A DNA stretch of 64,000 bases from Propionibacteriales bacterium (GCA_026392455.1 JAPLCB010000003.1:186001-250000); one strand, 5' to 3'. Counted from the first letter of the stretch, positions 1-64,000 are shown. The notes: generated from the sequence alone by a model not told the origin. Numbers and translations are program-made.

Positions 1-1
1 C

Positions 2-106
2 CCAGCGCACCACCACGTCTGGGAGCTCCACGAAACGGTGGACGCCTTCACCGGCGTCCCCCTCAGCTGGTTCGAGTGCGAGGCGTGCGGCACGCCGTAC
101 GCCTGA
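2..106 (+). CDS. C-terminal fragment of a gene cut by the window edge
   Basis: Only the last 34 codons lie inside the window; the frame stays open to the left edge and ends at TGA. The visible tail ends with CEACGTPYA, so it carries a Cys-x2-Cys pair that could be half of a zinc ribbon. I do not recognise the family, and the start and most of the protein are outside the window. Confidence 0.55.
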   Translation, partial: PAHHHVWELHETVDAFTGVPLSWFECEACGTPYA

Positions 107-155
107 GCACCACTACGTCCGCGTCGTCCGCGGCGCACAACACAAGGAGATCGTC

Positions 156-311
156 ATGGGAACTATTTTGTGGCTTCTGTCCGTCGTTCTGGTGATCGTC
201 GGCATCGTCGAGCTGATCCAGGGCGCCCTGCTCGTCGGCATCGTGCTGATCGTGCTGGGTCTGCTCGTCGGGCCCGGCGGCGTCTCGGTCTTCAACGGGC
301 GACGCGCCTAG
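156..311 (+). CDS. Small hydrophobic membrane protein, 51 aa
   Basis: A 51-residue ORF starting MGTILWLLSV has two adjacent hydrophobic stretches (about residues 4-18 and 23-38) with a Glu/Gln turn between them, then a short GPGGVSVFNGRRA tail. An AAGGAGA ribosome site lies 6 bases before the ATG, and a strong hairpin terminator follows the stop. This looks like a two-helix inner-membrane protein of the GPGG-tailed type common in actinobacteria. Function unknown. The RBS and terminator make it a convincing gene despite its size. Confidence 0.7.
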   Translation: MGTILWLLSVVLVIVGIVELIQGALLVGIVLIVLGLLVGPGGVSVFNGRRA

Positions 312-328
312 CAGCACTCTTCACCTGC

Positions 329-363
329 GTACGGACCCCGGCAGCAGCTGCCGGGGTCCGTAC
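329..363. terminator. Strong bidirectional hairpin terminator
   Basis: A perfect 16-bp stem with a 3-base loop (CAG), arms at 329-344 and 348-363, is followed by GGTTTT on the plus side. It sits between the stop of the 51-aa membrane protein (+) and the stop of the membrane protein on the minus strand, so it can serve both. Confidence 0.8.
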
Positions 364-369
364 CGGTTT

Positions 370-777
370 TCAGCCGCTCCGCGAGAGAATTGCCGTGACC
401 AGTCCGGCGGCCGCCGCCAGGCACCGGACCCGGTCGACCACCACCAGGGTCCGCAGCCGTTCTGCTGTCGGACCGACCCTGCCGAGGACCCCGTGGAGGG
501 GAGCAGCCAGGGTGGCGGTCACCAGGAGTGCTGCTCCCTGGCAGCCGACGGCCGCCCAGAGCGCGACCGACCCGGGCTCCTCGTGGACAGCGAGACCGCA
601 CGCCACCAGGATCGCGAGGTAGAGCGGCCCGACCAGGTAGGTGATCCGACGGCTGTGGGCCGCGTGCGCGACCGCCCAGCGGTCGGTCGGCACCTCGCTG
701 AGCGCGGGATAGACCAGCACAGTCACCACGGCCTGGAACCCGGCGTGCAGGGCAGCGACCACCAGGAGCAGGGTCAT
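370..777 (-). CDS. Four-helix membrane protein, 135 aa
   Basis: The protein starts MTLLLVVAALHAGFQAVVTV and has four hydrophobic segments (about residues 1-25, 46-66, 72-92 and 118-133). The ATG overlaps the stop codon of the upstream DUF2071 gene (ATGA), which fixes the start and indicates translational coupling. It is a conserved-type small integral membrane protein of unknown function; I see no catalytic motif. Its job may be linked to the DUF2071 protein, but that is only inferred from the overlap. Confidence 0.7.
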   Translation of the reverse strand: MTLLLVVAALHAGFQAVVTVLVYPALSEVPTDRWAVAHAAHSRRITYLVGPLYLAILVACGLAVHEEPGSVALWAAVGCQGAALLVTATLAAPLHGVLGRVGPTAERLRTLVVVDRVRCLAAAAGLVTAILSRSG

Positions 778-1529
778 GCTGCGCGCCGACGCAGCCCGGA
801 GGTCGGCAGCCCGAACTCGGCGTGCACCCCTGGGGAGAACGCCACCTGGTCGGGCTCCCGGTCGAGCAGGTCCGCGAACCCGGAAGCTGCCAGCAGGCTG
901 CCCTCCAGCGAGGTCACCTCGGCCCGCCGCATCGGCCACGGTTCGTGCTGGTTCGGGATGTACGCCGTCCGACCGGCCAGCCGGGTGTGCAGTCCCCAGC
1001 GTGCCGACAGGAAGTGGTCGAGCTCGTTGGGCTCGGTCGCCGGACCCACCTCGACGGTGAGGTCCAGCGTCGCCGACGTCCCGCGGCCGCGGGTCTCGTG
1101 GCGGTAGCGGTGCGACGTGCTGCCCGCCGCGACGACGGTGTCGTGGCGCATCCGCGCCCACCGGTAGTGCGTCCCGAACCCGAGGCGTGCACCCGCGACG
1201 ACCGCAGCTCGTTCGCAGTCGAGCGTCAGGAAGACCACCCCGCGTCGACCGGTCGGGTCGACCGAGTACAGCCGCAGGTTCGTCTCCAGGAAGTCGCCGA
1301 AGTACGGCACCCGACCTCGGCGCCCGAACCCGGCACCCGACATCCGGAACGGAACCAGACCCAGGTAGGTGACCCCGTCCAGCACGTCGGGGACCACGCC
1401 GGCGGGCATCAGCGCTGCCACCCGCTCCGGGGGCAGCGACCAGTGCACGTAGGTCAGGTCCAGCCAGTCCTGGTTCATCAGGACACGACCGGTGAGCGGC
1501 GGCGCCTGGGGCGTGATCGCATCGATCAC
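774..1529 (-). CDS. DUF2071 (YqjF-like) protein
   Basis: 251 residues with the typical DUF2071 opening (NQDWLDLTYVHWSLPPERVA, then a LMPAGVVPDVLDG stretch and a YLGLVPFRM strand). The family is acetoacetate-decarboxylase-like in fold, but its reaction is unknown. It starts at a GTG only seven bases after the stop of the HsaA-like monooxygenase, so the two are likely co-transcribed, and it overlaps the next membrane gene. Full length for the family; no sign of damage. Confidence 0.8.
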   Translation of the reverse strand: MIDAITPQAPPLTGRVLMNQDWLDLTYVHWSLPPERVAALMPAGVVPDVLDGVTYLGLVPFRMSGAGFGRRGRVPYFGDFLETNLRLYSVDPTGRRGVVFLTLDCERAAVVAGARLGFGTHYRWARMRHDTVVAAGSTSHRYRHETRGRGTSATLDLTVEVGPATEPNELDHFLSARWGLHTRLAGRTAYIPNQHEPWPMRRAEVTSLEGSLLAASGFADLLDREPDQVAFSPGVHAEFGLPTSGLRRRAA

Positions 1530-1536
1530 CGGAACG

Positions 1537-2721
1537 TCAGATCATCGGGCGCATGTGGCCGGGGGCCTCGACATCGATCATCGACAGCGCGGACGCGTGG
1601 TTGACGACGCCGGGGACGTTGATCGCGTGGGTCAGGCCCATGTGCGCGTCCCGCCAGAACCGCTGCAGCGGGTGGTCCATCCGCATCCCGTTGCCGCCGG
1701 ACCGGGCCACGATCTCGTCGACGGCCCGGACCGCGCGCCAGGACGCGGCGACCTGGTCGCGGCGACCCAGCGAACGCTCCGCGAACGCGTACTCCTTGCC
1801 GGCAGCGACCCCGTCGTACACCCGACTGACGTTGTCCAGGAGCACCACCCGGGAGGCCTGGATCTCCGCAGCAGCGGCGGCCACCGAGCTCATCACGTAC
1901 GGGTCGTCCTTGACCTTGCGTCCGGTGATCTGGACCCGGGTGCGCTGGTAGGCCAGGTGATGGGCGAGCGCGCCCTCGCAGATCCCGATGATCGCCGAGG
2001 TGATCCCGAGCGGGAAGATCGAGGAGAACGGCATCTGGTACGTCGGGTTGGTCAGGCCGCGGTCGCGCCAGGCGGATCCGTCGGCAACCGCGTTGTAGGA
2101 GATCGTCCGGTACTCGGGGATGAACGCGTCCTTGACCACGATGTCCTTGGAGCCGGTGCCACGCAGACCGACGACGTCCCAGGAGTCCTCGACGATCGTG
2201 TAGTCGCTGCGCGGGAGGAGGACGTGGATCAGCTGCGGCGGGTCGAGCAGCGGGACGCCGTCCTTGTCGCCCATCAGTGCGCCCAGGAAGAGCCACTGGC
2301 AGTGGTCGGTACCGGACGAGAACTGCCAGTGCCCGCTGAAGGTGTAGCCGCCGTCGACCGGCTTCAGCACCCCCATCGGTGCGTAGGGCGATCCGACCCA
2401 GATGTCCGCGTCCTCGCCCCAGACCTCGGCCTGGGCCTTCGGGTCCAGGAAGGCCATCTCCCACGGGTGCACACCGACGATCCCGGACAGCCAACCGGTG
2501 GCACCGTCGAGCTGGCCCAGCCGCATGGTGGCCTCGGCCCACTCCCGCGGGTGCAGCTCGTCGCCGCCGAACGCAGCCGGCTGCAGCATCCGCATGACCC
2601 GGGCCTCGCGCAGGACTGCTGCGGCCCGATCGGTGAGCCGGCCGAGCTTCTCGTTCTCGGGGCCGAGCGCGGCGATCTCGTCGGCGTGCTTCTCGATCAG
2701 GTCCAGTACGGTCTCGGTCAT
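1537..2721 (-). CDS. HsaA-like flavin-dependent monooxygenase, oxygenase component
   Basis: 394 residues of the acyl-CoA-dehydrogenase-fold, group D flavin monooxygenases. It matches the pattern of HsaA, the 3-HSA hydroxylase of steroid ring degradation: an ATGWLSGIVGVHPWEMAF block, the SSGTDHCQWLFLGALM strand, VVGLRGTGSKDIVVKD, and QRFWRDAHMGLTHA near the C-terminus. Such enzymes hydroxylate phenols using reduced FMN/FAD from a partner reductase; no HsaB-like reductase is in this window. I place the start at the ATG at 2721 because GAGGG lies 8 bases upstream and because the longer frame to 2760 would run into a KstR-type operator. The exact substrate cannot be read from the sequence. DUF2071 follows in the same unit. 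Confidence 0.75.
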   Translation of the reverse strand: MTETVLDLIEKHADEIAALGPENEKLGRLTDRAAAVLREARVMRMLQPAAFGGDELHPREWAEATMRLGQLDGATGWLSGIVGVHPWEMAFLDPKAQAEVWGEDADIWVGSPYAPMGVLKPVDGGYTFSGHWQFSSGTDHCQWLFLGALMGDKDGVPLLDPPQLIHVLLPRSDYTIVEDSWDVVGLRGTGSKDIVVKDAFIPEYRTISYNAVADGSAWRDRGLTNPTYQMPFSSIFPLGITSAIIGICEGALAHHLAYQRTRVQITGRKVKDDPYVMSSVAAAAAEIQASRVVLLDNVSRVYDGVAAGKEYAFAERSLGRRDQVAASWRAVRAVDEIVARSGGNGMRMDHPLQRFWRDAHMGLTHAINVPGVVNHASALSMIDVEAPGHMRPMI

Positions 2722-2745
2722 CTTCATCGCCCTCGGTCCAGGAAG

Positions 2746-2759
2746 TAGAACAGGTTCCA
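2746..2759. promoter_or_regulatory. KstR-type operator upstream of the HsaA-like gene
   Basis: TAGAACAGGTTCCA fits the published KstR consensus TNNAACNNGTTNNA at every fixed position. It lies 25 bases before the chosen start of the HsaA-like gene. A second match precedes the EchA19-like gene at 23369. Confidence 0.6.
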
Positions 2760-2826
2760 TTCTGACGGGCGCGGCCGGATAATCCAGGTGATTCGCATCT
2801 CAGCCGAAAGAATTTCTCGGCCGGGG

Positions 2827-3804
2827 TCAGCCGAGGCGGGCCACCAGCGCCTCGCCGAGCGCGAGCCCGGAGAGGAAAGCACCCTCGACCCGGGACACCG
2901 GACCCCAGCCGTCGCCGCAGAAGCCGAGGTTCTGCTCCCCGAGCCAGAAGGGCTCAGGGCGGACCCGGGCAGGCCGGGCGACCGACCACCGCTGGAGGTA
3001 GTAGCCGGTCGGCTCTGCCGGGATCTCCAGCACCCGCCGGACCGCCGCGACCATGGCCGGCGCAGCCGCCTGCGGCTCGAACAGGTGCGGCAGCGCGAAC
3101 GCCGCCGTCGAGTGCGCGACCAGGACCGGGGCATCGTCGCCGCGGCGCCGACCGTCGTCCGCGATCCAGGCGAGGTCGTCGTCGCCGTTGACGAAGGCGC
3201 CGTGGAAGAGCGCCGGTGCGGCGACGGAGTCCCAGGTGCGTTCGGGCCACCAAGCAGCCAGCGCCAGCACCGGGTCGAACGGCAGGTCCAGGCGGGCGGC
3301 CTCGTGCTGCACCCCGTCGCCGAGCAGGACCCGGGCCTGGGGGTCGGGCATCGCCAGGACCACTGCAGCCGCCGGTCGACCGTCGACCGTCAGGGTGCCG
3401 CCCGGCGTGCGACTCACGACCGTCACCTGGCCCTCGGCGACCTCGAGCCCGGCGGCGAGGTCCTCGACCACCGACCTGATTCCACCGGGGGTCCCCCACC
3501 GCATCGGTCCCGACGTACTGCGTGCCGGCGCGCCGGCGTCGAGGACGGTCAAGGTGTCGGTCCACGGTCGAGCCAGCCCGGACGCCTCCCACCCGTCGAC
3601 CACCTCGGCGAACCTCGGGTCTGAGACCGTGAAGAAGGCCGCACCCAGGTCGGCCGAACGACCGTCGAGCCGACGACTCGCCATCCGGCCACCGACCTTG
3701 CGACCACGGTTCACGACCTCGACGTCGAGCCCGGCGCGGCTCAGGACCCGCGCACAGCTGAGGCCGGCGATCCCCGCGCCGACGACGATGACCGGTGCCA
3801 CCAC
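2827..3804 (-). CDS. Renalase-like FAD-dependent amine oxidase
   Basis: 325 residues starting MVAPVIVVGAGIAGLSCARV, an N-terminal Rossmann GxGxxG for FAD, followed by VGGRMASRRLDGRSADLGAAFF, the pattern of the renalase-like branch of flavin amine oxidases. The C-terminus has a second FAD contact (GFCGDGWGPVSRVEGAFLSG). Its GTG start overlaps the TAG stop of HemQ, so it belongs to the HemQ unit. Bacterial renalases oxidise abnormal dihydropyridine isomers of NAD(P)H; whether this one does so or acts in heme metabolism is unknown. Confidence 0.75.
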   Translation of the reverse strand: MVAPVIVVGAGIAGLSCARVLSRAGLDVEVVNRGRKVGGRMASRRLDGRSADLGAAFFTVSDPRFAEVVDGWEASGLARPWTDTLTVLDAGAPARSTSGPMRWGTPGGIRSVVEDLAAGLEVAEGQVTVVSRTPGGTLTVDGRPAAAVVLAMPDPQARVLLGDGVQHEAARLDLPFDPVLALAAWWPERTWDSVAAPALFHGAFVNGDDDLAWIADDGRRRGDDAPVLVAHSTAAFALPHLFEPQAAAPAMVAAVRRVLEIPAEPTGYYLQRWSVARPARVRPEPFWLGEQNLGFCGDGWGPVSRVEGAFLSGLALGEALVARLG

Positions 3805-4505
3805 TACGGCAGCAGCGCGATCAGCGCAGCCGGCTCCAACCGCCGTCCGGTGTAGAACGGGATCTCCTCACGGACGTGCCGCCGGGTCTCCGAGCCGCGC
3901 AGGTGCCGCATCAGGTCGACGATCCGGTAGAGCTCGGCCGCCTCGAACGCGAGGATCCACTCGTAGTCACCGAGGGCGAAGGACGAGACCGTGTTCGCCC
4001 GGACGTCGGGGTAGTCCCGCGCCATCTTGCCGTGCTCGGCGAGCAGCCGACGCCGCTCGGCGTCCTCCAGCAGGTACCACTCGTAGGACCGCACGAACGG
4101 GTAGACGCAGACGTAGGGCTGGACCTCCTCGTCGGCCAGGAACGCCGGCACGTGGCTCTTGTTGAACTCAGCCGGCCGGTGCAGCGCCATCTGCGACCAC
4201 ACCGGGTCCAGACGCCGACCGAACCGGGTCGCCCGGAACCGGTTGTAGGTGTCCTGGAGCTCGTCGGAGGTCTCCGCGTGCCACCAGATCATCACGTCGG
4301 CGTCGGCGCGGAGAGCAGAGACGTCGTACACACCGCGGGTGGTGACGTCGGCCTCGTCGAGCTCCGCGAAGAGCGCCTCGACCTCGGCCGCCTCCGCGGC
4401 CCGGTCGGCCGCGTCGCCGAGCTGGTCGCGCAACCGGAACACCGACCAGACGGTGTACCGCACCATCTCGTTGATCTCCCGGGCCTTCTTCACGTTGGTC
4501 GCCAT
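3804..4505 (-). CDS. hemQ: HemQ / coproheme decarboxylase ChdC
   Basis: 233 residues of the chlorite-dismutase-like family. HemQ converts coproheme III to heme b by two H2O2-dependent decarboxylations, the last step of the coproporphyrin-dependent pathway. The proximal heme ligand is His158 in [13 protein letters not shown], and Tyr135 in VCVYPFVRS matches the catalytic tyrosine. The N-terminal [13 protein letters not shown] block and the C-terminal [12 protein letters not shown] are typical. The distal position carries no chlorite-dismutase-type arginine signature that I can recognise. GGGAGG sits 8 bases before the ATG. CgoX lies just upstream on the same strand, and the renalase-like gene overlaps downstream. 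Confidence 0.93.
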
Positions 4506-4536
4506 GGGGACATCCTCCCAAGGGCGACAACAGCGT

Positions 4537-5958
4537 TCACCGCGGGGCTGCCCCCGGCAGGTCGTCGAGCAGGGAGGCCACCGCCAGGTGGGCCGAGGCG
4601 ATGCACGCCGGGATCCCCAGACCGTCGTACGCCGCCCCGCAGACCGCCAGACCCGGGAGCCGTCCCACCTCGGCCCGGACCGTCGCGATCCGGTCCAGGT
4701 GCCCGACGGCGTACTGCGGGAGCCCCCCGCCCCAGCGCTGGACCTGGTGGTCGACCGGACGGACCGAAAGCCCGATGGCGTCGGCCAGGTCGGTCAGTGC
4801 CAGCTCCACCAGCTCCTCGTCGGAGACCTGGAGCTGGTGCTCGTCGCGATGGCGTCCCAGGGAGCAGCGCATCACCAGGGTGCCGTTGCCGGCCTGACGG
4901 ACCCAGTCCCACTTCGCGAACGAGAACGTCGAGGCCTTGATCATCCGCTTCTCGACCGGCGGCACCAGGAAACCGGAGCCGTGCACCGCGGGGAAGTCCC
5001 GCTCCGCGAAGGCCATCGTCACCAGCGCCACCGAGGCGTACTCGATCCTGGCCAGCTCGAGCGCCGCAGCGGGTGCGACCTCGCTCAGCAGCCGCGCGGC
5101 CGCCCGGGCCGGCACCGCCACGATGACCGCGTCTGCCTGGAGCAGCCGAGGCTCGTCGGCCGACCCGACCACGACGGTCCAGCCGCCGCCCGGGCGTCGT
5201 GCCAGGGCGCGGGCCGTGGTGTCCAGCTCGATCCGGGCCCCGCTGGCTGCCGCCACTGCGGCCGGCAACCGGCCCATGCCGCCGGCGATCCCGGCGAAGA
5301 CCGGCAGGTCGCTGATCGGCCCCGCCGTCGCCTGGGCCGCAGCCTTGGCGAGGGACCGGTCGCGGTCGAGCAGCGCGACCACCTGAGGAACCGCGGCCCG
5401 GGCCGAGATCTCCCGCGCGTGCCCGGCGTAGACCCCGCCGAGCAACGGCTCGACGAGACGGTCGACGACCTCGCGCCCGAAGCGCTCCTCGACCAAGGCA
5501 CCGATGCTGGTGTCGCGCCCGTCCAGCGAGGTGGCTGGCAGGACCGCGTCCATGGCCGCCCTGGCCATGCCGGGCTTCGAGATGACACCGGTCTCGGCGA
5601 GCTGGCGGAGGTCGATCGGGATGCCCATCAGGGTCCGCGGCATGGCGACCAGCTCCGAGCGGTTCCAGAGCTGGGCCGCCGTGGTCGCCGGATGGACGAC
5701 GGCCGCGCCCAGTCCCGACGTGTGCGCCAGGGCCACGCCCTCGGGACGCCGGTTCAGCATCGCCTCGGCGCCGACATCGACCGTGACACCACCCACCTCG
5801 GCGAGCTGGAGCTTGCCGCCGATCCTCGGCGAGCCCTCCAGGACGACGATCTCGGCCTCCGGGCGTTCCTCCCGCATCCGGGCTGCGGCCGCGAGCCCGG
5901 CGATTCCGCCCCCGATCACGACGACGGTGGGCGCAGGCGATCCAGGACTGGCGGGCAC
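4537..5958 (-). CDS. cgoX: Coproporphyrinogen III oxidase CgoX (HemY/HemG type)
   Basis: 473 residues, FAD-dependent oxidase. In actinobacteria this enzyme oxidises coproporphyrinogen III to coproporphyrin III. The FAD motif [10 protein letters not shown] is at residues 16-25, followed by [13 protein letters not shown]; the C-terminal [18 protein letters not shown] block closes the FAD site. The start is GTG, with TAGTCT exactly 6 bases upstream and no Shine-Dalgarno, suggesting a leaderless mRNA. HemQ follows 31 bases downstream, so the last two enzymatic heme steps are together; HemE is 1 kb away on the same strand beyond a DUF4349 gene. Confidence 0.92.
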
Positions 5959-5964
5959 CTCACC

Positions 5965-5970
5965 AGACTA
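5965..5970 (-). promoter_or_regulatory. -10 element for cgoX (leaderless)
   Basis: TAGTCT with a 6-base gap to the GTG start; no clear -35 hexamer. Confidence 0.5.
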
Positions 5971-6005
5971 CGGATCCGAAACGGGACCGCGCGCGTCAGA
6001 CCCCC

Positions 6006-6938
6006 ATGAAACTCGTACGCACCGCCCTCGCCGTTCCTGCCCTGGTCCTGGTCGCCGCTTGCGGTGCGAGCAGCGACACGACCTCGGTCGCCGATTCCGC
6101 CCCTGCTGAAGGCGCGCCGGTCGCACCCGGGGCGCCGCCGGACGTCAGCCCCCAGACCGCCCCCGACGATGGCGCCCTGCGTGATCTCGCCGGGCTCGCA
6201 CCCGGTCAGACCGGGTCGTTCGCCGGGGCTCCGAGCGACGTGGCGAAGGCGCCCGTGACGCAGACCCGGGCCGTGATCTCCCGTGGCCAGGTCTCGCTGG
6301 AGTCCGACGACCTGGACAGCACCCGGTTCGCCCTGCAGAAGCTCCTGGACGGGTGGCGCGGGTCGATCACCAGCGAGGAGTCGTCTGCTGACGACGAGGG
6401 CCGCACCGATCAGCAGCGCCTGGAACTGCGGGTCCCGAGCCGGGACTTCGGGGCCGCGATGGACGCGATCTCCGGACTCGGCACCCTGGTCGACCGCAGC
6501 CGGACGTCGGAGGACGTCACCACCCAGGTGATCGACAACGCGGCCCGGGTCCGCAGCCAGAAGCTGAGCCTGGCCCGGGTCCAGGCGCTGCTCGCCCGGG
6601 CCAAGGACCTGAACCAGATCATCGCGATCGAGTCCCAGCTCAGTCAGCGACAGGCGGACCTGGACTCGCTGGAGCAGCAGCAGCAGTACCTGGCCGACCA
6701 GACCGCCGAGTCGACGATCGACGTCTACCTGCGTCTCCCCGAGAAGCGTGCCGGCGCCAAGGACGACGATCCCGACGACGGGTTCGTCGGCGGGCTCCAG
6801 GACGGCTGGGACGCGCTCACCGACACCACCACTGGTCTGTTGCGCGGGCTCGGCGCAGCGCTTCCGTTCGGTGCCGCCCTGGCCCTGCTGGGGCTGCCGG
6901 TCGCCCTGCTGTGGCGCCGGCGGCGGGCACTGACCTGA
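6006..6938 (+). CDS. DUF4349 membrane-anchored lipoprotein
   Basis: 310 residues. The N-terminal signal ends with a lipobox (LVLVAAC, Cys19). A low-complexity Ala/Pro linker leads to a DUF4349 domain (about residues 85-260) with the usual strand-rich start, a VTTQVIDNAARVRSQKLSL helix and a long coiled-coil (AKDLNQIIAIESQLSQRQAD). A transmembrane helix near residues 285-303 and an RRRR tail finish the protein, so both ends may be membrane-attached. Function unknown. It is transcribed divergently from cgoX and convergent with hemE, which stops nine bases away. Confidence 0.88.
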   Translation: MKLVRTALAVPALVLVAACGASSDTTSVADSAPAEGAPVAPGAPPDVSPQTAPDDGALRDLAGLAPGQTGSFAGAPSDVAKAPVTQTRAVISRGQVSLESDDLDSTRFALQKLLDGWRGSITSEESSADDEGRTDQQRLELRVPSRDFGAAMDAISGLGTLVDRSRTSEDVTTQVIDNAARVRSQKLSLARVQALLARAKDLNQIIAIESQLSQRQADLDSLEQQQQYLADQTAESTIDVYLRLPEKRAGAKDDDPDDGFVGGLQDGWDALTDTTTGLLRGLGAALPFGAALALLGLPVALLWRRRRALT

Positions 6939-6947
6939 CCGGAGCGG

Positions 6948-7991
6948 TCAGCGGGCGCTGACCTCGTGCACGTGGTCGGTGAGCCGCTTGAGCTGGTCGG
7001 GGTTGGTGGACGGGATGACACCGTGACCGAGGTTGAAGATGTGGCCCGGGGCCGCGCGACCGGCGGCCAGCACCTGGTCGGCACGTTCGAGCATCACCTC
7101 GGTGGGCGCGAACACCAGCGTCGGGTCGAGGTTTCCCTGGACGCTGCGCCCGCCGACCCGTCGTACGCCTTCGCTCAACGGCACCCGCCAGTCGACGCCG
7201 ACGACCTCGGCACCTGCCTGGCCCATCAGGTCCAGGATCTCGCCGGTACCGACCCCGAAGTGGATCCGCGGTACGCCGGTGACGCCGATCGAGGTCAGGA
7301 CGTCGGTCGAGTACGGCATCACGTAACGCTCGTAGTCGGACCGGGTGACGGCACCCGCCCAGGAGTCGAAGAGCTGGACCGCGCTCGCGCCGGCAGCGAC
7401 CTGGACGTGCAGGTACGCAGCCGAGATCCCGGCGATCTTGCGCATCAGGGCGTCCCAGACCTCGGGTGCACCGAACATCAAGGCCTTGGTCTTGGCGTGC
7501 TCCTTCGACGGCCCACCCTCGACCAGGTACGACGCCACCGTGAACGGCGCGCCGGCGAACCCGATCAGCGGAGTAGCACCGAGCTCGGCCACCAGCCGTC
7601 CGACCGCAGCAGTGATGAACGGGACGTGCTCGGGCAGCAGGTCAGGAATCGCCTCGACGTCCGCCAGCGTGCGGACCGGGTTCGCCACCACCGGACCTAC
7701 GCCGGCCACGATGTCCAGGTCGACACCGATCGCCTTGAGCGGCAGCACGATGTCGGAGAAGAAGATGGCCGCGTCGACGCCGTAGCGGCGTACTGGTTGC
7801 AGGGTGATCTCGGTGACCAGGTCAGGGTCCATGCACGACGCCAGCATGGTGGTGCCCTCGCGGATCTTCAGGTACTCCGGCAGCGACCGACCTGCCTGCC
7901 GCATGAACCAGACCGGCGTGTGCGGTACGGGCTCGCCACGGGCGGCGCGGAGGAAGGCGGAGGACTGGACCGAGTCGTCGAGGGCACTCAT
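6948..7991 (-). CDS. hemE: Uroporphyrinogen decarboxylase HemE
   Basis: 347 residues. HemE decarboxylates the four acetate side chains of uroporphyrinogen III to give coproporphyrinogen III, the substrate of CgoX encoded nearby. The signature PVWFMRQAGRSLPEY (about residues 26-40) carries the substrate-binding Arg residues. The second signature region around IGFAGAPFTVASYL and the C-terminal GHIFNLGHGVIPSTNPDQL are intact. Length matches the family. No Shine-Dalgarno is visible; GAAGAT lies 7 bases before the ATG. Confidence 0.95.
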   Translation of the reverse strand: MSALDDSVQSSAFLRAARGEPVPHTPVWFMRQAGRSLPEYLKIREGTTMLASCMDPDLVTEITLQPVRRYGVDAAIFFSDIVLPLKAIGVDLDIVAGVGPVVANPVRTLADVEAIPDLLPEHVPFITAAVGRLVAELGATPLIGFAGAPFTVASYLVEGGPSKEHAKTKALMFGAPEVWDALMRKIAGISAAYLHVQVAAGASAVQLFDSWAGAVTRSDYERYVMPYSTDVLTSIGVTGVPRIHFGVGTGEILDLMGQAGAEVVGVDWRVPLSEGVRRVGGRSVQGNLDPTLVFAPTEVMLERADQVLAAGRAAPGHIFNLGHGVIPSTNPDQLKRLTDHVHEVSAR

Positions 7992-8050
7992 GGGGACGAT
8001 CTTCGCAGGTCAGGCGGCGAGTCGGGGACGCGGGACCCGTCGATCCGGCC

Positions 8051-8056
8051 TACCCT
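8051..8056 (+). promoter_or_regulatory. -10 element for the DUF3000 gene (leaderless)
   Basis: TACCCT with a 6-base gap to the ATG. Confidence 0.5.
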
Positions 8057-8062
8057 GAGGCC

Positions 8063-8662
8063 ATGCCCGCACCCCGCGAACGGCACATCGAGCCACCACC
8101 TGTTCCCGTGGAGTTCGAGCGCGCCGTCAGCCAGCTGCGCGGAGCCAAGTTCCGGCCCGAGGTCTTCTGCGAGGAGATGCCTGCTCCGCAGCGGATCGCC
8201 CCGTTCGCCTCGGCCATCTCGGCCGACGTGACGGTCGACGGCGAGGACGTCGGGACCGGTCGCATCGTCGTCCTGCACGACCCGGCCGGCAACGACACCT
8301 GGAACGGCACGTTCCGCTGCGTCGCCTACGCCCGTGCGGACATCGACCCCGAGCTGGTCACCGACCCGTTGCTCGCCGAGGTCGGCTGGACCTGGCTGAC
8401 CGAGGCCCTCGAGGCCCACGGTGCCGAGTACGGCGCCCCGTCCGGCACCGTCACCAGCGTCGCCTCGGAGAGCTTCGGCGGGATGGCCACCGAACCCGGC
8501 ACCGCCCAGATCGAGATCAGGGCCTCGTGGACCCCGGTCGGTGACCTCACCCCGCACGTCGAGGCCTGGGGCGAGCTGCTCTGCACCGCTGCCGGCCTCC
8601 CGCCCGTGCCGGAGGGCGTCGCCACGATGCCGAGCCGACGCGGTCAGCGCGGCCCAGAGTAG
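8063..8662 (+). CDS. DUF3000 protein
   Basis: 199 residues matching the actinobacterial DUF3000 family: VPVEFERAVSQLRGAKFRPEVFCEEMPAPQRIAPFA near the N-terminus, then GRIVVLHDPAGNDTWNGTFRCVAYARA. The family is conserved beside RNase D in many actinomycetes, and here its stop codon overlaps the RNase D start. Soluble, no signal peptide; role unknown. It is divergent from hemE, with both promoters in the 71-base gap. Confidence 0.88.
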   Translation: MPAPRERHIEPPPVPVEFERAVSQLRGAKFRPEVFCEEMPAPQRIAPFASAISADVTVDGEDVGTGRIVVLHDPAGNDTWNGTFRCVAYARADIDPELVTDPLLAEVGWTWLTEALEAHGAEYGAPSGTVTSVASESFGGMATEPGTAQIEIRASWTPVGDLTPHVEAWGELLCTAAGLPPVPEGVATMPSRRGQRGPE

Positions 8663-9951
8663 TGGCGGACATGACGGACGAAGAGACCGAAGCAGCACCG
8701 CTCACCGAACCCGAGATTCCCCCGGCGCCGCTGCTCGTGCTCCGTGACGGCCTACCGCCGATCGTGGAGACCCGAGCAGCCCTCGACGAGGTCGTGGCTG
8801 CGGTCGCCGCGGGCACCGGGCCGATCGGACTCGACGCCGAACGAGCCTCCGGCTACCGGTACTCGGCGCGGGCCTACCTGATCCAGCTGCGCCGCGAAGG
8901 CGCCGGCACCGCGCTGATCGACCCGATCGCGTTCGACGACCTGACCGACCTGAACGAGGCCTTCGGCGGCGCTGAGTGGATCCTGCACGCCGCCAGCCAG
9001 GACATCCCCTGCCTGCGTGAGGTGGGACTGGTCCCGACGGCCCTGTTCGACACCGAGCTCGCTGCCCGCCTGCTGGGGTACCCCCGGGTCGGACTGGCCA
9101 CGCTGGTCGAGGTCATCGTCGGCAAGTCGATGCGCAAGGAGCACTCGGCGGCCGACTGGTCCAAGCGTCCCCTGCCCGAGCCCTGGCTCGAGTACGCGGC
9201 CCTCGACGTCGAGGTGCTCACCGAGCTCCGCGACGTGCTCGCGGCCGAGCTGGAGGAGACCGGCAAGGCCGAGTGGGCCCGCCAGGAGTTCGAGCACCTG
9301 CTGAGCTACGAGCTCCCCGCCCGGGTCGACCCGTGGCGTCGTACCTCCGGGATCCACAAGGCCAAGGGCCGGCGAGCCCTCGCCGCGGTCCGCGAGCTCT
9401 GGATCGTGCGCGACGAGCTGGCTGCCGAGCTGGACACCACGGCCGGCCGGCTGATCCCGGACTCCGCGGTCCTCGCTGCTGCCAACGCCCTGCCGACCAG
9501 CGGCAAGCTGCTGATGGAGACGCCCGGTTTCCACGGTCGCGGAGCCCGTCGCTACCTCGACACTTGGGTCGGCGCCCTGAAGACCGCCCGGGCGCTCCCG
9601 GAGAACGAGCTGCCGCCGGTCGCGAACCGGTCAGACGGCCCTCCACAGGTTCGGTCCTGGGGCGATCGCGACCCGGTCGCAGCCGCCCGGCTGAACACCG
9701 CGAGGACCGCGGCGACCGCACTGTCGGAGGAGCGCAACGTCCCAATCGAGAACCTGCTGACCCCCGACTACATGCGGCGGGTCCTCTGGAGTCCGCCGAC
9801 GGTCCCCGACGACGAGCTCGAGGTCGCTGTCGGCGCCGAGCTCCGGGCCCTGAGCGCACGGGAGTGGCAGATCGACCTGATGGCCCCGATCATCGCCGAG
9901 GCGATCCGCAACCCGGGGACGACCGAGGGGCCGGTCGAGCCGACCGAGTAG
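8662..9951 (+). CDS. rnd: Ribonuclease D (DEDD-type 3'-5' exonuclease with HRDC domain)
   Basis: 429 residues. The DEDD exonuclease domain covers about residues 45-230, with Asp58 and Glu60 in PIGLDAERASGYRYSARAYL, a second Asp in HAASQDIPCLREVGL and the final Tyr/Asp pair in YAALDVEVLTEL. An HRDC domain (about 235-310) follows. RNase D trims tRNA and other structured RNA 3' ends. The GTG start overlaps the TAG stop of the DUF3000 gene; an ATG three codons later is a possible alternative. Confidence 0.9.
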   Translation: MADMTDEETEAAPLTEPEIPPAPLLVLRDGLPPIVETRAALDEVVAAVAAGTGPIGLDAERASGYRYSARAYLIQLRREGAGTALIDPIAFDDLTDLNEAFGGAEWILHAASQDIPCLREVGLVPTALFDTELAARLLGYPRVGLATLVEVIVGKSMRKEHSAADWSKRPLPEPWLEYAALDVEVLTELRDVLAAELEETGKAEWARQEFEHLLSYELPARVDPWRRTSGIHKAKGRRALAAVRELWIVRDELAAELDTTAGRLIPDSAVLAAANALPTSGKLLMETPGFHGRGARRYLDTWVGALKTARALPENELPPVANRSDGPPQVRSWGDRDPVAAARLNTARTAATALSEERNVPIENLLTPDYMRRVLWSPPTVPDDELEVAVGAELRALSAREWQIDLMAPIIAEAIRNPGTTEGPVEPTE

Positions 9952-9954
9952 CGA

Positions 9955-11310
9955 CTACTTCGCTGCTGGTGTCGGCGAACCCGCTGCGAACAACGGCTCG
10001 GTCGCGTCGTCGATGGCCTTGAGCCGGTCGTCGACCGACAGGATCAAGGGGTCGTAGAACAGCTCGCTGAGCAGCGGCCGTACGGCGGAGAGCACGGTCG
10101 GCCAGACCGGCAGGGTCGGAAGCGGCCGGATGGACCGCACCTGGTCGGTGAAGACCTCCGCGTGCGCCGGCTGCTGGTCGGCCTGCAGGAAGGTGTCCCG
10201 GTGGGCGACCTCGTTGTTGCTGGGGACGACGTAGCCGGTCGCTGCCAGCAGCGCCATCGATTCGTCGCCCACGACGTACGCCAGGAAGTCCGCGGCCAGG
10301 TCCACCTGGGTCGAGGCCGCACTGAGGCAGAGGCCCGAGGTCTCCCCCACAGTCGCCTCCGATCCCAGCTTCGGCAACGGCATCACGTCGAACCGGAGGC
10401 CCTTGACCGCCCGCAGCTCGGGCGTCAGGCTGCGGAACCCGAGCATCATCCCGAGCTGGCCGCGTTCGAACCGCTGCAGCGCAGGAACGTCCTCGATCTC
10501 CTGGCGACTGAAGTTGACGACCGGGTCCCGGAACAGCGGCAGTACCTTCGCCAAGGCGTCCTTGGCCGCACCGCTGCTGAGGTTCAGCCGGGTCGGCGTG
10601 TCGGCATCGTCCAGCAGGGCGCCACCGCCGGAGAAGATGAACGGGGCCAGCTGGGTCAACGAGGGCTCGACGTACAGCCCGTGGGCGCCGTTCGGGTGGG
10701 GCGTTCGCGCGGCCACCTCGAACTGGGCGAAGCTCCACCCGGTGTCGGCGGTGACCTCCTGCTCGAGCTCCGAGTTCACGTCGGCGGGGTCGACGAGGTC
10801 GCTGTTGTAGTAGACCACCAGCGGCGAGGAGTCGACCGGCATGCACTGCAGGCTGTTGTCCGAGCTGAACGCCTCCAGGGAGTAGCGCTGGTAACCGTCG
10901 CCGAAGTCGAGGTCGCGGTCCAGGAGCAGGGTGCCGACTTCCCGGATGGCCTTCTGCTGCTCCCAGCTCGCAACGGCATCGACCGGGCTCAGGAAGAGGT
11001 CGGGGGCGGTACCCGCAGCGATCTGTTCCCCGATCGCCGAACGGGCTGCGGTCGCCGTCGGGTAGGGCTCGACGCTGACCGAGATGTTCGGGTGCGCACT
11101 GCTGTAGGCGGCAGCGATGTTGGCGTAGGCGGTCACCACCTGGGGCGGACCGTAGACAGCCAGGGACAGCAGGCTCGGAGCGCCGGGGTCCTGGACCGGA
11201 GCTCTGCTGGTGCCGTCATCGGCACACCCGGCGGTCACCAGGGCCGCCAGTGCCAGGCCGATCAGAACGGTCCTGCGCCCGTGGCGACGGCGAGAGCTGC
11301 AGCCCGGCAC
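9955..11310 (-). CDS. ABC-transporter sugar-binding lipoprotein
   Basis: 451 residues of the extracellular solute-binding family 1. After an Arg-rich N-terminus and a hydrophobic stretch, the lipobox is LVTAGC with Cys29. The mature part shows the family pattern: SLAVYGPPQVVTAYANIAAA, then AAGTAPDLFLSPVDAVASW and NSDLVDP. I chose the GTG at 11310 because AAGGGAG lies 6 bases upstream; the longer frame to 11367 has no such site. No permease or ATPase genes are adjacent, so it is an orphan binding protein. The ligand is not readable, and the RNase D gene ends three bases away on the other strand. Confidence 0.82.
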   Translation of the reverse strand: MPGCSSRRRHGRRTVLIGLALAALVTAGCADDGTSRAPVQDPGAPSLLSLAVYGPPQVVTAYANIAAAYSSAHPNISVSVEPYPTATAARSAIGEQIAAGTAPDLFLSPVDAVASWEQQKAIREVGTLLLDRDLDFGDGYQRYSLEAFSSDNSLQCMPVDSSPLVVYYNSDLVDPADVNSELEQEVTADTGWSFAQFEVAARTPHPNGAHGLYVEPSLTQLAPFIFSGGGALLDDADTPTRLNLSSGAAKDALAKVLPLFRDPVVNFSRQEIEDVPALQRFERGQLGMMLGFRSLTPELRAVKGLRFDVMPLPKLGSEATVGETSGLCLSAASTQVDLAADFLAYVVGDESMALLAATGYVVPSNNEVAHRDTFLQADQQPAHAEVFTDQVRSIRPLPTLPVWPTVLSAVRPLLSELFYDPLILSVDDRLKAIDDATEPLFAAGSPTPAAK

Positions 11311-11408
11311 GACACGCTCCCTTCTGCACGGGGGCGGTCCCACGGCAGGATCACGATAGCGGGACACGCCGAACTACCGGCCCGTGGCTGCGGACGACCG
11401 CGGCGGCT

Positions 11409-11414
11409 TAGGGT
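11409..11414 (+). promoter_or_regulatory. -10 element for the lipoprotein at 11421 (leaderless)
   Basis: TAGGGT with a 6-base gap to the ATG. Confidence 0.5.
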
Positions 11415-11420
11415 CGTGCC

Positions 11421-12170
11421 ATGCCTTTCACGGATCGCCCCCGCCTCGGCCTGGCAGTGCTCGGCGTCTGCGCGACTCTCGCCGTGGGTGCCTGCGGCGC
11501 GCGCGACAACGACCCGGTCGCGGCCGAACCCGGCACGGCACCGACGTCGACGGCGTCGGGCCCCGCTGCCAGCGCGAGCAGCACGCCGAGCACCAGCGCC
11601 GCGACCGCGGCGCCGACGGCCGCCTCGCCGAGCCCCGAGGCCCTGCTCGACCGGTTGCTGGACACCCGGTCCGTCCCCGGGCTGAACGCGACCTGGCGGT
11701 GGCAGGACGGTGAGACCGGTCGGGCAGGCAGCGAGCCGTTCGGCCTCTGCGCCAAGGCCGACCTCGCCAGCATCGGAGCCGGCGAGGTGGTCCAGCGGAC
11801 CTACTTCCCCCCGGTCGACACCGACGACAACGCAGCCGAGCAGGTCACCGAGTTCCCGGACGGCACCACCACGGCGGGTGCCCTGGCGGTGCTGAAGAGC
11901 TGGCAGAAGAAGTGCACCGCCCACCTCGGCCGCCCCGGGGCCAAGGTCGGACCGATCACTCCCGTCCCGGTCGGCACCGGCTCCTTCTGGTACCTCGTCA
12001 GCTACCCGGAGGGCAACGACGAAGGTCGGTTCCACGCCTTCGGGGTAGCGGTGGTCGGGAACCGGATGGCCGCACTCACCATCGACAACGGCGGCCAGGA
12101 CTACAACTACCCGTCCGGCCAGGAGCCGATGGTGGCGATGGTGCGAGCAGCGGCGGCCCGTCTCGGCTGA
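11421..12170 (+). CDS. Secreted lipoprotein, 249 aa
   Basis: The signal sequence ends in LAVGAC with lipidated Cys25. A Thr/Ser/Ala/Pro-rich linker (about residues 35-72) tethers a globular domain of about 175 residues with two Cys (in PFGLCAKADL and WQKKCTAHLG) that could form a disulfide. The overall plan resembles extracellular PknH-sensor-like domains, but I cannot confirm that family. The ATG of the next gene overlaps its stop (TGATG), so they are coupled. Confidence 0.75.
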   Translation: MPFTDRPRLGLAVLGVCATLAVGACGARDNDPVAAEPGTAPTSTASGPAASASSTPSTSAATAAPTAASPSPEALLDRLLDTRSVPGLNATWRWQDGETGRAGSEPFGLCAKADLASIGAGEVVQRTYFPPVDTDDNAAEQVTEFPDGTTTAGALAVLKSWQKKCTAHLGRPGAKVGPITPVPVGTGSFWYLVSYPEGNDEGRFHAFGVAVVGNRMAALTIDNGGQDYNYPSGQEPMVAMVRAAAARLG

Positions 12171-12802
12171 TGGACCAGACCCCTCGGCGTGGCCACCACC
12201 GACCCTCGATGCCCGGCGCGGGTCACTTCGAGGCGATCGAGACGACCGCGCACGGCGTCGATCCGGCGGTCCTGGCGGAAGCCGCGGAGCGAGCCGCAAC
12301 GGCTCTGGTCCGCGGCGCCCGCGACCAGGCTGACGCCGACCTGGTCTCCCGGGTCGTGCACCTGGCCGACACCGAGGGCCTCGAGACCCTGGCCGACCTG
12401 TGGGCCGGTGCTCCGGCGGACTCCCTGGCCGGGGTCCTCTGGCGGCTCTACCTGCTGCGGACCTGGGTGTACGCCGACCCGGAGCGCGCGGCCCGTGAGT
12501 TCGACCTGGGCCGGCCGCTGGCGCCGGTCGCCGAGGCCATCTCGGGGGTCGAGGAGCCGCCCGGCCCGGACGAGGTCAGGCTCCTGGTCGACGCGGTCCT
12601 GCAGGGCGTGGTGGTCGGGGACTTCGCCGACACGTTGTTCCGCGCCGCTGCCTTCGCCCGGGTCGCCGCGGCAGGGCGGGCCCGGGCCGGGACCGAGGCC
12701 GGCGCGTCGTACTCCGACGACCTGTCGGCGTCTCGGTTGCTGACCCTCGCCGACCAGCTCCAGCACGCTGCACATCTCGAACTCGCCGATACCTTGAACT
12801 GA
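12170..12802 (+). CDS. Conserved actinobacterial hypothetical protein, 210 aa
   Basis: A soluble, mostly helical, Ala/Leu-rich protein. Recognisable blocks are AIETTAHGVDPAVLAEAAER, LADLWAGAPADSLAGVLWRL and EPPGPDEVRLLVDAVLQGVV. Similar actinobacterial proteins have been given misleading names such as RNA polymerase beta; nothing here resembles that subunit. Start is fixed by the TGATG overlap with the preceding lipoprotein gene. Function unknown. Confidence 0.7.
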   Translation: MDQTPRRGHHRPSMPGAGHFEAIETTAHGVDPAVLAEAAERAATALVRGARDQADADLVSRVVHLADTEGLETLADLWAGAPADSLAGVLWRLYLLRTWVYADPERAAREFDLGRPLAPVAEAISGVEEPPGPDEVRLLVDAVLQGVVVGDFADTLFRAAAFARVAAAGRARAGTEAGASYSDDLSASRLLTLADQLQHAAHLELADTLN

Positions 12803-12816
12803 CCTCGGCTAGAATT

Positions 12817-12893
12817 CGGGAGCGCCGGGCCGTGGCAGCCCCGGGACCTAAAAATAGCCGCTTCGAGCGGCCACGCGCCGTGAGGCGCTCCCG
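12817..12893. other. Nested hairpins: possible structured RNA element
   Basis: Three stems can form together or in alternation. The outer 10-bp stem pairs 817-826 with 884-893 (of 12 kb), a 6-bp stem pairs 831-836 with 870-875, and a 6-bp hairpin GCCGCT-TCG-AGCGGC spans 12857-12871. The large internal loop holds an A-rich CCTAAAAATA. It fills the 134-base gap between a two-gene unit and the PemK pair. A TAGAAT hexamer lies immediately before it. It could be a terminator/attenuator or a small RNA. Confidence 0.4.
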
Positions 12894-12924
12894 GCCCGGC
12901 GCACCCACCTCGGCCACCTCCGGC

Positions 12925-12930
12925 TACCGT
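12925..12930 (+). promoter_or_regulatory. -10 element for the first PemK-like gene (leaderless)
   Basis: TACCGT with a 6-base gap to the ATG at 12937. Confidence 0.5.
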
Positions 12931-12936
12931 CGTGCC

Positions 12937-13371
12937 ATGGCGTTCCGAGTCCCGTCGTTCCTGCGTTCCCGTCGCCGTGCGGCCGAGGTCGACTACCGCC
13001 CCCGCCGCGACGGACGCCCCGATCCCGGCGAGGTCTGCTGGGCCTGGGTGCCCTTCGAGGAGGACCCGAGGCAGGGCAAGGACCGTCCGGTGCTGGTGAT
13101 CGCCGTGTCCGGTACGACCGTGCTGGCGCTCCCCCTGACCAGCAAGGACCACGATCGGGACGCCGACCAGGAAGAACGCAGCGGACGGCTGTGGATGGAC
13201 GTCGGCACCGGCGAGTGGGACAGCAGGCAACGGCCCAGCGAGGTGCGGCTGAACCGGGTCCTCACCTTGGAAGCCTCCTCGGTACGCCGGGAGGGCGGCG
13301 CGCTGCCGAGGCCGGTCTTCGACGCCGTCCTCGCCGCCGCCGGACCGTACCTGCCCCGGCGCCGTGCCTGA
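12937..13371 (+). CDS. PemK/MazF-family protein, first of a tandem pair
   Basis: 144 residues with an Arg-rich leader of about 20 residues, then the PemK-like fold core: DPGEVCWAWVPFEEDP, GKDRPVLVIAVSGTTVLALPLTSK and a conserved RLNRVLTLEASSVRR strand. PemK/MazF toxins are sequence-specific endoribonucleases usually paired with a small antitoxin. Here no antitoxin-sized ORF precedes it, and the next gene is a second copy overlapping by 8 bases. It may be a housekeeping member of the fold rather than a toxin. Confidence 0.75.
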   Translation: MAFRVPSFLRSRRRAAEVDYRPRRDGRPDPGEVCWAWVPFEEDPRQGKDRPVLVIAVSGTTVLALPLTSKDHDRDADQEERSGRLWMDVGTGEWDSRQRPSEVRLNRVLTLEASSVRREGGALPRPVFDAVLAAAGPYLPRRRA

Positions 13372-13729
13372 GTACAACCCGGCCGTCGACGGGCGTCCGT
13401 TCCCTGGTGAGGTCGTCTGGACCTGGGTCGCCTTCGAACCGGGCTCGCGCAACGGCAAGGACCGACCGGTCCTGGTGCTCCAGGTCGACGGTGCCCAGCT
13501 GACAGCGCTCCCGATGCGGAGCAAGAACGAGGACCGGAACACCCGCCACGACCGGAGGGCGGTCTGGATGGACCTGGGGGTCGGCGACTGGGACCGCCAC
13601 GGTCGGGGCAGCGAGATCCAGCTGAACCGGTTCCTGAAGGTGAGCATCTACGACGTCCGCCGCAACGGGGCCGAGCTCGACCCGGAGCTGTTCGACGACG
13701 TCCTGGTCGCGGCGCGCCGGTACCGCTAG
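13364..13729 (+). CDS. PemK/MazF-family protein, second of a tandem pair
   Basis: 121 residues beginning at a GTG inside the end of the first PemK-like gene. It repeats that gene's pattern (FPGEVVWTWVAFEPGSRNG, KDRPVLVLQVDGAQLTALPM, then QLNRFLKVSIYDVRRNG), so the two arose by duplication and diverged. It lacks the Arg-rich leader of its neighbour. Its stop directly abuts the stop of the secreted RCC1 protein on the other strand. Confidence 0.75.
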   Translation: MPEYNPAVDGRPFPGEVVWTWVAFEPGSRNGKDRPVLVLQVDGAQLTALPMRSKNEDRNTRHDRRAVWMDLGVGDWDRHGRGSEIQLNRFLKVSIYDVRRNGAELDPELFDDVLVAARRYR

Positions 13730-16438
13730 CTAACCGGCCGGTACCGCGACGTCGAACGGGGTCGGGTGCGGGGTCGCGTCCACGGTGGCCGGGTCCCCGA
13801 CCTGTCCGTACTCGTTCGAACCCCAGCAGAAGACCTTGCCTGCGGTGGTGACCGCGCAGGTGGAGAGCGCACCGCCGTCAGCTGCGGACCAGCTGCTCGA
13901 GGTGGAGCCCACCTTCGTCGGCGCCGGGTTGGCGGTCGCGTTCGCGGTCGTGCCGAGCTGTCCGGCCTGGTTGCGTCCGAAGCAGTAGACCCCGTCCGCC
14001 TTGGTTCCGCAGGTGTGGTCGCCGCCGGCACTGATCGAGATCCATCCGGAACCCGGCACCGCCGTCGGGGTGGCGTTGACGACCGAGTTCGCCGTCACGC
14101 CGAGCTCGCCGTACTCGTTGCTGCCCCAGCACGACGCGATGCCCGAGGTCTGGACGGCACAGGTGTGGTACTCGCCGGCAGAGACCTTCGACCAGGTCGC
14201 CGCGGTCCCGACCTGCACGGGCGCGGTGGTGGGCGTGAACGTCCCCATGGTGGCGCTGGAGTTGCCCAGCTGCCCGGACAGGTTCGACCCCCAGCACCAG
14301 AGGGTTCCCCCGCTCCTGGTCGCGCAGGCCTGGTCCGCGCCGACCGTGACGAACGCCCAGTCGGTGTTCGAGCCGACCTTTCCGGGACCCGGGTTCGGGG
14401 TGGACGAGTTTGCGTTCTCGACGCGCCCCAGCTGGCCGTCGAGATTGAGCCCCCAGCACCACAGGGTGCCGTCCGACTGCCGACCGCACGCCGAGTTGCG
14501 GCCCGCGCTGACACTGGTCCAGCTGGTCGCGCTACCGACCTGGACCGGGACCGCGTTCGCGAGGTTGGTGCCGACGTTGGTCGTGGTACCGAGCTGGCCG
14601 TACTGGTTGTACCCCCAGCACCACAACGTTCCCGGCGCCTGGATGCCGCAGGTGAAGTCGTCCCCGGCCGAGACGTCCGTCCAGGTCGAGGCACTTCCCA
14701 CCTTGGTCGGTGTCGGCGAGGTGATGTCCGCGTTCGAGCCGAGCTGCCCGTAGGTGTTGCGTCCCCAGCACCACAGGGTGCCGTTCGAACCCAGCGCGCA
14801 GGTGTGCTGCAGGCCGGTGCTCACCGCGGTCCACCCGGCCGGTGGCGCGATCGGGGTCGCCGGGGCCGTGGCGGAACGTGCCGACTCGTTGGCACCCGGC
14901 GTGTTCGTGTCGACGCTGGTCACGGCGAAGAAGTACTCGGTCCCGTTCGTCAGGGACGTTGCCTGGTAGGTCGTCGAACCGCTGATCAGGCTGCCGTTGA
15001 CCTTCGACCACGGCCCGGACGCACTCGGCGCCTGGTAGACGTTGTAGCCCGCGAGGTCGCCCGCGACGACCGGGTTCCAGCTCAGCTGGGCGCTGTGGTT
15101 GCCCGGAGTCACGAGCAGACCGCCGGGGACCGGGGGTGGCGTCGTGTCGGCGCCGGGAGCGGGGACCGTCGAGTCAGCGGCCGACAGCCCCGACTCGTTC
15201 GCTGCCGGGACCGTGCTGTCCACGCTGGTGACCGCGAAGAAGTAGGTGGTTCCGTTGGTCAACGACGTCGCCTGGTACGTCGTCGAACCGCTGATCAGGC
15301 TGCCGTTGAGCTTGGTCCAGGGCCCGGCTGCGCTGGTCCCGCGGTAGACGTTGTAGCCCGCGAGATCCCCCGCGACGACGGCGTTCCAGGACACCTGGGC
15401 ACTGGCGTTGCCAGGCTCGGCCGTGACCCCGTCGGGGACCGGAGGAGGCGTGGTGTCCGGCGGCGGAACCGGGGTCGCGCTCGCCTTGGTGGCGAACGCT
15501 GACTCATCACCGTCAGCCCGGACGCTGGTCACCGTGAAGTAGTAGGTGACGGAGTTGGTGAGGCCGGTGACGTTGAAGGTGGTGCTGCTGACCGGGTTCG
15601 TCGTCGCCCTCGTCCAGGGCGTCAGGTCGCTCGGGTCGCTGCGCTGGTAGACGTGGTACCCGACCAGGCCCGCCGCGTCGACCGGGTTCCAGGAGACCTG
15701 GGCGCTGGAGTCACCGGGAGTCACGACCACCCCGGACGGCACCGGCATCGAGACTGCCACCGTCCCGGGGGCGGACGCGACCGCCGGGGCCCCGTTCTCA
15801 GCGAGCGCGGTGACCCTGAACGGAAGGTCGCCCTGGGTCGACAACGTCACCGGGAACGTGACGGCCCCGGTCGAGCTCTCGTAGCGGGAGGCCCCGACCT
15901 TCACCCAGGTGCCGTTCACGAACTTCTGCAGAACCACCTCGCGGCCCTGCCGGGCGGGACCGAACTTTCCACCGACCGTGAACGGGACACCCTGGGAGAC
16001 CACCGACGGAACCGTCACGGTCGCGGTCTGCCCGACCGTGAGCACGGAGCGGCTGCCCGTGGTGACCCGGGCGTAGGTCCGGCCCGAGATCGTCACCCGG
16101 GGCGCGATCACGCGCAGCACGGTCCTCGTCCCGGTCCTGGTGGGCGGCTTGTAGTAGAAGCGAAAGGCTCCGGTGGAGGTCGAGCGGCTCGGGGTCACGC
16201 TGAGCCAGGTGGTCCCCGACAAGCGCTGGAGGGTCACCGGTCGAGCCTTCCTGATCCCGACGTTGCCGGTCACGCTGATCGACTCGCCCCCGATCACCGA
16301 CCCTCGTGACAGCGTGATCGAGGACGCAGCGCTGGCCGGCGCCATCGGTGCGAGCGCGACGATCACGAGTCCCAGGACGGCGAGTGCGGCCCTGGTGCGG
16401 CGGCTGGAGCGCGGAGGAGCTTCATGGTTCCCGGACAT
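13730..16438 (-). CDS. Secreted protein with three FnIII domains and seven RCC1-like repeats
   Basis: 902 residues. A signal peptide (RRTRAALAVLGLVIVALAPM, cleavage near APASA-A) is followed by two strand-rich Ig-like regions, three fibronectin type III domains (each with a VTPGDSSAQVSWNPV-type strand) and seven RCC1-like repeats, each with a W-x-x-V-S-x-G-x-x-x-T/A-C core followed by a LWCWG-x-N-x-x-G-Q-L-G strand in most copies. The regular Cys pairs suggest disulfides outside the cell. The start at 16438 has GAAGGGA about 6 bases upstream; a longer frame to 16498 has none. Likely a cell-surface binding protein, partner unknown. No sortase or membrane anchor is seen. Confidence 0.85.
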   Translation of the reverse strand: MSGNHEAPPRSSRRTRAALAVLGLVIVALAPMAPASAASSITLSRGSVIGGESISVTGNVGIRKARPVTLQRLSGTTWLSVTPSRSTSTGAFRFYYKPPTRTGTRTVLRVIAPRVTISGRTYARVTTGSRSVLTVGQTATVTVPSVVSQGVPFTVGGKFGPARQGREVVLQKFVNGTWVKVGASRYESSTGAVTFPVTLSTQGDLPFRVTALAENGAPAVASAPGTVAVSMPVPSGVVVTPGDSSAQVSWNPVDAAGLVGYHVYQRSDPSDLTPWTRATTNPVSSTTFNVTGLTNSVTYYFTVTSVRADGDESAFATKASATPVPPPDTTPPPVPDGVTAEPGNASAQVSWNAVVAGDLAGYNVYRGTSAAGPWTKLNGSLISGSTTYQATSLTNGTTYFFAVTSVDSTVPAANESGLSAADSTVPAPGADTTPPPVPGGLLVTPGNHSAQLSWNPVVAGDLAGYNVYQAPSASGPWSKVNGSLISGSTTYQATSLTNGTEYFFAVTSVDTNTPGANESARSATAPATPIAPPAGWTAVSTGLQHTCALGSNGTLWCWGRNTYGQLGSNADITSPTPTKVGSASTWTDVSAGDDFTCGIQAPGTLWCWGYNQYGQLGTTTNVGTNLANAVPVQVGSATSWTSVSAGRNSACGRQSDGTLWCWGLNLDGQLGRVENANSSTPNPGPGKVGSNTDWAFVTVGADQACATRSGGTLWCWGSNLSGQLGNSSATMGTFTPTTAPVQVGTAATWSKVSAGEYHTCAVQTSGIASCWGSNEYGELGVTANSVVNATPTAVPGSGWISISAGGDHTCGTKADGVYCFGRNQAGQLGTTANATANPAPTKVGSTSSSWSAADGGALSTCAVTTAGKVFCWGSNEYGQVGDPATVDATPHPTPFDVAVPAG

Positions 16439-16556
16439 CGACGTCCCTTCCCGGAGGTTCGACCACCCCACCCTGCCCCGCCCGGGGTGGCCTGACAAAT
16501 CCGTACCCGCCCGGCCGTGTGCCGAACCTCACGACCAAGGACGCAGCGGGCTGCAC

Positions 16557-16562
16557 TAATCT
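16557..16562 (+). promoter_or_regulatory. -10 element for the carbonic anhydrase-like gene (leaderless)
   Basis: TAATCT with a 7-base gap to the GTG. Confidence 0.5.
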
Positions 16563-16569
16563 CAGGCCC

Positions 16570-17067
16570 GTGAGCTCAGACTTCGACGACCTGATGACCG
16601 CCAACCGCGAGTTCGCGGCCGACTTCAAGCTCTCCGGCTTCGACGGCGTCGCCCGTGCCGGGGTCGCCCTGGTGACGTGCATGGACTCCCGGATCGACCC
16701 GTTGGGGATGCTGGGGCTGAAGCCCGGTGACGCCAAGATCTTCCGGAACCCCGGTGGGCGGGTCACCGAGGCGGCTCTCGAGGCACTCGTGCTCGGCGTT
16801 CACCTGCTCAACGTGGAGCGGATCCTGGTGGTCCCGCACACCCGGTGCGCGATGACGGCCAACACCGAGGCCCAGTTGCAGGAGAAGATCGCCGCCTCGT
16901 CCGGGCAGGACGCCTCGTGGCACGCGTTCCACGTCGTCGAGGACCAGGTCGGCAGCCTCAAGCGGGACATCCACAAGGTGACCAGTCACCCGCTGATCCC
17001 GGACACGGTCAAGGTCGGCGGCTTCATCTACGACGTCGACACCGGCCTGCTCGACCAGATCGTCTGA
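16570..17067 (+). CDS. Beta-class carbonic anhydrase-like protein
   Basis: 165 residues. The zinc-site pattern of beta carbonic anhydrases is present: Cys37-x-Asp39-x-Arg41 (TCMDSRIDP) and His90-x2-Cys93 (VPHTRCAM), with the RNPGGRVTEAALEAL substrate strand between. It is shorter than plant-type enzymes and belongs to the compact bacterial type. Expected reaction is CO2/bicarbonate interconversion in the cytoplasm. The GTG start is supported by TAATCT 7 bases upstream. Confidence 0.85.
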   Translation: MSSDFDDLMTANREFAADFKLSGFDGVARAGVALVTCMDSRIDPLGMLGLKPGDAKIFRNPGGRVTEAALEALVLGVHLLNVERILVVPHTRCAMTANTEAQLQEKIAASSGQDASWHAFHVVEDQVGSLKRDIHKVTSHPLIPDTVKVGGFIYDVDTGLLDQIV

Positions 17068-17103
17068 CCTCGGCGCGCGTGAACGGCGAGCGCCGGGCAC
17101 CCG

Positions 17104-17559
17104 TCAGCGCAGGCCTTCGACCACGGCACGTCGTTCGGGGCTCAGGCTGGCGATGAGCTCTGCGTCGGCTTCGAGGTGCAGTCTCAGCTGGCCGCGCAGG
17201 ATCGTGGCAGCCGGCTCGCAGCCGGGGAGCTGTGCCGCCTGCACGAACGCTGCCTCGAGCCGGTCGTTGAGGGCGGCCACCCGGGCCACGGACCTGGTGC
17301 TCCGGCGGTTCGCGAGGGCGAGGCGGAGCAGGCCGCCGTACGGGCCGAGCATCGCTGCCCGGACTTCCTCGACGACGCGGTCGGCTTCGGCCAGAGCATG
17401 CACCACCTTCATCAGCTCGCGACGGCGCTCGTCGTCGATCGCGCTGATCCCGAACAGCTGGTCCAGCCTTTCCGCAGCCTCGAAGTCCCGGTCGGTGAGC
17501 CGGCGCAATGGCCGAGGTCCGCTTCCGCCGGGACGGGAGCCCACCTCTGGCCGGCTCAC
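17104..17559 (-). CDS. Helical hypothetical protein downstream of qcrB
   Basis: 151 residues, probably all-alpha, with Arg-rich beginning and blocks such as LTDRDFEAAERLDQLFGISA and LMKVVHALAEADRVVEEVRA. I do not recognise the family. The GTG at 17559 overlaps the qcrB stop (GTGA) and has GGGAG 9 bases upstream, so it is translationally coupled to qcrB. A longer frame to 17613 would overlap qcrB by 58 bases and is less likely. Confidence 0.55.
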   Translation of the reverse strand: MSRPEVGSRPGGSGPRPLRRLTDRDFEAAERLDQLFGISAIDDERRRELMKVVHALAEADRVVEEVRAAMLGPYGGLLRLALANRRSTRSVARVAALNDRLEAAFVQAAQLPGCEPAATILRGQLRLHLEADAELIASLSPERRAVVEGLR

Positions 17560-19163
17560 TGGTCGAGCTCCCGGTGGCTGGGCTGGTCGAGGTCTTCGGA
17601 CCCGGACACCCACGCATGAGCCAGTCGAGCCCGGACCCGCTCACGTCGCGCTCCCGGGTTCGGCACACCGTTGACGTCGGCGTCGGCGTCGGCCGAGATC
17701 TCAGGCAGCGGCGGCGTCTGTCGGGTCGCGAGCAGGTAGGCCCGCTCGGGTGAGACGGCCTCGTGCACCTCGTGGTAACCGCCGTCCGCCGACCGCATGA
17801 TGATGCCGGTCTCGCGGCCGTGCTCCAAGACTTCGCGGTCCTTGCGCTGCAGCCCGATGCAGATGCGTTTGGTCACCTTGAAGACGACGACCGGAAGAAC
17901 GAACACGGCAACGCGAGCTGCCAGGGTGAGCGCGTTCAGGTTGGTCCGGAAGAGGTAGGCCACGATGTCGTTCCCACTGGTCGCCCACAGCACCCCGTAG
18001 ACCGTCATCGCTGCGGCCAGGAAGGCGGTCCGGGTCGGCGCGTTGCGCGGACGGTCGAGCAGGTGGTGCTCACGCTTGTCCCCGGTCACCCATGCCTCGA
18101 CGAACGGGAAAGCCATGAAGGCCGTGAGCAGCAGGACCGGGAGGATCGCGCCGGGCAGCAGGACGCTCCACGAGATCGTGTAGCCGAAGACGTTCGACTC
18201 CCAGCCCGGGAAGATCCGCAGCAGGCCGTCCGGCACGCCCATGTACCAGTCCGGTTGCGAGCCGGACAGTCCTTCGGCCGGGTCGTAGGGACCGTACCCC
18301 CACACCGGGTTGATGGTGGCCAGGCCGCCGAGGAGAGCCGTGACGCCGAACACGATGAAGAAGAAGCCCCCGGCCTTGGCGGCGTACACCGGGAGCAGCG
18401 GGTAGCCGACGACGTTCGCCTCGGTCTTGCCCGGGCCCGGGAACTGGGTGTGCTTGTGGTAGACGAGCAGCAACATGTGCGCGGCGATCAGGGCCAGCAG
18501 GAGGCCGGGCAGCAGCAGGACGTGGGCGGTGTACAGCCGCGGGATGATCTGGTCCCCGGGGAACTCGCCGCCGAACATGAAGAACGACAGGTAGGTCCCG
18601 ATCACCGGCGTCGCCTTGATCAGGCCGTCCGCGATGCGCAGACCGCTTCCGGACAGGAGGTCGTCGGGCAGCGAGTAGCCGGCGAAGCCCTCGATGATCC
18701 CGAGGAGCAGCAGGACCCCGCCGATGATCCAGTTGAGCTCGCGGGGCTTGCGGTAGGCGCCGGTCACGAAGACCCGCGCCATGTGGACCAGCATCGCTGC
18801 GACGAAGAGCATGGCCGCCCAGTGGTGCATCTGCCGCATCAGCAGACCCGCACGGACGTCGAAGGAGAGGTCCAGGGTCGAGGCGTAGGCCTCCGACATC
18901 TTCAGACCCCGGAGCGCCTCGTACGAGCCGTTGTAGGTGACCTCGGCCATCGACGGCGTGTACCACAGCGTCAGGAACGTTCCGGTGAGCAGCAGGATGA
19001 CGAAGCTCCACAGAGCGATCTCACCGAGCATGAAGGACCAGTGGTCCGGAAACACCTTCCGGACCTGCTTCTTCGCGATCGTCGCGATGCCGAGGCGCTC
19101 GTCGGCCCAGAGGCCCGCTCGCGCCGCCGCCGATGACCCGCTGACCGTGGTCGCCGTTGCCAT
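17556..19163 (-). CDS. qcrB: Stand-alone cytochrome b subunit of the bc1 complex (QcrB)
   Basis: 535 residues, full length for actinobacterial QcrB. The heme b ligands are visible as two histidine pairs: HHWAAMLFVAAMLVH and HVLLLPGLLLALIAAH. The quinol-site PDWYMG motif (PEWY equivalent), the FPDHWSFMLGEIALWSFVIL amphipathic start and the long hydrophilic C-terminal extension are all present. QcrB normally lies in ctaE-qcrC-qcrA-qcrB. Here no qcrC, qcrA or cta gene is adjacent: parE is upstream and an unrelated helical protein downstream. It may be a second copy. The chosen ATG follows GGGGG at a short distance; a GTG one codon earlier is possible. Confidence 0.9.
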   Translation of the reverse strand: MATATTVSGSSAAARAGLWADERLGIATIAKKQVRKVFPDHWSFMLGEIALWSFVILLLTGTFLTLWYTPSMAEVTYNGSYEALRGLKMSEAYASTLDLSFDVRAGLLMRQMHHWAAMLFVAAMLVHMARVFVTGAYRKPRELNWIIGGVLLLLGIIEGFAGYSLPDDLLSGSGLRIADGLIKATPVIGTYLSFFMFGGEFPGDQIIPRLYTAHVLLLPGLLLALIAAHMLLLVYHKHTQFPGPGKTEANVVGYPLLPVYAAKAGGFFFIVFGVTALLGGLATINPVWGYGPYDPAEGLSGSQPDWYMGVPDGLLRIFPGWESNVFGYTISWSVLLPGAILPVLLLTAFMAFPFVEAWVTGDKREHHLLDRPRNAPTRTAFLAAAMTVYGVLWATSGNDIVAYLFRTNLNALTLAARVAVFVLPVVVFKVTKRICIGLQRKDREVLEHGRETGIIMRSADGGYHEVHEAVSPERAYLLATRQTPPLPEISADADADVNGVPNPGARRERVRARLAHAWVSGSEDLDQPSHRELDQ

Positions 19164-19238
19164 CACTACCCCCGTCTGAGTTGGGCGTCGGACGACTTGG
19201 CGCGCGCGGAGCGAGCTAGGACACCGACCTCAACAGAC

Positions 19239-19266
19239 AGTGTAGGTCTTTGTGTCAGAACTTCAA
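19239..19266 (-). promoter_or_regulatory. Candidate SigA-type promoter of qcrB
   Basis: On the minus strand TTGAAG, a 16-base spacer and TACACT lie about 75 bases before the qcrB start. This is one of the few places in the window with both a -35-like and a -10-like hexamer. Confidence 0.5.
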
Positions 19267-19310
19267 CATCATGTTTAGGTCATCTTTGCGGATCAGCTTT
19301 CCTCGCTGGC

Positions 19311-21449
19311 TCAGACGTCGATCGAGTCCTGATCGACCTCGTAGGCGCCAGCCACGATGAAGTCCTTGCGCGGAGCGACGTCCGAGCCCATCAGCAGCTC
19401 GAACACCTCGGCCGCCCTCGCCGCGTCGTCGGCGGTGATCCGGCGCAGGGTCCGCTGCCGCGGGTCCATGGTGGTCTCGGCCAGCTGGTCGGCGTCCATC
19501 TCGCCGAGCCCCTTGTAGCGCTGCACCGGATCCTTCCAACGGACCCCCTTCTTGGTGAGCTCAGCCAGCTTTCGCTGCAGCTCGGGATCGGAGTACGTGT
19601 AGATGTACTTGTCCATGCCCTTCTTGGGGTTGGACAGCTCGATCCGGTGCAGCGGCGGGACCGCGGTGAAGACCCGGCCCTGGGTGACCAGCTCGGGCAT
19701 GTACTTGAAGAACAGGGTCGCCAGCAAGCACCGGATGTGAGCGCCGTCAGAGTCCGCGTCGGCCATGAAGATGATCCGGCCGTAGCGGGCGGAATCGATG
19801 TCGAAGGTCCGTCCGGAACCGGCACCCACGACCTGGATGATCGAGGCGCACTCGGTGTTCTTCAGAACGTCGGCCACCTGGGCCTTCTGGACGTTCAGGA
19901 TCTTGCCCCGGATCGGCAGCAGCGCCTGGAACTCCGAGTTGCGGGCCAGCTTCGCCGTCCCGAGGGCCGAGTCACCCTCGACGATGAAGAGCTCGGAGCG
20001 TTCGACGTCGTTGGACCGGCAGTCGGCCAGCTTGGCCGGGAGGGCCGACGACTCCAACGCGTTCTTCCGGCGCTGGGTGTCGCGCTGCTGTCGTGCCACC
20101 AGGCGGGTCTTGGCGGCGCCGGCCACCTTCTCCATCACCAGCTTGGACTGGGCCTTGTCCGTGCGCTTGGTCGAGGTGAGGAACTTCTTCAGCTCGGCGG
20201 AGACCACCTTGCGGACGATCGCCCGGGCGGCGGGAGTGCCGAGGACCTCCTTGGTCTGCCCCTCGAACTGCGGCTCGGCCAACCGCACCGTGACCACCGC
20301 GGTCAGACCCTCGAGGACGTCGTCCTTGATCACGTCGGCGTCGTTGACCTTGAGCACCCGTCCTGCGCGCATCACGTCGTTGAACGTCTTGGTCAGCGCG
20401 GTCTCGAAGCCGGAGACGTGGGTCCCACCCTTGGGAGTGGCGATCACGTTCACGTAGGAGCGCATCTCGGTCTCGTAGCCGTCCGTCCACCGGACAGCAA
20501 CATCGACGTTGAGCTCGCGCTCGACGTCCTGGGGGGTCATGTGGCCCTTGTCGTCGAGCAGCGGGACGGTCTCGACGAAGGTGTCCGAGCCCTGGAGCCG
20601 CAACACCTCGGTGACCGGTTCGCCGACCGAGAGGAACTCAGCGAACTCGGAGATCCCGCCGACGTGCTTGAAGCTCTCGACCACCGGTTCGTCACCGCGC
20701 TCGTCGCGGATCACCAGCTCGAGGCCCGGCACGATGAACGACGTCTGCCGGGCCCGCCCGATCAGTCCCTCGAGCTCGACCCGGGCGTCACGCGTGAAGA
20801 CCTGCTTGTCGGGCCAGAACCTGATCCGGGTGCCGGTCCTGCCCTTGGCGACCCGGCCGCCCTTGCGTGACAACCCCGACGCCGGCGTGAACGGCGCGTC
20901 GGCCGCGTCGCCGGCGAACGTCCCGGGGACGCCGCGCTGGAAGCTCATCCCCTGGATCGACGGCGACCGCTCGACGTCGATGTCCATCCGGGAGCTCAGG
21001 GCGTTGACCACCGACAACCCGACGCCGTGCAGACCGCCGGTAGCCGTGTAGGAACCACCACCGAACTTGCCGCCGGCGTGCAGCTTGGTCGCCACCACCT
21101 CGACACCCGGGAGCCCGGTCTTGGGTTCCTTGTCGGTGGGGATCCCGCGACCGTTGTCGTGGACCTCCACGGAGCCGTCGGGATGCAGGATGACCTCGAC
21201 CTTGTTCGCGGCGCCGGCAAGCGCCTCGTCCACGCCGTTGTCGATGATCTCCCACAGGCAGTGCATCAGGCCGCGGGTGTCGGTCGAACCGATGTACATC
21301 CCGGGCCGCTTGCGTACCGCTTCCAGCCCTTCCAGGACGAGAAGGTGCTGGGCGTTGTAGGTGTTGTCGGCGATCAGCTTCCCCAAAATCTGTGTGAACT
21401 CAATCTGGAACAGGCGCGGCTGCGAAGTACCTCTACCGGACGACGCCAC
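19311..21449 (-). CDS. parE: Type IIA topoisomerase subunit B, ParE-like
   Basis: 712 residues. The GHKL ATPase start is clear (LLVLEGLEAVRKRPGMYIGS, EIIDNGVDEALAG, DNGRGIPTD, GLHGVGLSVVNALS), followed by the transducer domain and the TOPRIM region (LFIVEGDSALGTAKLARN, MADADSDGAHI) and the C-terminal PVQRYKGLGEMDADQL. With ParC this would relax and decatenate DNA; no parC is in the window. ParE rather than GyrB is inferred from the neighbouring DUF7455 gene, a conserved actinobacterial pairing. The first 21 residues are not conserved, and the GTG at 21449 lacks a good ribosome site, so the true start may be nearer LIADNTYNAQHL. Confidence 0.88.
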   Translation of the reverse strand: MASSGRGTSQPRLFQIEFTQILGKLIADNTYNAQHLLVLEGLEAVRKRPGMYIGSTDTRGLMHCLWEIIDNGVDEALAGAANKVEVILHPDGSVEVHDNGRGIPTDKEPKTGLPGVEVVATKLHAGGKFGGGSYTATGGLHGVGLSVVNALSSRMDIDVERSPSIQGMSFQRGVPGTFAGDAADAPFTPASGLSRKGGRVAKGRTGTRIRFWPDKQVFTRDARVELEGLIGRARQTSFIVPGLELVIRDERGDEPVVESFKHVGGISEFAEFLSVGEPVTEVLRLQGSDTFVETVPLLDDKGHMTPQDVERELNVDVAVRWTDGYETEMRSYVNVIATPKGGTHVSGFETALTKTFNDVMRAGRVLKVNDADVIKDDVLEGLTAVVTVRLAEPQFEGQTKEVLGTPAARAIVRKVVSAELKKFLTSTKRTDKAQSKLVMEKVAGAAKTRLVARQQRDTQRRKNALESSALPAKLADCRSNDVERSELFIVEGDSALGTAKLARNSEFQALLPIRGKILNVQKAQVADVLKNTECASIIQVVGAGSGRTFDIDSARYGRIIFMADADSDGAHIRCLLATLFFKYMPELVTQGRVFTAVPPLHRIELSNPKKGMDKYIYTYSDPELQRKLAELTKKGVRWKDPVQRYKGLGEMDADQLAETTMDPRQRTLRRITADDAARAAEVFELLMGSDVAPRKDFIVAGAYEVDQDSIDV

Positions 21450-21700
21450 CGCTTCGCCCGGGCTCGAAATCTACAAGGTCAAGAAGCTGGAAATTCTCCG
21501 CAACACCGAGGCGTTGCTGCCGATGATTGATAGTGGAGTGGGTCACACTCATTCCACGATCCGTCTCAGTCAAGACAAATCGGCCGGGCGGGAAGCAAAT
21601 CCCATGGTTTGATGTTGAGCCCGATGAGACTCTGAACAAGCGGAACCATTTCGCCCACCTCCGAGTTGAACAGGCACCGGCAGAGGAAAGTGAGGCGAAC

Positions 21701-21934
21701 GTGAATACTGCGACAGCCCCGAGTGAGACCCCGTTGACAGCGGTGGACCGTTGCGACCGTTGCGGCGCGCAGGCCTACCTGCGCGTATCGCTCCAGGCCG
21801 GCGGCGAACTCCTCTTCTGCGCCCACCACGCCCGCGAGCACGGCGACAAGCTGCGCGAGATCGCGTCCCACGTGCACGACGAGACGAGCAAGCTCGCCGA
21901 CACCCCGAGCGCGGCAACGGAAACGGAAGCCTGA
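21701..21934 (+). CDS. DUF7455 small zinc-ribbon protein
   Basis: 77 residues. The core LTAVDRCDRCGAQAYLRVSL then LLFCAHHAREH gives a Cys-x2-Cys...Cys-x2-His zinc site typical of this actinobacterial family found beside parE. GTGAGG lies about 7 bases before the GTG start, which rules out the much longer open frame upstream. A clean hairpin terminator follows. Function unknown; likely binds nucleic acid or a protein partner. Confidence 0.85.
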   Translation: MNTATAPSETPLTAVDRCDRCGAQAYLRVSLQAGGELLFCAHHAREHGDKLREIASHVHDETSKLADTPSAATETEA

Positions 21935-21949
21935 CCCAGACGTCAGCGG

Positions 21950-21974
21950 TGCCCCGGTCGAACTGACCGGGGCA
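21950..21974 (+). terminator. Hairpin terminator after the DUF7455 gene
   Basis: A perfect 10-bp stem (21950-21959 with 21965-21974), 5-base loop GAACT, is followed by TCGTCCTTTTC. Confidence 0.8.
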
Positions 21975-22004
21975 TCGTCCTTTTCTGCCGGAGGAACTGC
22001 CGCC

Positions 22005-22481
22005 ATGTCCTTGCTCGTCGTCCTGGTCGCGCTGGCGATCGCGCTCGGCCTCGTCGGGATCGTGATCCCGATGCTGCCGGGCAGTCTGCTCGTCGCCGCT
22101 GCGATCCTGGTCTGGGCCGCCGTCGAGAGCTCGACGGGCGCGTGGGTCACGCTCGCGATCGCGCTCGGTCTGGTCGCCACCGGCACGATCACCAAGTACC
22201 TGGTCCCCGGCAAGCGCCTCCAGCGCAGCGGCGTCCCGGGCTCCACCCTGCTGATCGGTGGCGTACTCGGCGTCGTCGGGTTCTTCGTGGTCCCGGTCGT
22301 CGGCCTGCCGTTCGGTTTCGTCGCCGGGGTCTACCTGGCTGAGTGGCGCCGTACGTCGCACAGCGCTGCGGGCCCGGCGACCTGGCACGCGCTGAAGGCG
22401 GTCGGGCTCGGGATCGTCATCGAGTTCACCTTCAGCGTGCTGGCCGCTGGAGCCTGGGCGACCGGAGTCGTCGTCACGTGA
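22005..22481 (+). CDS. DUF456 membrane protein
   Basis: 158 residues with four to five hydrophobic helices. It shows the family's glycine-rich pattern: LGLVGIVIPMLPGSLLVAAAILVWAA, then FFVVPVVGLPFGFVAGVYLAEW. GGAGG lies about 11 bases before the ATG. Its stop overlaps the GTG start of the DMT transporter (GTGA), so they are coupled. Function unknown. Confidence 0.85.
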   Translation: MSLLVVLVALAIALGLVGIVIPMLPGSLLVAAAILVWAAVESSTGAWVTLAIALGLVATGTITKYLVPGKRLQRSGVPGSTLLIGGVLGVVGFFVVPVVGLPFGFVAGVYLAEWRRTSHSAAGPATWHALKAVGLGIVIEFTFSVLAAGAWATGVVVT

Positions 22482-23317
22482 CGGTCGTCCTGTCCCTGGT
22501 CGCAGCGGCGCTGTACGGACTCTCGGACTTCGTCGGCGGGGTCGCCTCGCGCCGCACCTCCGTCTGGCCGGTGGGGTTCCTGGCCTGCGTCGGCGGCACC
22601 CTGGGGGCCGTGGTGATCGCGCTCACCGAGCACGGCGACCCGACGCGCGCGGACCTGACGTTCGGTCTTCTCGCAGGACTGGGGAGCGGCACCGGGACAG
22701 CGTTCCTCTACCGAGGTCTCGCGGCTGGGCGGATGGGCGTGGTCGCTCCGGTCTCGGCCGTCGGCGCCGTCGTGATCCCGTTGTTCTTCGGGGTCCTGTC
22801 CGGGGAACGGCCGGAGGTCATCGGCTGGGTCGGCATCGTGGTGGCGCTCCCGGGGATCTGGTTCGTCTCACGCGAGGAGACCGAGGCCCCGGCAGCGCAC
22901 CGGGACACCGACTCCGGATTGCTGGACGGGATCCTCGCCGGGGTCGGCTTCGGGGTCCTCTTCGCTGCCCTCGGCCAGGTCCCGGACACTGCCGGCTACT
23001 GGCCCCTGGTCGCTGCCCAGTCGGCGTCGGTGGCCGCCTTGGTCGTGGCCGCGATCGCGTTCGGCGGCAATCCACTTCCGCGGGTCCGCGGCGACTACTG
23101 GGGCCTGGTCCCCGGCATCCTGGCAACGCTGGCTGTGCTGTTCTTCGTCCTCGCCACTCACCACGGACTGCTGAGCATCGCCGCTGTGATCACCTCGCTG
23201 TACCCGGCGTTCACCGTGGTCCTCGCGGTCGGGCTGCTGCGGGAGCGCATCCATCGGACCCAGGGCCTCGGCCTGGCCCTGTGTGCCGCCTCGGTCGTGT
23301 TCGTCTCGTTCGCCTGA
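22478..23317 (+). CDS. EamA/DMT-superfamily transporter
   Basis: 279 residues with ten predicted transmembrane helices in two EamA repeats (first about residues 2-130, second about 150-275). Typical blocks are LYGLSDFVGGVASRR at the start, VAPVSAVGAVVIPLFFGVL at the end of repeat one and ITSLYPAFTVVLAVGLLRE near the C-terminus. The family exports small metabolites; the substrate is unknown. The GTG start overlaps the stop of the DUF456 gene. Confidence 0.85.
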   Translation: MTVVLSLVAAALYGLSDFVGGVASRRTSVWPVGFLACVGGTLGAVVIALTEHGDPTRADLTFGLLAGLGSGTGTAFLYRGLAAGRMGVVAPVSAVGAVVIPLFFGVLSGERPEVIGWVGIVVALPGIWFVSREETEAPAAHRDTDSGLLDGILAGVGFGVLFAALGQVPDTAGYWPLVAAQSASVAALVVAAIAFGGNPLPRVRGDYWGLVPGILATLAVLFFVLATHHGLLSIAAVITSLYPAFTVVLAVGLLRERIHRTQGLGLALCAASVVFVSFA

Positions 23318-23325
23318 CCCCGAAC

Positions 23326-23339
23326 TGGACACGTGTCCA
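23326..23339. promoter_or_regulatory. Perfect 14-bp palindrome, possible operator
   Basis: TGGACACGTGTCCA lies just after the DMT transporter stop and 30 bases before the KstR-type site of the EchA19-like gene. Its ACACGTGT core resembles TetR-family operators; the cognate regulator is not in the window. Confidence 0.4.
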
Positions 23340-23368
23340 AAATCAGGCGGTCGCTCCTCCCCCAGAAC

Positions 23369-23382
23369 TGAAACGTGTTCTA
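23369..23382. promoter_or_regulatory. KstR-type operator overlapping the echA19-like -10
   Basis: TGAAACGTGTTCTA fits TNNAACNNGTTNNA at every fixed position. It overlaps the first two bases of the TAGAGT -10 hexamer (23381-23386), which stands 7 bases before the ATG, so a bound repressor would block RNA polymerase. Confidence 0.65.
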
Positions 23383-23393
23383 GAGTCGGCCTC

Positions 23394-24179
23394 ATGACGC
23401 TCCAGATCCATGACGAGAACCGGGTCCGTACCCTCACCCTCGACCGGCCGGACGCACTCAACGCGTTCAACGAGGCGCTGTACGACGCCACCGCTCAGGC
23501 CCTGCTCGATGCTGCTGCGGATCCCGCAGTGGCCGTGGTGCTGCTCACCGGCGCGGGCCGGGCCTTCAGCGCGGGCACCGACCTGCTGGAGATGCACCAG
23601 CTCGCCACCAACCCCGACTTCCCCCGCGGCGAGCACGGCTTCCTCGGCCTGCTCGATGCTCTTGCTGCGTTCCCCAAGCCGCTGATCTGCGCGGTCAACG
23701 GGCTCGGACTCGGGATCGGGGCCACCGTCCTCGGTTTCGCCGACCTCGCATTCATGGCGAGCACCGCGAAGCTCAAGTGCCCCTTCACCAGCTTGGGCGT
23801 CGCCCCCGAAGCCGCCTCCAGCCTGCTGTTCCCGCAGCTGATCGGGCGCCAGAACGCCGCCTGGATGCTGCTGTCGGCCGAATGGGTGAGCGCTGCGGAA
23901 GCGCTGCAGATGGGACTGGTCTGGCGGGTCTGCGAACCCGACGACCTGCTGCCCGAGGCCCGCAGGCACGCCGAGGTCCTCGCTGCCCGCCCGATCTCCA
24001 GCCTGATCGCCGTCAAGCGCACCATGACCGAGCCGCTCCGGACCGAGATCGCTGCGGCCCGGGAGCGCGAGAACGCCTGCTTCGCCGAGCTGATGGGCGG
24101 ACCGGCGAACCTCGAGGCCCTGACGGCCTTCGCCGAGGGCCGGCAGCCGGACTTCACCAACCTTCCCGAAGGTTGGTGA
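23394..24179 (+). CDS. EchA19-like enoyl-CoA hydratase/isomerase
   Basis: 261 residues of the crotonase fold. The CoA/oxyanion strands are intact (GRAFSAGTDLLEM and AVNGLGLGIGATVLGFADLAFM). Only one catalytic-region Glu is obvious (GVAPEAASSLLFPQLIG), the PEA pattern of EchA19-like and isomerase-like members. With the FadD19-like ligase five bases downstream and a KstR-type operator upstream, it most likely acts in sterol side-chain beta-oxidation, as EchA19 does in mycobacteria. That assignment is inference from pattern and context. Probably leaderless. Confidence 0.75.
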   Translation: MTLQIHDENRVRTLTLDRPDALNAFNEALYDATAQALLDAAADPAVAVVLLTGAGRAFSAGTDLLEMHQLATNPDFPRGEHGFLGLLDALAAFPKPLICAVNGLGLGIGATVLGFADLAFMASTAKLKCPFTSLGVAPEAASSLLFPQLIGRQNAAWMLLSAEWVSAAEALQMGLVWRVCEPDDLLPEARRHAEVLAARPISSLIAVKRTMTEPLRTEIAAARERENACFAELMGGPANLEALTAFAEGRQPDFTNLPEGW

Positions 24180-24184
24180 CGACG

Positions 24185-25843
24185 ATGAGCGACACCAGCG
24201 CCACCGAGTTCAACCTCTCCCGTGTCTTCTCGACCGTCGCCGCCGCGGTGCCGGACCAGGAGGCCCTGGTCTGGCGGGACCGCCGCCTGACGTACGGGGC
24301 CATGGAGACCCGGATCACCGGCATCGCCCACTACCTGGCAGCCCAAGGGCTCGGCCGGTACGTCGGTCGCTCCGCCCTGGCCGGCCACGAGATCGGTCAG
24401 GACACCGTCGGGCTCTACCTGCGCAACGGGAACGAGTACCCCGAGGCGATGATCGGCGCCTACCGGGCCGGGGCCGTCGCCTTCAACATCAACTACATGT
24501 ACGTCGAGGAGGAGCTGGTCTACCTCCTCAACGACGCCGGCGCCACCGCCCTGGTGTTCGCGTCGGAGTTCGCACCACGGGTCGCCTCGATCCTCGACCA
24601 GGTCCCGAGCATCCGGGTGCTGATCCAGGTCGACGACGAGACCGGCACCCCGCTGCTGCCCGGGGCCGTCGCCTACGAGTCGATCGTGGCGACTGCTCCC
24701 CCCGTCGGCGGACTCCCCGAGGCCCTCGGCGAGGACGCGTTCCTGCTCTACACGGGCGGCACCACCGGAATGCCGAAAGGGGTCATCTGGCGGCACCACG
24801 ACGTCTACGTCGCCGCGATGGGCGGCCGCCCGTTCGGATCACCGGACCCGTACCGGTCGTACGAGGAGATCGCCGAGGCAGCGCGCAACGCCGGCGGCGG
24901 CATCCGCCTGCTGATGACAGCGCCGTTCATGCACGGCGCCGCCCAGTGGTCGACCTTCCACATGTTCACCGGCGGCGGCAAGGTCGTCCTGCCCGACAAC
25001 GTGACCAGCATGGACGCTGTCAGCTGGCTCCAGATCACCGAGCGGGAAGGCGTGATCAGCATCCCGGTGGTCGGCGACGCGATGGCCCGCCCACTGGTCG
25101 AGGAGATCGAACGCGGTGACTACGACCTGTCCGGACTCGCCGCGATCAACAACGGCGGCGCCCCGATCTCACCGGGCGTCCGGCACCGCCTGCACGAGGC
25201 GTTGCCGCACATCCTGATCCTGGACGCGGTCGGCTCGTCGGAGACCGGGATCCAGATGAACCACTACTCCGCGGCCGGCGCCGAGGCCGAGACCGCTGTC
25301 TTCAGCCCCGAACCCGACACCACGGTGGTCGACGACCAGCACTCCCGCTCGCTGTCCCCCGGCGAAGGTGCTGGGTGGCTGGCCCGGAGCGGCCTGGTGC
25401 CGCTGGGCTACCTCGGTGACGCTGCCAAGACCGCGCGAACCTTCCCGGTCATCGACGGAGTCCGTTACTCGGTCCCCGGCGACCGGGCCGAGCTGCTGGA
25501 GGACGGCCGGATCCGGCTGTTGGGGCGCGACGCGGTCACGATCAACTCCGGCGGGGAGAAGATCTTCGCCGAGGAGGTCGAGCGAGCCCTGTCCGGCCAT
25601 CCCGACGTCGCCGACGTGATCGTGGCGGGCCGACCGTCCGAACGCTGGGGCAGCGAGGTGATCGCCATCGTGGCACTGCGCGACGGAAGCACGGCCACCG
25701 ACGAGGAGCTGCTGTCCGAAGCAGCCCGGCACGTGGCCCGGTACAAGCTGCCCAAGGAGATCCTGCGGCGTCCGGTGATCAAGCGATCACCCTCGGGCAA
25801 GGCCGACTACTCGTGGGCCAAGCGCGAGGCCACCGGCACCTGA
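24185..25843 (+). CDS. FadD19-like acyl-CoA synthetase
   Basis: 552 residues of the adenylate-forming superfamily. The ATP loop is LLYTGGTTGMPKGVIWRHHD (about residues 190-209), followed by LDAVGSSETG and the hinge/C-terminal GDRAELLEDGRIRLLGR and INSGGEKIFAEEVE. The end, VIKRSPSGKADYSWAKREAT, closely follows the C-terminus of mycobacterial FadD19 (KRSPAGKPDYRWAKEQ). FadD19 activates C24-branched sterol side chains and other steroid acids. It forms a unit with the EchA19-like gene. The final 14 codons plus stop are duplicated in tandem just after the gene. Confidence 0.8.
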   Translation: MSDTSATEFNLSRVFSTVAAAVPDQEALVWRDRRLTYGAMETRITGIAHYLAAQGLGRYVGRSALAGHEIGQDTVGLYLRNGNEYPEAMIGAYRAGAVAFNINYMYVEEELVYLLNDAGATALVFASEFAPRVASILDQVPSIRVLIQVDDETGTPLLPGAVAYESIVATAPPVGGLPEALGEDAFLLYTGGTTGMPKGVIWRHHDVYVAAMGGRPFGSPDPYRSYEEIAEAARNAGGGIRLLMTAPFMHGAAQWSTFHMFTGGGKVVLPDNVTSMDAVSWLQITEREGVISIPVVGDAMARPLVEEIERGDYDLSGLAAINNGGAPISPGVRHRLHEALPHILILDAVGSSETGIQMNHYSAAGAEAETAVFSPEPDTTVVDDQHSRSLSPGEGAGWLARSGLVPLGYLGDAAKTARTFPVIDGVRYSVPGDRAELLEDGRIRLLGRDAVTINSGGEKIFAEEVERALSGHPDVADVIVAGRPSERWGSEVIAIVALRDGSTATDEELLSEAARHVARYKLPKEILRRPVIKRSPSGKADYSWAKREATGT

Positions 25844-25898
25844 GTGCCGGGGGTGGGGGCCAAGCGCGAGGCCACCGGCACCTGAGTGCCGGGGGTGG
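25815..25898 (+). repeat. 42-bp tandem duplication spanning the fadD19-like stop codon
   Basis: Two identical 42-bp units (25815-25856 and 25857-25898) include the last codons (encoding AKREATGT), the TGA stop and the start of the 3' region. Each unit contains a CCGGCAC-CTGA-GTGCCGG hairpin. Because translation stops in the first unit, the second is non-coding. The perfect identity suggests a recent event. Confidence 0.9.
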
Positions 25899-26017
25899 GG
25901 ACCAAAGTCACCCCGCGAACCGCCTGTTCTCGCTACAGACCGGGCCCGAGCAACCCCCTAATCTCGTACTCAGGGAGGAACCGAGCAGGTCGCGCTCCCC
26001 TTGCGCGCAGCTCGCCC

Positions 26018-26056
26018 AAACGCCCCGTACGGCTTGCCCAGGCCTGCGGGGCGTTT
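26018..26056. terminator. Terminator-like hairpin
   Basis: AAACGCCCCG (26018-26027) and CGGGGCGTTT (26047-26056) form a 10-bp stem whose ends supply an A-run on one side and TTT on the other, so it could work in both directions. It is the first such site after the fadD19-like gene. Confidence 0.65.
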
Positions 26057-26170
26057 CCCGTTCCAGGCCGTGTCGCAGCCCACAGGATCGAACTCGACGA
26101 ATCGCTGAAATGATCTGATTTGGACCGATAAGGTCAACTCCGACGCACCACCCCCCATTGTGCGCCGACC

Positions 26171-26221
26171 GCCGCCCCGCGCCGGTCCGGGCCCCCATCC
26201 GGACCGATCCCGCGGGGCGGC
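26171..26221. terminator. Two-tier GC hairpin, terminator or RNA structure
   Basis: An outer 11-bp stem GCCGCCCCGCG/CGCGGGGCGGC (26171-26181 with 26211-26221) encloses an 8-bp stem CGGTCCGG/CCGGACCG (26183-26190 with 26199-26206). CACACTTTCCC follows. Very stable, but with only a weak T-run. Confidence 0.45.
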
Positions 26222-26403
26222 ACACTTTCCCGAACGGTCCAGACCAGCGATCACGGCTTCGGCGCGTGTTACCCCGTGTTCACAGAGGTTGACTACCTTG
26301 GGCCGTGGAGTGCAACCGGTCCACCGTCCCGCCTTCTCACGGTTCTGGGTGACTGACTTCGCTGCGGGCCATCCCGTGGCGGTCGTTGGGGGCACGACGC
26401 GGA

Positions 26404-26433
26404 CCGTTCGCACCGCCCCGGCGGTTCGGACGG
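26404..26433. terminator. Near-palindrome after the PlsC-like gene
   Basis: Arms 26404-26417 and 26420-26433 pair at 12 of 14 positions, ten bases beyond the PlsC-like stop codon. GGTTTCGTC follows on the plus side; there is no T-run in the PlsC direction. Confidence 0.35.
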
Positions 26434-26442
26434 TTTCGTCGT

Positions 26443-27033
26443 TCAGGCCGGGTTCCGGCCTTCTTCCTCCCGCAGTCGCGGGGTGGTGAAACCCTCGGGC
26501 CTCAACCCGGTCTTGTCGGCGTAGAAGGCCCGGACGAAATCCATGTCGGCGCCGATGTCGCCGGTCGGGTGGAAGGTCGGACCCCACCCGATCGTCCGCG
26601 AGGGCCCGTCGATGAAGGACAACGTGATCGGCAGACCGGTCTGCTGGGCGATCCGGTAGAAGCCGGACTTCCAGTACTCGCCCTTGCTCCGGGTGCCTTC
26701 GGCGGCGAGCCCCAGCACGAACGGGTCATCGCCCTCGGCCTCGGCGAGCAGAGCGCGGATGGTGCCACCCGGGTCCTTGCGGTCCAGTGCCACCGCACCC
26801 GTCCAGCGCAGCACCGCTGCGAGCGGTCCCCGGAACAGCTCGTCCTTGACCAGCAGCCTGATCCGGATGTCGTAGTCCCAGGACAGCAGGACGGTCAGCA
26901 CCCAGTCCCAGTTGGACGTGTGCGGCGCACCGACCAGGACACTGCGCTCCGGCACCTCCCCCACGGTTCTCCACCGGACCGCCTTCAGGACCAGTCGGGC
27001 CACGGAGCGTCGGATCGGGTTGCGTCGGTTCAC
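26443..27033 (-). CDS. PlsC-like 1-acyl-glycerol-phosphate acyltransferase family protein
   Basis: 196 residues. The acceptor-site motif appears as GAPHTSNWDWVL (an HTSNWD variant of the HX4D box) and the second motif as GLAAEGTRSKGEYWKSGF (EGTRS). This is the compact subgroup of lysophospholipid acyltransferases without an N-terminal transmembrane helix. The GTG at 27033 is preferred because TACGGT stands exactly 6 bases upstream (leaderless pattern); a GTG at 27048 would place that hexamer inside the gene. Probable role: membrane lipid acylation. Confidence 0.8.
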   Translation of the reverse strand: MNRRNPIRRSVARLVLKAVRWRTVGEVPERSVLVGAPHTSNWDWVLTVLLSWDYDIRIRLLVKDELFRGPLAAVLRWTGAVALDRKDPGGTIRALLAEAEGDDPFVLGLAAEGTRSKGEYWKSGFYRIAQQTGLPITLSFIDGPSRTIGWGPTFHPTGDIGADMDFVRAFYADKTGLRPEGFTTPRLREEEGRNPA

Positions 27034-27039
27034 GGCGCG

Positions 27040-27045
27040 ACCGTA
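27040..27045 (-). promoter_or_regulatory. -10 element for the PlsC-like gene (leaderless)
   Basis: TACGGT with a 6-base gap to the GTG; it decides the start. Confidence 0.45.
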
Positions 27046-27079
27046 CACCGCCGCCGGAAAGGCGCCGGGCGCGGACAGG

Positions 27080-27418
27080 TCAGGCAGGACCGATGATCGA
27101 GTTGGGCACGAACGTCGGACGGCGGTCCAGCGCGTCCGCGGTCGGTCGCACGTACTCGAACCCCGCGGTCAGGACCACCGAGGCCCCAGCGATCCCGGTC
27201 TCCCGCAAGGCCCGGGCGCACGCCTCGTGCAGCGGTGGTGCGTGGAACGCGTTGCGGTCCACCTCCTCGGTCGTACCGAGGAAGGCGATCGGGCGGCCCA
27301 GCGAGGTCCCGCACCCACCGCAGACCCGGCTCAGCGCACACTGCACCACCTTGCCCTTGTCGAGCGACCCGTGCGGCCAGGCGAACGGCGGTGAGGTGAG
27401 CGGCACCGACGAGGTCAC
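27080..27418 (-). CDS. Small Cys/His zinc-binding-type protein coupled to the desaturase
   Basis: 112 residues. A Cys-x2-Cys (RVCGGCGTSLGRPIAFLG) followed by His-x4-His-x2-Cys (FHAPPLHEACARAL) gives a treble-clef-like set of possible zinc ligands. The GTG start overlaps the desaturase stop (GTGA), so it is the third gene of the reductase-desaturase unit. I do not know a function; by position it could modulate or assemble the desaturase system. Confidence 0.65.
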   Translation of the reverse strand: MTSSVPLTSPPFAWPHGSLDKGKVVQCALSRVCGGCGTSLGRPIAFLGTTEEVDRNAFHAPPLHEACARALRETGIAGASVVLTAGFEYVRPTADALDRRPTFVPNSIIGPA

Positions 27419-28623
27419 GACGCGGAGCGCGACCAGCCCCCCAGCTCGGTACGCCGGATCTGCCGCTCCTCCTCTGCCTTGCGACGGTGCTCGATGGTGA
27501 TGTCCGCGCCCGTCGGCGGCCGGTCGTCCTTGGTCATCTTGTTCGGCAGCGAGAGCTTCATGACCGTGCGGAGAACCTGCCCGTACTGGCGGTGCAGCGG
27601 TCCCGAGCTGTACGGGATGCCGTACTTCTCGCAGAGCGCCTGGACCCGCGGGGAGATCTCGGCGTACCGGTTGCTCGGCAGGTCCGGGAACAGGTGGTGC
27701 TCGATCTGGTAGCTCAGGTTCCCGCTCATGACGTGGAACAGCGGGCCGCCCTCGATGTTGGCGGTCCCGAAGATCTGGCGCAGGTACCACTCGGCGCGGG
27801 TCTCGTCCTCCAGCTCTTCCTCGGTGAAGTGCAGGGCCCCGTCCGGGAAGTGGCCGCAGAAGATGATCAGGTACGACCAGATGTTGCGCATCAGGTTCGC
27901 GGTCGCGTTCGCCTTGATCGTGGACTTCCACTCCTTGCCGCTGAGCGCGGGGTAGAGAACGTAGTCCTTGAGGATCTGGTTGCGACCCTTCTTGGCGATC
28001 TGCTTGAGCTGGCGCTTCATCTCCTCGGGGTCCTTCTGGCCCTTGCGGATCGCCTCCAGGTCGAGGTCGTGCAGCGCCACGCCCCACTGGAAGAGCGCGG
28101 CGAGCAGCGCGTTGTAGACCGGCTGGCCCAGGGCCACCGGCGTCCACTTCTGCTCCCGCGCCATCCGCAGCACCCCGTACCCGATGTCGTTGTCGACGCC
28201 GAGGACGTTGGTGAACTGGTGGTGGATGTAGTTGTGGCTGTGCTTCCACTGCTCCGCGGGCTGCCCGGTGTCCCACTCCCAGGTCGAGGAGTGGATCTCG
28301 GGGTCGTTCATCCAGTCCCACTGGCCGTGCATGACGTTGTGGCCGATCTCCATGTTCTCCAGGATCTTGGCCAGACCGAGGGTCACCGCGCTGGCGGCGA
28401 GGACCGGCTTGCGCGCCCGGGGGAACGGCGAGCTCACGATCATCCCGATCCGGGCTCCAGCGGCCATCCACCGCTGGGTGGTGATCACCTTGTTGATGTA
28501 GGCGGCGTCCTTGGCCCCGCGGGATTCCTCGATCTCGGCCCGGATCGCGTCGAACTCACGGCCGAGCTGCTCGACCTCGTCCTTGGTCAGGTGGGCGTAC
28601 TCCGCCACGTCTGCAATCGCCAT
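27415..28623 (-). CDS. DesA3-type membrane fatty-acid desaturase
   Basis: 402 residues. The three histidine boxes of the di-iron site are present: GHNVMHG (His95, His99), HSHNYIHHQ (His130, His134, His135) and QIEHHLFPDLPSNRY in the C-terminal third. Hydrophobic stretches near residues 55-90 and about 190-260 place it in the membrane. The arrangement, with a ferredoxin reductase gene 37 bases upstream, mirrors mycobacterial Rv3230c-DesA3, a stearoyl-CoA delta-9 desaturase pair. Position specificity is inferred. GGGGG lies about 6 bases before the ATG. Confidence 0.9.
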   Translation of the reverse strand: MAIADVAEYAHLTKDEVEQLGREFDAIRAEIEESRGAKDAAYINKVITTQRWMAAGARIGMIVSSPFPRARKPVLAASAVTLGLAKILENMEIGHNVMHGQWDWMNDPEIHSSTWEWDTGQPAEQWKHSHNYIHHQFTNVLGVDNDIGYGVLRMAREQKWTPVALGQPVYNALLAALFQWGVALHDLDLEAIRKGQKDPEEMKRQLKQIAKKGRNQILKDYVLYPALSGKEWKSTIKANATANLMRNIWSYLIIFCGHFPDGALHFTEEELEDETRAEWYLRQIFGTANIEGGPLFHVMSGNLSYQIEHHLFPDLPSNRYAEISPRVQALCEKYGIPYSSGPLHRQYGQVLRTVMKLSLPNKMTKDDRPPTGADITIEHRRKAEEERQIRRTELGGWSRSAS

Positions 28624-28660
28624 TGGTTCCCCCAGCTGTCGGTGTGGTGTACGAGAAGGG

Positions 28661-29767
28661 TCAGAGGTTGAGGGTGCAGGGTCCGACCGGGACGGTCACG
28701 CAGGTCTGCACCTGTTCGTTGGGCTGGTCGAACTCGGCCCCGTTGCGCAGGTCGCGGACGGTGCCGGAGATCTTGGTGACGGTGCAGGTGTGGCAGATAC
28801 CGACGCGGCACCCGTAGGGCATCCCGACGCCGGCCTTCTCGCCGGCTTCCAGGACGGTGGTCGCACCGTCCGCCTCGATCTCCTTGCCCGAGTTCTGGAA
28901 GGTGATCGTGCCGCCTTCGCCGCCGTCCCCCGTGACAGCCAGCGAGAACCGTTCCAGGTGCAGGGAATCGGCGAGACCAGCCGCTGCCCAGTGCAGCTCG
29001 ACCGCGTCGAGCATCGGTGCCGGACCGCAGGCCCAGGTCTCACGCTCGCGCCAGTCCGGGCACAGGTGGTCCAGGCCGTCCCAGCCGAAGATGCCGTCGG
29101 TGTCGGTGTGCCGCTCGTGGAGCTTCAGACCGGGGTGCCGCGCAGCCAGCTCGTGCAGCTCGGTGCGGAAGATCATCCGCTCCGGCGTCGTCGACGAGTA
29201 GTGCAGCGCCACGTCGCCCATCGTGTTGCGCCGATCCAGGGTCCGCAGCATCGACATCACCGGCGTGATCCCACTGCCTCCGACCAGGAACAGCGTCTTC
29301 GCCGGCGGCGGGTCCGGGAGCACGAAGTCACCGGCCGGGGTCGCGAGCCGGACGATCGTGCCCGGCTTGAGCCCACGGACCAGGTGCTCGCTCATCTTGC
29401 CCTCGGGCATCGCCCGCACCGTGATCGCCAGCGTTCGCCCGGACTTCACCGGCGGGGAGCTGACCGAGTACGAACGCCACTGGTACTTACCGGCCACCTG
29501 GACGCCGATGCCGACGAACTGGCCTGGTCGGTGGTCATAGCGCCAGCCCCATCCCGGCCTGATCACCAGGGTCGCGGCGTCCTCCGTCTCCGGGATGACC
29601 TGCTCGACCCGCCCTCGCAGCTCACGCGAGCTCCACAGGGGGTTGATCAGGGTCAGGTAGTCATCGGGGAGGAGGGGCGTGGTCAGCTTGTCGGCTGCTT
29701 TGCGGACCCGTTCCCAGGTCACTGTGGCGTCGCTCACACGGTCAGTGAACAGGTGTAGACCCACCAC
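28661..29767 (-). CDS. Ferredoxin-fused reductase partner of the desaturase (Rv3230c-like)
   Basis: 368 residues. An FAD-binding barrel (WRSYSVSSPP, the RxYS flavin motif) is followed by an NAD(P)-binding lobe (LFLVGGSGITPVMSML, ETWACGPAPML) and a C-terminal plant-type [2Fe-2S] domain with Cys in YGCRVGICHTC and VQTCVTVPVG. It would pass electrons from NAD(P)H to the desaturase encoded next. The start is not firm: the GTG at 29767 has no ribosome site, and a GTG ten codons inside is possible. Confidence 0.9.
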   Translation of the reverse strand: MVGLHLFTDRVSDATVTWERVRKAADKLTTPLLPDDYLTLINPLWSSRELRGRVEQVIPETEDAATLVIRPGWGWRYDHRPGQFVGIGVQVAGKYQWRSYSVSSPPVKSGRTLAITVRAMPEGKMSEHLVRGLKPGTIVRLATPAGDFVLPDPPPAKTLFLVGGSGITPVMSMLRTLDRRNTMGDVALHYSSTTPERMIFRTELHELAARHPGLKLHERHTDTDGIFGWDGLDHLCPDWRERETWACGPAPMLDAVELHWAAAGLADSLHLERFSLAVTGDGGEGGTITFQNSGKEIEADGATTVLEAGEKAGVGMPYGCRVGICHTCTVTKISGTVRDLRNGAEFDQPNEQVQTCVTVPVGPCTLNL

Positions 29768-29797
29768 GTCAACGGTTCTGACCCGTCCAGTTTCCGG

Positions 29798-29908
29798 CTA
29801 CTGGTGGAGCGGGACGTTCCGGGTGAGGAACTCGATCTGGTCGGCGACGACGCGCTCGAACGGCTGCCCGACGTAGATCTCGAAGTGGCCTTCGGGGTCG
29901 TCACTCAT
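29798..29908 (-). pseudogene. 36-aa remnant resembling the C-terminus of an alpha/beta hydrolase
   Basis: The ORF MSDDPEGHFEIYVGQPFERV... ends in a helix-type tail (VADQIEFLTRN). The GHF-x-I/V-Y-V-G-x-x-F-E-R pattern is the region around the catalytic His and last helix of many actinobacterial alpha/beta hydrolases. Everything before the His is missing. TATCGT lies 7 bases before the ATG, so it may still be transcribed. Either a decayed gene end or a coincidental small ORF. Confidence 0.4.
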
Positions 29909-29930
29909 GCGGCCGACGATACGACCTGGC

Positions 29931-30365
29931 TCAGTCGAGGCAGAATTCGTTGCCCTCGACGTCGGCCATCACCAGGGTGGACTCGTTGATGCCGTCGGCC
30001 AGGTGCAGCTGGAGGCGGGTTCCGCCCAGCGCCACCAGCCTGGCGCACTCGGACTCGAGGGCAGCGACGCGTTCCTCCCCGACCAGCCCGGTGCCGACCC
30101 GGACGTCGAGGTGCACCCGGTTCTTGACCGTCTTGACCTCCGGGACCCGCTGGAAGAACAACCGTGGACCGACCCCTGCTGGATCGACGCAGGCGAACGC
30201 GGAGCCTTGGTGCTCGGCAGGCAACGACCGGTCGAAGGCGTCCCAGTCGACGAAGCCCGGCGGTGGCGGTGGCACGACGTATCCCAGTACCTCGCACCAG
30301 AACCGGGCAACCCGTTCCGGTTGCACGCAGTCGAACGTGACCTGGAGGTTCCTGACCGTCGCCAT
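29931..30365 (-). CDS. VOC-family (glyoxalase-like) protein
   Basis: 144 residues with the paired beta-alpha-beta-beta-beta modules of the vicinal-oxygen-chelate fold: NLQVTFDCVQPERVARFWCEVLGY at the start, KNRVHLDVRV in the middle and STLVMADVEGNEFCLD at the end. The last Glu and the central His are in the metal-ligand positions, but the family includes enzymes and resistance proteins, so the reaction is open. It diverges from the tocopherol-cyclase-like gene across only 38 bases, both with leaderless-type -10 hexamers. Confidence 0.8.
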   Translation of the reverse strand: MATVRNLQVTFDCVQPERVARFWCEVLGYVVPPPPPGFVDWDAFDRSLPAEHQGSAFACVDPAGVGPRLFFQRVPEVKTVKNRVHLDVRVGTGLVGEERVAALESECARLVALGGTRLQLHLADGINESTLVMADVEGNEFCLD

Positions 30366-30371
30366 CGGGCC

Positions 30372-30377
30372 AGCCTA
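30372..30377 (-). promoter_or_regulatory. -10 element for the VOC gene (leaderless)
   Basis: TAGGCT with a 6-base gap to the ATG. Confidence 0.5.
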
Positions 30378-30391
30378 GGGGCTGCACCTGA

Positions 30392-30397
30392 CATAGT
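30392..30397 (+). promoter_or_regulatory. -10 element for the tocopherol-cyclase-like gene (leaderless)
   Basis: CATAGT with a 6-base gap to the GTG; 14 bases from the opposing VOC -10 element. Confidence 0.4.
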
Positions 30398-30403
30398 GCC
30401 GAC

Positions 30404-31468
30404 GTGACTTCCTTCGCACGCAGGGCAGCGACGACCGCGATCCAGACCTACCGGGCGAGCGGCGCCGACCACCCGTTCGGTGACCCGCTCCCCGCCCACG
30501 GCGTCGCGATGGAGGGCTACTTCTGGCGCTTCACCGATCCCGCGACCGGGCGGGTCCTGATCGCTCTCAACGGGGTGAACCGCGCCGACGACGGGACCTG
30601 GTCGACCCTCGGGCTCGCCGCGCACCCGCACGGCTTCCTGCGTACGACAGCTCACCCGGTCGGGTCGGCCTCCACGGACGGGCTCGGAGCCTTCGCCGGG
30701 GACGCCTTCGCGGGCACCGCCGACCGGTTGCAGGTCGACCTCGGCCCGGACGCCCGGCTCGACGTCCAGATCACCAACCCGGTGCCCTGGCCACGGCGCA
30801 GCTTCGGCGGTTCGAGCGTGTTCCAGGCGGTCCCGGCCCTGAACCAGTACTGGCACCCGTGGTTGCTGGGCGGTACCGCCCACGGACGGGCCGTGGTCGG
30901 CGCCGAGACCTGGGACCTCGACGGGTGGTCGGTGTACGGCGAGAAGAACTGGGGCAAGGGCGGCTTCCCGGACTCGTGGTGGTGGGGACAGGCCCAGGGC
31001 TTCGCCGAGCCGTCCGCCTGCGTGGCTTTCGCCGGAGGGGAGGTCACCGCGGGCCCGATCAGCACCACCGTGACCGCCGTGGTCGTGCTGCTGCCCGACG
31101 GCCGGCTGGTCCGCCTGGGCGACCCCGTGGTGTCGCCGGTCCGGGCCGAGGTCAGCGACGACCGCTGGGTGCTGCGCGGGCGCAGCGCCCGGTGGCAGAT
31201 CGACATCGAGGGATCGGGAAGCCTGGACATCGCGCACGTGCTCCCCGTGCCGCTACCGGCCGAGCGTCGCAACGTCCCTGGTGCGATCGAGCACCTCGGC
31301 GCCGAGCTGCGGGTGACGGTCAGCCACCGTGGTCGCATCGTCTGGCAGGACGAGTCCGGCCTGGCCGCCCTGGAGCACGGTGGCATCGACCGGGCCCGGG
31401 CCGAGGTCGTCCGTCGCGGGCACGGCCCTGATGCCGTGGACGCGCCACCAGTCCCCCGGACCAGGTAG
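30404..31468 (+). CDS. Tocopherol-cyclase-like (VTE1 family) protein
   Basis: 354 residues, a lipocalin-like two-barrel plan. The family hallmark is visible: DGWSVYGEKNWGKGGFPDSW followed by WWGQAQGFAEPSACVAF, matching the EKNWG..FP..W-W-Q signature of plant and cyanobacterial tocopherol cyclases. HPFGDPLPAHGVAMEGYFWRF near the N-terminus also fits. Actinobacteria are not known to make tocopherol, so the ligand is probably another lipid or quinone. No signal peptide. GTG start with a CATAGT hexamer 6 bases upstream. Confidence 0.7.
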   Translation: MTSFARRAATTAIQTYRASGADHPFGDPLPAHGVAMEGYFWRFTDPATGRVLIALNGVNRADDGTWSTLGLAAHPHGFLRTTAHPVGSASTDGLGAFAGDAFAGTADRLQVDLGPDARLDVQITNPVPWPRRSFGGSSVFQAVPALNQYWHPWLLGGTAHGRAVVGAETWDLDGWSVYGEKNWGKGGFPDSWWWGQAQGFAEPSACVAFAGGEVTAGPISTTVTAVVVLLPDGRLVRLGDPVVSPVRAEVSDDRWVLRGRSARWQIDIEGSGSLDIAHVLPVPLPAERRNVPGAIEHLGAELRVTVSHRGRIVWQDESGLAALEHGGIDRARAEVVRRGHGPDAVDAPPVPRTR

Positions 31469-31534
31469 AACCGCCTGCCGGTAGTCTCCGGCCAGGAGTG
31501 TGAACACTGCTCCGACCGGCGACGGAGGGAAGAC

Positions 31535-32380
31535 GTGACGATGACCGGTCCGATGCCGTCAGCCCCCTTCCTCCCGCTGTCCCGCACGGTCGCGTCGGAG
31601 CTGGAGATCTACACCTACGGCGGGTGCGACCTCGAGCTCCAGCTCGCGGTGGCCCGGTCCCCCGGTCTCCAGGTGGACGAGTCGCTGCTCGTCACCAGCC
31701 AGGACGGTGCTCCGGTCCCCGTCGTCGAGGTGGAGACACCGCACCACGGCAGGCTGCACCTGGTCACCCTTCCGCCCGGCTTCACCCAGGTCCGGTACGA
31801 CGCCCAGGTGCGGGGTCGCGCCGACGTACCGACCCACGACCTGATGGATCTGTCGCTGTACCGACGCCCGAGCCGCTACATCGAGTCCGACGCGATCCCT
31901 GGCTTCGCCTCGGCCGAGTTCTCCGGGCTCAGCGGCAAGGACCTGCTGGTCGCCGTCTCGTCGTGGGTGGGCACCCGGCTGCTCTACGTCCCCGGGAGCA
32001 GCGGACACATGGACGGTGCCGTGGACACCCTGATCACCGGCGCCGGGGTCTGCCGCGACTTCGCCCACCTCGTCATCGCCCTGCTCCGGGCGCTCCGGGT
32101 TCCAGCACGACTGCTGGCGGTCTACGCCCCGGGCTGCGACCCGATGGACTTCCACGCGGTTGCCGAGGCTTTCGTGGACGGCGCCTGGTACGTCGTCGAC
32201 TCCTCAGCCCTGGCGCCGCGCACGTCCCTGGTGCGGATCGCGACCGGACGTGACGCGGCGGACACCGCCTTCATGACCACCGTGAGCGGCGACGCCGAGC
32301 TGACCCGGTCCCTGGTGTCGGCCGTCGCCGACGACGGCCTGCCCCTCGACGACCTCGACCAGACGGTTGCCCTCGGATGA
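31535..32380 (+). CDS. Transglutaminase-like cysteine protease-family protein
   Basis: 281 residues. The N-terminal bacterial transglutaminase-like beta domain (ELEIYTYGGCDLELQLAVAR) is followed by the catalytic core with Cys in ITGAGVCRDFAHLVIALLRA, His in DFHAVAEAFVDGAWYVV and Asp in the VVDSS strand. Members cleave or crosslink peptides; the substrate here is unknown. GGAGGGAAGAC precedes the GTG start. The ZIP transporter gene overlaps its stop (ATGA). Confidence 0.85.
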   Translation: MTMTGPMPSAPFLPLSRTVASELEIYTYGGCDLELQLAVARSPGLQVDESLLVTSQDGAPVPVVEVETPHHGRLHLVTLPPGFTQVRYDAQVRGRADVPTHDLMDLSLYRRPSRYIESDAIPGFASAEFSGLSGKDLLVAVSSWVGTRLLYVPGSSGHMDGAVDTLITGAGVCRDFAHLVIALLRALRVPARLLAVYAPGCDPMDFHAVAEAFVDGAWYVVDSSALAPRTSLVRIATGRDAADTAFMTTVSGDAELTRSLVSAVADDGLPLDDLDQTVALG

Positions 32381-33141
32381 GCTCGTGGCCGGTCTGGGTG
32401 CAGGCCGGGTTGTGGGGCCTGGTTGCCGGGAGCGCCCTGGTGGTGGGGGTGACCATCGCGTGGCTGCTCACCGTCCCGCGCTGGATCGTCGCGTCGGTGA
32501 TGTCGTTCGGCGCCGGCGTCCTGATCTCCGCCCTCAGCTTCGACCTGATGTCGGAGGCCGAGGAGACCGGTGGTCTCACCCCGACCCTGATCGGCTTCCT
32601 CGGCGGGGCCTTCGTCTACGTCCTGTGCAACCAGGCGCTGGCGCGCCGTGGGGCGCGGCACCGCAAGCGCGCGGGCTCCGAGCAGCCGTCCGAGGAGGAG
32701 CAGGCGGGCAGCGGATCGGCGATCGCGATCGGCGCCCTCCTCGACGGGATCCCGGAATCCATCGTCCTGGGCCTGACCCTGCTGTCGGGCAACGGCGTCG
32801 GCGCTCCGGTCCTCGCCGCCATCTTCCTGTCCAACCTCCCCGAAGGCTTGTCCAGCGCTGCGGGGATGAAGCAGGCCGGCCGCAGCGGGCGCTTCGTGTT
32901 CGTGGTCTGGGGCTCCATCGCCGCGGCCAGCGGGCTCGCGGGCGCGATCGGCGTACTCGCCCTGGACGGTGCGTCGCCGGCGACGATCGCGGTCATCACC
33001 GCCATCGCCGCCGGTGCGATCCTGACGATGGTGGCGGACACCATGATTCCCGAAGCCTTCGAGCGGGCGCACCTGTACGCCGGACTGCTCGCGGCGTCGG
33101 GCTTCGCGCTGGCGTTCGCCCTGGAGCGCGCCGGCGGCTGA
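32377..33141 (+). CDS. ZIP-family divalent metal transporter
   Basis: 254 residues with about eight transmembrane helices. The metal path helices carry the family motifs AIGALLDGIPESIVLGLTLL (the HNxPEG-like DGIPES) and AAIFLSNLPEGLSSAAGMKQ (NLPEG). A charged loop (about residues 90-108) separates helices three and four. Likely imports Zn or another divalent metal; direction not provable. It is translationally coupled to the transglutaminase-like gene. Confidence 0.85.
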   Translation: MSSWPVWVQAGLWGLVAGSALVVGVTIAWLLTVPRWIVASVMSFGAGVLISALSFDLMSEAEETGGLTPTLIGFLGGAFVYVLCNQALARRGARHRKRAGSEQPSEEEQAGSGSAIAIGALLDGIPESIVLGLTLLSGNGVGAPVLAAIFLSNLPEGLSSAAGMKQAGRSGRFVFVVWGSIAAASGLAGAIGVLALDGASPATIAVITAIAAGAILTMVADTMIPEAFERAHLYAGLLAASGFALAFALERAGG

Positions 33142-33160
33142 CCGCGTCCGCGGGCCGCTG

Positions 33161-33967
33161 TCAGGTCGAGAGGTGCCGGGCCCTGGCGAAGCAGAACAGC
33201 CCGTAGCAAGCGATCCCCGCCGCGATCGCGCCGAGCAGGTACGGGCCGAACGGTTGCGCGAGCACCGTACGCAGGGCCTCGTCGAGACCACCGGACTTCC
33301 GGGGCTCGTGGGTGACAGCCGCGTAGCCGAACAAGGTGCCGACCACGGCGACCGAGAGTCCCTTGGCGAGGTAGCCGGCCTTACCGAGCACCAGGTACGT
33401 GGCGCCGGCGTCCCCGGACCTGCCTTCGGCGCTCAGGTTCTCGGCGAATTTCTCGGTCAGCCCGCGACGCGCCTGGTTCGCTCCGTAGCCGATGATCAAC
33501 GCCCCCATCAGCCCGACGATCCAGGGACCGGCCGGCAGGTCCATCAGCCGAGCGGTGGTGGTGCGGCCGTTCGAGCTGCTCCCGGCCCCGGTCGCCACCT
33601 TCAGGGCACTCGTGCCGACGGCGCCGTACACGACGGCCTTGCCGAGCGAGCCCGCTCGCAGCCGCCAGCGTTTCGGACCCTCCTCCTCGTGGTGGCCGAC
33701 AGCCGCCTCGAGCAGCCGCCAGACCACCAGCAGCAACATCCCCACCGCAACCGCCCAGATCAGGACCACGCCGAACGGCTTCGTCGCCAGCTCGTGCATG
33801 GCGCCCTGGCTGGAGGCCTTGCCGGAGCTGTGACCCAGTGCGAGCTGAACCGCGAGGAAGGCGACCAGCAGGTGCACCACCCCGTAGGCGACCAGCCCGA
33901 GCCGGATCGCCGCGTCCATCCCGTCGCTGCGGGCTACCTGACGTGCCGTTGACCCGATGTCCCCCAT
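33161..33967 (-). CDS. DUF1206 membrane protein
   Basis: 268 residues with six transmembrane helices in three DUF1206 repeats of about 70-75 residues, each beginning with a small-residue helix (RLGLVAYGVVHLLVAFLAVQ; LGKAVVYGAVGTSALKV; LGKAGYLAKGLSVAVVGTL). Function unknown. TAGATT lies 7 bases before the ATG. Convergent with the ZIP gene. Confidence 0.88.
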   Translation of the reverse strand: MGDIGSTARQVARSDGMDAAIRLGLVAYGVVHLLVAFLAVQLALGHSSGKASSQGAMHELATKPFGVVLIWAVAVGMLLLVVWRLLEAAVGHHEEEGPKRWRLRAGSLGKAVVYGAVGTSALKVATGAGSSSNGRTTTARLMDLPAGPWIVGLMGALIIGYGANQARRGLTEKFAENLSAEGRSGDAGATYLVLGKAGYLAKGLSVAVVGTLFGYAAVTHEPRKSGGLDEALRTVLAQPFGPYLLGAIAAGIACYGLFCFARARHLST

Positions 33968-33974
33968 GCCGGTG

Positions 33975-33980
33975 AATCTA
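33975..33980 (-). promoter_or_regulatory. -10 element for the DUF1206 gene (leaderless)
   Basis: TAGATT with a 7-base gap to the ATG. Confidence 0.5.
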
Positions 33981-34032
33981 GGCGATCCTCACGCCGGGTG
34001 TCGGCTTCGGGAAGATCTGCATGCTTTGTCCG

Positions 34033-34038
34033 TAAGGT
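34033..34038 (+). promoter_or_regulatory. -10 element for the acyltransferase at 34045 (leaderless)
   Basis: TAAGGT with a 6-base gap to the ATG. Confidence 0.5.
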
Positions 34039-34044
34039 GGCTGC

Positions 34045-34827
34045 ATGGTCGAATTGGATGTCGCTGAGTCCTACCAGGACGAGAACGGGAACGAGATCGT
34101 CTTCGACGGCCGACTCGAGGGCAACGTCACGATCGTCTTCCGCGGACGGAACAACCGCCTGGAGATCCACCCGGAGGCCACCTTCCGCGAGCTCAACGTC
34201 CAGTTCGACTGCGACAACGGGACCGCCCTGTTCGGTCACTCGGTCGGGAGCTCCTGGCGGGTCCGGGTCGGTGAGGACGCCACTGTCCGAGTAGGTCGCG
34301 GCGTCACCACCACCGAGGTCTGCGGCGTCTCGGCGGTCGAGGGAACCACGATCCGGATCGGGAACGACGTGATGATCGCGTCAGAGGTGCAGATCCGCGG
34401 GGACGACGGCCATCCGATCTTCGACGTCCGAACCGGGGTTCGGGTGAACCCGGCCAAGTCGATCCTGGTCGGCCACCACGTCTGGCTCGGGTGGGGCGTA
34501 CTGGTCCTGGGTGGGGCCAAGATCCGCGCCGGCTCGGTGATCGGCGCGAAGTCCGTGGTCACCCGGAAGATTCCGAACAACTGCATCGCCGCCGGGGCCC
34601 CCGCCAAGGTGGTGCGTCGCGACATCGCCTGGGAGCGGCCGCACCTCTCGCTCGCCGAACCGCCGTACAAGCCAGACATCTCGACGATCGTGAAGACCGA
34701 ACGCTGGTGGAACCTGACCGAGGACTCCCCCAGGTCCAAGGCCGACGGATCAGGGAAGTCCCGCGGGGCCGGCCTCCGCCGGCGGGCCGAGCGGCTGCGC
34801 GACGGTCTGCGCGAGAGCCACGACTAG
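34045..34827 (+). CDS. Left-handed beta-helix (hexapeptide) acyltransferase
   Basis: 260 residues. An N-terminal region of hexapeptide-like strands leads to the acetyl-CoA site typical of the family: NDVMIASEVQIRGDDGHPIFD (the catalytic His region), HHVWLGWGVLVLGGAKIRAG and SVIGAKSVVTRKIPNNCIAAGAPAKVVR. The C-terminal 50 residues are charged. Such enzymes O-acetylate sugars of capsules or antibiotics; no polysaccharide cluster is adjacent, so the acceptor is unknown. Confidence 0.85.
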   Translation: MVELDVAESYQDENGNEIVFDGRLEGNVTIVFRGRNNRLEIHPEATFRELNVQFDCDNGTALFGHSVGSSWRVRVGEDATVRVGRGVTTTEVCGVSAVEGTTIRIGNDVMIASEVQIRGDDGHPIFDVRTGVRVNPAKSILVGHHVWLGWGVLVLGGAKIRAGSVIGAKSVVTRKIPNNCIAAGAPAKVVRRDIAWERPHLSLAEPPYKPDISTIVKTERWWNLTEDSPRSKADGSGKSRGAGLRRRAERLRDGLRESHD

Positions 34828-35034
34828 CTGCTGGTTCCACCCGGGTGATCACCGCCGTACGTCGGGCCGTCGCGTGAGGGTGCCTCGACCTGTGGACGTC
34901 CCGCTTGCCTCGCCGCGCCACCGGTCGCTGCTAGATTCGCGCTACTCGCACCTCCCCTCGGCGTCAGGAAGCGGTCGGATGACCCTGGAACTCGTCGGCG
35001 CCGATGTTCTCGTCGGCACCCTGACAGGCACGTG

Positions 35035-35517
35035 ATGAGGTTCGAGCTCCGGCACGACGTGGTCGTGGCCAGACCGATCGACGAGGTCTTTTCCGCACTG
35101 GCCCTCCCCGAGCACCTGGAGCGGGTGATCCGTCTGTCGCCGATGGCGACCAGGTTCGAGCTGCTCGGCACCCGGTCCGGGCCGACGCCGGCGACCATGA
35201 TCGCCAGGTTCGAGTTCGGCGAACGGGTTCGCATGCTCGGCGGGCTCTACACCGCGGAGTTCGCCATGCGGGGCGAGCAGACCGTCGACTCCGAGGCCAA
35301 GCAGGTCGACTACCGCACCTCGTCGACAGGCGGCGCACAGATCCGGGTCCACAAGGTCCGGACCTTCGCCCAGTGCGCCGAGGGCACCCGGGTCTCGGAG
35401 GTCGTGTCCGGTGACGCTGCGCCTGGGCTGCACTGGATCGCACGCCGCAGCGCCCGTGCAGCCCACGTCGACCACATGTCGAGGTACCCGGACCTGTTCG
35501 AGAAACCGGCCTGGTGA
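35035..35517 (+). CDS. SRPBCC (START-like) family protein, 160 aa
   Basis: The START-like helix-grip pattern is visible: MRFELRHDVVVARPIDEVFSAL at the start, a strand-rich centre (QVDYRTSSTGGAQIRVHKVR) and a long C-terminal helix (APGLHWIARRSARAAHVDHM). These proteins bind hydrophobic ligands, or act as aromatase/cyclases. A GTG one codon before the ATG is an alternative start. Ribosome site weak. Confidence 0.7.
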   Translation: MRFELRHDVVVARPIDEVFSALALPEHLERVIRLSPMATRFELLGTRSGPTPATMIARFEFGERVRMLGGLYTAEFAMRGEQTVDSEAKQVDYRTSSTGGAQIRVHKVRTFAQCAEGTRVSEVVSGDAAPGLHWIARRSARAAHVDHMSRYPDLFEKPAW

Positions 35518-35526
35518 ACGCAGGGC

Positions 35527-35544
35527 CCCGGGTGCTGACCCGGG
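35527..35544. terminator. Weak hairpin after the SRPBCC gene at 35035
   Basis: CCCGGGT-GCTG-ACCCGGG, a 7-bp stem ten bases after the stop, without a T-run. Confidence 0.3.
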
Positions 35545-35718
35545 CCTGCCACCGCGGGCCGGCCAGGCGTCCTTCAGCGCGACGGAGCCACGGAAGTGTC
35601 GCCACCGAACTCGATCAGGGCGTGAGCGACGGCGACATGGTCGAGATAGCGGGCTGAAAGGGGTGCCGAACGTGGAACACGTACTAGTACCCGCACGAAG
35701 TGGGACCGGCATCTCCCC

Positions 35719-35724
35719 TAGGAT
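35719..35724 (+). promoter_or_regulatory. -10 element for the SRPBCC gene at 35731 (leaderless)
   Basis: TAGGAT with a 6-base gap to the ATG. A GTACTAGTAC palindrome lies 40 bases further upstream. Confidence 0.5.
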
Positions 35725-35730
35725 CGCTTC

Positions 35731-36156
35731 ATGCCTGCACCTGAGCGAGTCAACATCACCCATGTCTTCAAGTCCGACCCGCAGACCGTCTTCGAGAAGT
35801 TGGCCGAGCACGAGAACCTCGGCCCGGTCTTCGGAGCGAAGATCACCCGGGTCTGCGACGGGACCACCTCGCGCAACGGAGCCGGCTCGGTGCGCAGGCT
35901 CAAGATCGGCGCGCTCCCCGCGTTCGAGGAGACCACCACGGTCGCCGAGCCGAACACATTGATCGAGTACAAGATCACCAAGGGCGGCCCGCTCAAGGGC
36001 CACTGGGGTCGTCAGGAACTCTCCCCCACCCCTGAGGGCGGCACCAGGCTCGTCTACAAGATCGGCTTCGACGCAGCGGTGCCCGGGATGGCGGCGCTGG
36101 TCGGCAAGGTGTTGCGCGGCTCGATCGTCAAGGGCCTCGCGAAGCTCGCCGACTGA
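35731..36156 (+). CDS. SRPBCC (START-like) family protein, 141 aa
   Basis: A second, different START-like protein: RVNITHVFKSDPQTVFEKLAEHENLGPVFG begins the fold, ETTTVAEPNTLIEYKITKG gives the central strands, and AALVGKVLRGSIVKGLAKLAD is the C-terminal helix. It is polyketide-cyclase/dehydrase-like in family terms; the ligand is unknown. It is only distantly similar to the neighbour at 35035. Confidence 0.75.
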   Translation: MPAPERVNITHVFKSDPQTVFEKLAEHENLGPVFGAKITRVCDGTTSRNGAGSVRRLKIGALPAFEETTTVAEPNTLIEYKITKGGPLKGHWGRQELSPTPEGGTRLVYKIGFDAAVPGMAALVGKVLRGSIVKGLAKLAD

Positions 36157-36551
36157 GTACCAGTTACAGCGTGTGGCGTACCCGAATTGGAACGCCGCGG
36201 GAGGATCGGTGCGAGCTCACCTCCCTCCGTCCCGCGCCCGTGCTGAAGGCTATTCAGCCGGCGGTTCTCACTCAGCCAAGCCCGTCAAGAATCCCGCTCA
36301 CCTCGGCCGCGTCCTTCGGCCGCCAGGACACCGCGGGTGCAGCTGCGTGAAATCGTCAGGTGGCCGAGCGATCGTTTCCCGACCTCGTGCGTGATCGATT
36401 CGGCACCCAGGCGGAGCATCTCGCAGGGTCCGTCCGACGCAATCGTCAGGCGCGCCAGGGATCACCTTGGACGAGCTTCGCGTCGGATCGATTCATGCCG
36501 CACCCACAACCGCCTCTGACCTGCGCAAGTGGAGGTCGAAGAGGTGAGAGA
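36157..36551. other. 395-base convergent gap with an imperfect 90-bp repeat
   Basis: Between the stop of the SRPBCC gene (+) and the stop of sigA (-). Open frames here lack ribosome sites and family features. Two loosely similar blocks start at 36351 and 36441 (both with AATCGTCAGG), each carrying GATCGATTC about 43 bases later (36393, 36486). No clear terminator was found for either gene. Confidence 0.45.
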
Positions 36552-37877
36552 TCAGTCCAGGTAGTCGCGCAGAACCTGCGAACGACTCGGGTGCCGCAGC
36601 TTCGACATCGTCTTCGACTCGATCTGCCGGATCCGCTCACGCGTGACCCCGTAGACCTTGCCGATCTCGTCCAGCGTCTTCGGCTGGCCGTCGGTCAGAC
36701 CGAAGCGCATCGAGACGACGCCGGCCTCGCGCTCGGAGAGCGTGTCGAGAACGGCGTGCAGCTGCTCCTGCAGGAGCGTGAAGCTGACCGCGTCGGCCGG
36801 GACGATCGCCTCGGAGTCCTCGATCAGGTCGCCGAACTCGGAGTCGCCGTCCTCGCCGAGCGGGGTGTGCAGCGAGATCGGCTCACGGCCGTACTTCTGG
36901 ACCTCGATGACCTTCTCGGGGGTCATGTCGAGTTCCTTGGCGAGCTCTTCAGGCGTGGGCTCGCGGCCCAGGTCCTGGAGCATCTGTCGCTGGACGCGGG
37001 CGAGCTTGTTGATGACCTCGACCATGTGCACCGGGATCCGGATGGTGCGGGCCTGGTCGGCCATGGCGCGGGTGATCGCCTGACGGATCCACCAGGTGGC
37101 GTAGGTCGAGAACTTGTAGCCCTTGGTGTAGTCGAACTTCTCGACCGCACGGATCAGACCGAGGTTGCCCTCCTGGATGAGGTCCAGGAAGAGCATGCCG
37201 CGGCCGGTGTAGCGCTTGGCCAGCGAGACGACGAGTCGCAGGTTGGCCTCGAGCAGGTGGTTCTTGGCGCGCTTGCCGTCCTCGGAGATCCACTCGAGCT
37301 CGTCGAGCATCTTGGCGCTGAGCTTGCCGCCCTTGGCCTGCTTCTCCTCGGAGAAGAGCCCGGCCTCGATCCGCTTGGCGAGCTCGACCTCCATCTCCGC
37401 GTTGAGCAGCGGGACCTTGCCGATCTGCTTGAGGTAGTCCTTGACCGGGTCGGCCGTGGCGCCGGCGACCATCACCTGCTGGGCGGGCTCGTCGGTCTCA
37501 TCGGCAGCGGAGACCGTGAAGGCCGACTTCTCGTCCTCGACGATCGTCGGGTCGGCCTTGACGTCCTCTTCGAACTGCTCGTCCGGCACGTCGGGCAGGG
37601 CCTTCTTTCCGTCGGGTCCGAGGACCTCGACGGCAGCAACAGCGGCAGCGGTCTTCTTGGCGGCGGTCTTGGCGGGTGCCTTCTTCGCGGGCGCCTTCTT
37701 GAGCGGCGCAGCCGCAACCTTCTTGGCGGGCGCGGGGGCAGCCTTCTGGGCAACCGGAGCTGCGGCCTTCTTGGCCGGCGTCGCTGCGGCCTTCGCAGGC
37801 GCCTTCTTCGTTGCAGCGGCAGACGCCTTGGTGGCGGACTTCTTGGCGGCGGCGGCGGTGGACGAGCTCGAGGACAC
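36552..37877 (-). CDS. sigA: Primary sigma factor SigA (RpoD/HrdB)
   Basis: 441 residues. The first 80 are an Ala/Lys/Pro-rich tail typical of actinobacterial HrdB/SigA. Region 1.2 ([20 protein letters not shown]), region 2 with the -10 reading helix ([20 protein letters not shown]), region 3 ([20 protein letters not shown]) and region 4.2 ([20 protein letters not shown], then LRDYLD) are all intact. It directs RNA polymerase to housekeeping promoters. GAGAGG stands about 6 bases before the GTG start, supporting it. A group-2 paralogue lies at 54130. Confidence 0.97.
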
Positions 37878-37994
37878 GAACTACCTCTCGGTCAGACTTC
37901 AGAGCGATACACGGGCGCGGCAAAGCCCGTACCTGTCAACAGCCGCGCCGTCATTGTGTCATGGCCCCGGTGAAATCCGGTCCTGGGGGCTGGA

Positions 37995-38573
37995 TCACGC
38001 CTTCGCGGCGGCTTTCTTCTCCTTCTTGAAGTCCCGGACCTTCTGCAGCGACGCCGGATCCACCACGTCGGCAACCGACCGGTAGCCGTCCAGGCTGTAG
38101 TCCCCGACAGCCTTCTCCCAGCCGTCCGGGCGAACCCCGAGCTGCTTGGCAACCAGCGCCGTGAAGATCTGCGCCTTCTGCTTGCCGAACCCGGAGAGCG
38201 CCATCATCCGCTTGACCAGGTCGGCTCCATCAGCGGCTTCGGTCCAGATCCGGGAGGCATCCCCGCCGTACAGGTCGACGACGTCGGCGGCGACAGCCTG
38301 GATCTTGGTCGCCATCGACCCTGGGAACCGGTGCACTGCCGGCGTCACCGCGCAGAGCGCCGCGAACTCGTCAGGATCGGCGGCCGCGATCGCGGCCGGG
38401 TCGAGCTTCCCGAGACGGTCCAGCAGCTTCGCCGGGCCGCGGAACGCGTGCTCCATCGGGTACTGCTGGTCGAGGAGCATCCCGATCAGCAGGGCGAAAG
38501 GGTCCCCGCTCAGAACGTCGTCCGCGTGCTGGTCGCCGGTGATGTGGATGGCCATGCGGCCATTCTTGCTCAT
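37995..38573 (-). CDS. HhH-GPD base-excision DNA repair protein
   Basis: 192 residues. A compact HhH-GPD glycosylase-like fold: LLIGMLLDQQYPMEHAFRGP begins the helical bundle, and the helix-hairpin-helix is ALSGFGKQKAQIFTALVAKQ. The catalytic Asp usual in the GPD loop is replaced by a region (GVRPDGWEKAVGDYSL) in which Asp residues remain. The family sits beside sigA in many actinobacteria. The Lys/Ala tail (KKEKKAAAKA) may touch DNA. Its start is only 9 bases from that of the divergent gene at 38583. Confidence 0.8.
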   Translation of the reverse strand: MSKNGRMAIHITGDQHADDVLSGDPFALLIGMLLDQQYPMEHAFRGPAKLLDRLGKLDPAAIAAADPDEFAALCAVTPAVHRFPGSMATKIQAVAADVVDLYGGDASRIWTEAADGADLVKRMMALSGFGKQKAQIFTALVAKQLGVRPDGWEKAVGDYSLDGYRSVADVVDPASLQKVRDFKKEKKAAAKA

Positions 38574-38582
38574 ACTGGGAGG

Positions 38583-38975
38583 GTGACCCCGCGCCCCACA
38601 GTCGATGCCCTCGCCGAGCAGTACCGAGGGACTCTGGTCGAGATGAGTGGCATGAGCATCCGTTCGGCTGCCCCGGCTGACTGGAACCGGCTCGTCGATC
38701 GGATGCAGTGGTTCCAGCTCACCTTGGCGTCGACGCCCGAAGGTCGGGCCGCCGTCACCAGGATGATCGACGACCCGTGCCCGACCGTCCGCGAGTGGTC
38801 GACGACGAACGCCCTCGCCTGGGATCCCGCGATCGCCCTACCGGCCCTGCGCCGGCAGATCGAGGCCGACGGCCCCCGGACGTTCACGGCCAAGGTCGTC
38901 CTGCACGAGTACGAGGCCGGCCGGCTGAACACGTCCTGGACCCCCAAGGGCCGCCCTCCGGTCGAGCTGCGCTGA
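38583..38975 (+). CDS. DUF2019-like protein, 130 aa
   Basis: A small soluble protein with blocks VDALAEQYRGTLVEMSGMSI and MIDDPCPTVREWSTTNALAW, then LHEYEAGRLNTSWTPKG; these resemble DUF2019 (a HEAT-like helical family), but I hold this loosely. The GTG start is preceded by CATACT with a 6-base gap; GGGAGG touches the start codon and is too close to act as a ribosome site. It converges on the ferredoxin gene. Confidence 0.6.
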   Translation: MTPRPTVDALAEQYRGTLVEMSGMSIRSAAPADWNRLVDRMQWFQLTLASTPEGRAAVTRMIDDPCPTVREWSTTNALAWDPAIALPALRRQIEADGPRTFTAKVVLHEYEAGRLNTSWTPKGRPPVELR

Positions 38976-38976
38976 C

Positions 38977-39174
38977 TCAGGCGCGCAACCGCAGCGCGTT
39001 GCGGGGGCACGCCTTCATCGCTGCCTTGGCCGCACCGACCAGCTCGGGCGTCACGTCGCCGTGGACCAACGGGTAGCCCCAGCGATCAAGGGCCACGATC
39101 TCGGGCAGCAGCTCGTGGCACAACCCGCGGGCCTGGCACGACGGCCAGTCCACCTCCAGCCGCTGGCCGCTCAT
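38977..39174 (-). CDS. Small 3Fe-4S-type ferredoxin
   Basis: 65 residues. Cys13-x5-Cys19 (PSCQARGLCHELLPE) and Cys56-Pro (MKACPRNALRLR) give the three-cysteine pattern of the single-cluster ferredoxins usually paired with P450s; the fourth Cys of a 4Fe-4S site is absent. Its ATG overlaps the stop of the NuoF-like gene (ATGA), making it the last gene of the flavin redox operon. No P450 lies in the window, so its partner is probably the NuoF-like protein. Confidence 0.85.
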   Translation of the reverse strand: MSGQRLEVDWPSCQARGLCHELLPEIVALDRWGYPLVHGDVTPELVGAAKAAMKACPRNALRLRA

Positions 39175-40376
39175 GCGGACCTCGAGAAGTTCGACTCACC
39201 GGCACTGCAACGGCCGACCCGGTGCAGGGCGATCTCTGCTTCGAAGACGGTCCAGGCCGAGCTGACCAACCGGACCGTCCCGTCCGGATGGGCACACGCG
39301 CCGCGGCCGCGAACCAGGTCGGCGAGCTCCTGGACGTCAGCGCCCACGCGCCCGGCGGCAAGGTCCCCGAAGGCCGTCGCCAGGGCAGGAAGACCGTTGA
39401 AGCACGGGCCGCACCGACCCGCGGACTCGCCAGCCAGGTAGCGGGTGACCTGTGCGGTGTAGGTGAGTCCGCAGGCGCCGACAGGCAACGGGATGACCAC
39501 TCCCGCCCCCAGGACCAGCCCGAGGTCCTGCATCGAGGCGACCGAGACCGCGGCCTCGCGCAGCGCACCCGCGGGCGCCCACTGTCCGTGGTAGCCGCCG
39601 ATCAGAACCGGGCGATCGAGTTCCTCGTCGGTCAGGACGGCCTGCCACCGGGTCCCGTGCGGCACTTCCTGGACCGCGATCCGGTTGCCTCGGGTGATGC
39701 TCAGCAGCCGGGTCCCGGGCTCGGCCTCGGTACCCGGGATCCGGCCCTCGGCCAGAACGACCGCAGCGAGCTGGGCGAAGCTCTCGGCGTTGCTCAACAA
39801 GGTCGGCTGTCCGTGCAGGCCCTTGACGGCGGCCGGGTGCCAGGACACCACCGGCAGGTTCTCCCGGCCCTCGATCAGCTCGAGGACAGCACTCGACTCA
39901 CCGGAGACGAAGCCCGTGGAGGCCCGGTGCAGCCGCCAACGCAGCCGCCGGTCCTCCCCCGCCTCAGCCCGCTCGGCGAGTGCCCGGGTGACGGCCTCGG
40001 TGACGAACGCGTGCTCGTCAGGAACGACCAGGTGCACCGTCCGAACGCCCAACGCGTCGGCGACCATGACGGCACCGTCGAGGACCAGGTGCGGCGCGGT
40101 CACCATCAAGGCAGCATCCTTGGAGCTGGCCGGCTCACCCTCGCTGACGTTGACGACCACGTGCCGGCGCAGAGCGCGACCAGAGGCAGCCGTACGCAGC
40201 TTCGTGGCGAACGGGAACCCCGCTCCCCCGCGGCCGAGGACCACGTTCCGGTCGGCCGCAGCGACCAGGACCCCGAACCCCGGCACGACGACCGGCCCGA
40301 AACGGCTCCGGTGGGTGACCAGATCTGGTTGGGCGCTGCCGAGCAACCACGGCCCGCGAGCGATGTCGAGCAGCAT
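39171..40376 (-). CDS. NuoF-like FMN/iron-sulfur flavoprotein
   Basis: 401 residues related to the NADH-binding subunit of complex I. The FMN loop GRGGAGFPFATKL (about 48-60) and NVSEGEPASSKDAAL (about 75-89) match NuoF. Near the C-terminus AGRCGPCFNGLPAL supplies Cys322 and Cys325, with Cys361 later; the first Cys of the usual C-x2-C-x2-C triad is Ala here. It should take electrons from a nicotinamide cofactor to FMN and an Fe-S centre. The ATG at 40376 overlaps the stop of the ferric-reductase-like gene; the ferredoxin overlaps downstream. Confidence 0.82.
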   Translation of the reverse strand: MLLDIARGPWLLGSAQPDLVTHRSRFGPVVVPGFGVLVAAADRNVVLGRGGAGFPFATKLRTAASGRALRRHVVVNVSEGEPASSKDAALMVTAPHLVLDGAVMVADALGVRTVHLVVPDEHAFVTEAVTRALAERAEAGEDRRLRWRLHRASTGFVSGESSAVLELIEGRENLPVVSWHPAAVKGLHGQPTLLSNAESFAQLAAVVLAEGRIPGTEAEPGTRLLSITRGNRIAVQEVPHGTRWQAVLTDEELDRPVLIGGYHGQWAPAGALREAAVSVASMQDLGLVLGAGVVIPLPVGACGLTYTAQVTRYLAGESAGRCGPCFNGLPALATAFGDLAAGRVGADVQELADLVRGRGACAHPDGTVRLVSSAWTVFEAEIALHRVGRCSAGESNFSRSA

Positions 40377-40966
40377 CAGCGCACCCCACGACGCGCCAGC
40401 TCGGGAACCCGGACCGGGCCGCCACGAGCACGGAGGCCCCGGGTGAGCCGAGCCACGAGCGCGGCCAGGACCAGCGTGAGGCACCCTGCGGCGATCCACC
40501 GCGCCCACGCTTCACCGGCATCGGTCCCGATCCCAGCCCCGTGCACGAAAGCCACCGGCCAGGCCGCGTACCCCAGGAGGTGCACCCGGCGCCACGCCCG
40601 GACACTGAGACGGGACTTCACGGCCGTGGACAGGGCCACCACGAGCATCAGGTCGAAGGCGACCGTTCCCAGGCCCAACCAGAACGGCTCGTAGGTAGCC
40701 CCCCACGGGGACAGCGCCTGCCACCAACGGATGTCGACGAACGTGTCCACCACGGCGGTGAGCGCATGAGCGAGGACCAGGGCCAGCCCCAGGATGCTCA
40801 GGTTCCGGTGCAGGTTCTGCGGTACGAAGGCCGGGACCCGGTTGCCTGCGGAGGCGCCGGTGCTCACCATCCCCAGGGCCAGGCTCACCGAGAGCACCAC
40901 GAGCAGGACGATCCCGGTACCGCGGTTGAGGAACCAGAGCAGCGGCCCATCGGTCAGCGCCGCCAT
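40376..40966 (-). CDS. Small ferric-reductase-like transmembrane protein
   Basis: 196 residues with six hydrophobic helices. Two histidine pairs spaced 13-14 residues apart (NLHRNLSILGLALVLAH; RRVHLLGYAAWPVAFVH) are the expected bis-heme ligands for transmembrane electron transfer. It lacks cytosolic FAD/NAD domains, which the neighbouring NuoF-like protein could replace. Start and stop overlap ApbE and the NuoF-like gene (TGATG on both sides), so stoichiometric expression is likely. Confidence 0.8.
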   Translation of the reverse strand: MAALTDGPLLWFLNRGTGIVLLVVLSVSLALGMVSTGASAGNRVPAFVPQNLHRNLSILGLALVLAHALTAVVDTFVDIRWWQALSPWGATYEPFWLGLGTVAFDLMLVVALSTAVKSRLSVRAWRRVHLLGYAAWPVAFVHGAGIGTDAGEAWARWIAAGCLTLVLAALVARLTRGLRARGGPVRVPELARRGVR

Positions 40967-41904
40967 CACAGCGCCCCGGACCGGGCTGGTGCGGGCCACT
41001 GCCCGACGAGATGTACCTGGCCGTCACCGGAGACCAGACGGGCGCTGACTCCGCGAGCCTCGAGCCAGTCGACGGCGTCGTCACCGAGGACCAGCGCCGC
41101 CGTGGCGGCTGCGTTCGCGGCGACACAGGTCGGGCCGGTCGCCGTCGCCGTCCGCCACGGACCCTGCGTCGAGAGCCCGGTACGCGGGTCGATCAGGTGG
41201 TGCCGTTCGACTCCCCCGGCCCGCCACCGCCGCACCTCGGTCGACGAGGTCGCGAGACCGCCTGCGTCCAGCCAGACCGGTGCCGGTGCCACGTCCTGCG
41301 TCGCACCACCCGGGTGCTCGGTGATGTCGATCGCCCACGACCGTGCCTCGTCGCGCGGACCGGCAATGCTGACGTCCCCGCCGAGGCTCACCAGCACCGC
41401 CTCGCCGGTCTCCTCCATCAGGCTCTTGGCCACCAGGTCCGCAGCCCAGGCCTTCGCGGTCGCACCGAGGTCGAGGGCGACTCCGCGCGGAACCCGGACT
41501 GATCCGCCGTCGAGCTCGATCGACTTCCAACGCCCGCGGGACGGTTCAGCCCCGACGACGGCAGCCAGGTCGCGGCGCTGACGGACCTGCTCCAGGTCGA
41601 CGTCGTACCCGAGCTCGACGAGGTTCCGCCCCAAGCCCGGGTCGAGGATGCCCTCGGTGACCTCGGCGACGTCCAGAGCCACCCGAAGCGCTGCTCGGAA
41701 GAGGTCGGAGACCGCGACCCTGGTGCCGGCCGCGGCGTTGGCCCGGGAGAGGTCGGAATCGACCCGGAAGCGACTGCAGGCGGCATCGACGGCGTCGAGG
41801 ATCTCGGCGGCCCGCATCTCCGCGTGCGCGGGGTCCCCGGTGGTCTGCAGGTGGACGTAGGTCCCGAGGGCCCGGAACTCGGTCCAGGAAGGAGCCAGCG
41901 TCAT
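40966..41904 (-). CDS. ApbE-family FAD:protein FMN transferase
   Basis: 312 residues. ApbE moves FMN from FAD onto a Thr/Ser of extracytoplasmic target proteins. Family features: FRALGTYVHLQTTGDP at the start, ALDLGATAKAWAADLVAKSL (the DLGGIAKG-like block), VSLGGDVSIAGP and the FAD/metal-site LIDPRTGLSTQGPW. No clear signal peptide is seen, although most family members act outside the cytoplasm. The ATG at 41904 follows the stop of the Pro-rich protein by one base and overlaps the ferric-reductase-like gene at its end. Confidence 0.88.
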   Translation of the reverse strand: MTLAPSWTEFRALGTYVHLQTTGDPAHAEMRAAEILDAVDAACSRFRVDSDLSRANAAAGTRVAVSDLFRAALRVALDVAEVTEGILDPGLGRNLVELGYDVDLEQVRQRRDLAAVVGAEPSRGRWKSIELDGGSVRVPRGVALDLGATAKAWAADLVAKSLMEETGEAVLVSLGGDVSIAGPRDEARSWAIDITEHPGGATQDVAPAPVWLDAGGLATSSTEVRRWRAGGVERHHLIDPRTGLSTQGPWRTATATGPTCVAANAAATAALVLGDDAVDWLEARGVSARLVSGDGQVHLVGQWPAPARSGAL

Positions 41905-41905
41905 G

Positions 41906-42376
41906 TCAGGATCCCGAGGACGGTGCCGGCGGCGGTGGAGGCGGCGGGGGCTTCGACGCCGGCGGCTTGGACGGCGTGCTGGGCTTGCTCCCGGCGCCAC
42001 CGCCGTTGCCCCCCTTGGTCGCAGGCTTCGAGGGGGCGGACCCGTTGCTCGGACGGCTGGTCACGGTGCCGCCGGAGCCGGGCGAGGTCACTGCGGCGGA
42101 GCTGACCCGCTCGACCACCGTGGTCTTGACGACGGTCCGATGGGGGCGCCGTTTCTCGATGACGACTGCGACGGGTTCCCCGGCAGCGGCCTCGGCCGCG
42201 CGGGCGGCCGACTCGGCCTTGTCGGCCTTCGCCTCCTGGTAGTCCTTCGCCATCTCGCCGGAGACCACACCGGTCGCTGCCAGGGCACCGAACGCGGCGA
42301 CCCCGGTCACGCCTGCAGTCACCACCTGGAACCCGTCGCGGAACCGCGGTGTGACTGCTCTGCGCGGACGCACCAT
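41906..42376 (-). CDS. Membrane-anchored Pro/Ser/Gly-rich protein, first gene of the redox operon
   Basis: 156 residues. A basic N-terminus and a single transmembrane helix (FQVVTAGVTGVAAFGALAAT) are followed by an Ala/Glu/Lys helix and a disordered tail ending in poly-proline (SKPPPPPPPPAPSSGS). GGAGGAG lies 6 bases before the ATG, the best ribosome site of this operon. It occupies the place where related operons carry an FMN-binding protein, but I see no flavinylation motif. Possibly a spacer or scaffold at the cell envelope. Confidence 0.7.
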   Translation of the reverse strand: MVRPRRAVTPRFRDGFQVVTAGVTGVAAFGALAATGVVSGEMAKDYQEAKADKAESAARAAEAAAGEPVAVVIEKRRPHRTVVKTTVVERVSSAAVTSPGSGGTVTSRPSNGSAPSKPATKGGNGGGAGSKPSTPSKPPASKPPPPPPPPAPSSGS

Positions 42377-42447
42377 CTGCACTCCTCCTGGGACTGGATC
42401 AACGTCTCCACTGTCGTGCCGGCTGTCCAAAATTCGCCTCATCCGAC

Positions 42448-42465
42448 TGTTAAGAAGGTGTTGAG
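42448..42465. promoter_or_regulatory. 11-bp-spaced direct repeat, candidate response-regulator site
   Basis: TGTTAAG and TGTTGAG start 11 bases apart in the gap between the divergent genes at 42376 (-) and 42568 (+). Head-to-tail repeats one helical turn apart are the usual target of OmpR/PhoB-type regulators, one of which is encoded 2 kb away. Confidence 0.4.
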
Positions 42466-42567
42466 GTGCTGCCGAAGTACTTGACGAGGGTTTGAGGTTC
42501 AGGCGAGGTGCCGTTAGTGGAGTTACCACGATGATCGGCGCTCATCACCGATCTATGAGGAGTAGTC

Positions 42568-43032
42568 ATGCGCGGTATTACGACGTCGTTGATCGCAGCC
42601 GGAGCGGTTGCCGGTCTGGCCGGGGCAGTGGTCACCTATCAGGCAGCCGCCGGGGAGGCGACCAGCCAGCACACCGTGGTAGCGCCCACCGCCGTCGAGA
42701 CCCCGGCACCGATCATCACGATGCTCCCCTGCGAGAAGGGCACCAAGCTGGTCAAGGGCGCCTGTGTCCGGACCAAGCACCGGATCGTCGTCCGGGAAGC
42801 ACCCGCGGTCACCGCCGCTGCCGCAGCCGAGGCCGTCGTGCCGGTACCAGCCCGTCCGGGCCCGCGCTCCAAGGACCGCAACAGCACCAGGCCGAACCAG
42901 CACCAAGCCGCGGCGCCCGCCGAAGACCGCGACCACGAGTCCGAGGACGAGTCCGACCACGAGTCCGAGGACCACGAGACCGAGGACCACGAGTCGGAGG
43001 ACCACGAGTCCGAGGACGAGCTCGACGACTGA
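42568..43032 (+). CDS. Secreted protein with an acidic DHESED repeat tail
   Basis: 154 residues. A signal peptide or single helix (SLIAAGAVAGLAGAVVTYQA) leads to a two-Cys segment (MLPCEKGTKLVKGACVRTKH) and a flexible middle. The last 40 residues are a run of Asp-His-Glu-Ser/Thr-Glu-Asp units (e.g. ESEDHETEDHESEDHESED). The dense Asp/Glu/His tail could bind divalent metal or Ca outside the cell. GAGGAG lies 6 bases before the ATG. It is next to a two-component system and divergent from the redox operon. Confidence 0.75.
   Translation: MRGITTSLIAAGAVAGLAGAVVTYQAAAGEATSQHTVVAPTAVETPAPIITMLPCEKGTKLVKGACVRTKHRIVVREAPAVTAAAAAEAVVPVPARPGPRSKDRNSTRPNQHQAAAPAEDRDHESEDESDHESEDHETEDHESEDHESEDELDD
42928..43020 (+). 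repeat. In-frame repeat encoding the acidic tail
   Basis: Short near-identical units of the type GACCACGAGTCCGAG recur at 12-15-base steps, in frame with the secreted protein. Such tracts can change length by slippage. Confidence 0.7.
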
Positions 43033-43042
43033 GCGGACCTTC

Positions 43043-44320
43043 TCACCGCTCGCGGGCGTCTGGGACCAACGGGAGCCGGACCATCGCTCTCGTGCCACCC
43101 GGAGCCGCGACCAGGTCGAACGTCCCGGAGGCCGCCGCGACCGTACGACGAACGATCTGGAGCCCCAGGCCGCTGGTCCCGTGCCTACCACCGGACCGGG
43201 TCGTACCCGGACCCCCTCGATCGACGACCCCCAGCACCACGTCACCGTCCCGTTCCTCGACCGTGACGGCGAAGCCGATCCCCTCAGCCGTGTGAGCGAA
43301 GACGTTGTCGACGAGGATGTCGACCACGTCTGAGAGGTCGCGCGGGTCCAGCCCGACGACCAGCCGTCCGTGGTCGAGACGGGTTCCCAGGTCGCGTCCC
43401 TGGTCCTCGGCCAGCGCCGACCAGAAGGCAACCCGCTCCCGCACCACCTCGACCGCGTCGCAGGACGCAGCCATCGTGTGCTCGACCGGCCGGCGCGCGT
43501 CCCGGACCACGGCGTCGACCGTCCGCTGAAGGTTGCCTACGTGCTGGCGCAGCCTCTCGGCGAGGGCTGGGTCGGCGACCCCGTCGACGTCGATGCGCAA
43601 CGCGGTGACCGGGGTCCGGAGGCGGTGGGACAGGTCCCCGACCGCTGCCCGTTCGGTGGTCAACAGCTCGTTGATCCGTTCACCGAGGCGGTTCAACGAG
43701 ACCGCGAGCGCCTTGGTCTCCGGAGAGCCCTCGACCACGGCACGGGCCGTCAGGTCACCCTCCCGGAGCTGGTCGGCCACGCCCGCAACGCCGACCACCG
43801 GGGCACTGATCCGCCGACCGAAGCGATCGGCGATCCCCAGCGCTGCGACCAGCATCAGCGCTCCCAGGACTCCCAGCACCGTCCACGCCTGGCTGACCCC
43901 CCGGTGCAGCTGCGCCCCGGTCACCTCGGTGACCACGACATCGGTGCCGTTGGAGGTCAGGACCGGCACCACGGTGCGGCGACCGTCGCCCACGGAGCGG
44001 GTGAACGCCGCGCCGGCGCGCGCCCGGATGACGTCAGGGTCGTCGACGGCCACGTCACCGCTACCGAGGCGGGCGCCCTCGGCCAGCACCACCGTCGTCC
44101 GTGACGTCGAGCGGACGTCGACGGCCGCAACGGCATCGGCGAGCGCCGGGTCCTCGTGCAGGCTGGAGACCAGGATCGCCACGTCCCGTGCCTCGGCGTC
44201 GGCGCCGGCAGTAGCCCGGTCCTCGGCGAGGCTCTGCACCAGCAGAGCCAACGGGATCAGGAACGCCAGCACCACCGCGGAGGTGGTGGCTGCGACGAGG
44301 ATCGAGATCCGCCGGCCCAT
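43043..44320 (-). CDS. Sensor histidine kinase
   Basis: 425 residues. Two transmembrane helices (about residues 6-28 and 150-170) enclose a sensor domain of about 120 residues. A HAMP-like linker (RFGRRISAPVVGVAGVADQL) leads to the phospho-acceptor His in GDLSHRLRTPVTALRIDVDG and a HATPase domain whose N-box (DILVDNVFAHTAEG) and G-box (HGTSGLGLQIVRRTV) are intact. Its ATG overlaps the stop of the response regulator gene. The signal is unknown; envelope or redox state is a guess from context. Confidence 0.92.
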   Translation of the reverse strand: MGRRISILVAATTSAVVLAFLIPLALLVQSLAEDRATAGADAEARDVAILVSSLHEDPALADAVAAVDVRSTSRTTVVLAEGARLGSGDVAVDDPDVIRARAGAAFTRSVGDGRRTVVPVLTSNGTDVVVTEVTGAQLHRGVSQAWTVLGVLGALMLVAALGIADRFGRRISAPVVGVAGVADQLREGDLTARAVVEGSPETKALAVSLNRLGERINELLTTERAAVGDLSHRLRTPVTALRIDVDGVADPALAERLRQHVGNLQRTVDAVVRDARRPVEHTMAASCDAVEVVRERVAFWSALAEDQGRDLGTRLDHGRLVVGLDPRDLSDVVDILVDNVFAHTAEGIGFAVTVEERDGDVVLGVVDRGGPGTTRSGGRHGTSGLGLQIVRRTVAAASGTFDLVAAPGGTRAMVRLPLVPDARER

Positions 44321-45009
44321 CAGACCTCGTCCGGGTCGGCAAGCCGGACCCCGACACCCCGGACCGTCCTGAGGTACCGCGGCGCGGCGGCGGACTCGCC
44401 CAGCTTTCGCCGCAGCCAGGACAGGTGCACGTCGACCGTGCGGTCCCCGCCACCGTAGGCCTGCTGCCAGACCTCGCTGAGCAGCGTTCGTTTGGTCACC
44501 ACCTCACCCGGCCGGCTGGCCAGTGCCAGCAGCAGGTCGAACTCCTTGCGGGTCAGCACCACCTCGACCCTGTCCAGGGTGACTCTCCGCGAGCGCGGGT
44601 CGATCTCCAGCCCGCCGACCCGCACCGTCCCCTCTCCCGGGCCGGTGCTGCCGCCACGTCTGAGGACGGCCCGGATCCGGGCTGCGACGTGATCGACGCC
44701 GAACGGCTTGACGACGTAGTCGTCGGCACCGGCGTCCAGGGCGGCGACGATGGTGGCGTCGTCGTCACGCGCCGTGAGCACGATGACCGGAACGTCGCTG
44801 ACGCCGCGCAGCATCCCGAGCACGAGCAGACCGTCAACGTCAGGAAGACCCAGGTCGAGCAGCACCACGTCCGGCGGGTCCGAGACGACCGACTCCAGGG
44901 CGGCCAGACCCGAGGGAGTGCTCACCACTGCGTACCCGTGCGACTCGAGGGCCTTGATCATCGACAGACGGATCGCCGCGTCGTCTTCGACGAGCAGAAC
45001 GCGGGCCAT
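44320..45009 (-). CDS. OmpR/PhoB-family response regulator
   Basis: 229 residues. The receiver domain carries the acidic pocket (LLVEDDAAIR), the phospho-acceptor Asp in PDVVLLDLGLPDVDG and the Lys in DYVVKPFG. The C-terminal winged helix has the recognition region TLLSEVWQQAYGGGDRTVDV followed by HLSWLRRKLGE. Cognate partner of the histidine kinase gene that follows. TAGCGT stands 6 bases before the ATG (leaderless type). Confidence 0.94.
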   Translation of the reverse strand: MARVLLVEDDAAIRLSMIKALESHGYAVVSTPSGLAALESVVSDPPDVVLLDLGLPDVDGLLVLGMLRGVSDVPVIVLTARDDDATIVAALDAGADDYVVKPFGVDHVAARIRAVLRRGGSTGPGEGTVRVGGLEIDPRSRRVTLDRVEVVLTRKEFDLLLALASRPGEVVTKRTLLSEVWQQAYGGGDRTVDVHLSWLRRKLGESAAAPRYLRTVRGVGVRLADPDEV

Positions 45010-45015
45010 GACCGA

Positions 45016-45021
45016 ACGCTA
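45016..45021 (-). promoter_or_regulatory. -10 element for the response regulator gene (leaderless)
   Basis: TAGCGT with a 6-base gap to the ATG. Confidence 0.5.
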
Positions 45022-45058
45022 CGACACCCGACCGACCGGGGCTGCAAGGATGGCGTCC

Positions 45059-45508
45059 GTGAAGCGATGGATCTGGGGCGGCGCAGCGACCTGGATCGGC
45101 GTCGTCGCGGCCGGATCGACGATCGCGTGGTTCGCCATCGACAGCGCCGGCCGTCAGGTCACGACCGCGCCGGTGCCGACCGCGCCCAGGACCAGCGTGG
45201 CCCCGTCCGCTGCGCCGAGCCGCCCAGCCGCCTCCCCGACGACGGGCTCGACCATCCGCACCCGGGTCGGGTCCTGGAACGGATCCGCCGGTTCGATGAC
45301 GGTCTCGTGCACCGGGCGTCGCGCCCGACTGACCGGTGCGACCCCGGCCGACGGGTGGCTGGCCGAGCGGACCGGCGATTCGGGCGGGGTCCGGGTACGG
45401 TTCGAGCGCGGCGAGAGCGAAGTGATCGTGCGCGCAACCTGTACGACGGACAACGGACCGGTCTTCGACGTCGAGAACCGGGCTGACGACGGAGGTAGCG
45501 ATGACTGA
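45059..45508 (+). CDS. Single-pass exported protein coupled to the ferric reductase
   Basis: 149 residues. One N-terminal transmembrane helix (ATWIGVVAAGSTIAWFAI), a Thr/Pro/Ala linker (about 30-70) and a small strand-rich external domain with two Cys (MTVSCTGRRARL, VRATCTTDNG). AAGGA lies 8 bases before the chosen GTG; an ATG three codons upstream has its ribosome site too close. The next gene starts 8 bases before this one stops, so the two are coupled. Function unknown. Confidence 0.65.
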   Translation: MKRWIWGGAATWIGVVAAGSTIAWFAIDSAGRQVTTAPVPTAPRTSVAPSAAPSRPAASPTTGSTIRTRVGSWNGSAGSMTVSCTGRRARLTGATPADGWLAERTGDSGGVRVRFERGESEVIVRATCTTDNGPVFDVENRADDGGSDD

Positions 45509-46886
45509 GCACTCCACCGGGTCGAGCACGGGCCGCCGGTCGTGGCGTCCGGCCGACGTGGTGTCGGCACGCAACCTCGGACCGCTGTCGATCACCGCCC
45601 TCGTGGTCGGCTACGTGGCCCTGTGGCTGGCGCTCCGTCCGAGCGGCGAGCCCACCGGTGCCTATCTCGGCCAGCTGGCCGGCGCCGTCTCGATCCTGCT
45701 GCTGTCGGCAGCCCTGGTCCTGATCAGCTCCTTGCCGTGGGTCGAGGAGTGGTTCGACGGGATCGACCGCGCGGCGATCTGGCACCGCCGGATGGCCATC
45801 ACCGGGCTCGTCCTGCTCGCCGCTCACATCCCGCTCTCGTCGAGTCCGAGCCGGAGCAGCTGGGGCGGGACCCTCGGCGCTGTCGGAGCCTGGGGCATGG
45901 TCGGTCTGGCGCTCTGGGCGATCCTGCCCCGGTGGCAGTCCGTGGTTCCACGGCCCCTGCGCGCGATGATCAAGGCGCTCAAGGACGCGCCGGTCATCCG
46001 CGAGGTCCGGACGGTCTTCGGCGGCTACGAACGCTGGCGCCAGGTGCACCGGCTGACCGGTCTCCTGGTCGCCGCAGCGTTCTTCCACGGCCTCCTCGAC
46101 GGTTCTCCGTTCCCCAAGTCCGCGACGCTGCGCTGGTCCTACGTCGCGATCGGCGGGATCGGTCTGGCCTTCTACATCTACCGCGAGGTGCTCGCCCGGT
46201 TCGTCACGTCCCTGAACGACTACGAGGTCGCCCGGGTCACCCCGGCCGCCCCTGACCTGGTCGAGATCACCCTGCGCCCGCTCGGGCGGCCGATGGTCTT
46301 CGTGCCCGGCCAGTTCGCGCTCGTCTACATCGAGGCGAAGGACGGCTGGCACCGGCATCCGTTCACGATCGCCAGCTCGCCGCACGAAGGGGTCGTCCGG
46401 GTCACGGTCAAGGCCCTCGGTGACTACACGTCCGCCCTCACCGACCTCCTCGAACCAGGGATGCCGGCCGTGATCGGCGGCCCGCACGGACGCTTCGACC
46501 ACCGCAAGGGCACCCGGGACCAGGTCTGGATCGCCGGAGGGGTCGGGGTCGCTCCGTTCCTGAGCTGGATGCGGGCGCTCCAGGAGCACCCGCCGCCGGG
46601 CCGGGTACGCCTCTACTACGCCTTCACCGGGGGGCCGGCACCGTTTGCCGAGGAGCTGGTGGCCCTGGCGGATGCGAGCGACCAGGTGCAGGTGACGCTG
46701 GTCGACTCGACCGTCGACGGACGGCTCACCGCTGCACGTGTCCTCGCGGAGGCCGCCGTCCCTGCCGCCGAGCTCTCGGTGTTCCTGTGCGGGCCGCAAG
46801 CGATGCTGCGAGACCTGCAACGCGGGTTGGCCGACGGCGGCGTCCGGAAGCGCAACGTGCACCGGGAGTACTTCGACTGGCGCTGA
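45501..46886 (+). CDS. Ferric reductase-like transmembrane NAD(P)H oxidoreductase
   Basis: 461 residues. The N-terminal half has six helices of the ferric-reductase type with His in RAAIWHRRMAITGLVLLAAH and RQVHRLTGLLVAAAFFHG as likely heme ligands. The C-terminal half is an FNR-like module: HRHPFTIASSPHEG for FAD, VWIAGGVGVAPFLSWMRAL and SVFLCGPQAMLRDL for NAD(P)H. It would carry electrons across the membrane to an external acceptor (iron or another oxidant). Unlike the small protein at 40376, it is self-contained. Confidence 0.88.
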   Translation: MTEHSTGSSTGRRSWRPADVVSARNLGPLSITALVVGYVALWLALRPSGEPTGAYLGQLAGAVSILLLSAALVLISSLPWVEEWFDGIDRAAIWHRRMAITGLVLLAAHIPLSSSPSRSSWGGTLGAVGAWGMVGLALWAILPRWQSVVPRPLRAMIKALKDAPVIREVRTVFGGYERWRQVHRLTGLLVAAAFFHGLLDGSPFPKSATLRWSYVAIGGIGLAFYIYREVLARFVTSLNDYEVARVTPAAPDLVEITLRPLGRPMVFVPGQFALVYIEAKDGWHRHPFTIASSPHEGVVRVTVKALGDYTSALTDLLEPGMPAVIGGPHGRFDHRKGTRDQVWIAGGVGVAPFLSWMRALQEHPPPGRVRLYYAFTGGPAPFAEELVALADASDQVQVTLVDSTVDGRLTAARVLAEAAVPAAELSVFLCGPQAMLRDLQRGLADGGVRKRNVHREYFDWR

Positions 46887-46939
46887 CCGCCTGTGGATCG
46901 AGCCGCGGACCCGGACCGGAAATGGGCCACCCTGGGGCC

Positions 46940-47329
46940 ATGAGCCCCGACGACGACCGCGAGCACAGCAGCGAGGTCGCTGCGGCTGGTCGCGCCTTCC
47001 GTCGGGCCTGCCGCGGACGCCGGGTGCACCCGACCACGGTGGTCCTCGGCCTGTTCCGAGGGGTGCACGTGGTGCTGCCCGACGCCGACGGACTCGACGG
47101 CGGCCTGCGGACCGACCTGGTCGAGCAGGTGCTCAGCACCCACGAGACGGTCCCGGCGCTGGTCCGGATCACGCGCGGGGGTGCGCTCTGGCCCAGTGAC
47201 ACCGACTTCGCCTGGTACGCCGCGGCGAACCACGGTTTCGGCAGGCACGGCCGACAGCTGGAGTCCTTTGCCGTGATCACCCGTGAAGGCTGGTTCGACC
47301 TGGTCACCGACCACCGCGAACGATGGTGA
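46940..47329 (+). CDS. Hypothetical protein, 129 aa
   Basis: A small soluble alpha/beta protein (VHPTTVVLGLFRGVHVVLPD; FAWYAAANHGFGRHGRQLES; SFAVITREGWFDLVTD). I do not recognise a family. The ATG at 46940 has CACCCT 6 bases upstream. It converges on the glutamate-cysteine ligase gene. Confidence 0.6.
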   Translation: MSPDDDREHSSEVAAAGRAFRRACRGRRVHPTTVVLGLFRGVHVVLPDADGLDGGLRTDLVEQVLSTHETVPALVRITRGGALWPSDTDFAWYAAANHGFGRHGRQLESFAVITREGWFDLVTDHRERW

Positions 47330-47347
47330 GCGCCACCGCTGCGCAGA

Positions 47348-48814
47348 TCACCAGGTGTGCACCGGTTCGTTGCTGTGCATCCGGGTGCGGTACTCCTGCA
47401 CGGTCTCCCGCAGGGCCTCGGTACGGTCGAGGCCGGCGCCCTGGCGGGCACGGACCTGTTCACGGAACCAGCTGGCCCCGTTGCGTCCGGTCAAGCAACG
47501 CCCCTCGATGATGCCGAGCAGCCGGTCCGCCTCCTCGGACCGCACCCCCCAGGCGGTCAGGCCCTCGCGGGCACGGGGCAGCAGCCGCCGCAGGGTGAGC
47601 TCGGTGGCCGCGACCTGGCCGACCCCGGGCCAGTACACCGCCGCGTCGATCCCGTCGCGCGCGCCGACGTGGAAGTTCTCCTCCGCGGCCGAGAAGGACA
47701 TCTGGGACCACAGCGGCCGGTCGTCGGTGGCCAGCGCCCGGGTCAGCCCGAAGTAGAAGGCTGCGTTGGCGAGGGTGTCCACGACGGTGGGCCCCGCAGC
47801 GAGGACCCGGTTCTCGACCCGCACGTGCGGTGCGCCGGCGACGACGTCGTAGATCGGCCTGTTCCAGCGGTAGACGGTGCCGTTGTGGAGGCGCAGCTCG
47901 TGCAGCTGCGGGATACCGCCGGCGTCCAGGACTGCGAACGGGTCCTCGTCCTCGACGATCGGCAGCAGTGCCGGGAAGTACCGGACGTTCTCCTCGAACA
48001 GGTCGAAGATCGAGGTGATCCAGCGTTCGCCGAACCAGACCCGTGGGCGCACCCCCTGCTCCTTGAGCTCTTCGCTCCGGGTGTCGGTCGCCTGCTCGAA
48101 GAGCGGGACCCGGGTCTCGGCCCACAGGTCGGACCCGAGCAGGTACGGCGAATTGGCCCCGAGCGCGAGCTGGACCCCGGCGATCGCCTGGGATGCGTTC
48201 CAGTACCCGGCGAACTCGTCGGGACTGACCTGGATGTGCAGCTGGGTGCTCGTGCAGGCTGCCTCGGGCATGATCGACTCCGAGCGGGCAGCCAGCTTCT
48301 CGACCCCGTCGATCGCGATCGCGATGTCCTCCCCGCGAGCATCCAGGATCTGGTCGCTGAGCAGCTGGTAGCGCGGATTCGGACTGATGGTCGACGGGCC
48401 CAGGTGCCCGGGCTGGAGGGTCGGCAGGATCCCGATCATCACCAGGTGCGCACCGACGTCGGAGGACCGCGCCTCGGCCTCGTTCAGGCTGGCTCGCAGG
48501 TCGTTCTCGTAGCTCGTCAGCCCGCCGTTGCTCAGCGAGCGAGGCTCCACGTTGATCTCGATGTTGAACTGACCGAGCTCGGTCTGGAACAACGGGTTCG
48601 CGATCGCCTCGAGGGCAGCCGCATTCTTCAGTGCCGGCAGACCGTCCTCGTCGACCAGGTTGAACTCGATCTCCAGCCCGGTCAGCGGGTCGGCCGCGTC
48701 GAACTGCGCCTGGCGGAGCAGCTTGGCGAAGACGTCGAGGCAGCGCCGGACCTTCTCCCGGTGCCTGGTCCGGTCAGTCCGGCTGAACTCCTGCGCGTCG
48801 ACGTCCTGACCCAT
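47348..48814 (-). CDS. Glutamate-cysteine ligase family protein
   Basis: 488 residues of the GCS2-like ATP-grasp-related fold: GLEIEFNLVDEDG near the N-terminus, FNIEINVEPRSL, then TSTQLHIQVSPDEFAGYWNA and HVRVENRVLAAGPTVVDTLA. Enzymes of this group join Glu to Cys or another amine; because actinobacteria of this type use mycothiol, the product may not be glutathione precursor. TAGGGT lies 6 bases before the ATG. The start overlaps the end of the DUF4192 gene by 41 bases on the same strand. Confidence 0.8.
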   Translation of the reverse strand: MGQDVDAQEFSRTDRTRHREKVRRCLDVFAKLLRQAQFDAADPLTGLEIEFNLVDEDGLPALKNAAALEAIANPLFQTELGQFNIEINVEPRSLSNGGLTSYENDLRASLNEAEARSSDVGAHLVMIGILPTLQPGHLGPSTISPNPRYQLLSDQILDARGEDIAIAIDGVEKLAARSESIMPEAACTSTQLHIQVSPDEFAGYWNASQAIAGVQLALGANSPYLLGSDLWAETRVPLFEQATDTRSEELKEQGVRPRVWFGERWITSIFDLFEENVRYFPALLPIVEDEDPFAVLDAGGIPQLHELRLHNGTVYRWNRPIYDVVAGAPHVRVENRVLAAGPTVVDTLANAAFYFGLTRALATDDRPLWSQMSFSAAEENFHVGARDGIDAAVYWPGVGQVAATELTLRRLLPRAREGLTAWGVRSEEADRLLGIIEGRCLTGRNGASWFREQVRARQGAGLDRTEALRETVQEYRTRMHSNEPVHTW

Positions 48815-49877
48815 GCAACGACCCTAGGTCCGATTCCGGCCCAGAACCAGGCTGCGCATCGCGTGCGGTGCGCAGGACCGGCAGTCCCGAGGTGGGTAGC
48901 GGCGCCCAGACCGACGGCGGCGTCGCCGACTCCAGCAACGCTGCGACGTGCTGGGCGAGGTTGTCGTCGGGGTTCTCCGCCAGGCACCGGTCCAGGGCGC
49001 ACCAGGCCAGCGCACCGTCACCCTCGAGCCAGGCCGCGAGGCCCAGCAGCCCGGCGGCCCCGGGGACCAGGTCTGCCGGGGCCCGACGGACCAGAGCGCT
49101 CAAGAACACGACGTAGGACGCCGCATTCTCCCGGCGGAGCTCGGACCAGGCGACCTCACGCAGGGTGTCCAGGCAGAGCAGAACCAGCAGACCCGCGGCA
49201 TCCTCAGAGCTGAGCTGCGTCGGGTCCGAACGGGTCCGGGCGATCGTCCGTTGCAGCCAGCGCGCGAGCTCCGCCACGGTCTCCGGCGCCGACTCCGGGC
49301 TACCGCAGTCGCGGGACAGCTTGTCGACGAAGGCTTCAGCTGCGCGGGCCACCCCCTCGATGTCTGCGACGTCGCTGCCGACGAGCGCCTCGCGCATGGC
49401 TTCACGGCTCTCGTGGACCACGCGCCCGTGCAGCACCCCCTGCGCGGTCAACGGGTGCGACCTGAGGTCGAACGCGGTGCCGGGATCGTCCGGCTCGGCC
49501 ACGCAGAAGTACCGGTCGCCGTCGACCCGCAGGACGTCGACGACCGCGATCCCGTCAGCCAGGAGTCGTGGCATCAGCAGGTCGGCGAATCGTGCCGCGA
49601 CGGCAGCGTCGTCGGTGTAGAGCACCACGGCCACCACGGTGATCCCGTGCTTGCGCACCACGTCACGCAGCATCGAGGCGACGTAGCGCTGCTCCTGCTC
49701 GACGACCGGCAGGTCGACCCGGGCCTGGAAGGTCCTCACCCCCGCACCCGCACGCTCGGTGTGGCGCGGCGACGAACCGAAGGTGAGCAGGACCACGGAG
49801 TCCTCGGGATGGAAGCCGATCACGATCGGCACCAGGGCGAGCAGGTCGGCAGGAGTTCGTGCGGTGAAGGTTGTCAT
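48774..49877 (-). CDS. DUF4192 protein
   Basis: 367 residues with the family opening MTTFTARTPADLLALVPIVI and FHPEDSVVLLTFGSS, the central VAVVLYTDDAAVAARFADLL and the helical C-terminal part (LALAWCALDRCLAENPDDN-type tetratricopeptide-like helix). Function unknown; common in actinobacteria near DNA-repair or sigma genes. Start at the ATG at 49877, with CAGTCT 6 bases upstream. It is divergent from dinB. Confidence 0.82.
   Translation of the reverse strand: MTTFTARTPADLLALVPIVIGFHPEDSVVLLTFGSSPRHTERAGAGVRTFQARVDLPVVEQEQRYVASMLRDVVRKHGITVVAVVLYTDDAAVAARFADLLMPRLLADGIAVVDVLRVDGDRYFCVAEPDDPGTAFDLRSHPLTAQGVLHGRVVHESREAMREALVGSDVADIEGVARAAEAFVDKLSRDCGSPESAPETVAELARWLQRTIARTRSDPTQLSSEDAAGLLVLLCLDTLREVAWSELRRENAASYVVFLSALVRRAPADLVPGAAGLLGLAAWLEGDGALAWCALDRCLAENPDDNLAQHVAALLESATPPSVWAPLPTSGLPVLRTARDAQPGSGPESDLGSLHGSGRRRAGVQPD
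48821..48826 (-). promoter_or_regulatory. -10 element for the glutamate-cysteine ligase gene, inside DUF4192
   Basis: TAGGGT with a 6-base gap to the ATG; it lies within the end of the DUF4192 coding region. Confidence 0.45.
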
Positions 49878-49978
49878 CACCCGAGACTGGGACCTGCCCG
49901 GCGCGCAGCGACCAGCCACGGACCAGCGGTGTGGATCGTCGGCCCGCCCACGCGACCTGTGGAGCCCGGGGAAGCGCC

Positions 49979-49984
49979 TACGAT
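49979..49984 (+). promoter_or_regulatory. -10 element for dinB (leaderless)
   Basis: TACGAT with a 6-base gap to the ATG. No LexA-type box was recognised nearby. Confidence 0.5.
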
Positions 49985-49990
49985 CGGCGG

Positions 49991-51313
49991 ATGCGCTCCG
50001 AGCCGTCGATCCTGCACATCGACCTGGATGCGTTCTTCGCCGCCGTCGAGCAGCGCGACAAGCCCTCGCTGCGGGGGAAACCCGTCGTCGTCGGGGGGAT
50101 CGGCGGCCGGGGAGTCGTCGCAACGGCTTCCTACGAGGCCCGCGCCTTCGGGGTGCACTCGGCGATGCCCACGGCGGAGGCGCGTCGCCGGTGCCCCAAT
50201 GCTGCGTTCCTCGCCGGACGGTTCCACGCCTACCGCGAGACCAGCCACGCGGTGATGACCCTGTTCCGCAGCATCACCCCGTTGGTCGAACCGCTCTCGC
50301 TGGACGAGGCCTTCCTCGACCTCGCGGGCGCCGACCTGACCGATCTCTCCGTGACCGGCGTCAGCGGGTTCGCCCAGGAGCTCAAGGACCGGGTCCGCGA
50401 GGTCACCGGTGGCCTGACCGCCTCGGTGGGGATCGGCAGCTCCAAGTTCATCGCCAAGATCGCCAGTGAGCTGGACAAGCCCGACGGAATCGTCGTGGTC
50501 GCCCCCGGGATGGAACAGGACCTCCTGCGACCGATGCAGGTCACGGTGATTCCGGGAGTCGGTCCGGCTACCGCCGAGCACCTGCGCCGGATCGGCGTCC
50601 ACACGGTGGCCGAGCTCGAGCAGATCAGCGTCGAGGAGCTCGTCCGGGTACTCGGGACAGCCCAGGGTCGCAGCCTCTACCAGCTCGCGCGCGCCCAGGA
50701 CGACCGCCCGGTGGTGGCCGAGCGTGAAGCCAAGTCGATCAGCGTCGAGGACACCTACGAGACCGACCACGTCGACCGGCGGCTGCTGGAAGCCTTGACC
50801 GACCGCCAGGCCGCCAAGGTCACCGAGCGCCTGCGCAAGGCCCGGTTGTCCGGACGGACCGTGACGCTGAAGGTGCGCCTGCACGACTTCTCCACCCACA
50901 CCCGGTCAGCGACCCTCCCCGGTCCGACCGACGACACCCGCACGGTGGCCCGGGTGGCCCGCACGCTCCTGGGCGAGCTCGACACCTCCGGCGGTGTCCG
51001 GCTGCTCGGCGTCGGCGTGTCCGGGCTGGCGGACTGGATCCAGGACGACCTCTTCACCGACACCGACGCCGAGCCCGCGGAGGACCCGGACGAGGAAACT
51101 GCCACGGTCCTGGCCTCACTGACCCGTCGTCGCTCCTGGCTGCCGGGCCTCGACGTCGTCCACGACGAGCACGGTGAGGGCTGGGTCTGGGGGTCTGGGC
51201 GAGGCGTGGTGACGGTCCGGTTCGAGACCGCCGCCTCGCCCACCGGACGGGTGCTCAGCTTTGCCGCGGACGACCCGGCGCTGCACGTCACCCGGACAGC
51301 ACCCGAAGAATGA
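49991..51313 (+). CDS. dinB: DNA polymerase IV (Y-family, DinB)
   Basis: 440 residues. Catalytic acidic residues are visible in ILHIDLDAFFAAVEQRD (first Asp) and PLSLDEAFLDLAGAD (Asp-Glu). YEARAFGVHSAMPTAEARR and IASELDKPDG are family blocks, and VIPGVGPATAEHLRRIG is the helix-hairpin-helix thumb. The little-finger domain spans about 240-350. The last 80 residues (with GLDVVHDEHGEGWVWGSGRG) add a small SH3-like extension seen in actinobacterial Pol IV. No canonical beta-clamp motif is seen at the end. Its 3' end overlaps pxpC by 26 bases in the convergent direction. Confidence 0.92.
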   Translation: MRSEPSILHIDLDAFFAAVEQRDKPSLRGKPVVVGGIGGRGVVATASYEARAFGVHSAMPTAEARRRCPNAAFLAGRFHAYRETSHAVMTLFRSITPLVEPLSLDEAFLDLAGADLTDLSVTGVSGFAQELKDRVREVTGGLTASVGIGSSKFIAKIASELDKPDGIVVVAPGMEQDLLRPMQVTVIPGVGPATAEHLRRIGVHTVAELEQISVEELVRVLGTAQGRSLYQLARAQDDRPVVAEREAKSISVEDTYETDHVDRRLLEALTDRQAAKVTERLRKARLSGRTVTLKVRLHDFSTHTRSATLPGPTDDTRTVARVARTLLGELDTSGGVRLLGVGVSGLADWIQDDLFTDTDAEPAEDPDEETATVLASLTRRRSWLPGLDVVHDEHGEGWVWGSGRGVVTVRFETAASPTGRVLSFAADDPALHVTRTAPEE

Positions 51314-52145
51314 TCCGGTCGCCGGGCCGGGCCTGGGCGCAGACCACCAGGTCCTCGGAGCGCACCACCGCGACGACCGGGTAGCCACCGGTCGTCGGAT
51401 GGTCGGCCAGGAAAACGACCGGTTGTCCGCTCGGCGGTACCTGGACGGCCCCGAGCACCATCGGTTCGGTGGCAAGCTCGCCGGCGCGGCGCCGTACCAA
51501 TCCGGTCCCGGCCAACCGCAACCCGATCCGGTTGGACTCAGCCCCCACCGTGTAGGTGGCACCGTCGAGCCCGGCCAGCGATTCCGGCGAGAACCAGTCC
51601 GCGCGGGGCCCCAGGTCGACCCGGAGCACGCTGCCGGGACGCCGCCGAGGAATCTCGACCACGGGCGCGGGGTCCCCGGCGTCGCCCAACGGGAGCCGGT
51701 CGCCGACGCGGAGCGGAGCCGGCCCCAGCCCCGAGAGCAGGTCGGTGGCCCGGGAGCCCAGCACCGGATCGACCCCGACACCACCGGCGAAGCAGACGTA
51801 GGATCGCACCCCGTCGATGGCCGTGCCCACGTCGACCACAGCACCGGCCCGGACCGGGACCGGCGTTCCCCATCCGGCCTCCCGCCCGTCGACCCGGACC
51901 GAGCAGCCCGCGCCGGTGACCGCGAACCGGATCGCGACCGAGGCCCGGAAACGGACACCGGTCAGGGTCGTCTCCAGCGCGGCGGCATCCTCGGAGTTCC
52001 CGACCAGGCGGTTTCCCAGTCGCAGGGCTGGCTGGTCCAGGGCGCCTGAACGCGGGACACCGAGGTGGGCGTACCCGGGCCGCCCGAGGTCCTGGACGGT
52101 CGTCAGGGCACCGGGCTCCAGGACGTCCACGAACCGCTCAGTCAT
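51288..52145 (-). CDS. pxpC: 5-oxoprolinase subunit C (PxpC/KipA, biotin-dependent carboxyltransferase fold)
   Basis: 285 residues: VLEPGALTTVQDLGRPGYAH at the start, HLGVPRSGALDQPALRLGNR, and the C-terminal VVFLADHPTTGGYPVVAVV block, all typical of PxpC. With PxpB and PxpA it hydrolyses 5-oxoproline to glutamate using ATP. The ATG overlaps the end of pxpB by 8 bases. Confidence 0.9.
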   Translation of the reverse strand: MTERFVDVLEPGALTTVQDLGRPGYAHLGVPRSGALDQPALRLGNRLVGNSEDAAALETTLTGVRFRASVAIRFAVTGAGCSVRVDGREAGWGTPVPVRAGAVVDVGTAIDGVRSYVCFAGGVGVDPVLGSRATDLLSGLGPAPLRVGDRLPLGDAGDPAPVVEIPRRRPGSVLRVDLGPRADWFSPESLAGLDGATYTVGAESNRIGLRLAGTGLVRRRAGELATEPMVLGAVQVPPSGQPVVFLADHPTTGGYPVVAVVRSEDLVVCAQARPGDRIILRVLSG

Positions 52146-52749
52146 CGACGAACACCACCCGGGTCCCGGGGGTCAACAGAACCGGATCGGCAGCGTCCGG
52201 CGTCCACAACGCGGCTGAGGTGGTGCCGATCAGCTGCCAACCACCTGGCGAGGAAGTCGGGTAGACACCGGTGTACTCGCCGGCCAGCCCCACGGCACCC
52301 GCCGGCACCCGCGGCCGGGGGTCCGGTCGCCGGGAGACTGCGAGCTCCGGGCCGAGCCCGGTGCAGTACGCGAAACCCGGGGCGAAACCGCAGAAGGCGA
52401 CCACGAACGAGGTCGAGCGGTGCCGAGCGACCACCTCCGCCGTCGTGCAGTCCCACTGCCGGGCGACCTCGTCGAGGTCGGGCCCGTCGTAGCGGGTCGG
52501 TAGCGCCACCAGTCGTCCGGGCAGCTCCGCGGTGGCGTGCCCCGGCACCGGTTCCCAGGTGGCCATCAGCTCGGCCGCCGCGCCAGGGTCCTCCAGCCCG
52601 TCGACGAGGACGGTTCGCGCGGCGGGGACGATCTCGTGTGCGCCCAGCAGTGCCCCTCGATCGCGCAGCAGCGCGTACGTCGCCCGCACCTCCGCGTCGT
52701 CGGCACACTCGACCAGCAGCGCGTGCTGCCCGACCGCGCGTGTTTCCAT
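52138..52749 (-). CDS. pxpB: 5-oxoprolinase subunit B (PxpB/KipI)
   Basis: 203 residues with the PxpB pattern: LVECADDAEVRATYALLRDR, VVAFCGFAPGFAYCTGLGPE and PAGAVGLAGEYTGVYPTSSP then GGWQLIGTT. The ATG at 52749 has CAGACT 6 bases upstream; the longer frame to 52767 would include that hexamer. Co-transcribed with pxpC. Unusually, pxpA is not adjacent but lies 454 bases upstream. Confidence 0.9.
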   Translation of the reverse strand: METRAVGQHALLVECADDAEVRATYALLRDRGALLGAHEIVPAARTVLVDGLEDPGAAAELMATWEPVPGHATAELPGRLVALPTRYDGPDLDEVARQWDCTTAEVVARHRSTSFVVAFCGFAPGFAYCTGLGPELAVSRRPDPRPRVPAGAVGLAGEYTGVYPTSSPGGWQLIGTTSAALWTPDAADPVLLTPGTRVVFVDD

Positions 52750-52810
52750 GTCCACAGTCTGACGCACCTGCGTACCAGGTCAGCCAGAATGCCCGGAGGA
52801 TGATTAGCAT

Positions 52811-52829
52811 CGGCATTTCCGGAATGCCG
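52811..52829. promoter_or_regulatory. Inverted repeat in the pxpB upstream region
   Basis: CGGCATT and AATGCCG flank a 5-base spacer, 60 bases before the pxpB start. A possible operator; the regulator is unknown. Confidence 0.4.
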
Positions 52830-52864
52830 GGACTGGCCCAGAAAGAATGCACTCGAAAATGGAC

Positions 52865-52901
52865 GTAGGGCCCGCGAAAGTATGAGTTTCACGGGCCCTA
52901 C
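52865..52901. terminator. Long hairpin between pxpA and pxpB
   Basis: GTAGGGCCCG-C-GAAA pairs with TTTC-A-CGGGCCCTAC around a 7-base loop (stem of 14 pairs with one mismatch). In the direction of pxpA transcription it would end the pxpA message before pxpB. Confidence 0.65.
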
Positions 52902-53087
52902 AGGCGAACCGGCGGTGGCACTCCAGTCCTGAACGACGATCTGCACCGGTCCCAAATCCCTCTACCACCGAGGGATTCCCGACGAGTTGCCCCGCCAGCC
53001 GAAACCAGCTCTTCCTGCCGTTCCCCGCCTCCCTTACGGGTTGCGGTAAGAGATTTCTACGCTCGTCAGAGCAGGTGCGCAAGAGGT

Positions 53088-53203
53088 TTATCCAACATTT
53101 CTCGAGAACTTTCGATGGTCGTGAGGTTCTCCACACCCGCGGGTTATTCATCCACAGAAAATGCCCTGTTTCCACAGGGTTCTACACAGGGACCTGTGGA
53201 GAA
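53088..53203. other. Cluster of six DnaA-box-like 9-mers
   Basis: Compared with TTATCCACA: TTATCCAAC at 53088 (two mismatches), TTCTCCACA at 53127 (one), TCATCCACA at 53148 (one), GTTTCCACA at 53168 (two), TTCTACACA at 53180 (two), and TTCTCCACA on the minus strand at 53195-53203 (one). All fall in 116 non-coding bases next to the pxpA stop. No dnaA or dnaN is in the window. Confidence 0.5.
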
Positions 53204-53929
53204 CTACCGGTCCCGCACGGCCTGGATGACGTAGCCCGCCGCTTGGAGTCCGGCGCGAACGGCCAGAGCGGTGCGGACAGCTCCGGGCGAGTCTCCGTGC
53301 AGGCAGAGGCTCTCGACCCCCGGCTCTGCGGCAAGCCTGGCCGCGTTCGCCGCGACGGCAGCCGGTTGCGTGACCAGAGCTCCGGGACTGCCCCGCGGGA
53401 CAAGTCTCCCGTCAGCGGTGTACCCGCGATCGGGAAACGCCTCCCCGACGAACCTGCGCCCGGCGGCGGCCGTGGCCACCGCCAGCGTGGACCCGGGCAG
53501 GCCCAGGACCGCAAGCGCACCGCTGCCGAGCAGGAAGGCGTCGGCCTGGTCCGGGTCGTCAGCGATCCGGTTGTAGAGGGCACCGTGCGCCCGGACGTAG
53601 GAGACCCGGGTCCCGGCAGCAGCCGCCGCCTCGGTCAGCAGCGCAATCTGCTCAGCCACCCAGCCGCTCAGGATCTCGGGATCGACGTCCATCGGTCGGC
53701 GCCCGAAACCCTCGCGGTCCGCGTACGAGACCTGGGCCCCGATCACCACGCCCCGGACCACCGAACGTTCGCAGACCTCCGCCATGACCCTCGCGTCCCC
53801 GGCGTGGAAGCCGCAGGCGACGTTGGCGCTGCTGACGACCTCCAGGAGGCCGGCGTCGTCGGTGACTCCCTCGCCGAGATCGGCGTTCAGGTCGATCCGC
53901 AGCAGTTCAGGAGAAATATCCGGGCTCAC
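53204..53929 (-). CDS. pxpA: 5-oxoprolinase subunit A (PxpA, LamB/YcsF family)
   Basis: 241 residues. LRIDLNADLGEG opens the TIM-like fold, followed by VSSANVACGFHAGDARVM, VRAHGALYNRIADDPDQADA and VESLCLHGDSPGA near the end, the usual family residues for 5-oxoproline binding. The GTG at 53929 is chosen because CAGACT stands exactly 6 bases upstream; a GTG at 53950 would add seven non-conserved residues. Confidence 0.9.
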   Translation of the reverse strand: MSPDISPELLRIDLNADLGEGVTDDAGLLEVVSSANVACGFHAGDARVMAEVCERSVVRGVVIGAQVSYADREGFGRRPMDVDPEILSGWVAEQIALLTEAAAAAGTRVSYVRAHGALYNRIADDPDQADAFLLGSGALAVLGLPGSTLAVATAAAGRRFVGEAFPDRGYTADGRLVPRGSPGALVTQPAAVAANAARLAAEPGVESLCLHGDSPGAVRTALAVRAGLQAAGYVIQAVRDR

Positions 53930-54129
53930 CTGACCAGTCTGTCCCACCACCGGCTCCGAACTATCTCTGAGAAGTCACTGAGAAGGCGTGAAACCGGCAA
54001 CTTCGGGCACTTCTCGAGCGTCGTACATCTCGTAAGGAAGCAACCGGACGGGAATCCTCGGTCCGGACCAGGCGTTGAATCCAGTGGAGCCCGTCAGCCC
54101 GGCTCCGTCGCAGGAAAGAGAGGGCCCCC

Positions 54130-55077
54130 GTGACCGTACGAAGCACGGAGCGTGAGATCGAAGGCCGCGACAGCGTCGGCCTGTACCTCGACGAGATCGC
54201 CCGCACGCCTCTGCTCGATGCCATCACCGAGGTCGAGCTGTCCAAGACCATCGAAGCCGGCCTGTTCGCGGCCCAGCTTCTCGCCGAAGGTCGCACCGGA
54301 CGCCGCAAGGGCGGAGCCCCGGGCTTCGCCACGGTCGAGGAGCTCGAGTGGCTGGTCGAGGAGGGCGAACGAGCCGTCCAGCAGTTCATCAACGCCAACC
54401 TGCGCCTGGTCGTGTCGATCGCCCGCAAGTACGGCCGCAGCGCGATGCCGATGCTCGACCTGATCCAGGAGGGCAACACCGGCCTGATCCGCGCCGTCGA
54501 GAAGTTCGACTACGCCAAGGGCTACAAGTTCTCGACGTACGCGACCTGGTGGGTCCGTCAGGCGATCACCCGAGGGATCGCCCAGCAGGCACGGGTCGTC
54601 CGGCTCCCGGTGCACGTCGTGGAGGAGCTCAACCAGGTCTCGTCGGCCCGACGCACCCTGGAGCGCCAGCTCGGCCGTGAACCGGACCCGACCGAGATCG
54701 CCGGTGAGCTCGGCATGGAGCTCGAGCGGGTCATCGACCTGATGGGCTGGGGACGCGACCACGTCAGCCTCGACACGCCGCTGGACGTCGACGGGGACAC
54801 CTCGCTCGGCGACCTGATCGCCCAGGAGAGCTCGCCCGGTCCGGACCTGAGCTTCCTGGACACCGAGGCCCGCGACCGGCTCAACAACCTGGTCGAGCGG
54901 CTCGACGAGCGTTCGGCCGACATCATCCGATCGCGCTACGGCCTGGTCGACGGTCGCCAGCACAAGCTCGCCGACATCGGCAACAAGCACGGCATCTCCG
55001 CCGAACGCGTCCGCCAGCTGGAGCGGGAGGCGATCGCGAAGCTGCGCCGCCTGGCTGATCCCGACCTGGCTGCCTGA
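54130..55077 (+). CDS. Group-2 sigma-70 factor (SigB/HrdA-like)
   Basis: 315 residues. Region 1.2 ([20 protein letters not shown]), region 2 ([20 protein letters not shown]), region 3 ([20 protein letters not shown]) and region 4.2 ([20 protein letters not shown]) are complete. It lacks the long N-terminal tail of SigA, and region 2.4 is almost identical to SigA, so promoters should be similar but used under other conditions. GAGAGGG lies just before the GTG start. Group-2 membership is clear; the exact subgroup name is not. Confidence 0.92.
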
Positions 55078-55098
55078 CGCTCCCCCGACCGGTCGCGA

Positions 55099-55698
55099 CT
55101 ACGCGTCGCGGCCGACCAGCACCTCGAAGACCTCCGTCACCCGGTGACGGAGGTCTTCGAGCGTCCCGGTGTTCTCGATGACGTGGGTCGCGATCGCGAG
55201 CCGGTCCTCGCGGCTGGCCTGGGCCGCCATCCGGGCCTGCGCCTCGTCCACGGTCCAGCCACGGTCACGGACCATCCGCTCGACCTGCGTCTGGGGCGGT
55301 ACGTCGACCACCACGACGGCATCGAAGGTGCCGGCCCGTCCGCTCTCGGCCAGCAGCGGGATGTCGTGGACCACCAGCGAACCCTCGGGGGCGTTGCCCT
55401 CCAGGTCGATGATCCGCTGGAAGACCAGCGGGTGCACGATCGCCTCGAGCCGCTTACGAGCCGCAACGTCACCGAAGACCAGTGCGCCCATGGCCGGGCG
55501 GTCCAGGTCGCCGTCCGGGGTCAGCAGGCCCTCCCCGAACTCGGCGACAACAGCCGCCAGACCGGGAGTTCCCTTCTCGACCACCTCGCGGGCGAGCAGG
55601 TCGCCGTCGATGATCACCGCCCCCAGCTCGGCCAGGATCGCCGAGACCGTGCTCTTGCCCGATGCGATTCCGCCGGTCAGCCCCACTCGTGTCGTCAC
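55099..55698 (-). CDS. coaE: Dephospho-CoA kinase CoaE
   Basis: 199 residues. The Walker A loop is GLTGGIASGKSTV (residues 6-18), followed by IDGDLLAREVVEKGTPGL and VVHDIPLLAESG, the substrate and lid regions. It phosphorylates dephospho-CoA in the last step of CoA synthesis. Length is that of the single-domain bacterial enzyme, without the extra C-terminal UPF0157 domain found in some actinobacteria. GATAAT is 6 bases before the GTG start. Confidence 0.95.
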   Translation of the reverse strand: MTTRVGLTGGIASGKSTVSAILAELGAVIIDGDLLAREVVEKGTPGLAAVVAEFGEGLLTPDGDLDRPAMGALVFGDVAARKRLEAIVHPLVFQRIIDLEGNAPEGSLVVHDIPLLAESGRAGTFDAVVVVDVPPQTQVERMVRDRGWTVDEAQARMAAQASREDRLAIATHVIENTGTLEDLRHRVTEVFEVLVGRDA

Positions 55699-55704
55699 CC
55701 GGCC

Positions 55705-55710
55705 ATTATC
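55705..55710 (-). promoter_or_regulatory. -10 element for coaE (leaderless)
   Basis: GATAAT with a 6-base gap to the GTG. Confidence 0.45.
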
Positions 55711-55730
55711 CCCGGGTCAGTGCGGATGGC

Positions 55731-56399
55731 TCACGGATGCAGCACGAACTCCGCCTCGACCTCGGCACGGACCTCGATGGCGCGCGGAACCAGATCACCG
55801 TGGGACTCCGGGGGCGAGCCGCCGTAGCTGCGGTCCAGCAGCAGCTCGGAACCCGTCACCCCCGGCGCGACGAAACCCAGCCCCGGATCGGACAGCGCCC
55901 TGCACTTCACGGCTCCGAGGTCGAGCGCGTCGGCGTAGTTCTGCGCGCGGGTGCGCGCGTCGAGCACGGCGCGTTGCTGGGCCTTCGTCTCGACGACCGA
56001 CCGCCGCTTCGCGGTGAGTGCCCACTGGACGCCGTCGACGCTGAACCCGCTGATGTCCACGGCCTTGCGGACCCACAACGCCAGCGCGGCAAAGTCCGAG
56101 AACTTCACCTCGGCGGAGATCGAGACCTGGTGGCGCGGCAGCAGCGGCTGGTTGTCGCGGTCGTGCGGCGTCCAGGAGTAGGTGCTCAGCTGGTCGACCG
56201 CGTACCAGGTCACCGGTCCTTGGCGCTTGTCGTGCAGCTCGTCGATCGACCGCAGCAGGCGGGTCTGGCCGTCGGTGACGGCCGCCATCACCGCCCCGAG
56301 GTCGTCGCTCTCGAGCCGGATCTGGACACGCACCGTCCCGCGCTCGGCGGGAACGGACGTGGTGTGGCTGCCGCGGACGCGGATCGTGATCGGTTCCAT
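55731..56399 (-). CDS. SIMPL-domain (DUF541) protein
   Basis: 222 residues with the SIMPL pattern of alternating strands and helices: TIRVRGSHTTSVPAERGTVR at the start, the DARTRAQNYADALDLGAVKC helix and the closing RAIEVRAEVEAEFVL strand. No signal peptide, although many relatives are exported. Function unknown. TACGGT lies 6 bases before the ATG, opposed by the promoter of the divergent ligase gene. Confidence 0.85.
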   Translation of the reverse strand: MEPITIRVRGSHTTSVPAERGTVRVQIRLESDDLGAVMAAVTDGQTRLLRSIDELHDKRQGPVTWYAVDQLSTYSWTPHDRDNQPLLPRHQVSISAEVKFSDFAALALWVRKAVDISGFSVDGVQWALTAKRRSVVETKAQQRAVLDARTRAQNYADALDLGAVKCRALSDPGLGFVAPGVTGSELLLDRSYGGSPPESHGDLVPRAIEVRAEVEAEFVLHP

Positions 56400-56405
56400 G
56401 CGCCG

Positions 56406-56411
56406 ACCGTA
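56406..56411 (-). promoter_or_regulatory. -10 element for the SIMPL gene (leaderless)
   Basis: TACGGT with a 6-base gap to the ATG. Confidence 0.5.
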
Positions 56412-56437
56412 CGACCGGGGTCCGACACGACGTACGG

Positions 56438-56443
56438 GAGAAT
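56438..56443 (+). promoter_or_regulatory. -10 element for the ligase at 56450 (leaderless)
   Basis: GAGAAT with a 6-base gap to the ATG. Confidence 0.4.
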
Positions 56444-56449
56444 GGCCCC

Positions 56450-57709
56450 ATGTCGACTCCGCTGCTGCGCACCGGCGACCGGGTGGCGCTGCTGGTCCCC
56501 GGTTCGGCGGCGTACGTCGACGCGGTGCTGTCGATGCTGGTCCGCGGCATCGTCCCGATCCCGCTGGACCCGCGGCTCACCGAGGTGGAGCGCAGCGGCA
56601 TCCTGGCCGGGCTCGCCCCGGCACTGGTCGTCTCCGACGAGCGACAGCTGCCGGGGCTGGCGACGGGTTGGCAGCCCGGCGACGTGCCGCTGACCCGACC
56701 GATGCACGTCACCAGCGGCACCACGGGAGCTCCCAAGGGCGTCGAGAGCGGTCTGCTGACCAGGGCTGACGCCTCGGCCCTGGTCGCCGAGGAGCGCGAC
56801 CTGTGGGGGTTCGGACCCGATGACGTCAACCTGGTGCTCAGCCCGCTCTACCACTCCGCTCCGCTCCGTTTCGCGATCGGGACGCTCCTGGCCGGCGGAC
56901 GGATCGTGACGCCGGGCGCGTTCGACCCGATCACCGCGACCGCCGCGATCACGACCGAGCGGCCGACCACGATGTTCTGCGTCCCGGCCCACCTGCAGCG
57001 GCTGTTCGCGCACTGGGACGCCGTGACCGAGGCGGGTGGCGCGGGGCCCGACCTCGGCTCGTTCCGGCTGGTCGCCCATGCCGGGGCGCCCTGCCCGGAC
57101 CACGTGAAGCGCCGACTGATCGAGGCCTTCCCCGCAGGCAGCACCTGGGAGTTCTACGGCGCGACCGAAGGCCAGTTCACCGCCTGCCGGAGCGAGGACT
57201 GGCTGCTGCGTCCGGGGACCGTCGGACGGGCTCGGCCGCAGCGGACCCTGCACGTCGACGACGACGGCATGATCTGGTGCACCGTTCCACCGCACGCCCG
57301 GTTCCGCTACTTCAACTCCCCGGACAAGACGGCCGCCGCGTGGCGCGGCGACGCCTTCAGCGTCGGCGACCTCGGACGCCTCGACCCGGACGGCTTCCTG
57401 TACCTCGAGGGTCGCCGGGAGGACCTGGTCATCTCCGGTGGGGTGAACGTCTACCCGGCTGAGGTCGAGAACGCCTTGGCCGAGCACCCCGGAGTCACCG
57501 ACGTCGCCGTCTACGGGGTCACCGACGACACCTGGGGCCAACGGGTCTGCGCGGCCTACGTCGGGACCGCGACCACCGCCGAGCTCGACCAGTGGGCGCG
57601 TGAGCGGCTGGCGCCGCCCAAACGTCCCAAGCAGTACGTGGAGCTCGACGAGATCCCGCGCACCCTGACCGGGAAGATCCTGCGCCGGTCGCTCATGCAG
57701 GGCAGCTGA
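56450..57709 (+). CDS. Short acyl-CoA/AMP ligase
   Basis: 419 residues, about 80-100 shorter than usual because the N-terminal part before the GDRVALLVPGSAAYVDAVLS region is missing. The ATP loop MHVTSGTTGAPKGVESG, the EFYGATEGQ motif, GDLGRLDPDGFLYLEGRRED and the C-terminal catalytic Lys in TLTGKILRRSLM are intact. It should activate a carboxylic acid as an acyl-adenylate; the acid is unknown. It ends 17 bases inside the convergent GlxA-type regulator. Confidence 0.82.
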   Translation: MSTPLLRTGDRVALLVPGSAAYVDAVLSMLVRGIVPIPLDPRLTEVERSGILAGLAPALVVSDERQLPGLATGWQPGDVPLTRPMHVTSGTTGAPKGVESGLLTRADASALVAEERDLWGFGPDDVNLVLSPLYHSAPLRFAIGTLLAGGRIVTPGAFDPITATAAITTERPTTMFCVPAHLQRLFAHWDAVTEAGGAGPDLGSFRLVAHAGAPCPDHVKRRLIEAFPAGSTWEFYGATEGQFTACRSEDWLLRPGTVGRARPQRTLHVDDDGMIWCTVPPHARFRYFNSPDKTAAAWRGDAFSVGDLGRLDPDGFLYLEGRREDLVISGGVNVYPAEVENALAEHPGVTDVAVYGVTDDTWGQRVCAAYVGTATTAELDQWARERLAPPKRPKQYVELDEIPRTLTGKILRRSLMQGS

Positions 57710-58643
57710 ACGACTGCCGGTACCCCTGCGGACTGATGCCGCGGACCCGGCTGAAGTGCTGGCGCATGATCGCCGCGTTGCCGAAGCCGACCTCGGACGC
57801 GATCTGCTCGATCGCCGAGTCGGTGGCGACCAGCAGCTCTTCGGCGACGATCACCCGTTGGTTGGTGACCCAGGCGTGCGGGGTCGACCCGGTCTCGGCA
57901 CGGAACCGGCGCGCAAACGTGCGCGGCGACATGTGGGCGCGACGGGCCAGCTCCTCGACGCTGTGGTCCTCCGCGATGTTCTCGGTGATCCAGGTCAGCA
58001 GCGGCCCGAGGGTCTCGGCCGTGCAGTCGGGCACCGGCCGAGCGATGTACTGGGCCTGCCCGCCCTCGCGCTGAGGAGGCACCACCATCCGGCGCGCGAC
58101 CATCGACGCCACCCGCCCCCCGAACTCCTTGCGCCACACGTGCAGGCAGGCGTCCAGCCCGGCAGCGGAACCGGCCGCAGTGATTACGGGGTCCTCGTCG
58201 ACGTAGAGGACCTCGGGCACCACGCTGGCTCCGGGGAACTGGGCCTGCAGCTCGTCGGTGTACATCCAGTGGGTCGTGCAGTCGCGGCCGTCGAGCAGGC
58301 CGGCCTGACCCAGCACGAACGCGCCGGAGCAGACCGACAGCACCCGCGCACCACGAGCAACGGTGTCCTGCAGCACCTGGAGGAGCGCGTCCGGTGCCCG
58401 CTGGCTGAACTGGAACGCCGGGATGCAGACCAGGTCGGCCTCGGCAGCACGCTCCAGGCCGAGGTCGATGCTCAGGTCGAAACCCATGCTGGTGCGGACC
58501 TGGCCCGGGGTCGGCGTGCACACGTCGAACTCCAGCCGCGGGACACCGTGCGCGGTCCGGTCCAGGCCGAACGCCTCGCACAGGACCCCGAGCTCGAACG
58601 GGTTGCCGCCTTCGGTGGCGATGACAGCGACGTTGGAGAGCAT
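57693..58643 (-). CDS. GlxA-type AraC-family transcriptional regulator
   Basis: 316 residues. The N-terminal DJ-1/PfpI-like domain (about 1-185) has the nucleophile-elbow Cys in RVLSVCSGAFVLGQAGLLDG, and the C-terminal double helix-turn-helix is of AraC type (LARRAHMSPRTFARRFRAET, then VGFGNAAIMRQHFSRVRGIS). These regulators sense small metabolites. The two CTGCCA/TGGCAG inverted repeats just upstream are good candidates for its own operator. Confidence 0.9.
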   Translation of the reverse strand: MLSNVAVIATEGGNPFELGVLCEAFGLDRTAHGVPRLEFDVCTPTPGQVRTSMGFDLSIDLGLERAAEADLVCIPAFQFSQRAPDALLQVLQDTVARGARVLSVCSGAFVLGQAGLLDGRDCTTHWMYTDELQAQFPGASVVPEVLYVDEDPVITAAGSAAGLDACLHVWRKEFGGRVASMVARRMVVPPQREGGQAQYIARPVPDCTAETLGPLLTWITENIAEDHSVEELARRAHMSPRTFARRFRAETGSTPHAWVTNQRVIVAEELLVATDSAIEQIASEVGFGNAAIMRQHFSRVRGISPQGYRQSFSCPA

Positions 58644-58652
58644 CTACCCAGA

Positions 58653-58709
58653 CTGCCATGAAGTTGGCAGAAAATCGAGGAACCCTGTCATCTCTGCCAC
58701 TGTTGGCAG
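58653..58709. promoter_or_regulatory. Two CTGCCA-N-TGGCAG inverted repeats, candidate GlxA operator
   Basis: CTGCCA-6-TGGCAG at 58653-58670 and CTGCCA-4-TGGCAG at 58694-58709, centres 40 bases apart, in the 93-base divergent gap; a third half-site CTGCCA is at 58732. The hexamer CAGTCT before the regulator overlaps the first repeat. Confidence 0.55.
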
Positions 58710-58736
58710 TAATCAAACTAGCGCAGGATTACTGCC

Positions 58737-58931
58737 ATGACCGAGATCCTGAGCACCGCAACCGTCATCGTCCTGCTGCTGGCCGCGTTCGCAGGCCTGC
58801 TCGTCTGGACCCGCCACGACACCCTGACCACAACCCGGTACCGCCGGCCCGAGCTGCCCGACAGGCCGGCGCGCACCCCCGAGCCGCGCCGGGCCCCGTC
58901 CATCCGCGCCGGCGTCCTGCGCCTCAGCTGA
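58737..58931 (+). CDS. Small single-helix membrane protein, 64 aa
   Basis: One N-terminal transmembrane helix (STATVIVLLLAAFAGLLVW) followed by a basic, Pro/Arg-rich cytoplasmic tail. CAGGAT stands 7 bases before the ATG. It is divergent from the GlxA-type regulator and shares its operator region, so it may be a target. Function unknown. Confidence 0.55.
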   Translation: MTEILSTATVIVLLLAAFAGLLVWTRHDTLTTTRYRRPELPDRPARTPEPRRAPSIRAGVLRLS

Positions 58932-58944
58932 CCGCACCGAAGCA

Positions 58945-58982
58945 ACGAGCCCGGACCCCCTCACGGGGCTCCGGGCTCGTTG
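58945..58982. terminator. Bidirectional hairpin terminator before rpsA
   Basis: AACGAGCCCGGA pairs with TCCGGGCTCGTT (12 bp), with an inner CCCC/GGGG pairing; it separates the small membrane protein gene from the rpsA 3' end. Confidence 0.75.
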
Positions 58983-59019
58983 TCAGCTGGTGCGGATCAG
59001 TGCCGGTGGGGCAACTGAC

Positions 59020-60486
59020 TCAGGCAGTGCCGCCGGTCAGCTTCTCGCGCAGCGCCTGCAGCGCCTCGTCGGAAGCCAGCGAACCACCCTCGGGCGCGTC
59101 GCCGTCGGTGCCGGCCTCGCTGGAGTACGAGGTGGCCTCGCCGGCCTCGGCCTCGGCAACCTTCGCCTCGGCCTGCTGCTTGACGTGGGCCTCCCAGCGC
59201 TCGTGCGCCTTGGCGTACTGGTCCTCCCAGACCTTGCGCTGGTCGTCGAAGCCCTCGAGCCACTCACCCGTGTCGGGGTCGAAGCCCTCGGGGTAGATGT
59301 AGTTGCCGGCCTCGTCGTAGGTCGCGGTCATGCCGTACAGCGTCGGGTCGAACTCCTCGACATCGGCTGCGGTGGCGGTCTCGTTGGCCTGCTTCAGCGA
59401 CAGCGAGATCCGGCGACGCTCGAGGTCGATGTCGATGATCTTGACCATGACGTCGTCGTTGACCTGGACGACCTGCTCGGGGATCTCCACGTGACGCTCG
59501 GCCAGCTCGGAGATGTGCACCAGACCCTCGATGCCCTCTTCCACACGGACGAAGGAACCGAACGGAACCAGCTTGGTGACCTTGCCGGGCACGATCTGGC
59601 CGATCTGGTTGGTCCGGGCGAAGTGCTGCCACGGGTCTTCCTGCGTCGCCTTGAGCGACAGCGACACGCGCTCGCGCTCCATGTCGACGTCGAGCACCTC
59701 GACGGTGACCTCGTCACCCACGGTGACGACCTCGGACGGGTGGTCGATGTGCTTCCAGGAGAGCTCGGAGACGTGCACCAGGCCGTCGACGCCACCCAGG
59801 TCCACGAACGCACCGAAGTTGACGATGGAGGACACGACACCCTTGCGGATCTGGCCCTTCTGCAGCTGGGTGAGGAAACCGTGACGGACCTCGGACTGGG
59901 TCTGCTCGAGCCACGCACGCCGCGAGAGCACGACGTTGTTGCGGTTCTTGTCGAGCTCGATGATCTTCGCCTCGAGCTTCTGGCCGACGTACGGCTGCAG
60001 GTCGCGGACGCGGCGCATCTCGACCAGCGACGCGGGCAGGAAGCCGCGCAGACCGATGTCCAGGATCAGGCCGCCCTTGACGACCTCGATGACGGTGCCC
60101 TCGACGACGCCGTCCTCTTCCTTGACCTGCTCGATGGTGCCCCAGGCGCGCTCGTACTGGGCGCGCTTCTTGGACAGGATCAGACGGCCTTCCTTGTCCT
60201 CCTTCTGGAGAACGAGGGCCTCGACCGAGTCACCCACCTTGACGACCTCGTTGGGGTCGACGTCGTGCTTGATGGAGAGCTCACGGGAGGGGATGACACC
60301 TTCGGTCTTGTAACCGATGTCGAGAAGGACCTCGTCGCGGTCGACCTTGACGATGATGCCTTCGACGATGTCGCCGTCGTTGAAGAACTTGATGGTGGCG
60401 TCAATCGCGGCGAGGAAGTCTTCCTCGGAGCCGATGTCGTTGATCGCGACCTGCGGTGCGTTGGCGTACAGGATGGATGAAGTCAT
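59020..60486 (-). CDS. rpsA: 30S ribosomal protein S1
   Basis: 488 residues with four S1 RNA-binding domains: about 36-105 (GDIVEGIIVKVDRDEVLLDI), 124-190 (DGVVEGTVIEVVKGGLILDI), 212-280 (GQIRKGVVSSIVNFGAFVDL) and 298-367 (GQIVPGKVTKLVPFGSFVRV), then an acidic tail. It helps 30S subunits bind mRNA. The ATG at 60486 has AAGGA about 11 bases upstream; the longer open frame to 60579 is not conserved. S1 is interesting here because so many genes look leaderless. Confidence 0.97.
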   Translation of the reverse strand: MTSSILYANAPQVAINDIGSEEDFLAAIDATIKFFNDGDIVEGIIVKVDRDEVLLDIGYKTEGVIPSRELSIKHDVDPNEVVKVGDSVEALVLQKEDKEGRLILSKKRAQYERAWGTIEQVKEEDGVVEGTVIEVVKGGLILDIGLRGFLPASLVEMRRVRDLQPYVGQKLEAKIIELDKNRNNVVLSRRAWLEQTQSEVRHGFLTQLQKGQIRKGVVSSIVNFGAFVDLGGVDGLVHVSELSWKHIDHPSEVVTVGDEVTVEVLDVDMERERVSLSLKATQEDPWQHFARTNQIGQIVPGKVTKLVPFGSFVRVEEGIEGLVHISELAERHVEIPEQVVQVNDDVMVKIIDIDLERRRISLSLKQANETATAADVEEFDPTLYGMTATYDEAGNYIYPEGFDPDTGEWLEGFDDQRKVWEDQYAKAHERWEAHVKQQAEAKVAEAEAGEATSYSSEAGTDGDAPEGGSLASDEALQALREKLTGGTA

Positions 60487-60748
60487 AAGGGAAATTGATC
60501 CTTGGTGGACAGATGTAGTGCGGGCACGCGCAGAAACCGGTGCTGCCGGAGGCCGCCCATCAGGCACAGCCTCCATCACGAAGGATTTCGCAAGGCCCCG
60601 AAAGAACCGAGGCCTGACAGCGAGCTAGAGGCTGCTACGTCTGAGACTCAGGCAGACTTCTGGCGCAGAGGGAATCGTACGGCGTTCGGAGCACCTGAGT
60701 CCAACCCGGGCTGGACGGGCCGGGCCCGCACAGTGCAATCATCTCCCC

Positions 60749-61561
60749 ATGACCGTCCCCCACCGACCGGTCCGTGCCGAGCGCAGGCCCGTCGACGAGC
60801 AGGACTCACTGACCGCCAACCGGGCCGACTGGGACCGTTACGCCGACGAGTACCAGTCCACGCACGGGGAGTTCCTGGGCGACGACGGCTTCCTGTGGGG
60901 CCCGGAGGGCCAGCGCGAGGACACCATCGGGGCGCTGGGCGACGTCGCCGGCAAGGACGTTCTCGAGCTCGGATGCGGTGCCGCCCAGTGCTCCCGCTGG
61001 GTGCTTCGGCACGGCGGCCGGCCGGTCGGCCTGGACGTCTCGATGCGTCAGCTCCAGCACAGCCGCCGGATCGACCTCGAGCACGGCACCTCGGTACCGA
61101 CGATCTGTGCCGGCGCCGCGGCCATCCCGTTCGCCGACGAGGCCTTCGACATCGTGTTCTCGGCGTTCGGAGCCCTGCAGTTCATCGCCGACGCCGACGC
61201 ACTGGTCGCCGAGATGGCCCGGGTCACGCGTCGCGGCGGCCGGCTGGCCTTCTCGGTCACCCATCCGACCCGGTGGATGTTCCCCGACGACCCGACCGAG
61301 GGCGGGCTGACCGCGAGCCAGTCGTACTGGGACCGCACCCCGTACGTCGAGGTCGACGACGAGACAGGCGAGACCGCCTACGTGGAGCACCACCGCACGC
61401 TCGGCGACTGGGTCCGCGCTCTGAGCCGCCACGGCTACCGCCTGGTCGACCTCGTCGAGCCCGAGTGGCCGGCCGAGCACGAGCGGGTCTGGGGCGGCTG
61501 GAGCCGCACCCGCGGCCTGATCACCCCCGGAACAGCGATCTACGTCGCCGACCTCACCTGA
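60749..61561 (+). CDS. Class I SAM-dependent methyltransferase
   Basis: 270 residues. The SAM motif I is DVLELGCGAAQCSRWVLRHG; motif II around IPFADEAFDIVFSAFGALQF and motif III MARVTRRGGRLAFSVTHPTR are intact. The substrate is unknown; the HPTRWMF and late aromatic residues resemble small-molecule or quinone-type methyltransferases. AATCAT stands 6 bases before the ATG. Confidence 0.88.
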   Translation: MTVPHRPVRAERRPVDEQDSLTANRADWDRYADEYQSTHGEFLGDDGFLWGPEGQREDTIGALGDVAGKDVLELGCGAAQCSRWVLRHGGRPVGLDVSMRQLQHSRRIDLEHGTSVPTICAGAAAIPFADEAFDIVFSAFGALQFIADADALVAEMARVTRRGGRLAFSVTHPTRWMFPDDPTEGGLTASQSYWDRTPYVEVDDETGETAYVEHHRTLGDWVRALSRHGYRLVDLVEPEWPAEHERVWGGWSRTRGLITPGTAIYVADLT

Positions 61562-61590
61562 GGCCGACGACGTAGGTCGTGATCAGTGCT

Positions 61591-61618
61591 GCGCTCCCCG
61601 CTCGTCAGCGGTGAGCGC
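61591..61618. terminator. Hairpin between converging methyltransferase and DUF3068 genes
   Basis: GCGCTC-C-CCGCT and AGCGG-T-GAGCGC form an 11-pair stem with one mismatch and a 4-base loop; it overlaps the last codons of the DUF3068 gene and has no T-run. Confidence 0.4.
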
Positions 61619-62591
61619 CGGCGAACTCCTTCTCGGGCGCGGCCGGAGCCGGCGTGGCCTTGCGACGACCCAGGAAGATTCCGCCGATCAGCATCAGCAG
61701 CCCCACCACGAAGAGGACCTGCGGCACGACGTTGCGGACCAGGTTCAGCATCGTTCCCTGCGATCCGTAGTCGTCGATGTTCTTGCGGACCGTCTTCTCG
61801 TCGTAGGTCACGACCGCCTTGGTGGTGGTGATCTGCGGGACGCCCTGGTAGTCGATGGTGTTGTCCTGAGCCTCGACCCGCTTGATGATGACGCCGGTGT
61901 GCGGCTCGACCCACAGGGTGCGGTCGACGGAGTACATCATCTCGCCGGTGGCCTGCTCACTGCCCTGACCCCCGAGGAGGCTGACCGGAAGCTGGATCTC
62001 GTCGACCTTCGTCGGCGGGACGACCTGGCTGAACTTGTAGACCTCCATGTCCTCGATCTTCGTCGTCTCGACGTAGCTGATCGGGACCGTGGCGGCCAGG
62101 GTGCTGTCCCAGAAGTTGTAGGTCTTCTTCTCGGTCTCGAAGGGGAACTTCGCGACCAGACCGGAGTAGTGGATCGGCTTCTGCGTGTTGGCTGCATCCG
62201 AGATGAAGTCACCCTCGGCCTTCGGGTCCGCCTCGCCGGTACGAGCGTCGAACGTCATCCGCTCGACCTCGCCGCGGATGATCTTCCTGCCGTCGACGAA
62301 GGCGACCATGGAGCCGGCCGAGTCGGTGGTCACCGTGGTGTTCACGTAGGTGACCTTGCCCTCGGGCGGGTTCGCGACCCCGACGGTGTTGACCTCGATC
62401 GCCAGGTCGGTCTGGATCTCCTTCAACGACGCGGCGTCGAAGACGGTGGCGCCCTTGGCCTCGAGGCCGGTGACGCTGCGCTGGTTCTCCGGCGCCACCG
62501 CCACGTGCGGGTACACGTAGAAACGGATCATCGGCGCGAGGACGATCAGGAACGCCCCCACGGCGATCATTGCAAGACTTGTTCGGCGCAT
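61605..62591 (-). CDS. DUF3068 (PorA-like) membrane protein
   Basis: 328 residues. A short cytoplasmic start, one transmembrane helix (SLAMIAVGAFLIVLAPMIRF), a large external domain and a second helix near the C-terminus (VVPQVLFVVGLLMLIGGIFL) give the two-helix plan of DUF3068. The external part contains the family's KFSQVVPP and DRTLWVEPHTGVIIK strands. GGGAGGGAG lies 7 bases before the ATG. The neighbouring methyltransferase and glycosyltransferase match the mycobacterial Rv0224c-Rv0227c neighbourhood, where Rv0227c is of this family. Confidence 0.88.
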   Translation of the reverse strand: MRRTSLAMIAVGAFLIVLAPMIRFYVYPHVAVAPENQRSVTGLEAKGATVFDAASLKEIQTDLAIEVNTVGVANPPEGKVTYVNTTVTTDSAGSMVAFVDGRKIIRGEVERMTFDARTGEADPKAEGDFISDAANTQKPIHYSGLVAKFPFETEKKTYNFWDSTLAATVPISYVETTKIEDMEVYKFSQVVPPTKVDEIQLPVSLLGGQGSEQATGEMMYSVDRTLWVEPHTGVIIKRVEAQDNTIDYQGVPQITTTKAVVTYDEKTVRKNIDDYGSQGTMLNLVRNVVPQVLFVVGLLMLIGGIFLGRRKATPAPAAPEKEFAGAHR

Positions 62592-62736
62592 GACGCGCTC
62601 CCTCCCAGTACGGTTCGCGCCGTGGGCTCCCTCCCGCAACGCTCTCCGAGCGTAACAGGAAACACGGTCTAAACAGGACATTAACCGCCTTGTAACCCGA
62701 ATCGTGACATTCAGGTATAGACAGGTTGTCTGACCG

Positions 62737-63480
62737 TCAGGATGGCGCGCGAGCGACGATCCAGAGGTTCCAGGTGATCAGCTCGCGCAGCACCGGGATC
62801 CGGAGCAGGAACGAGGACCACGCCGGCAGGTAGCGCGGTCGCAGGTCGAGGACCTCCAGGTCCGGGCGGCTGCTCAACCACCGCAGGCCGTCGGTGACCG
62901 ACGCCGGGAACATCGAGGTCCCGAAGACGTTCTTCGGCGGGCGCCCGTTCTTGCGCTCGTAGCGGCGCGCCGCGTAGCGCCCGCCCACCAGGTGCCAGGG
63001 CGAGGTCTCGTGACCACCCCAGGGGCCGAGCCAGATCGTGTAGGAGAGCACGACGACTCCCCCGGGCCGGACGACCCGGACGATCTCGTCGCAGACCTCG
63101 CCGAGGTCGCGGACGTGCTCGAGCAAGTTCGAGGAGAACGCGACGTCGACCGAACCGTCGCGCAGCGGTGCCTGCTGGGCCAGCCCCACCACCGAACCCG
63201 GAGTCCGTCGTCCGTGCAGGCGGATCTCCTCGATGTCGGCATCGACCAGCACCGTGGTGGCACCGGCCGAGCGGAACGCCTCGGAGTAGAACCCCGGACC
63301 ACCGCCGAAGTCCGCCACGGTCGCACCGTCGAGCTCGACGTACGGACGCACCAGGTCGACCGCGTCGTCGGCGATGAGCCGGTAGAAGCCGTCCGGATCG
63401 GTCTGCTCCGTCAGGAACGAACGGAACAACCTCACAGACCGGGCTAATCCGGAAGATCGGTATAAACGGACAAACACCAC
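62737..63480 (-). CDS. Rv0224c-like SAM-dependent methyltransferase
   Basis: 247 residues. Motif I is ATVADFGGGPGFYSEAFRSA. The sequence FSSNLLEHVRDLGEVCDEIV, VVVLSYTIWLGPWGGHETSP and FGTSMFPASVTDGLRW follows the pattern of mycobacterial Rv0224c closely. Such a specific block (YT-W-LGP-GGHE) suggests a conserved envelope-related substrate, which is not known. The GTG at 63480 is supported by TAACAT 6 bases upstream. Divergent from the glycosyltransferase. Confidence 0.88.
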   Translation of the reverse strand: MVFVRLYRSSGLARSVRLFRSFLTEQTDPDGFYRLIADDAVDLVRPYVELDGATVADFGGGPGFYSEAFRSAGATTVLVDADIEEIRLHGRRTPGSVVGLAQQAPLRDGSVDVAFSSNLLEHVRDLGEVCDEIVRVVRPGGVVVLSYTIWLGPWGGHETSPWHLVGGRYAARRYERKNGRPPKNVFGTSMFPASVTDGLRWLSSRPDLEVLDLRPRYLPAWSSFLLRIPVLRELITWNLWIVARAPS

Positions 63481-63486
63481 ATTCCA

Positions 63487-63492
63487 ATGTTA
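63487..63492 (-). promoter_or_regulatory. -10 element for the Rv0224c-like gene (leaderless)
   Basis: TAACAT with a 6-base gap to the GTG. Confidence 0.5.
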
Positions 63493-63536
63493 CCCTCAAC
63501 ACATATTCGGTATCGCACCGGGGAGGGAGAACCACT

Positions 63537-64000
63537 GTGCGGTCCTTGAAGAGGGAATCTCAGCCTGCCCGGTCGACAGCACCGTCGAACGTGGTGGTCC
63601 TGAACTGGCGTGACCCGTGGCACCCCGAGGGTGGGGGCTCCGAGCTCTACGTCCACCAGATTGCGCGCCAGCTGCGCGACTCAGGGACATCGGTCACCTG
63701 GGTGACTGCGGCCTACCCGGACGCGGCCCGCGACGAGGTCGTCGACGGCATCCGCTTCATCCGGCGCGGCGGCCACCTCACTGTCTACCTGTGGGTCGCC
63801 GTCCTGTTGCTCACCGGCGCGCTCAAGCGCCGGCTCGGCAGGCTGGACGCCGTCCTGGAGGTCCAGAACGGGATGCCGTTCCTGGCATCCTGGCTGACCG
63901 GCGCCCGGGTGGTGGTGCTGGTGCACCACGTCCACCGCGAGCAGTGGAACATCGTCGGCCCGGTCCTCGCCCGCGTCGGCTGGTTCCTGGAGTCCCGCGT
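63537..64000 (+). CDS. Glycosyltransferase family 4 protein, N-terminal part (cut by window edge)
   Basis: The first 154 codons are present. VVVLNWRDPWHPEGGGSELYVHQIARQLRD is the classic N-terminal GT4 loop, followed by VTWVTAAYP and a conserved VQNGMPFLASWLTGARVVVL then HHVHREQW stretch. GGGGAGGGAG precedes the GTG start by 7 bases. The donor and acceptor cannot be read, and the C-terminal nucleotide-sugar domain is beyond the window. The context matches mycobacterial Rv0225 beside Rv0224c. Confidence 0.88.
   Translation, partial: MRSLKRESQPARSTAPSNVVVLNWRDPWHPEGGGSELYVHQIARQLRDSGTSVTWVTAAYPDAARDEVVDGIRFIRRGGHLTVYLWVAVLLLTGALKRRLGRLDAVLEVQNGMPFLASWLTGARVVVLVHHVHREQWNIVGPVLARVGWFLESR

Follow-up and report, generated by a model that had tools for sequence, protein, structure and literature searches.

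The question raised by this locus is which protein its ApbE modifies. The window, by which we mean the whole 64,000-nucleotide stretch of DNA analysed here, contains a compact redox operon that includes an ApbE FAD:protein FMN transferase, and Pfam and motif searches of the operon found neither an FMN_bind domain nor an SGAT motif. The analysis that follows suggests that the flavin acceptor is most probably a proline-rich membrane protein of the operon itself, here called X, which would carry a shortened copy of the ApbE tag at its C-terminus.

Organization of the operon

The operon is on the minus strand, with the gene order X, ApbE, a PF01794 protein, a NuoF-like protein and a ferredoxin. 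X (41906..42376) has 156 residues, is rich in proline, and consists of one N-terminal transmembrane helix followed by a disordered tail. The ApbE gene (40966..41904; PF02424, 5.5e-45) encodes a protein without a signal peptide, and is separated from X by a gap of a single nucleotide, X ending at 41906 and ApbE starting at 41904. It is followed by the gene for a ferric-reductase/MsrQ-like membrane b-type cytochrome with two His pairs (40376..40966; PF01794, Ferric_reduct, 6.2e-07), whose ATG start at 40966 lies in a TGATG overlap with the ApbE gene. A second TGATG overlap leads to the gene for a NuoF-like NADH-binding flavo/Fe-S protein (39171..40376; PF01512, Complex1_51K, 1.2e-28; PF10589, NADH_4Fe-4S, 6.1e-13), and an ATGA overlap from there to that for a small ferredoxin (38977..39174; PF13459, Fer4_15, 3.4e-10). 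The five genes are translationally coupled. The initial annotation had described five tightly joined genes with these identities, and both points are borne out, with Pfam matches for all except X.

Of the 133 relatives aligned, at least 132 share four invariant histidines of the PF01794 protein, and the window protein has all four, as expected for two hemes, so the bis-heme reading stands. The ferredoxin has only three cysteines and from its sequence would be of the 3Fe-4S type. For the NuoF-like protein the best NCBIfam match is nuoF_fam, at 132 bits against a cut-off of 558.65, and it therefore falls short of the NuoF equivalog of respiratory complex I. A second, more ordinary NuoF match is found on contig C6 of the same genome.

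Related loci were gathered by means of the NuoF-like protein, within the Propionibacteriales, and then by alignment in named Actinomycetes genomes and in 394 genomes sampled from the class. A NuoF-like score is not enough to recognise the operon, given that complex I NuoF also scores, and hence the presence of the operon and of ApbE was checked locus by locus. Four loci (L143, L147, L149, L151) have the NuoF-like protein and ferredoxin with only a weak PF01794-like match, and have no ApbE and no X. Where ApbE is present, the position directly upstream of its gene is occupied by X in nearly all of the loci, across the Actinomycetes; X is the constant member of the operon. It had been considered that an FMN_bind gene might be the usual member, deleted here. 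This is rejected, as the relatives carry X in that place and none of those read has FMN_bind in the operon.

The conserved C-terminus of X

X is short (median 103 residues), with one transmembrane helix close to an Arg/Lys-rich N-terminus and a tail with a median length of 65 residues, composed of 24% Ser, 16% Thr, 12% Gly, 12% Ala and 9% Pro. Pfam gave no match, including to FMN_bind (PF04205), either for the window protein or for five relatives. The linker drifts freely, being poly-Pro in the window and runs of Ser and Asp in Streptomyces; the C-terminus does not drift. It is striking that 80 of 85 non-redundant X proteins end in [S/T]-x-[G/A]-S, where 2.5 would be expected if each tail is shuffled. 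The last residue is Ser in 83/85, the position -2 is Gly or Ala in 80/85, and the position -4 is Ser or Thr in 84/85, the entropies at -1, -2 and -4 being 0.18, 0.77 and 0.93 bits, compared to about 3 in the linker. The computed probability of 2.7e-127 assumes independent tails, which these 85, sharing ancestry, are not. A few relatives deviate (RGDT in L097, TVCY in L100 and TSSS in L101), and in six loci (L061, L062, L131, L137, L142, L154) X was mostly assigned by reading rather than by automatic picking. Low-complexity proteins encoded away from apbE were also considered as a control, but the tail matches among them were mostly further X-type proteins; the controls used are therefore the shuffled tails and the FMN_bind partners described below.

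The motif recognised by ApbE is D-x-x-[S/T]-G-A-[S/T], in which the last residue is the acceptor; seven residues are enough for ApbE, and a tag is most effective when placed at one end of a protein (PMC12052999). In a first set of relatives no canonical flavinylation motif was found. However, ten X proteins of the Streptomyces type end in DSTSGAS, which is exactly this motif and places the acceptor position at the very end of the protein. Some genomes that have no FMN_bind likewise encode, next to other ApbEs, proteins with an exact motif at the C-terminus (DATTGAS in L165, DSNTGAS in L179), and a further such genome has DTSTGASG beside its ApbE (L163), that is, the motif plus one extra residue. 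The other X tails have the form H/Q-x-x-[ST]-[SGN]-G-S, which lines up with the motif except for an x-G where the motif has G-A. In the window, the C-terminal heptapeptide is PAPSSGS (41909..41929, minus strand), with Ser156 as the proposed FMN acceptor. The [ST] and acceptor positions match, S-G stands in place of G-A, and the Asp is missing; compared to SGA[ST], SSGS differs at two positions, and the exact motif is not present in the window protein. From this alignment the tail reads as a degenerate form of the ApbE motif. These departures count against flavinylation of the window protein: in the K. pneumoniae fumarate reductase, changes of Gly to Ala and of Ala to Val reduced flavinylation to about 50%, with little effect from loss of the Asp (PMC12052999).

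The FMN_bind proteins linked to ApbE have D-x-[VI]-S-G-A-T before their end and finish with ...SLQSA[LI]DxA.. in 17 of 17 cases, never with an X tail. The earlier view that the operon encodes no acceptor motif holds for FMN_bind and SGAT, but not for the C-terminus of X, where a motif becomes visible once the relatives are aligned.

Short conserved C-termini are often recognition signals, and it might be supposed that this one serves for docking or processing (by ApbE, the cytochrome, a protease or a cell-wall enzyme) and carries no flavin, the substrate being some other protein; most X tails, including that of the window, are indeed not the exact ApbE motif. We regard this as improbable: several lineages have the exact heptapeptide in this position, and the most conserved residue of all is the one at the acceptor position.

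Conservation independent of gene position

The ends of X and the start of apbE frequently overlap (ATGA or GTGA), and TCN is the usual codon for the last Ser, which raises the possibility that the conserved C-terminus is a by-product, at the DNA level, of the start/stop overlap or of a ribosome-binding site. An overlap, however, constrains no more than the third base of the final codon. The codons at positions -1 to -4 vary, with all four Gly codons in use, and the motif persists where apbE does not follow. In six loci (L037, L041, L046, L108, L124, L133) X precedes the cytochrome gene and its tail is kept. In four named mycobacterial genomes and in G060 the operon has no apbE; here X directly precedes the cytochrome gene and still ends in SRGS, and apbE is found at another locus, next to a gene for a ferredoxin. 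L137 and L131 have an X-type protein with the tail kept that is located beyond the ferredoxin gene and not before apbE. The persistence of the motif away from apbE, with varied codons, points to selection on the protein, and an origin at the DNA level is rejected as having next to no probability.

Two clades of ApbE and the FMN_bind protein of the genome

The window ApbE aligns to the solved FMN transferases 1vrm and 6nxi, and keeps H-x-x-D-P-x-T-G. In the ApbE tree, the ApbEs of X operons, including the unlinked mycobacterial ones, form one clade (SH-aLRT 98), and those linked to FMN_bind a separate clade (SH-aLRT 97). A rapid method was used for the tree, in which the deep branchings are weak. 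Both clades leave out the other tail-type ApbEs, so that tail substrates may be ancestral or may have had more than one origin.

The genome encodes two ApbEs, one falling in each clade: that of the window, and one on contig C7. The search for FMN_bind proteins proposed in the initial annotation found a single one, also on C7, with the standard motif DMVSGATVTS. The gene order there is a ferric-reductase-like protein whose C-terminal part is NAD-binding, the FMN_bind protein, and then its own ApbE. Given that the genome does encode a normal target, X could be a scaffold only, as had been suggested, with the C7 protein as the distant acceptor. This is very unlikely, in that the C7 protein has an ApbE and a heme/NAD-binding protein of its own, the two ApbEs belong to different clades, and many genomes with X and a window-type ApbE have no FMN_bind at all. 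DUF2271 is likewise rejected as an alternative target, with no match above the cut-off, and one below it, in 21 genomes tested. The other alternative offered initially, that X is a new kind of target, is well supported by the tail motif and its exact form in Streptomyces.

The 394 actinomycete genomes provide a broader view. ApbE is present in 213 and FMN_bind in 151, with both in 148, ApbE only in 65 and FMN_bind only in 3. The ApbE neighbourhood was read for most of the 65 genomes with ApbE only, and a tail protein is present in a large majority of those read. The principal remaining group (L180, L197-L202) encodes a lipoprotein, probably an undetected relative of FMN_bind, that has the motif TSGGFN close to its C-terminal end. 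In the family f7, taken to be mycobacteria in view of the named loci that share its ApbE clade, 26 genomes have a NuoF-like or NuoF match; ApbE is found in exactly the five that have the operon-type protein (probability by chance 1.5e-5, if genomes are independent), and FMN_bind in none of the 26. In M. litorale (G445) there is a single ApbE, with neither FMN_bind nor DUF2271.

Topology and proposed mechanism

X has 4.0 Lys plus Arg residues before the transmembrane helix and 0.4 after it, and by the positive-inside rule the protein should have its N-terminus inside and its C-terminus outside. No recognisable signal peptide is present in either ApbE of the genome, and a hydrophobic stretch precedes the ApbE domain in only 1 of 163 loci. 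A signal peptide or lipoprotein anchor is usual for ApbE but not universal, and cytosolic ApbEs are known (PMC12052999). If both predictions hold, X would receive its FMN in the cytosol and its tail would then be exported in modified form; either such an export or another localisation must be assumed. A twin-Arg pair is found before the transmembrane helix in 55 of 85 X proteins, making export by the Tat system possible. As a variant of this explanation, the flavinylated tail could remain in the cytosol and shuttle electrons between NuoF/ferredoxin and the cytochrome, in keeping with an ApbE that has no signal peptide and with a cytosolic NuoF-like protein. The strong positive-inside bias and the extracytosolic flavin proteins of other MsrQ-like systems (PMC8238504) argue against such a topology, which we consider unlikely, although it is less so than the other alternatives discussed above.

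We return to the tail predicted to face outward. The operon is most probably an MsrQ-like, NADH-fed system of transmembrane electron transfer, whose ApbE-flavinylated partner is X and not an FMN_bind protein. The dedicated ApbE would take FMN from FAD and attach it to Ser156, the C-terminal residue of X (...PAPSSGS-COOH). X would be anchored by its single N-terminal helix, with the Ser/Thr/Gly/Ala/Pro-rich tail acting as a flexible tether for the flavin outside the membrane. NADH would be oxidised by the NuoF-like protein, with FMN and Fe-S centres, and electrons would pass to the ferredoxin, to the inner and then the outer heme of the PF01794 protein, and on to the tethered FMN, this order and direction being inferred from homologous MsrQ-like systems (PMC8238504). 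Candidates for the final extracytosolic acceptor would be ferric iron, a quinone or a cell-wall protein, and FMN at the end of the tail could reach acceptors within the cell wall. The initial annotation had correctly read a redox wire from NAD(P)H to the outer face, and was also right that the Pro-rich protein plays an unusual part.

More generally, X probably represents a class of flavoproteins without a domain, in which a dedicated clade of ApbE would link FMN through a phosphoester to the terminal residue of a disordered tail tethered to the membrane, probably before export, to give a swinging or wall-spanning carrier; this class would cover most of the ApbEs of Actinomycetes for which no target is found.

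Comparison with known systems

The cluster type is known. Among the MsrQ-like flavinylation clusters of Meheust et al. (2021), a subset of 31, mainly from Actinobacteria, bears NuoF and, as in the window, brings together ApbE, a bis-heme protein (PF01794) and a NuoF-like protein (PF10589) (PMC8238504). MsrQ-like clusters typically have an FMN_bind gene (PMC8238504), whereas the window operon has X in its place. The C7 cluster of the same genome is similar in having a PF01794-type membrane protein, an ApbE and an exported flavinylation target, and differs in its canonical FMN_bind protein, in the NAD-binding domain fused to the membrane protein, and in an ApbE of the other clade.

In the open literature searched we found no description of a domain-less tail substrate with a C-terminal acceptor. 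The known ApbE substrates, whose list has grown since the 2021 survey (PMC11334425), are FMN_bind, DUF2271, DUF3570, NqrB/RnfD, Flavodoxin_4, and FMN_red with a C-terminal extension (PMC8238504, PMC11334425). All resemble X in having the Ser/Thr in an [ST]GA[ST]-like motif, and FMN_red also in carrying its motifs on an unstructured C-terminal extension (PMC8238504, PMC11334425). In the open literature there is each time a folded domain or a membrane protein around the motif (PMC8238504, PMC11334425). X differs from these substrates in having no folded flavin-binding domain, and in that the putative acceptor is the last residue. If this is true, a flavin carrier can work with no flavin-binding fold at all, and an extracytosolic redox system of this kind would exist in streptomycetes, mycobacteria, Rhodococcus, Nocardia, Arthrobacter and others.

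In the 2021 survey, about 17% of the genomes bearing flavinylation had ApbE and no FMN_bind (PMC8238504); in the actinomycete sample studied here it is 65 of the 213 genomes that have ApbE. The C-terminal tail motif offers a concrete and easily tested target for such ApbEs, and its recurrence across actinomycetes would explain many of those with no known target. A close parallel is an engineered one, the Flavin-tag (Tong et al. 2021, as reviewed in PMC12052999), a D-x-x-[ST]-G-A-[ST] heptapeptide that is flavinylated by ApbE and works best at a terminus. The X proteins of Streptomyces are apparently a natural version of the Flavin-tag, and the window tail a degenerate one.

Tail proteins in other ApbE subfamilies

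The idea of a C-terminal tail as the target of ApbE reaches beyond the NuoF-type operon, since further ApbE subfamilies have one-TM neighbours with C-termini of this kind. These are found at three sets of loci (L163, L165, L171, L176 and L187; L164, L170, L173, L182 and L183; L119 and L120), and the neighbouring proteins end in TGAS, TGASG, TGGS, KGSG, TKSS or KASGG. At four loci (L019, L077, L084 and L168) the first X candidate is accompanied by a second protein whose C-terminus reads [ST]x[GA]S.

Genes flanking the operon

X is adjoined by a divergent gene (42568-43032, plus strand), whose product has one N-terminal TM helix, two cysteines and an acidic tail rich in His, Asp and Glu. Similar proteins are present in the nearest relatives of the window operon (L013, L014 and L148), and the product may be a metal-binding partner or the electron acceptor. 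A histidine kinase and response regulator (43043-45009, minus strand) also adjoin the operon. The operons of relatives are likewise flanked by a two-component system (for example L013, L014 and L019), and response-regulator matches lie close to several further tail-type ApbE loci.

Variants of the system

In the mycobacterial genomes with L037, L041, L046, L108 and L124 the system is divided between two places, with X, cytochrome and NuoF in one and ApbE and ferredoxin in the other. Clusters L143, L147, L149 and L151 (sampled families f20, f22 and f40) contain NuoF-like and ferredoxin genes, with only a weak PF01794-like match; both ApbE and X are absent from them, and they are a related system that is apparently free of flavinylation. 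In-frame stops or split frames in the NuoF-like gene of L014, and in the ApbE and NuoF-like genes of L066, are decay or assembly error.

A separate ApbE clade (L180, L197-L202) has a lipoprotein gene ahead of apbE, most of the lipoproteins having the C-terminal pattern ...GSSLTSGGFN..A...IK..A. The FMN_bind profile gave no match to the lipoprotein in these genomes; the lipoproteins are possibly a divergent family of FMN_bind, the canonical target domain of ApbE.
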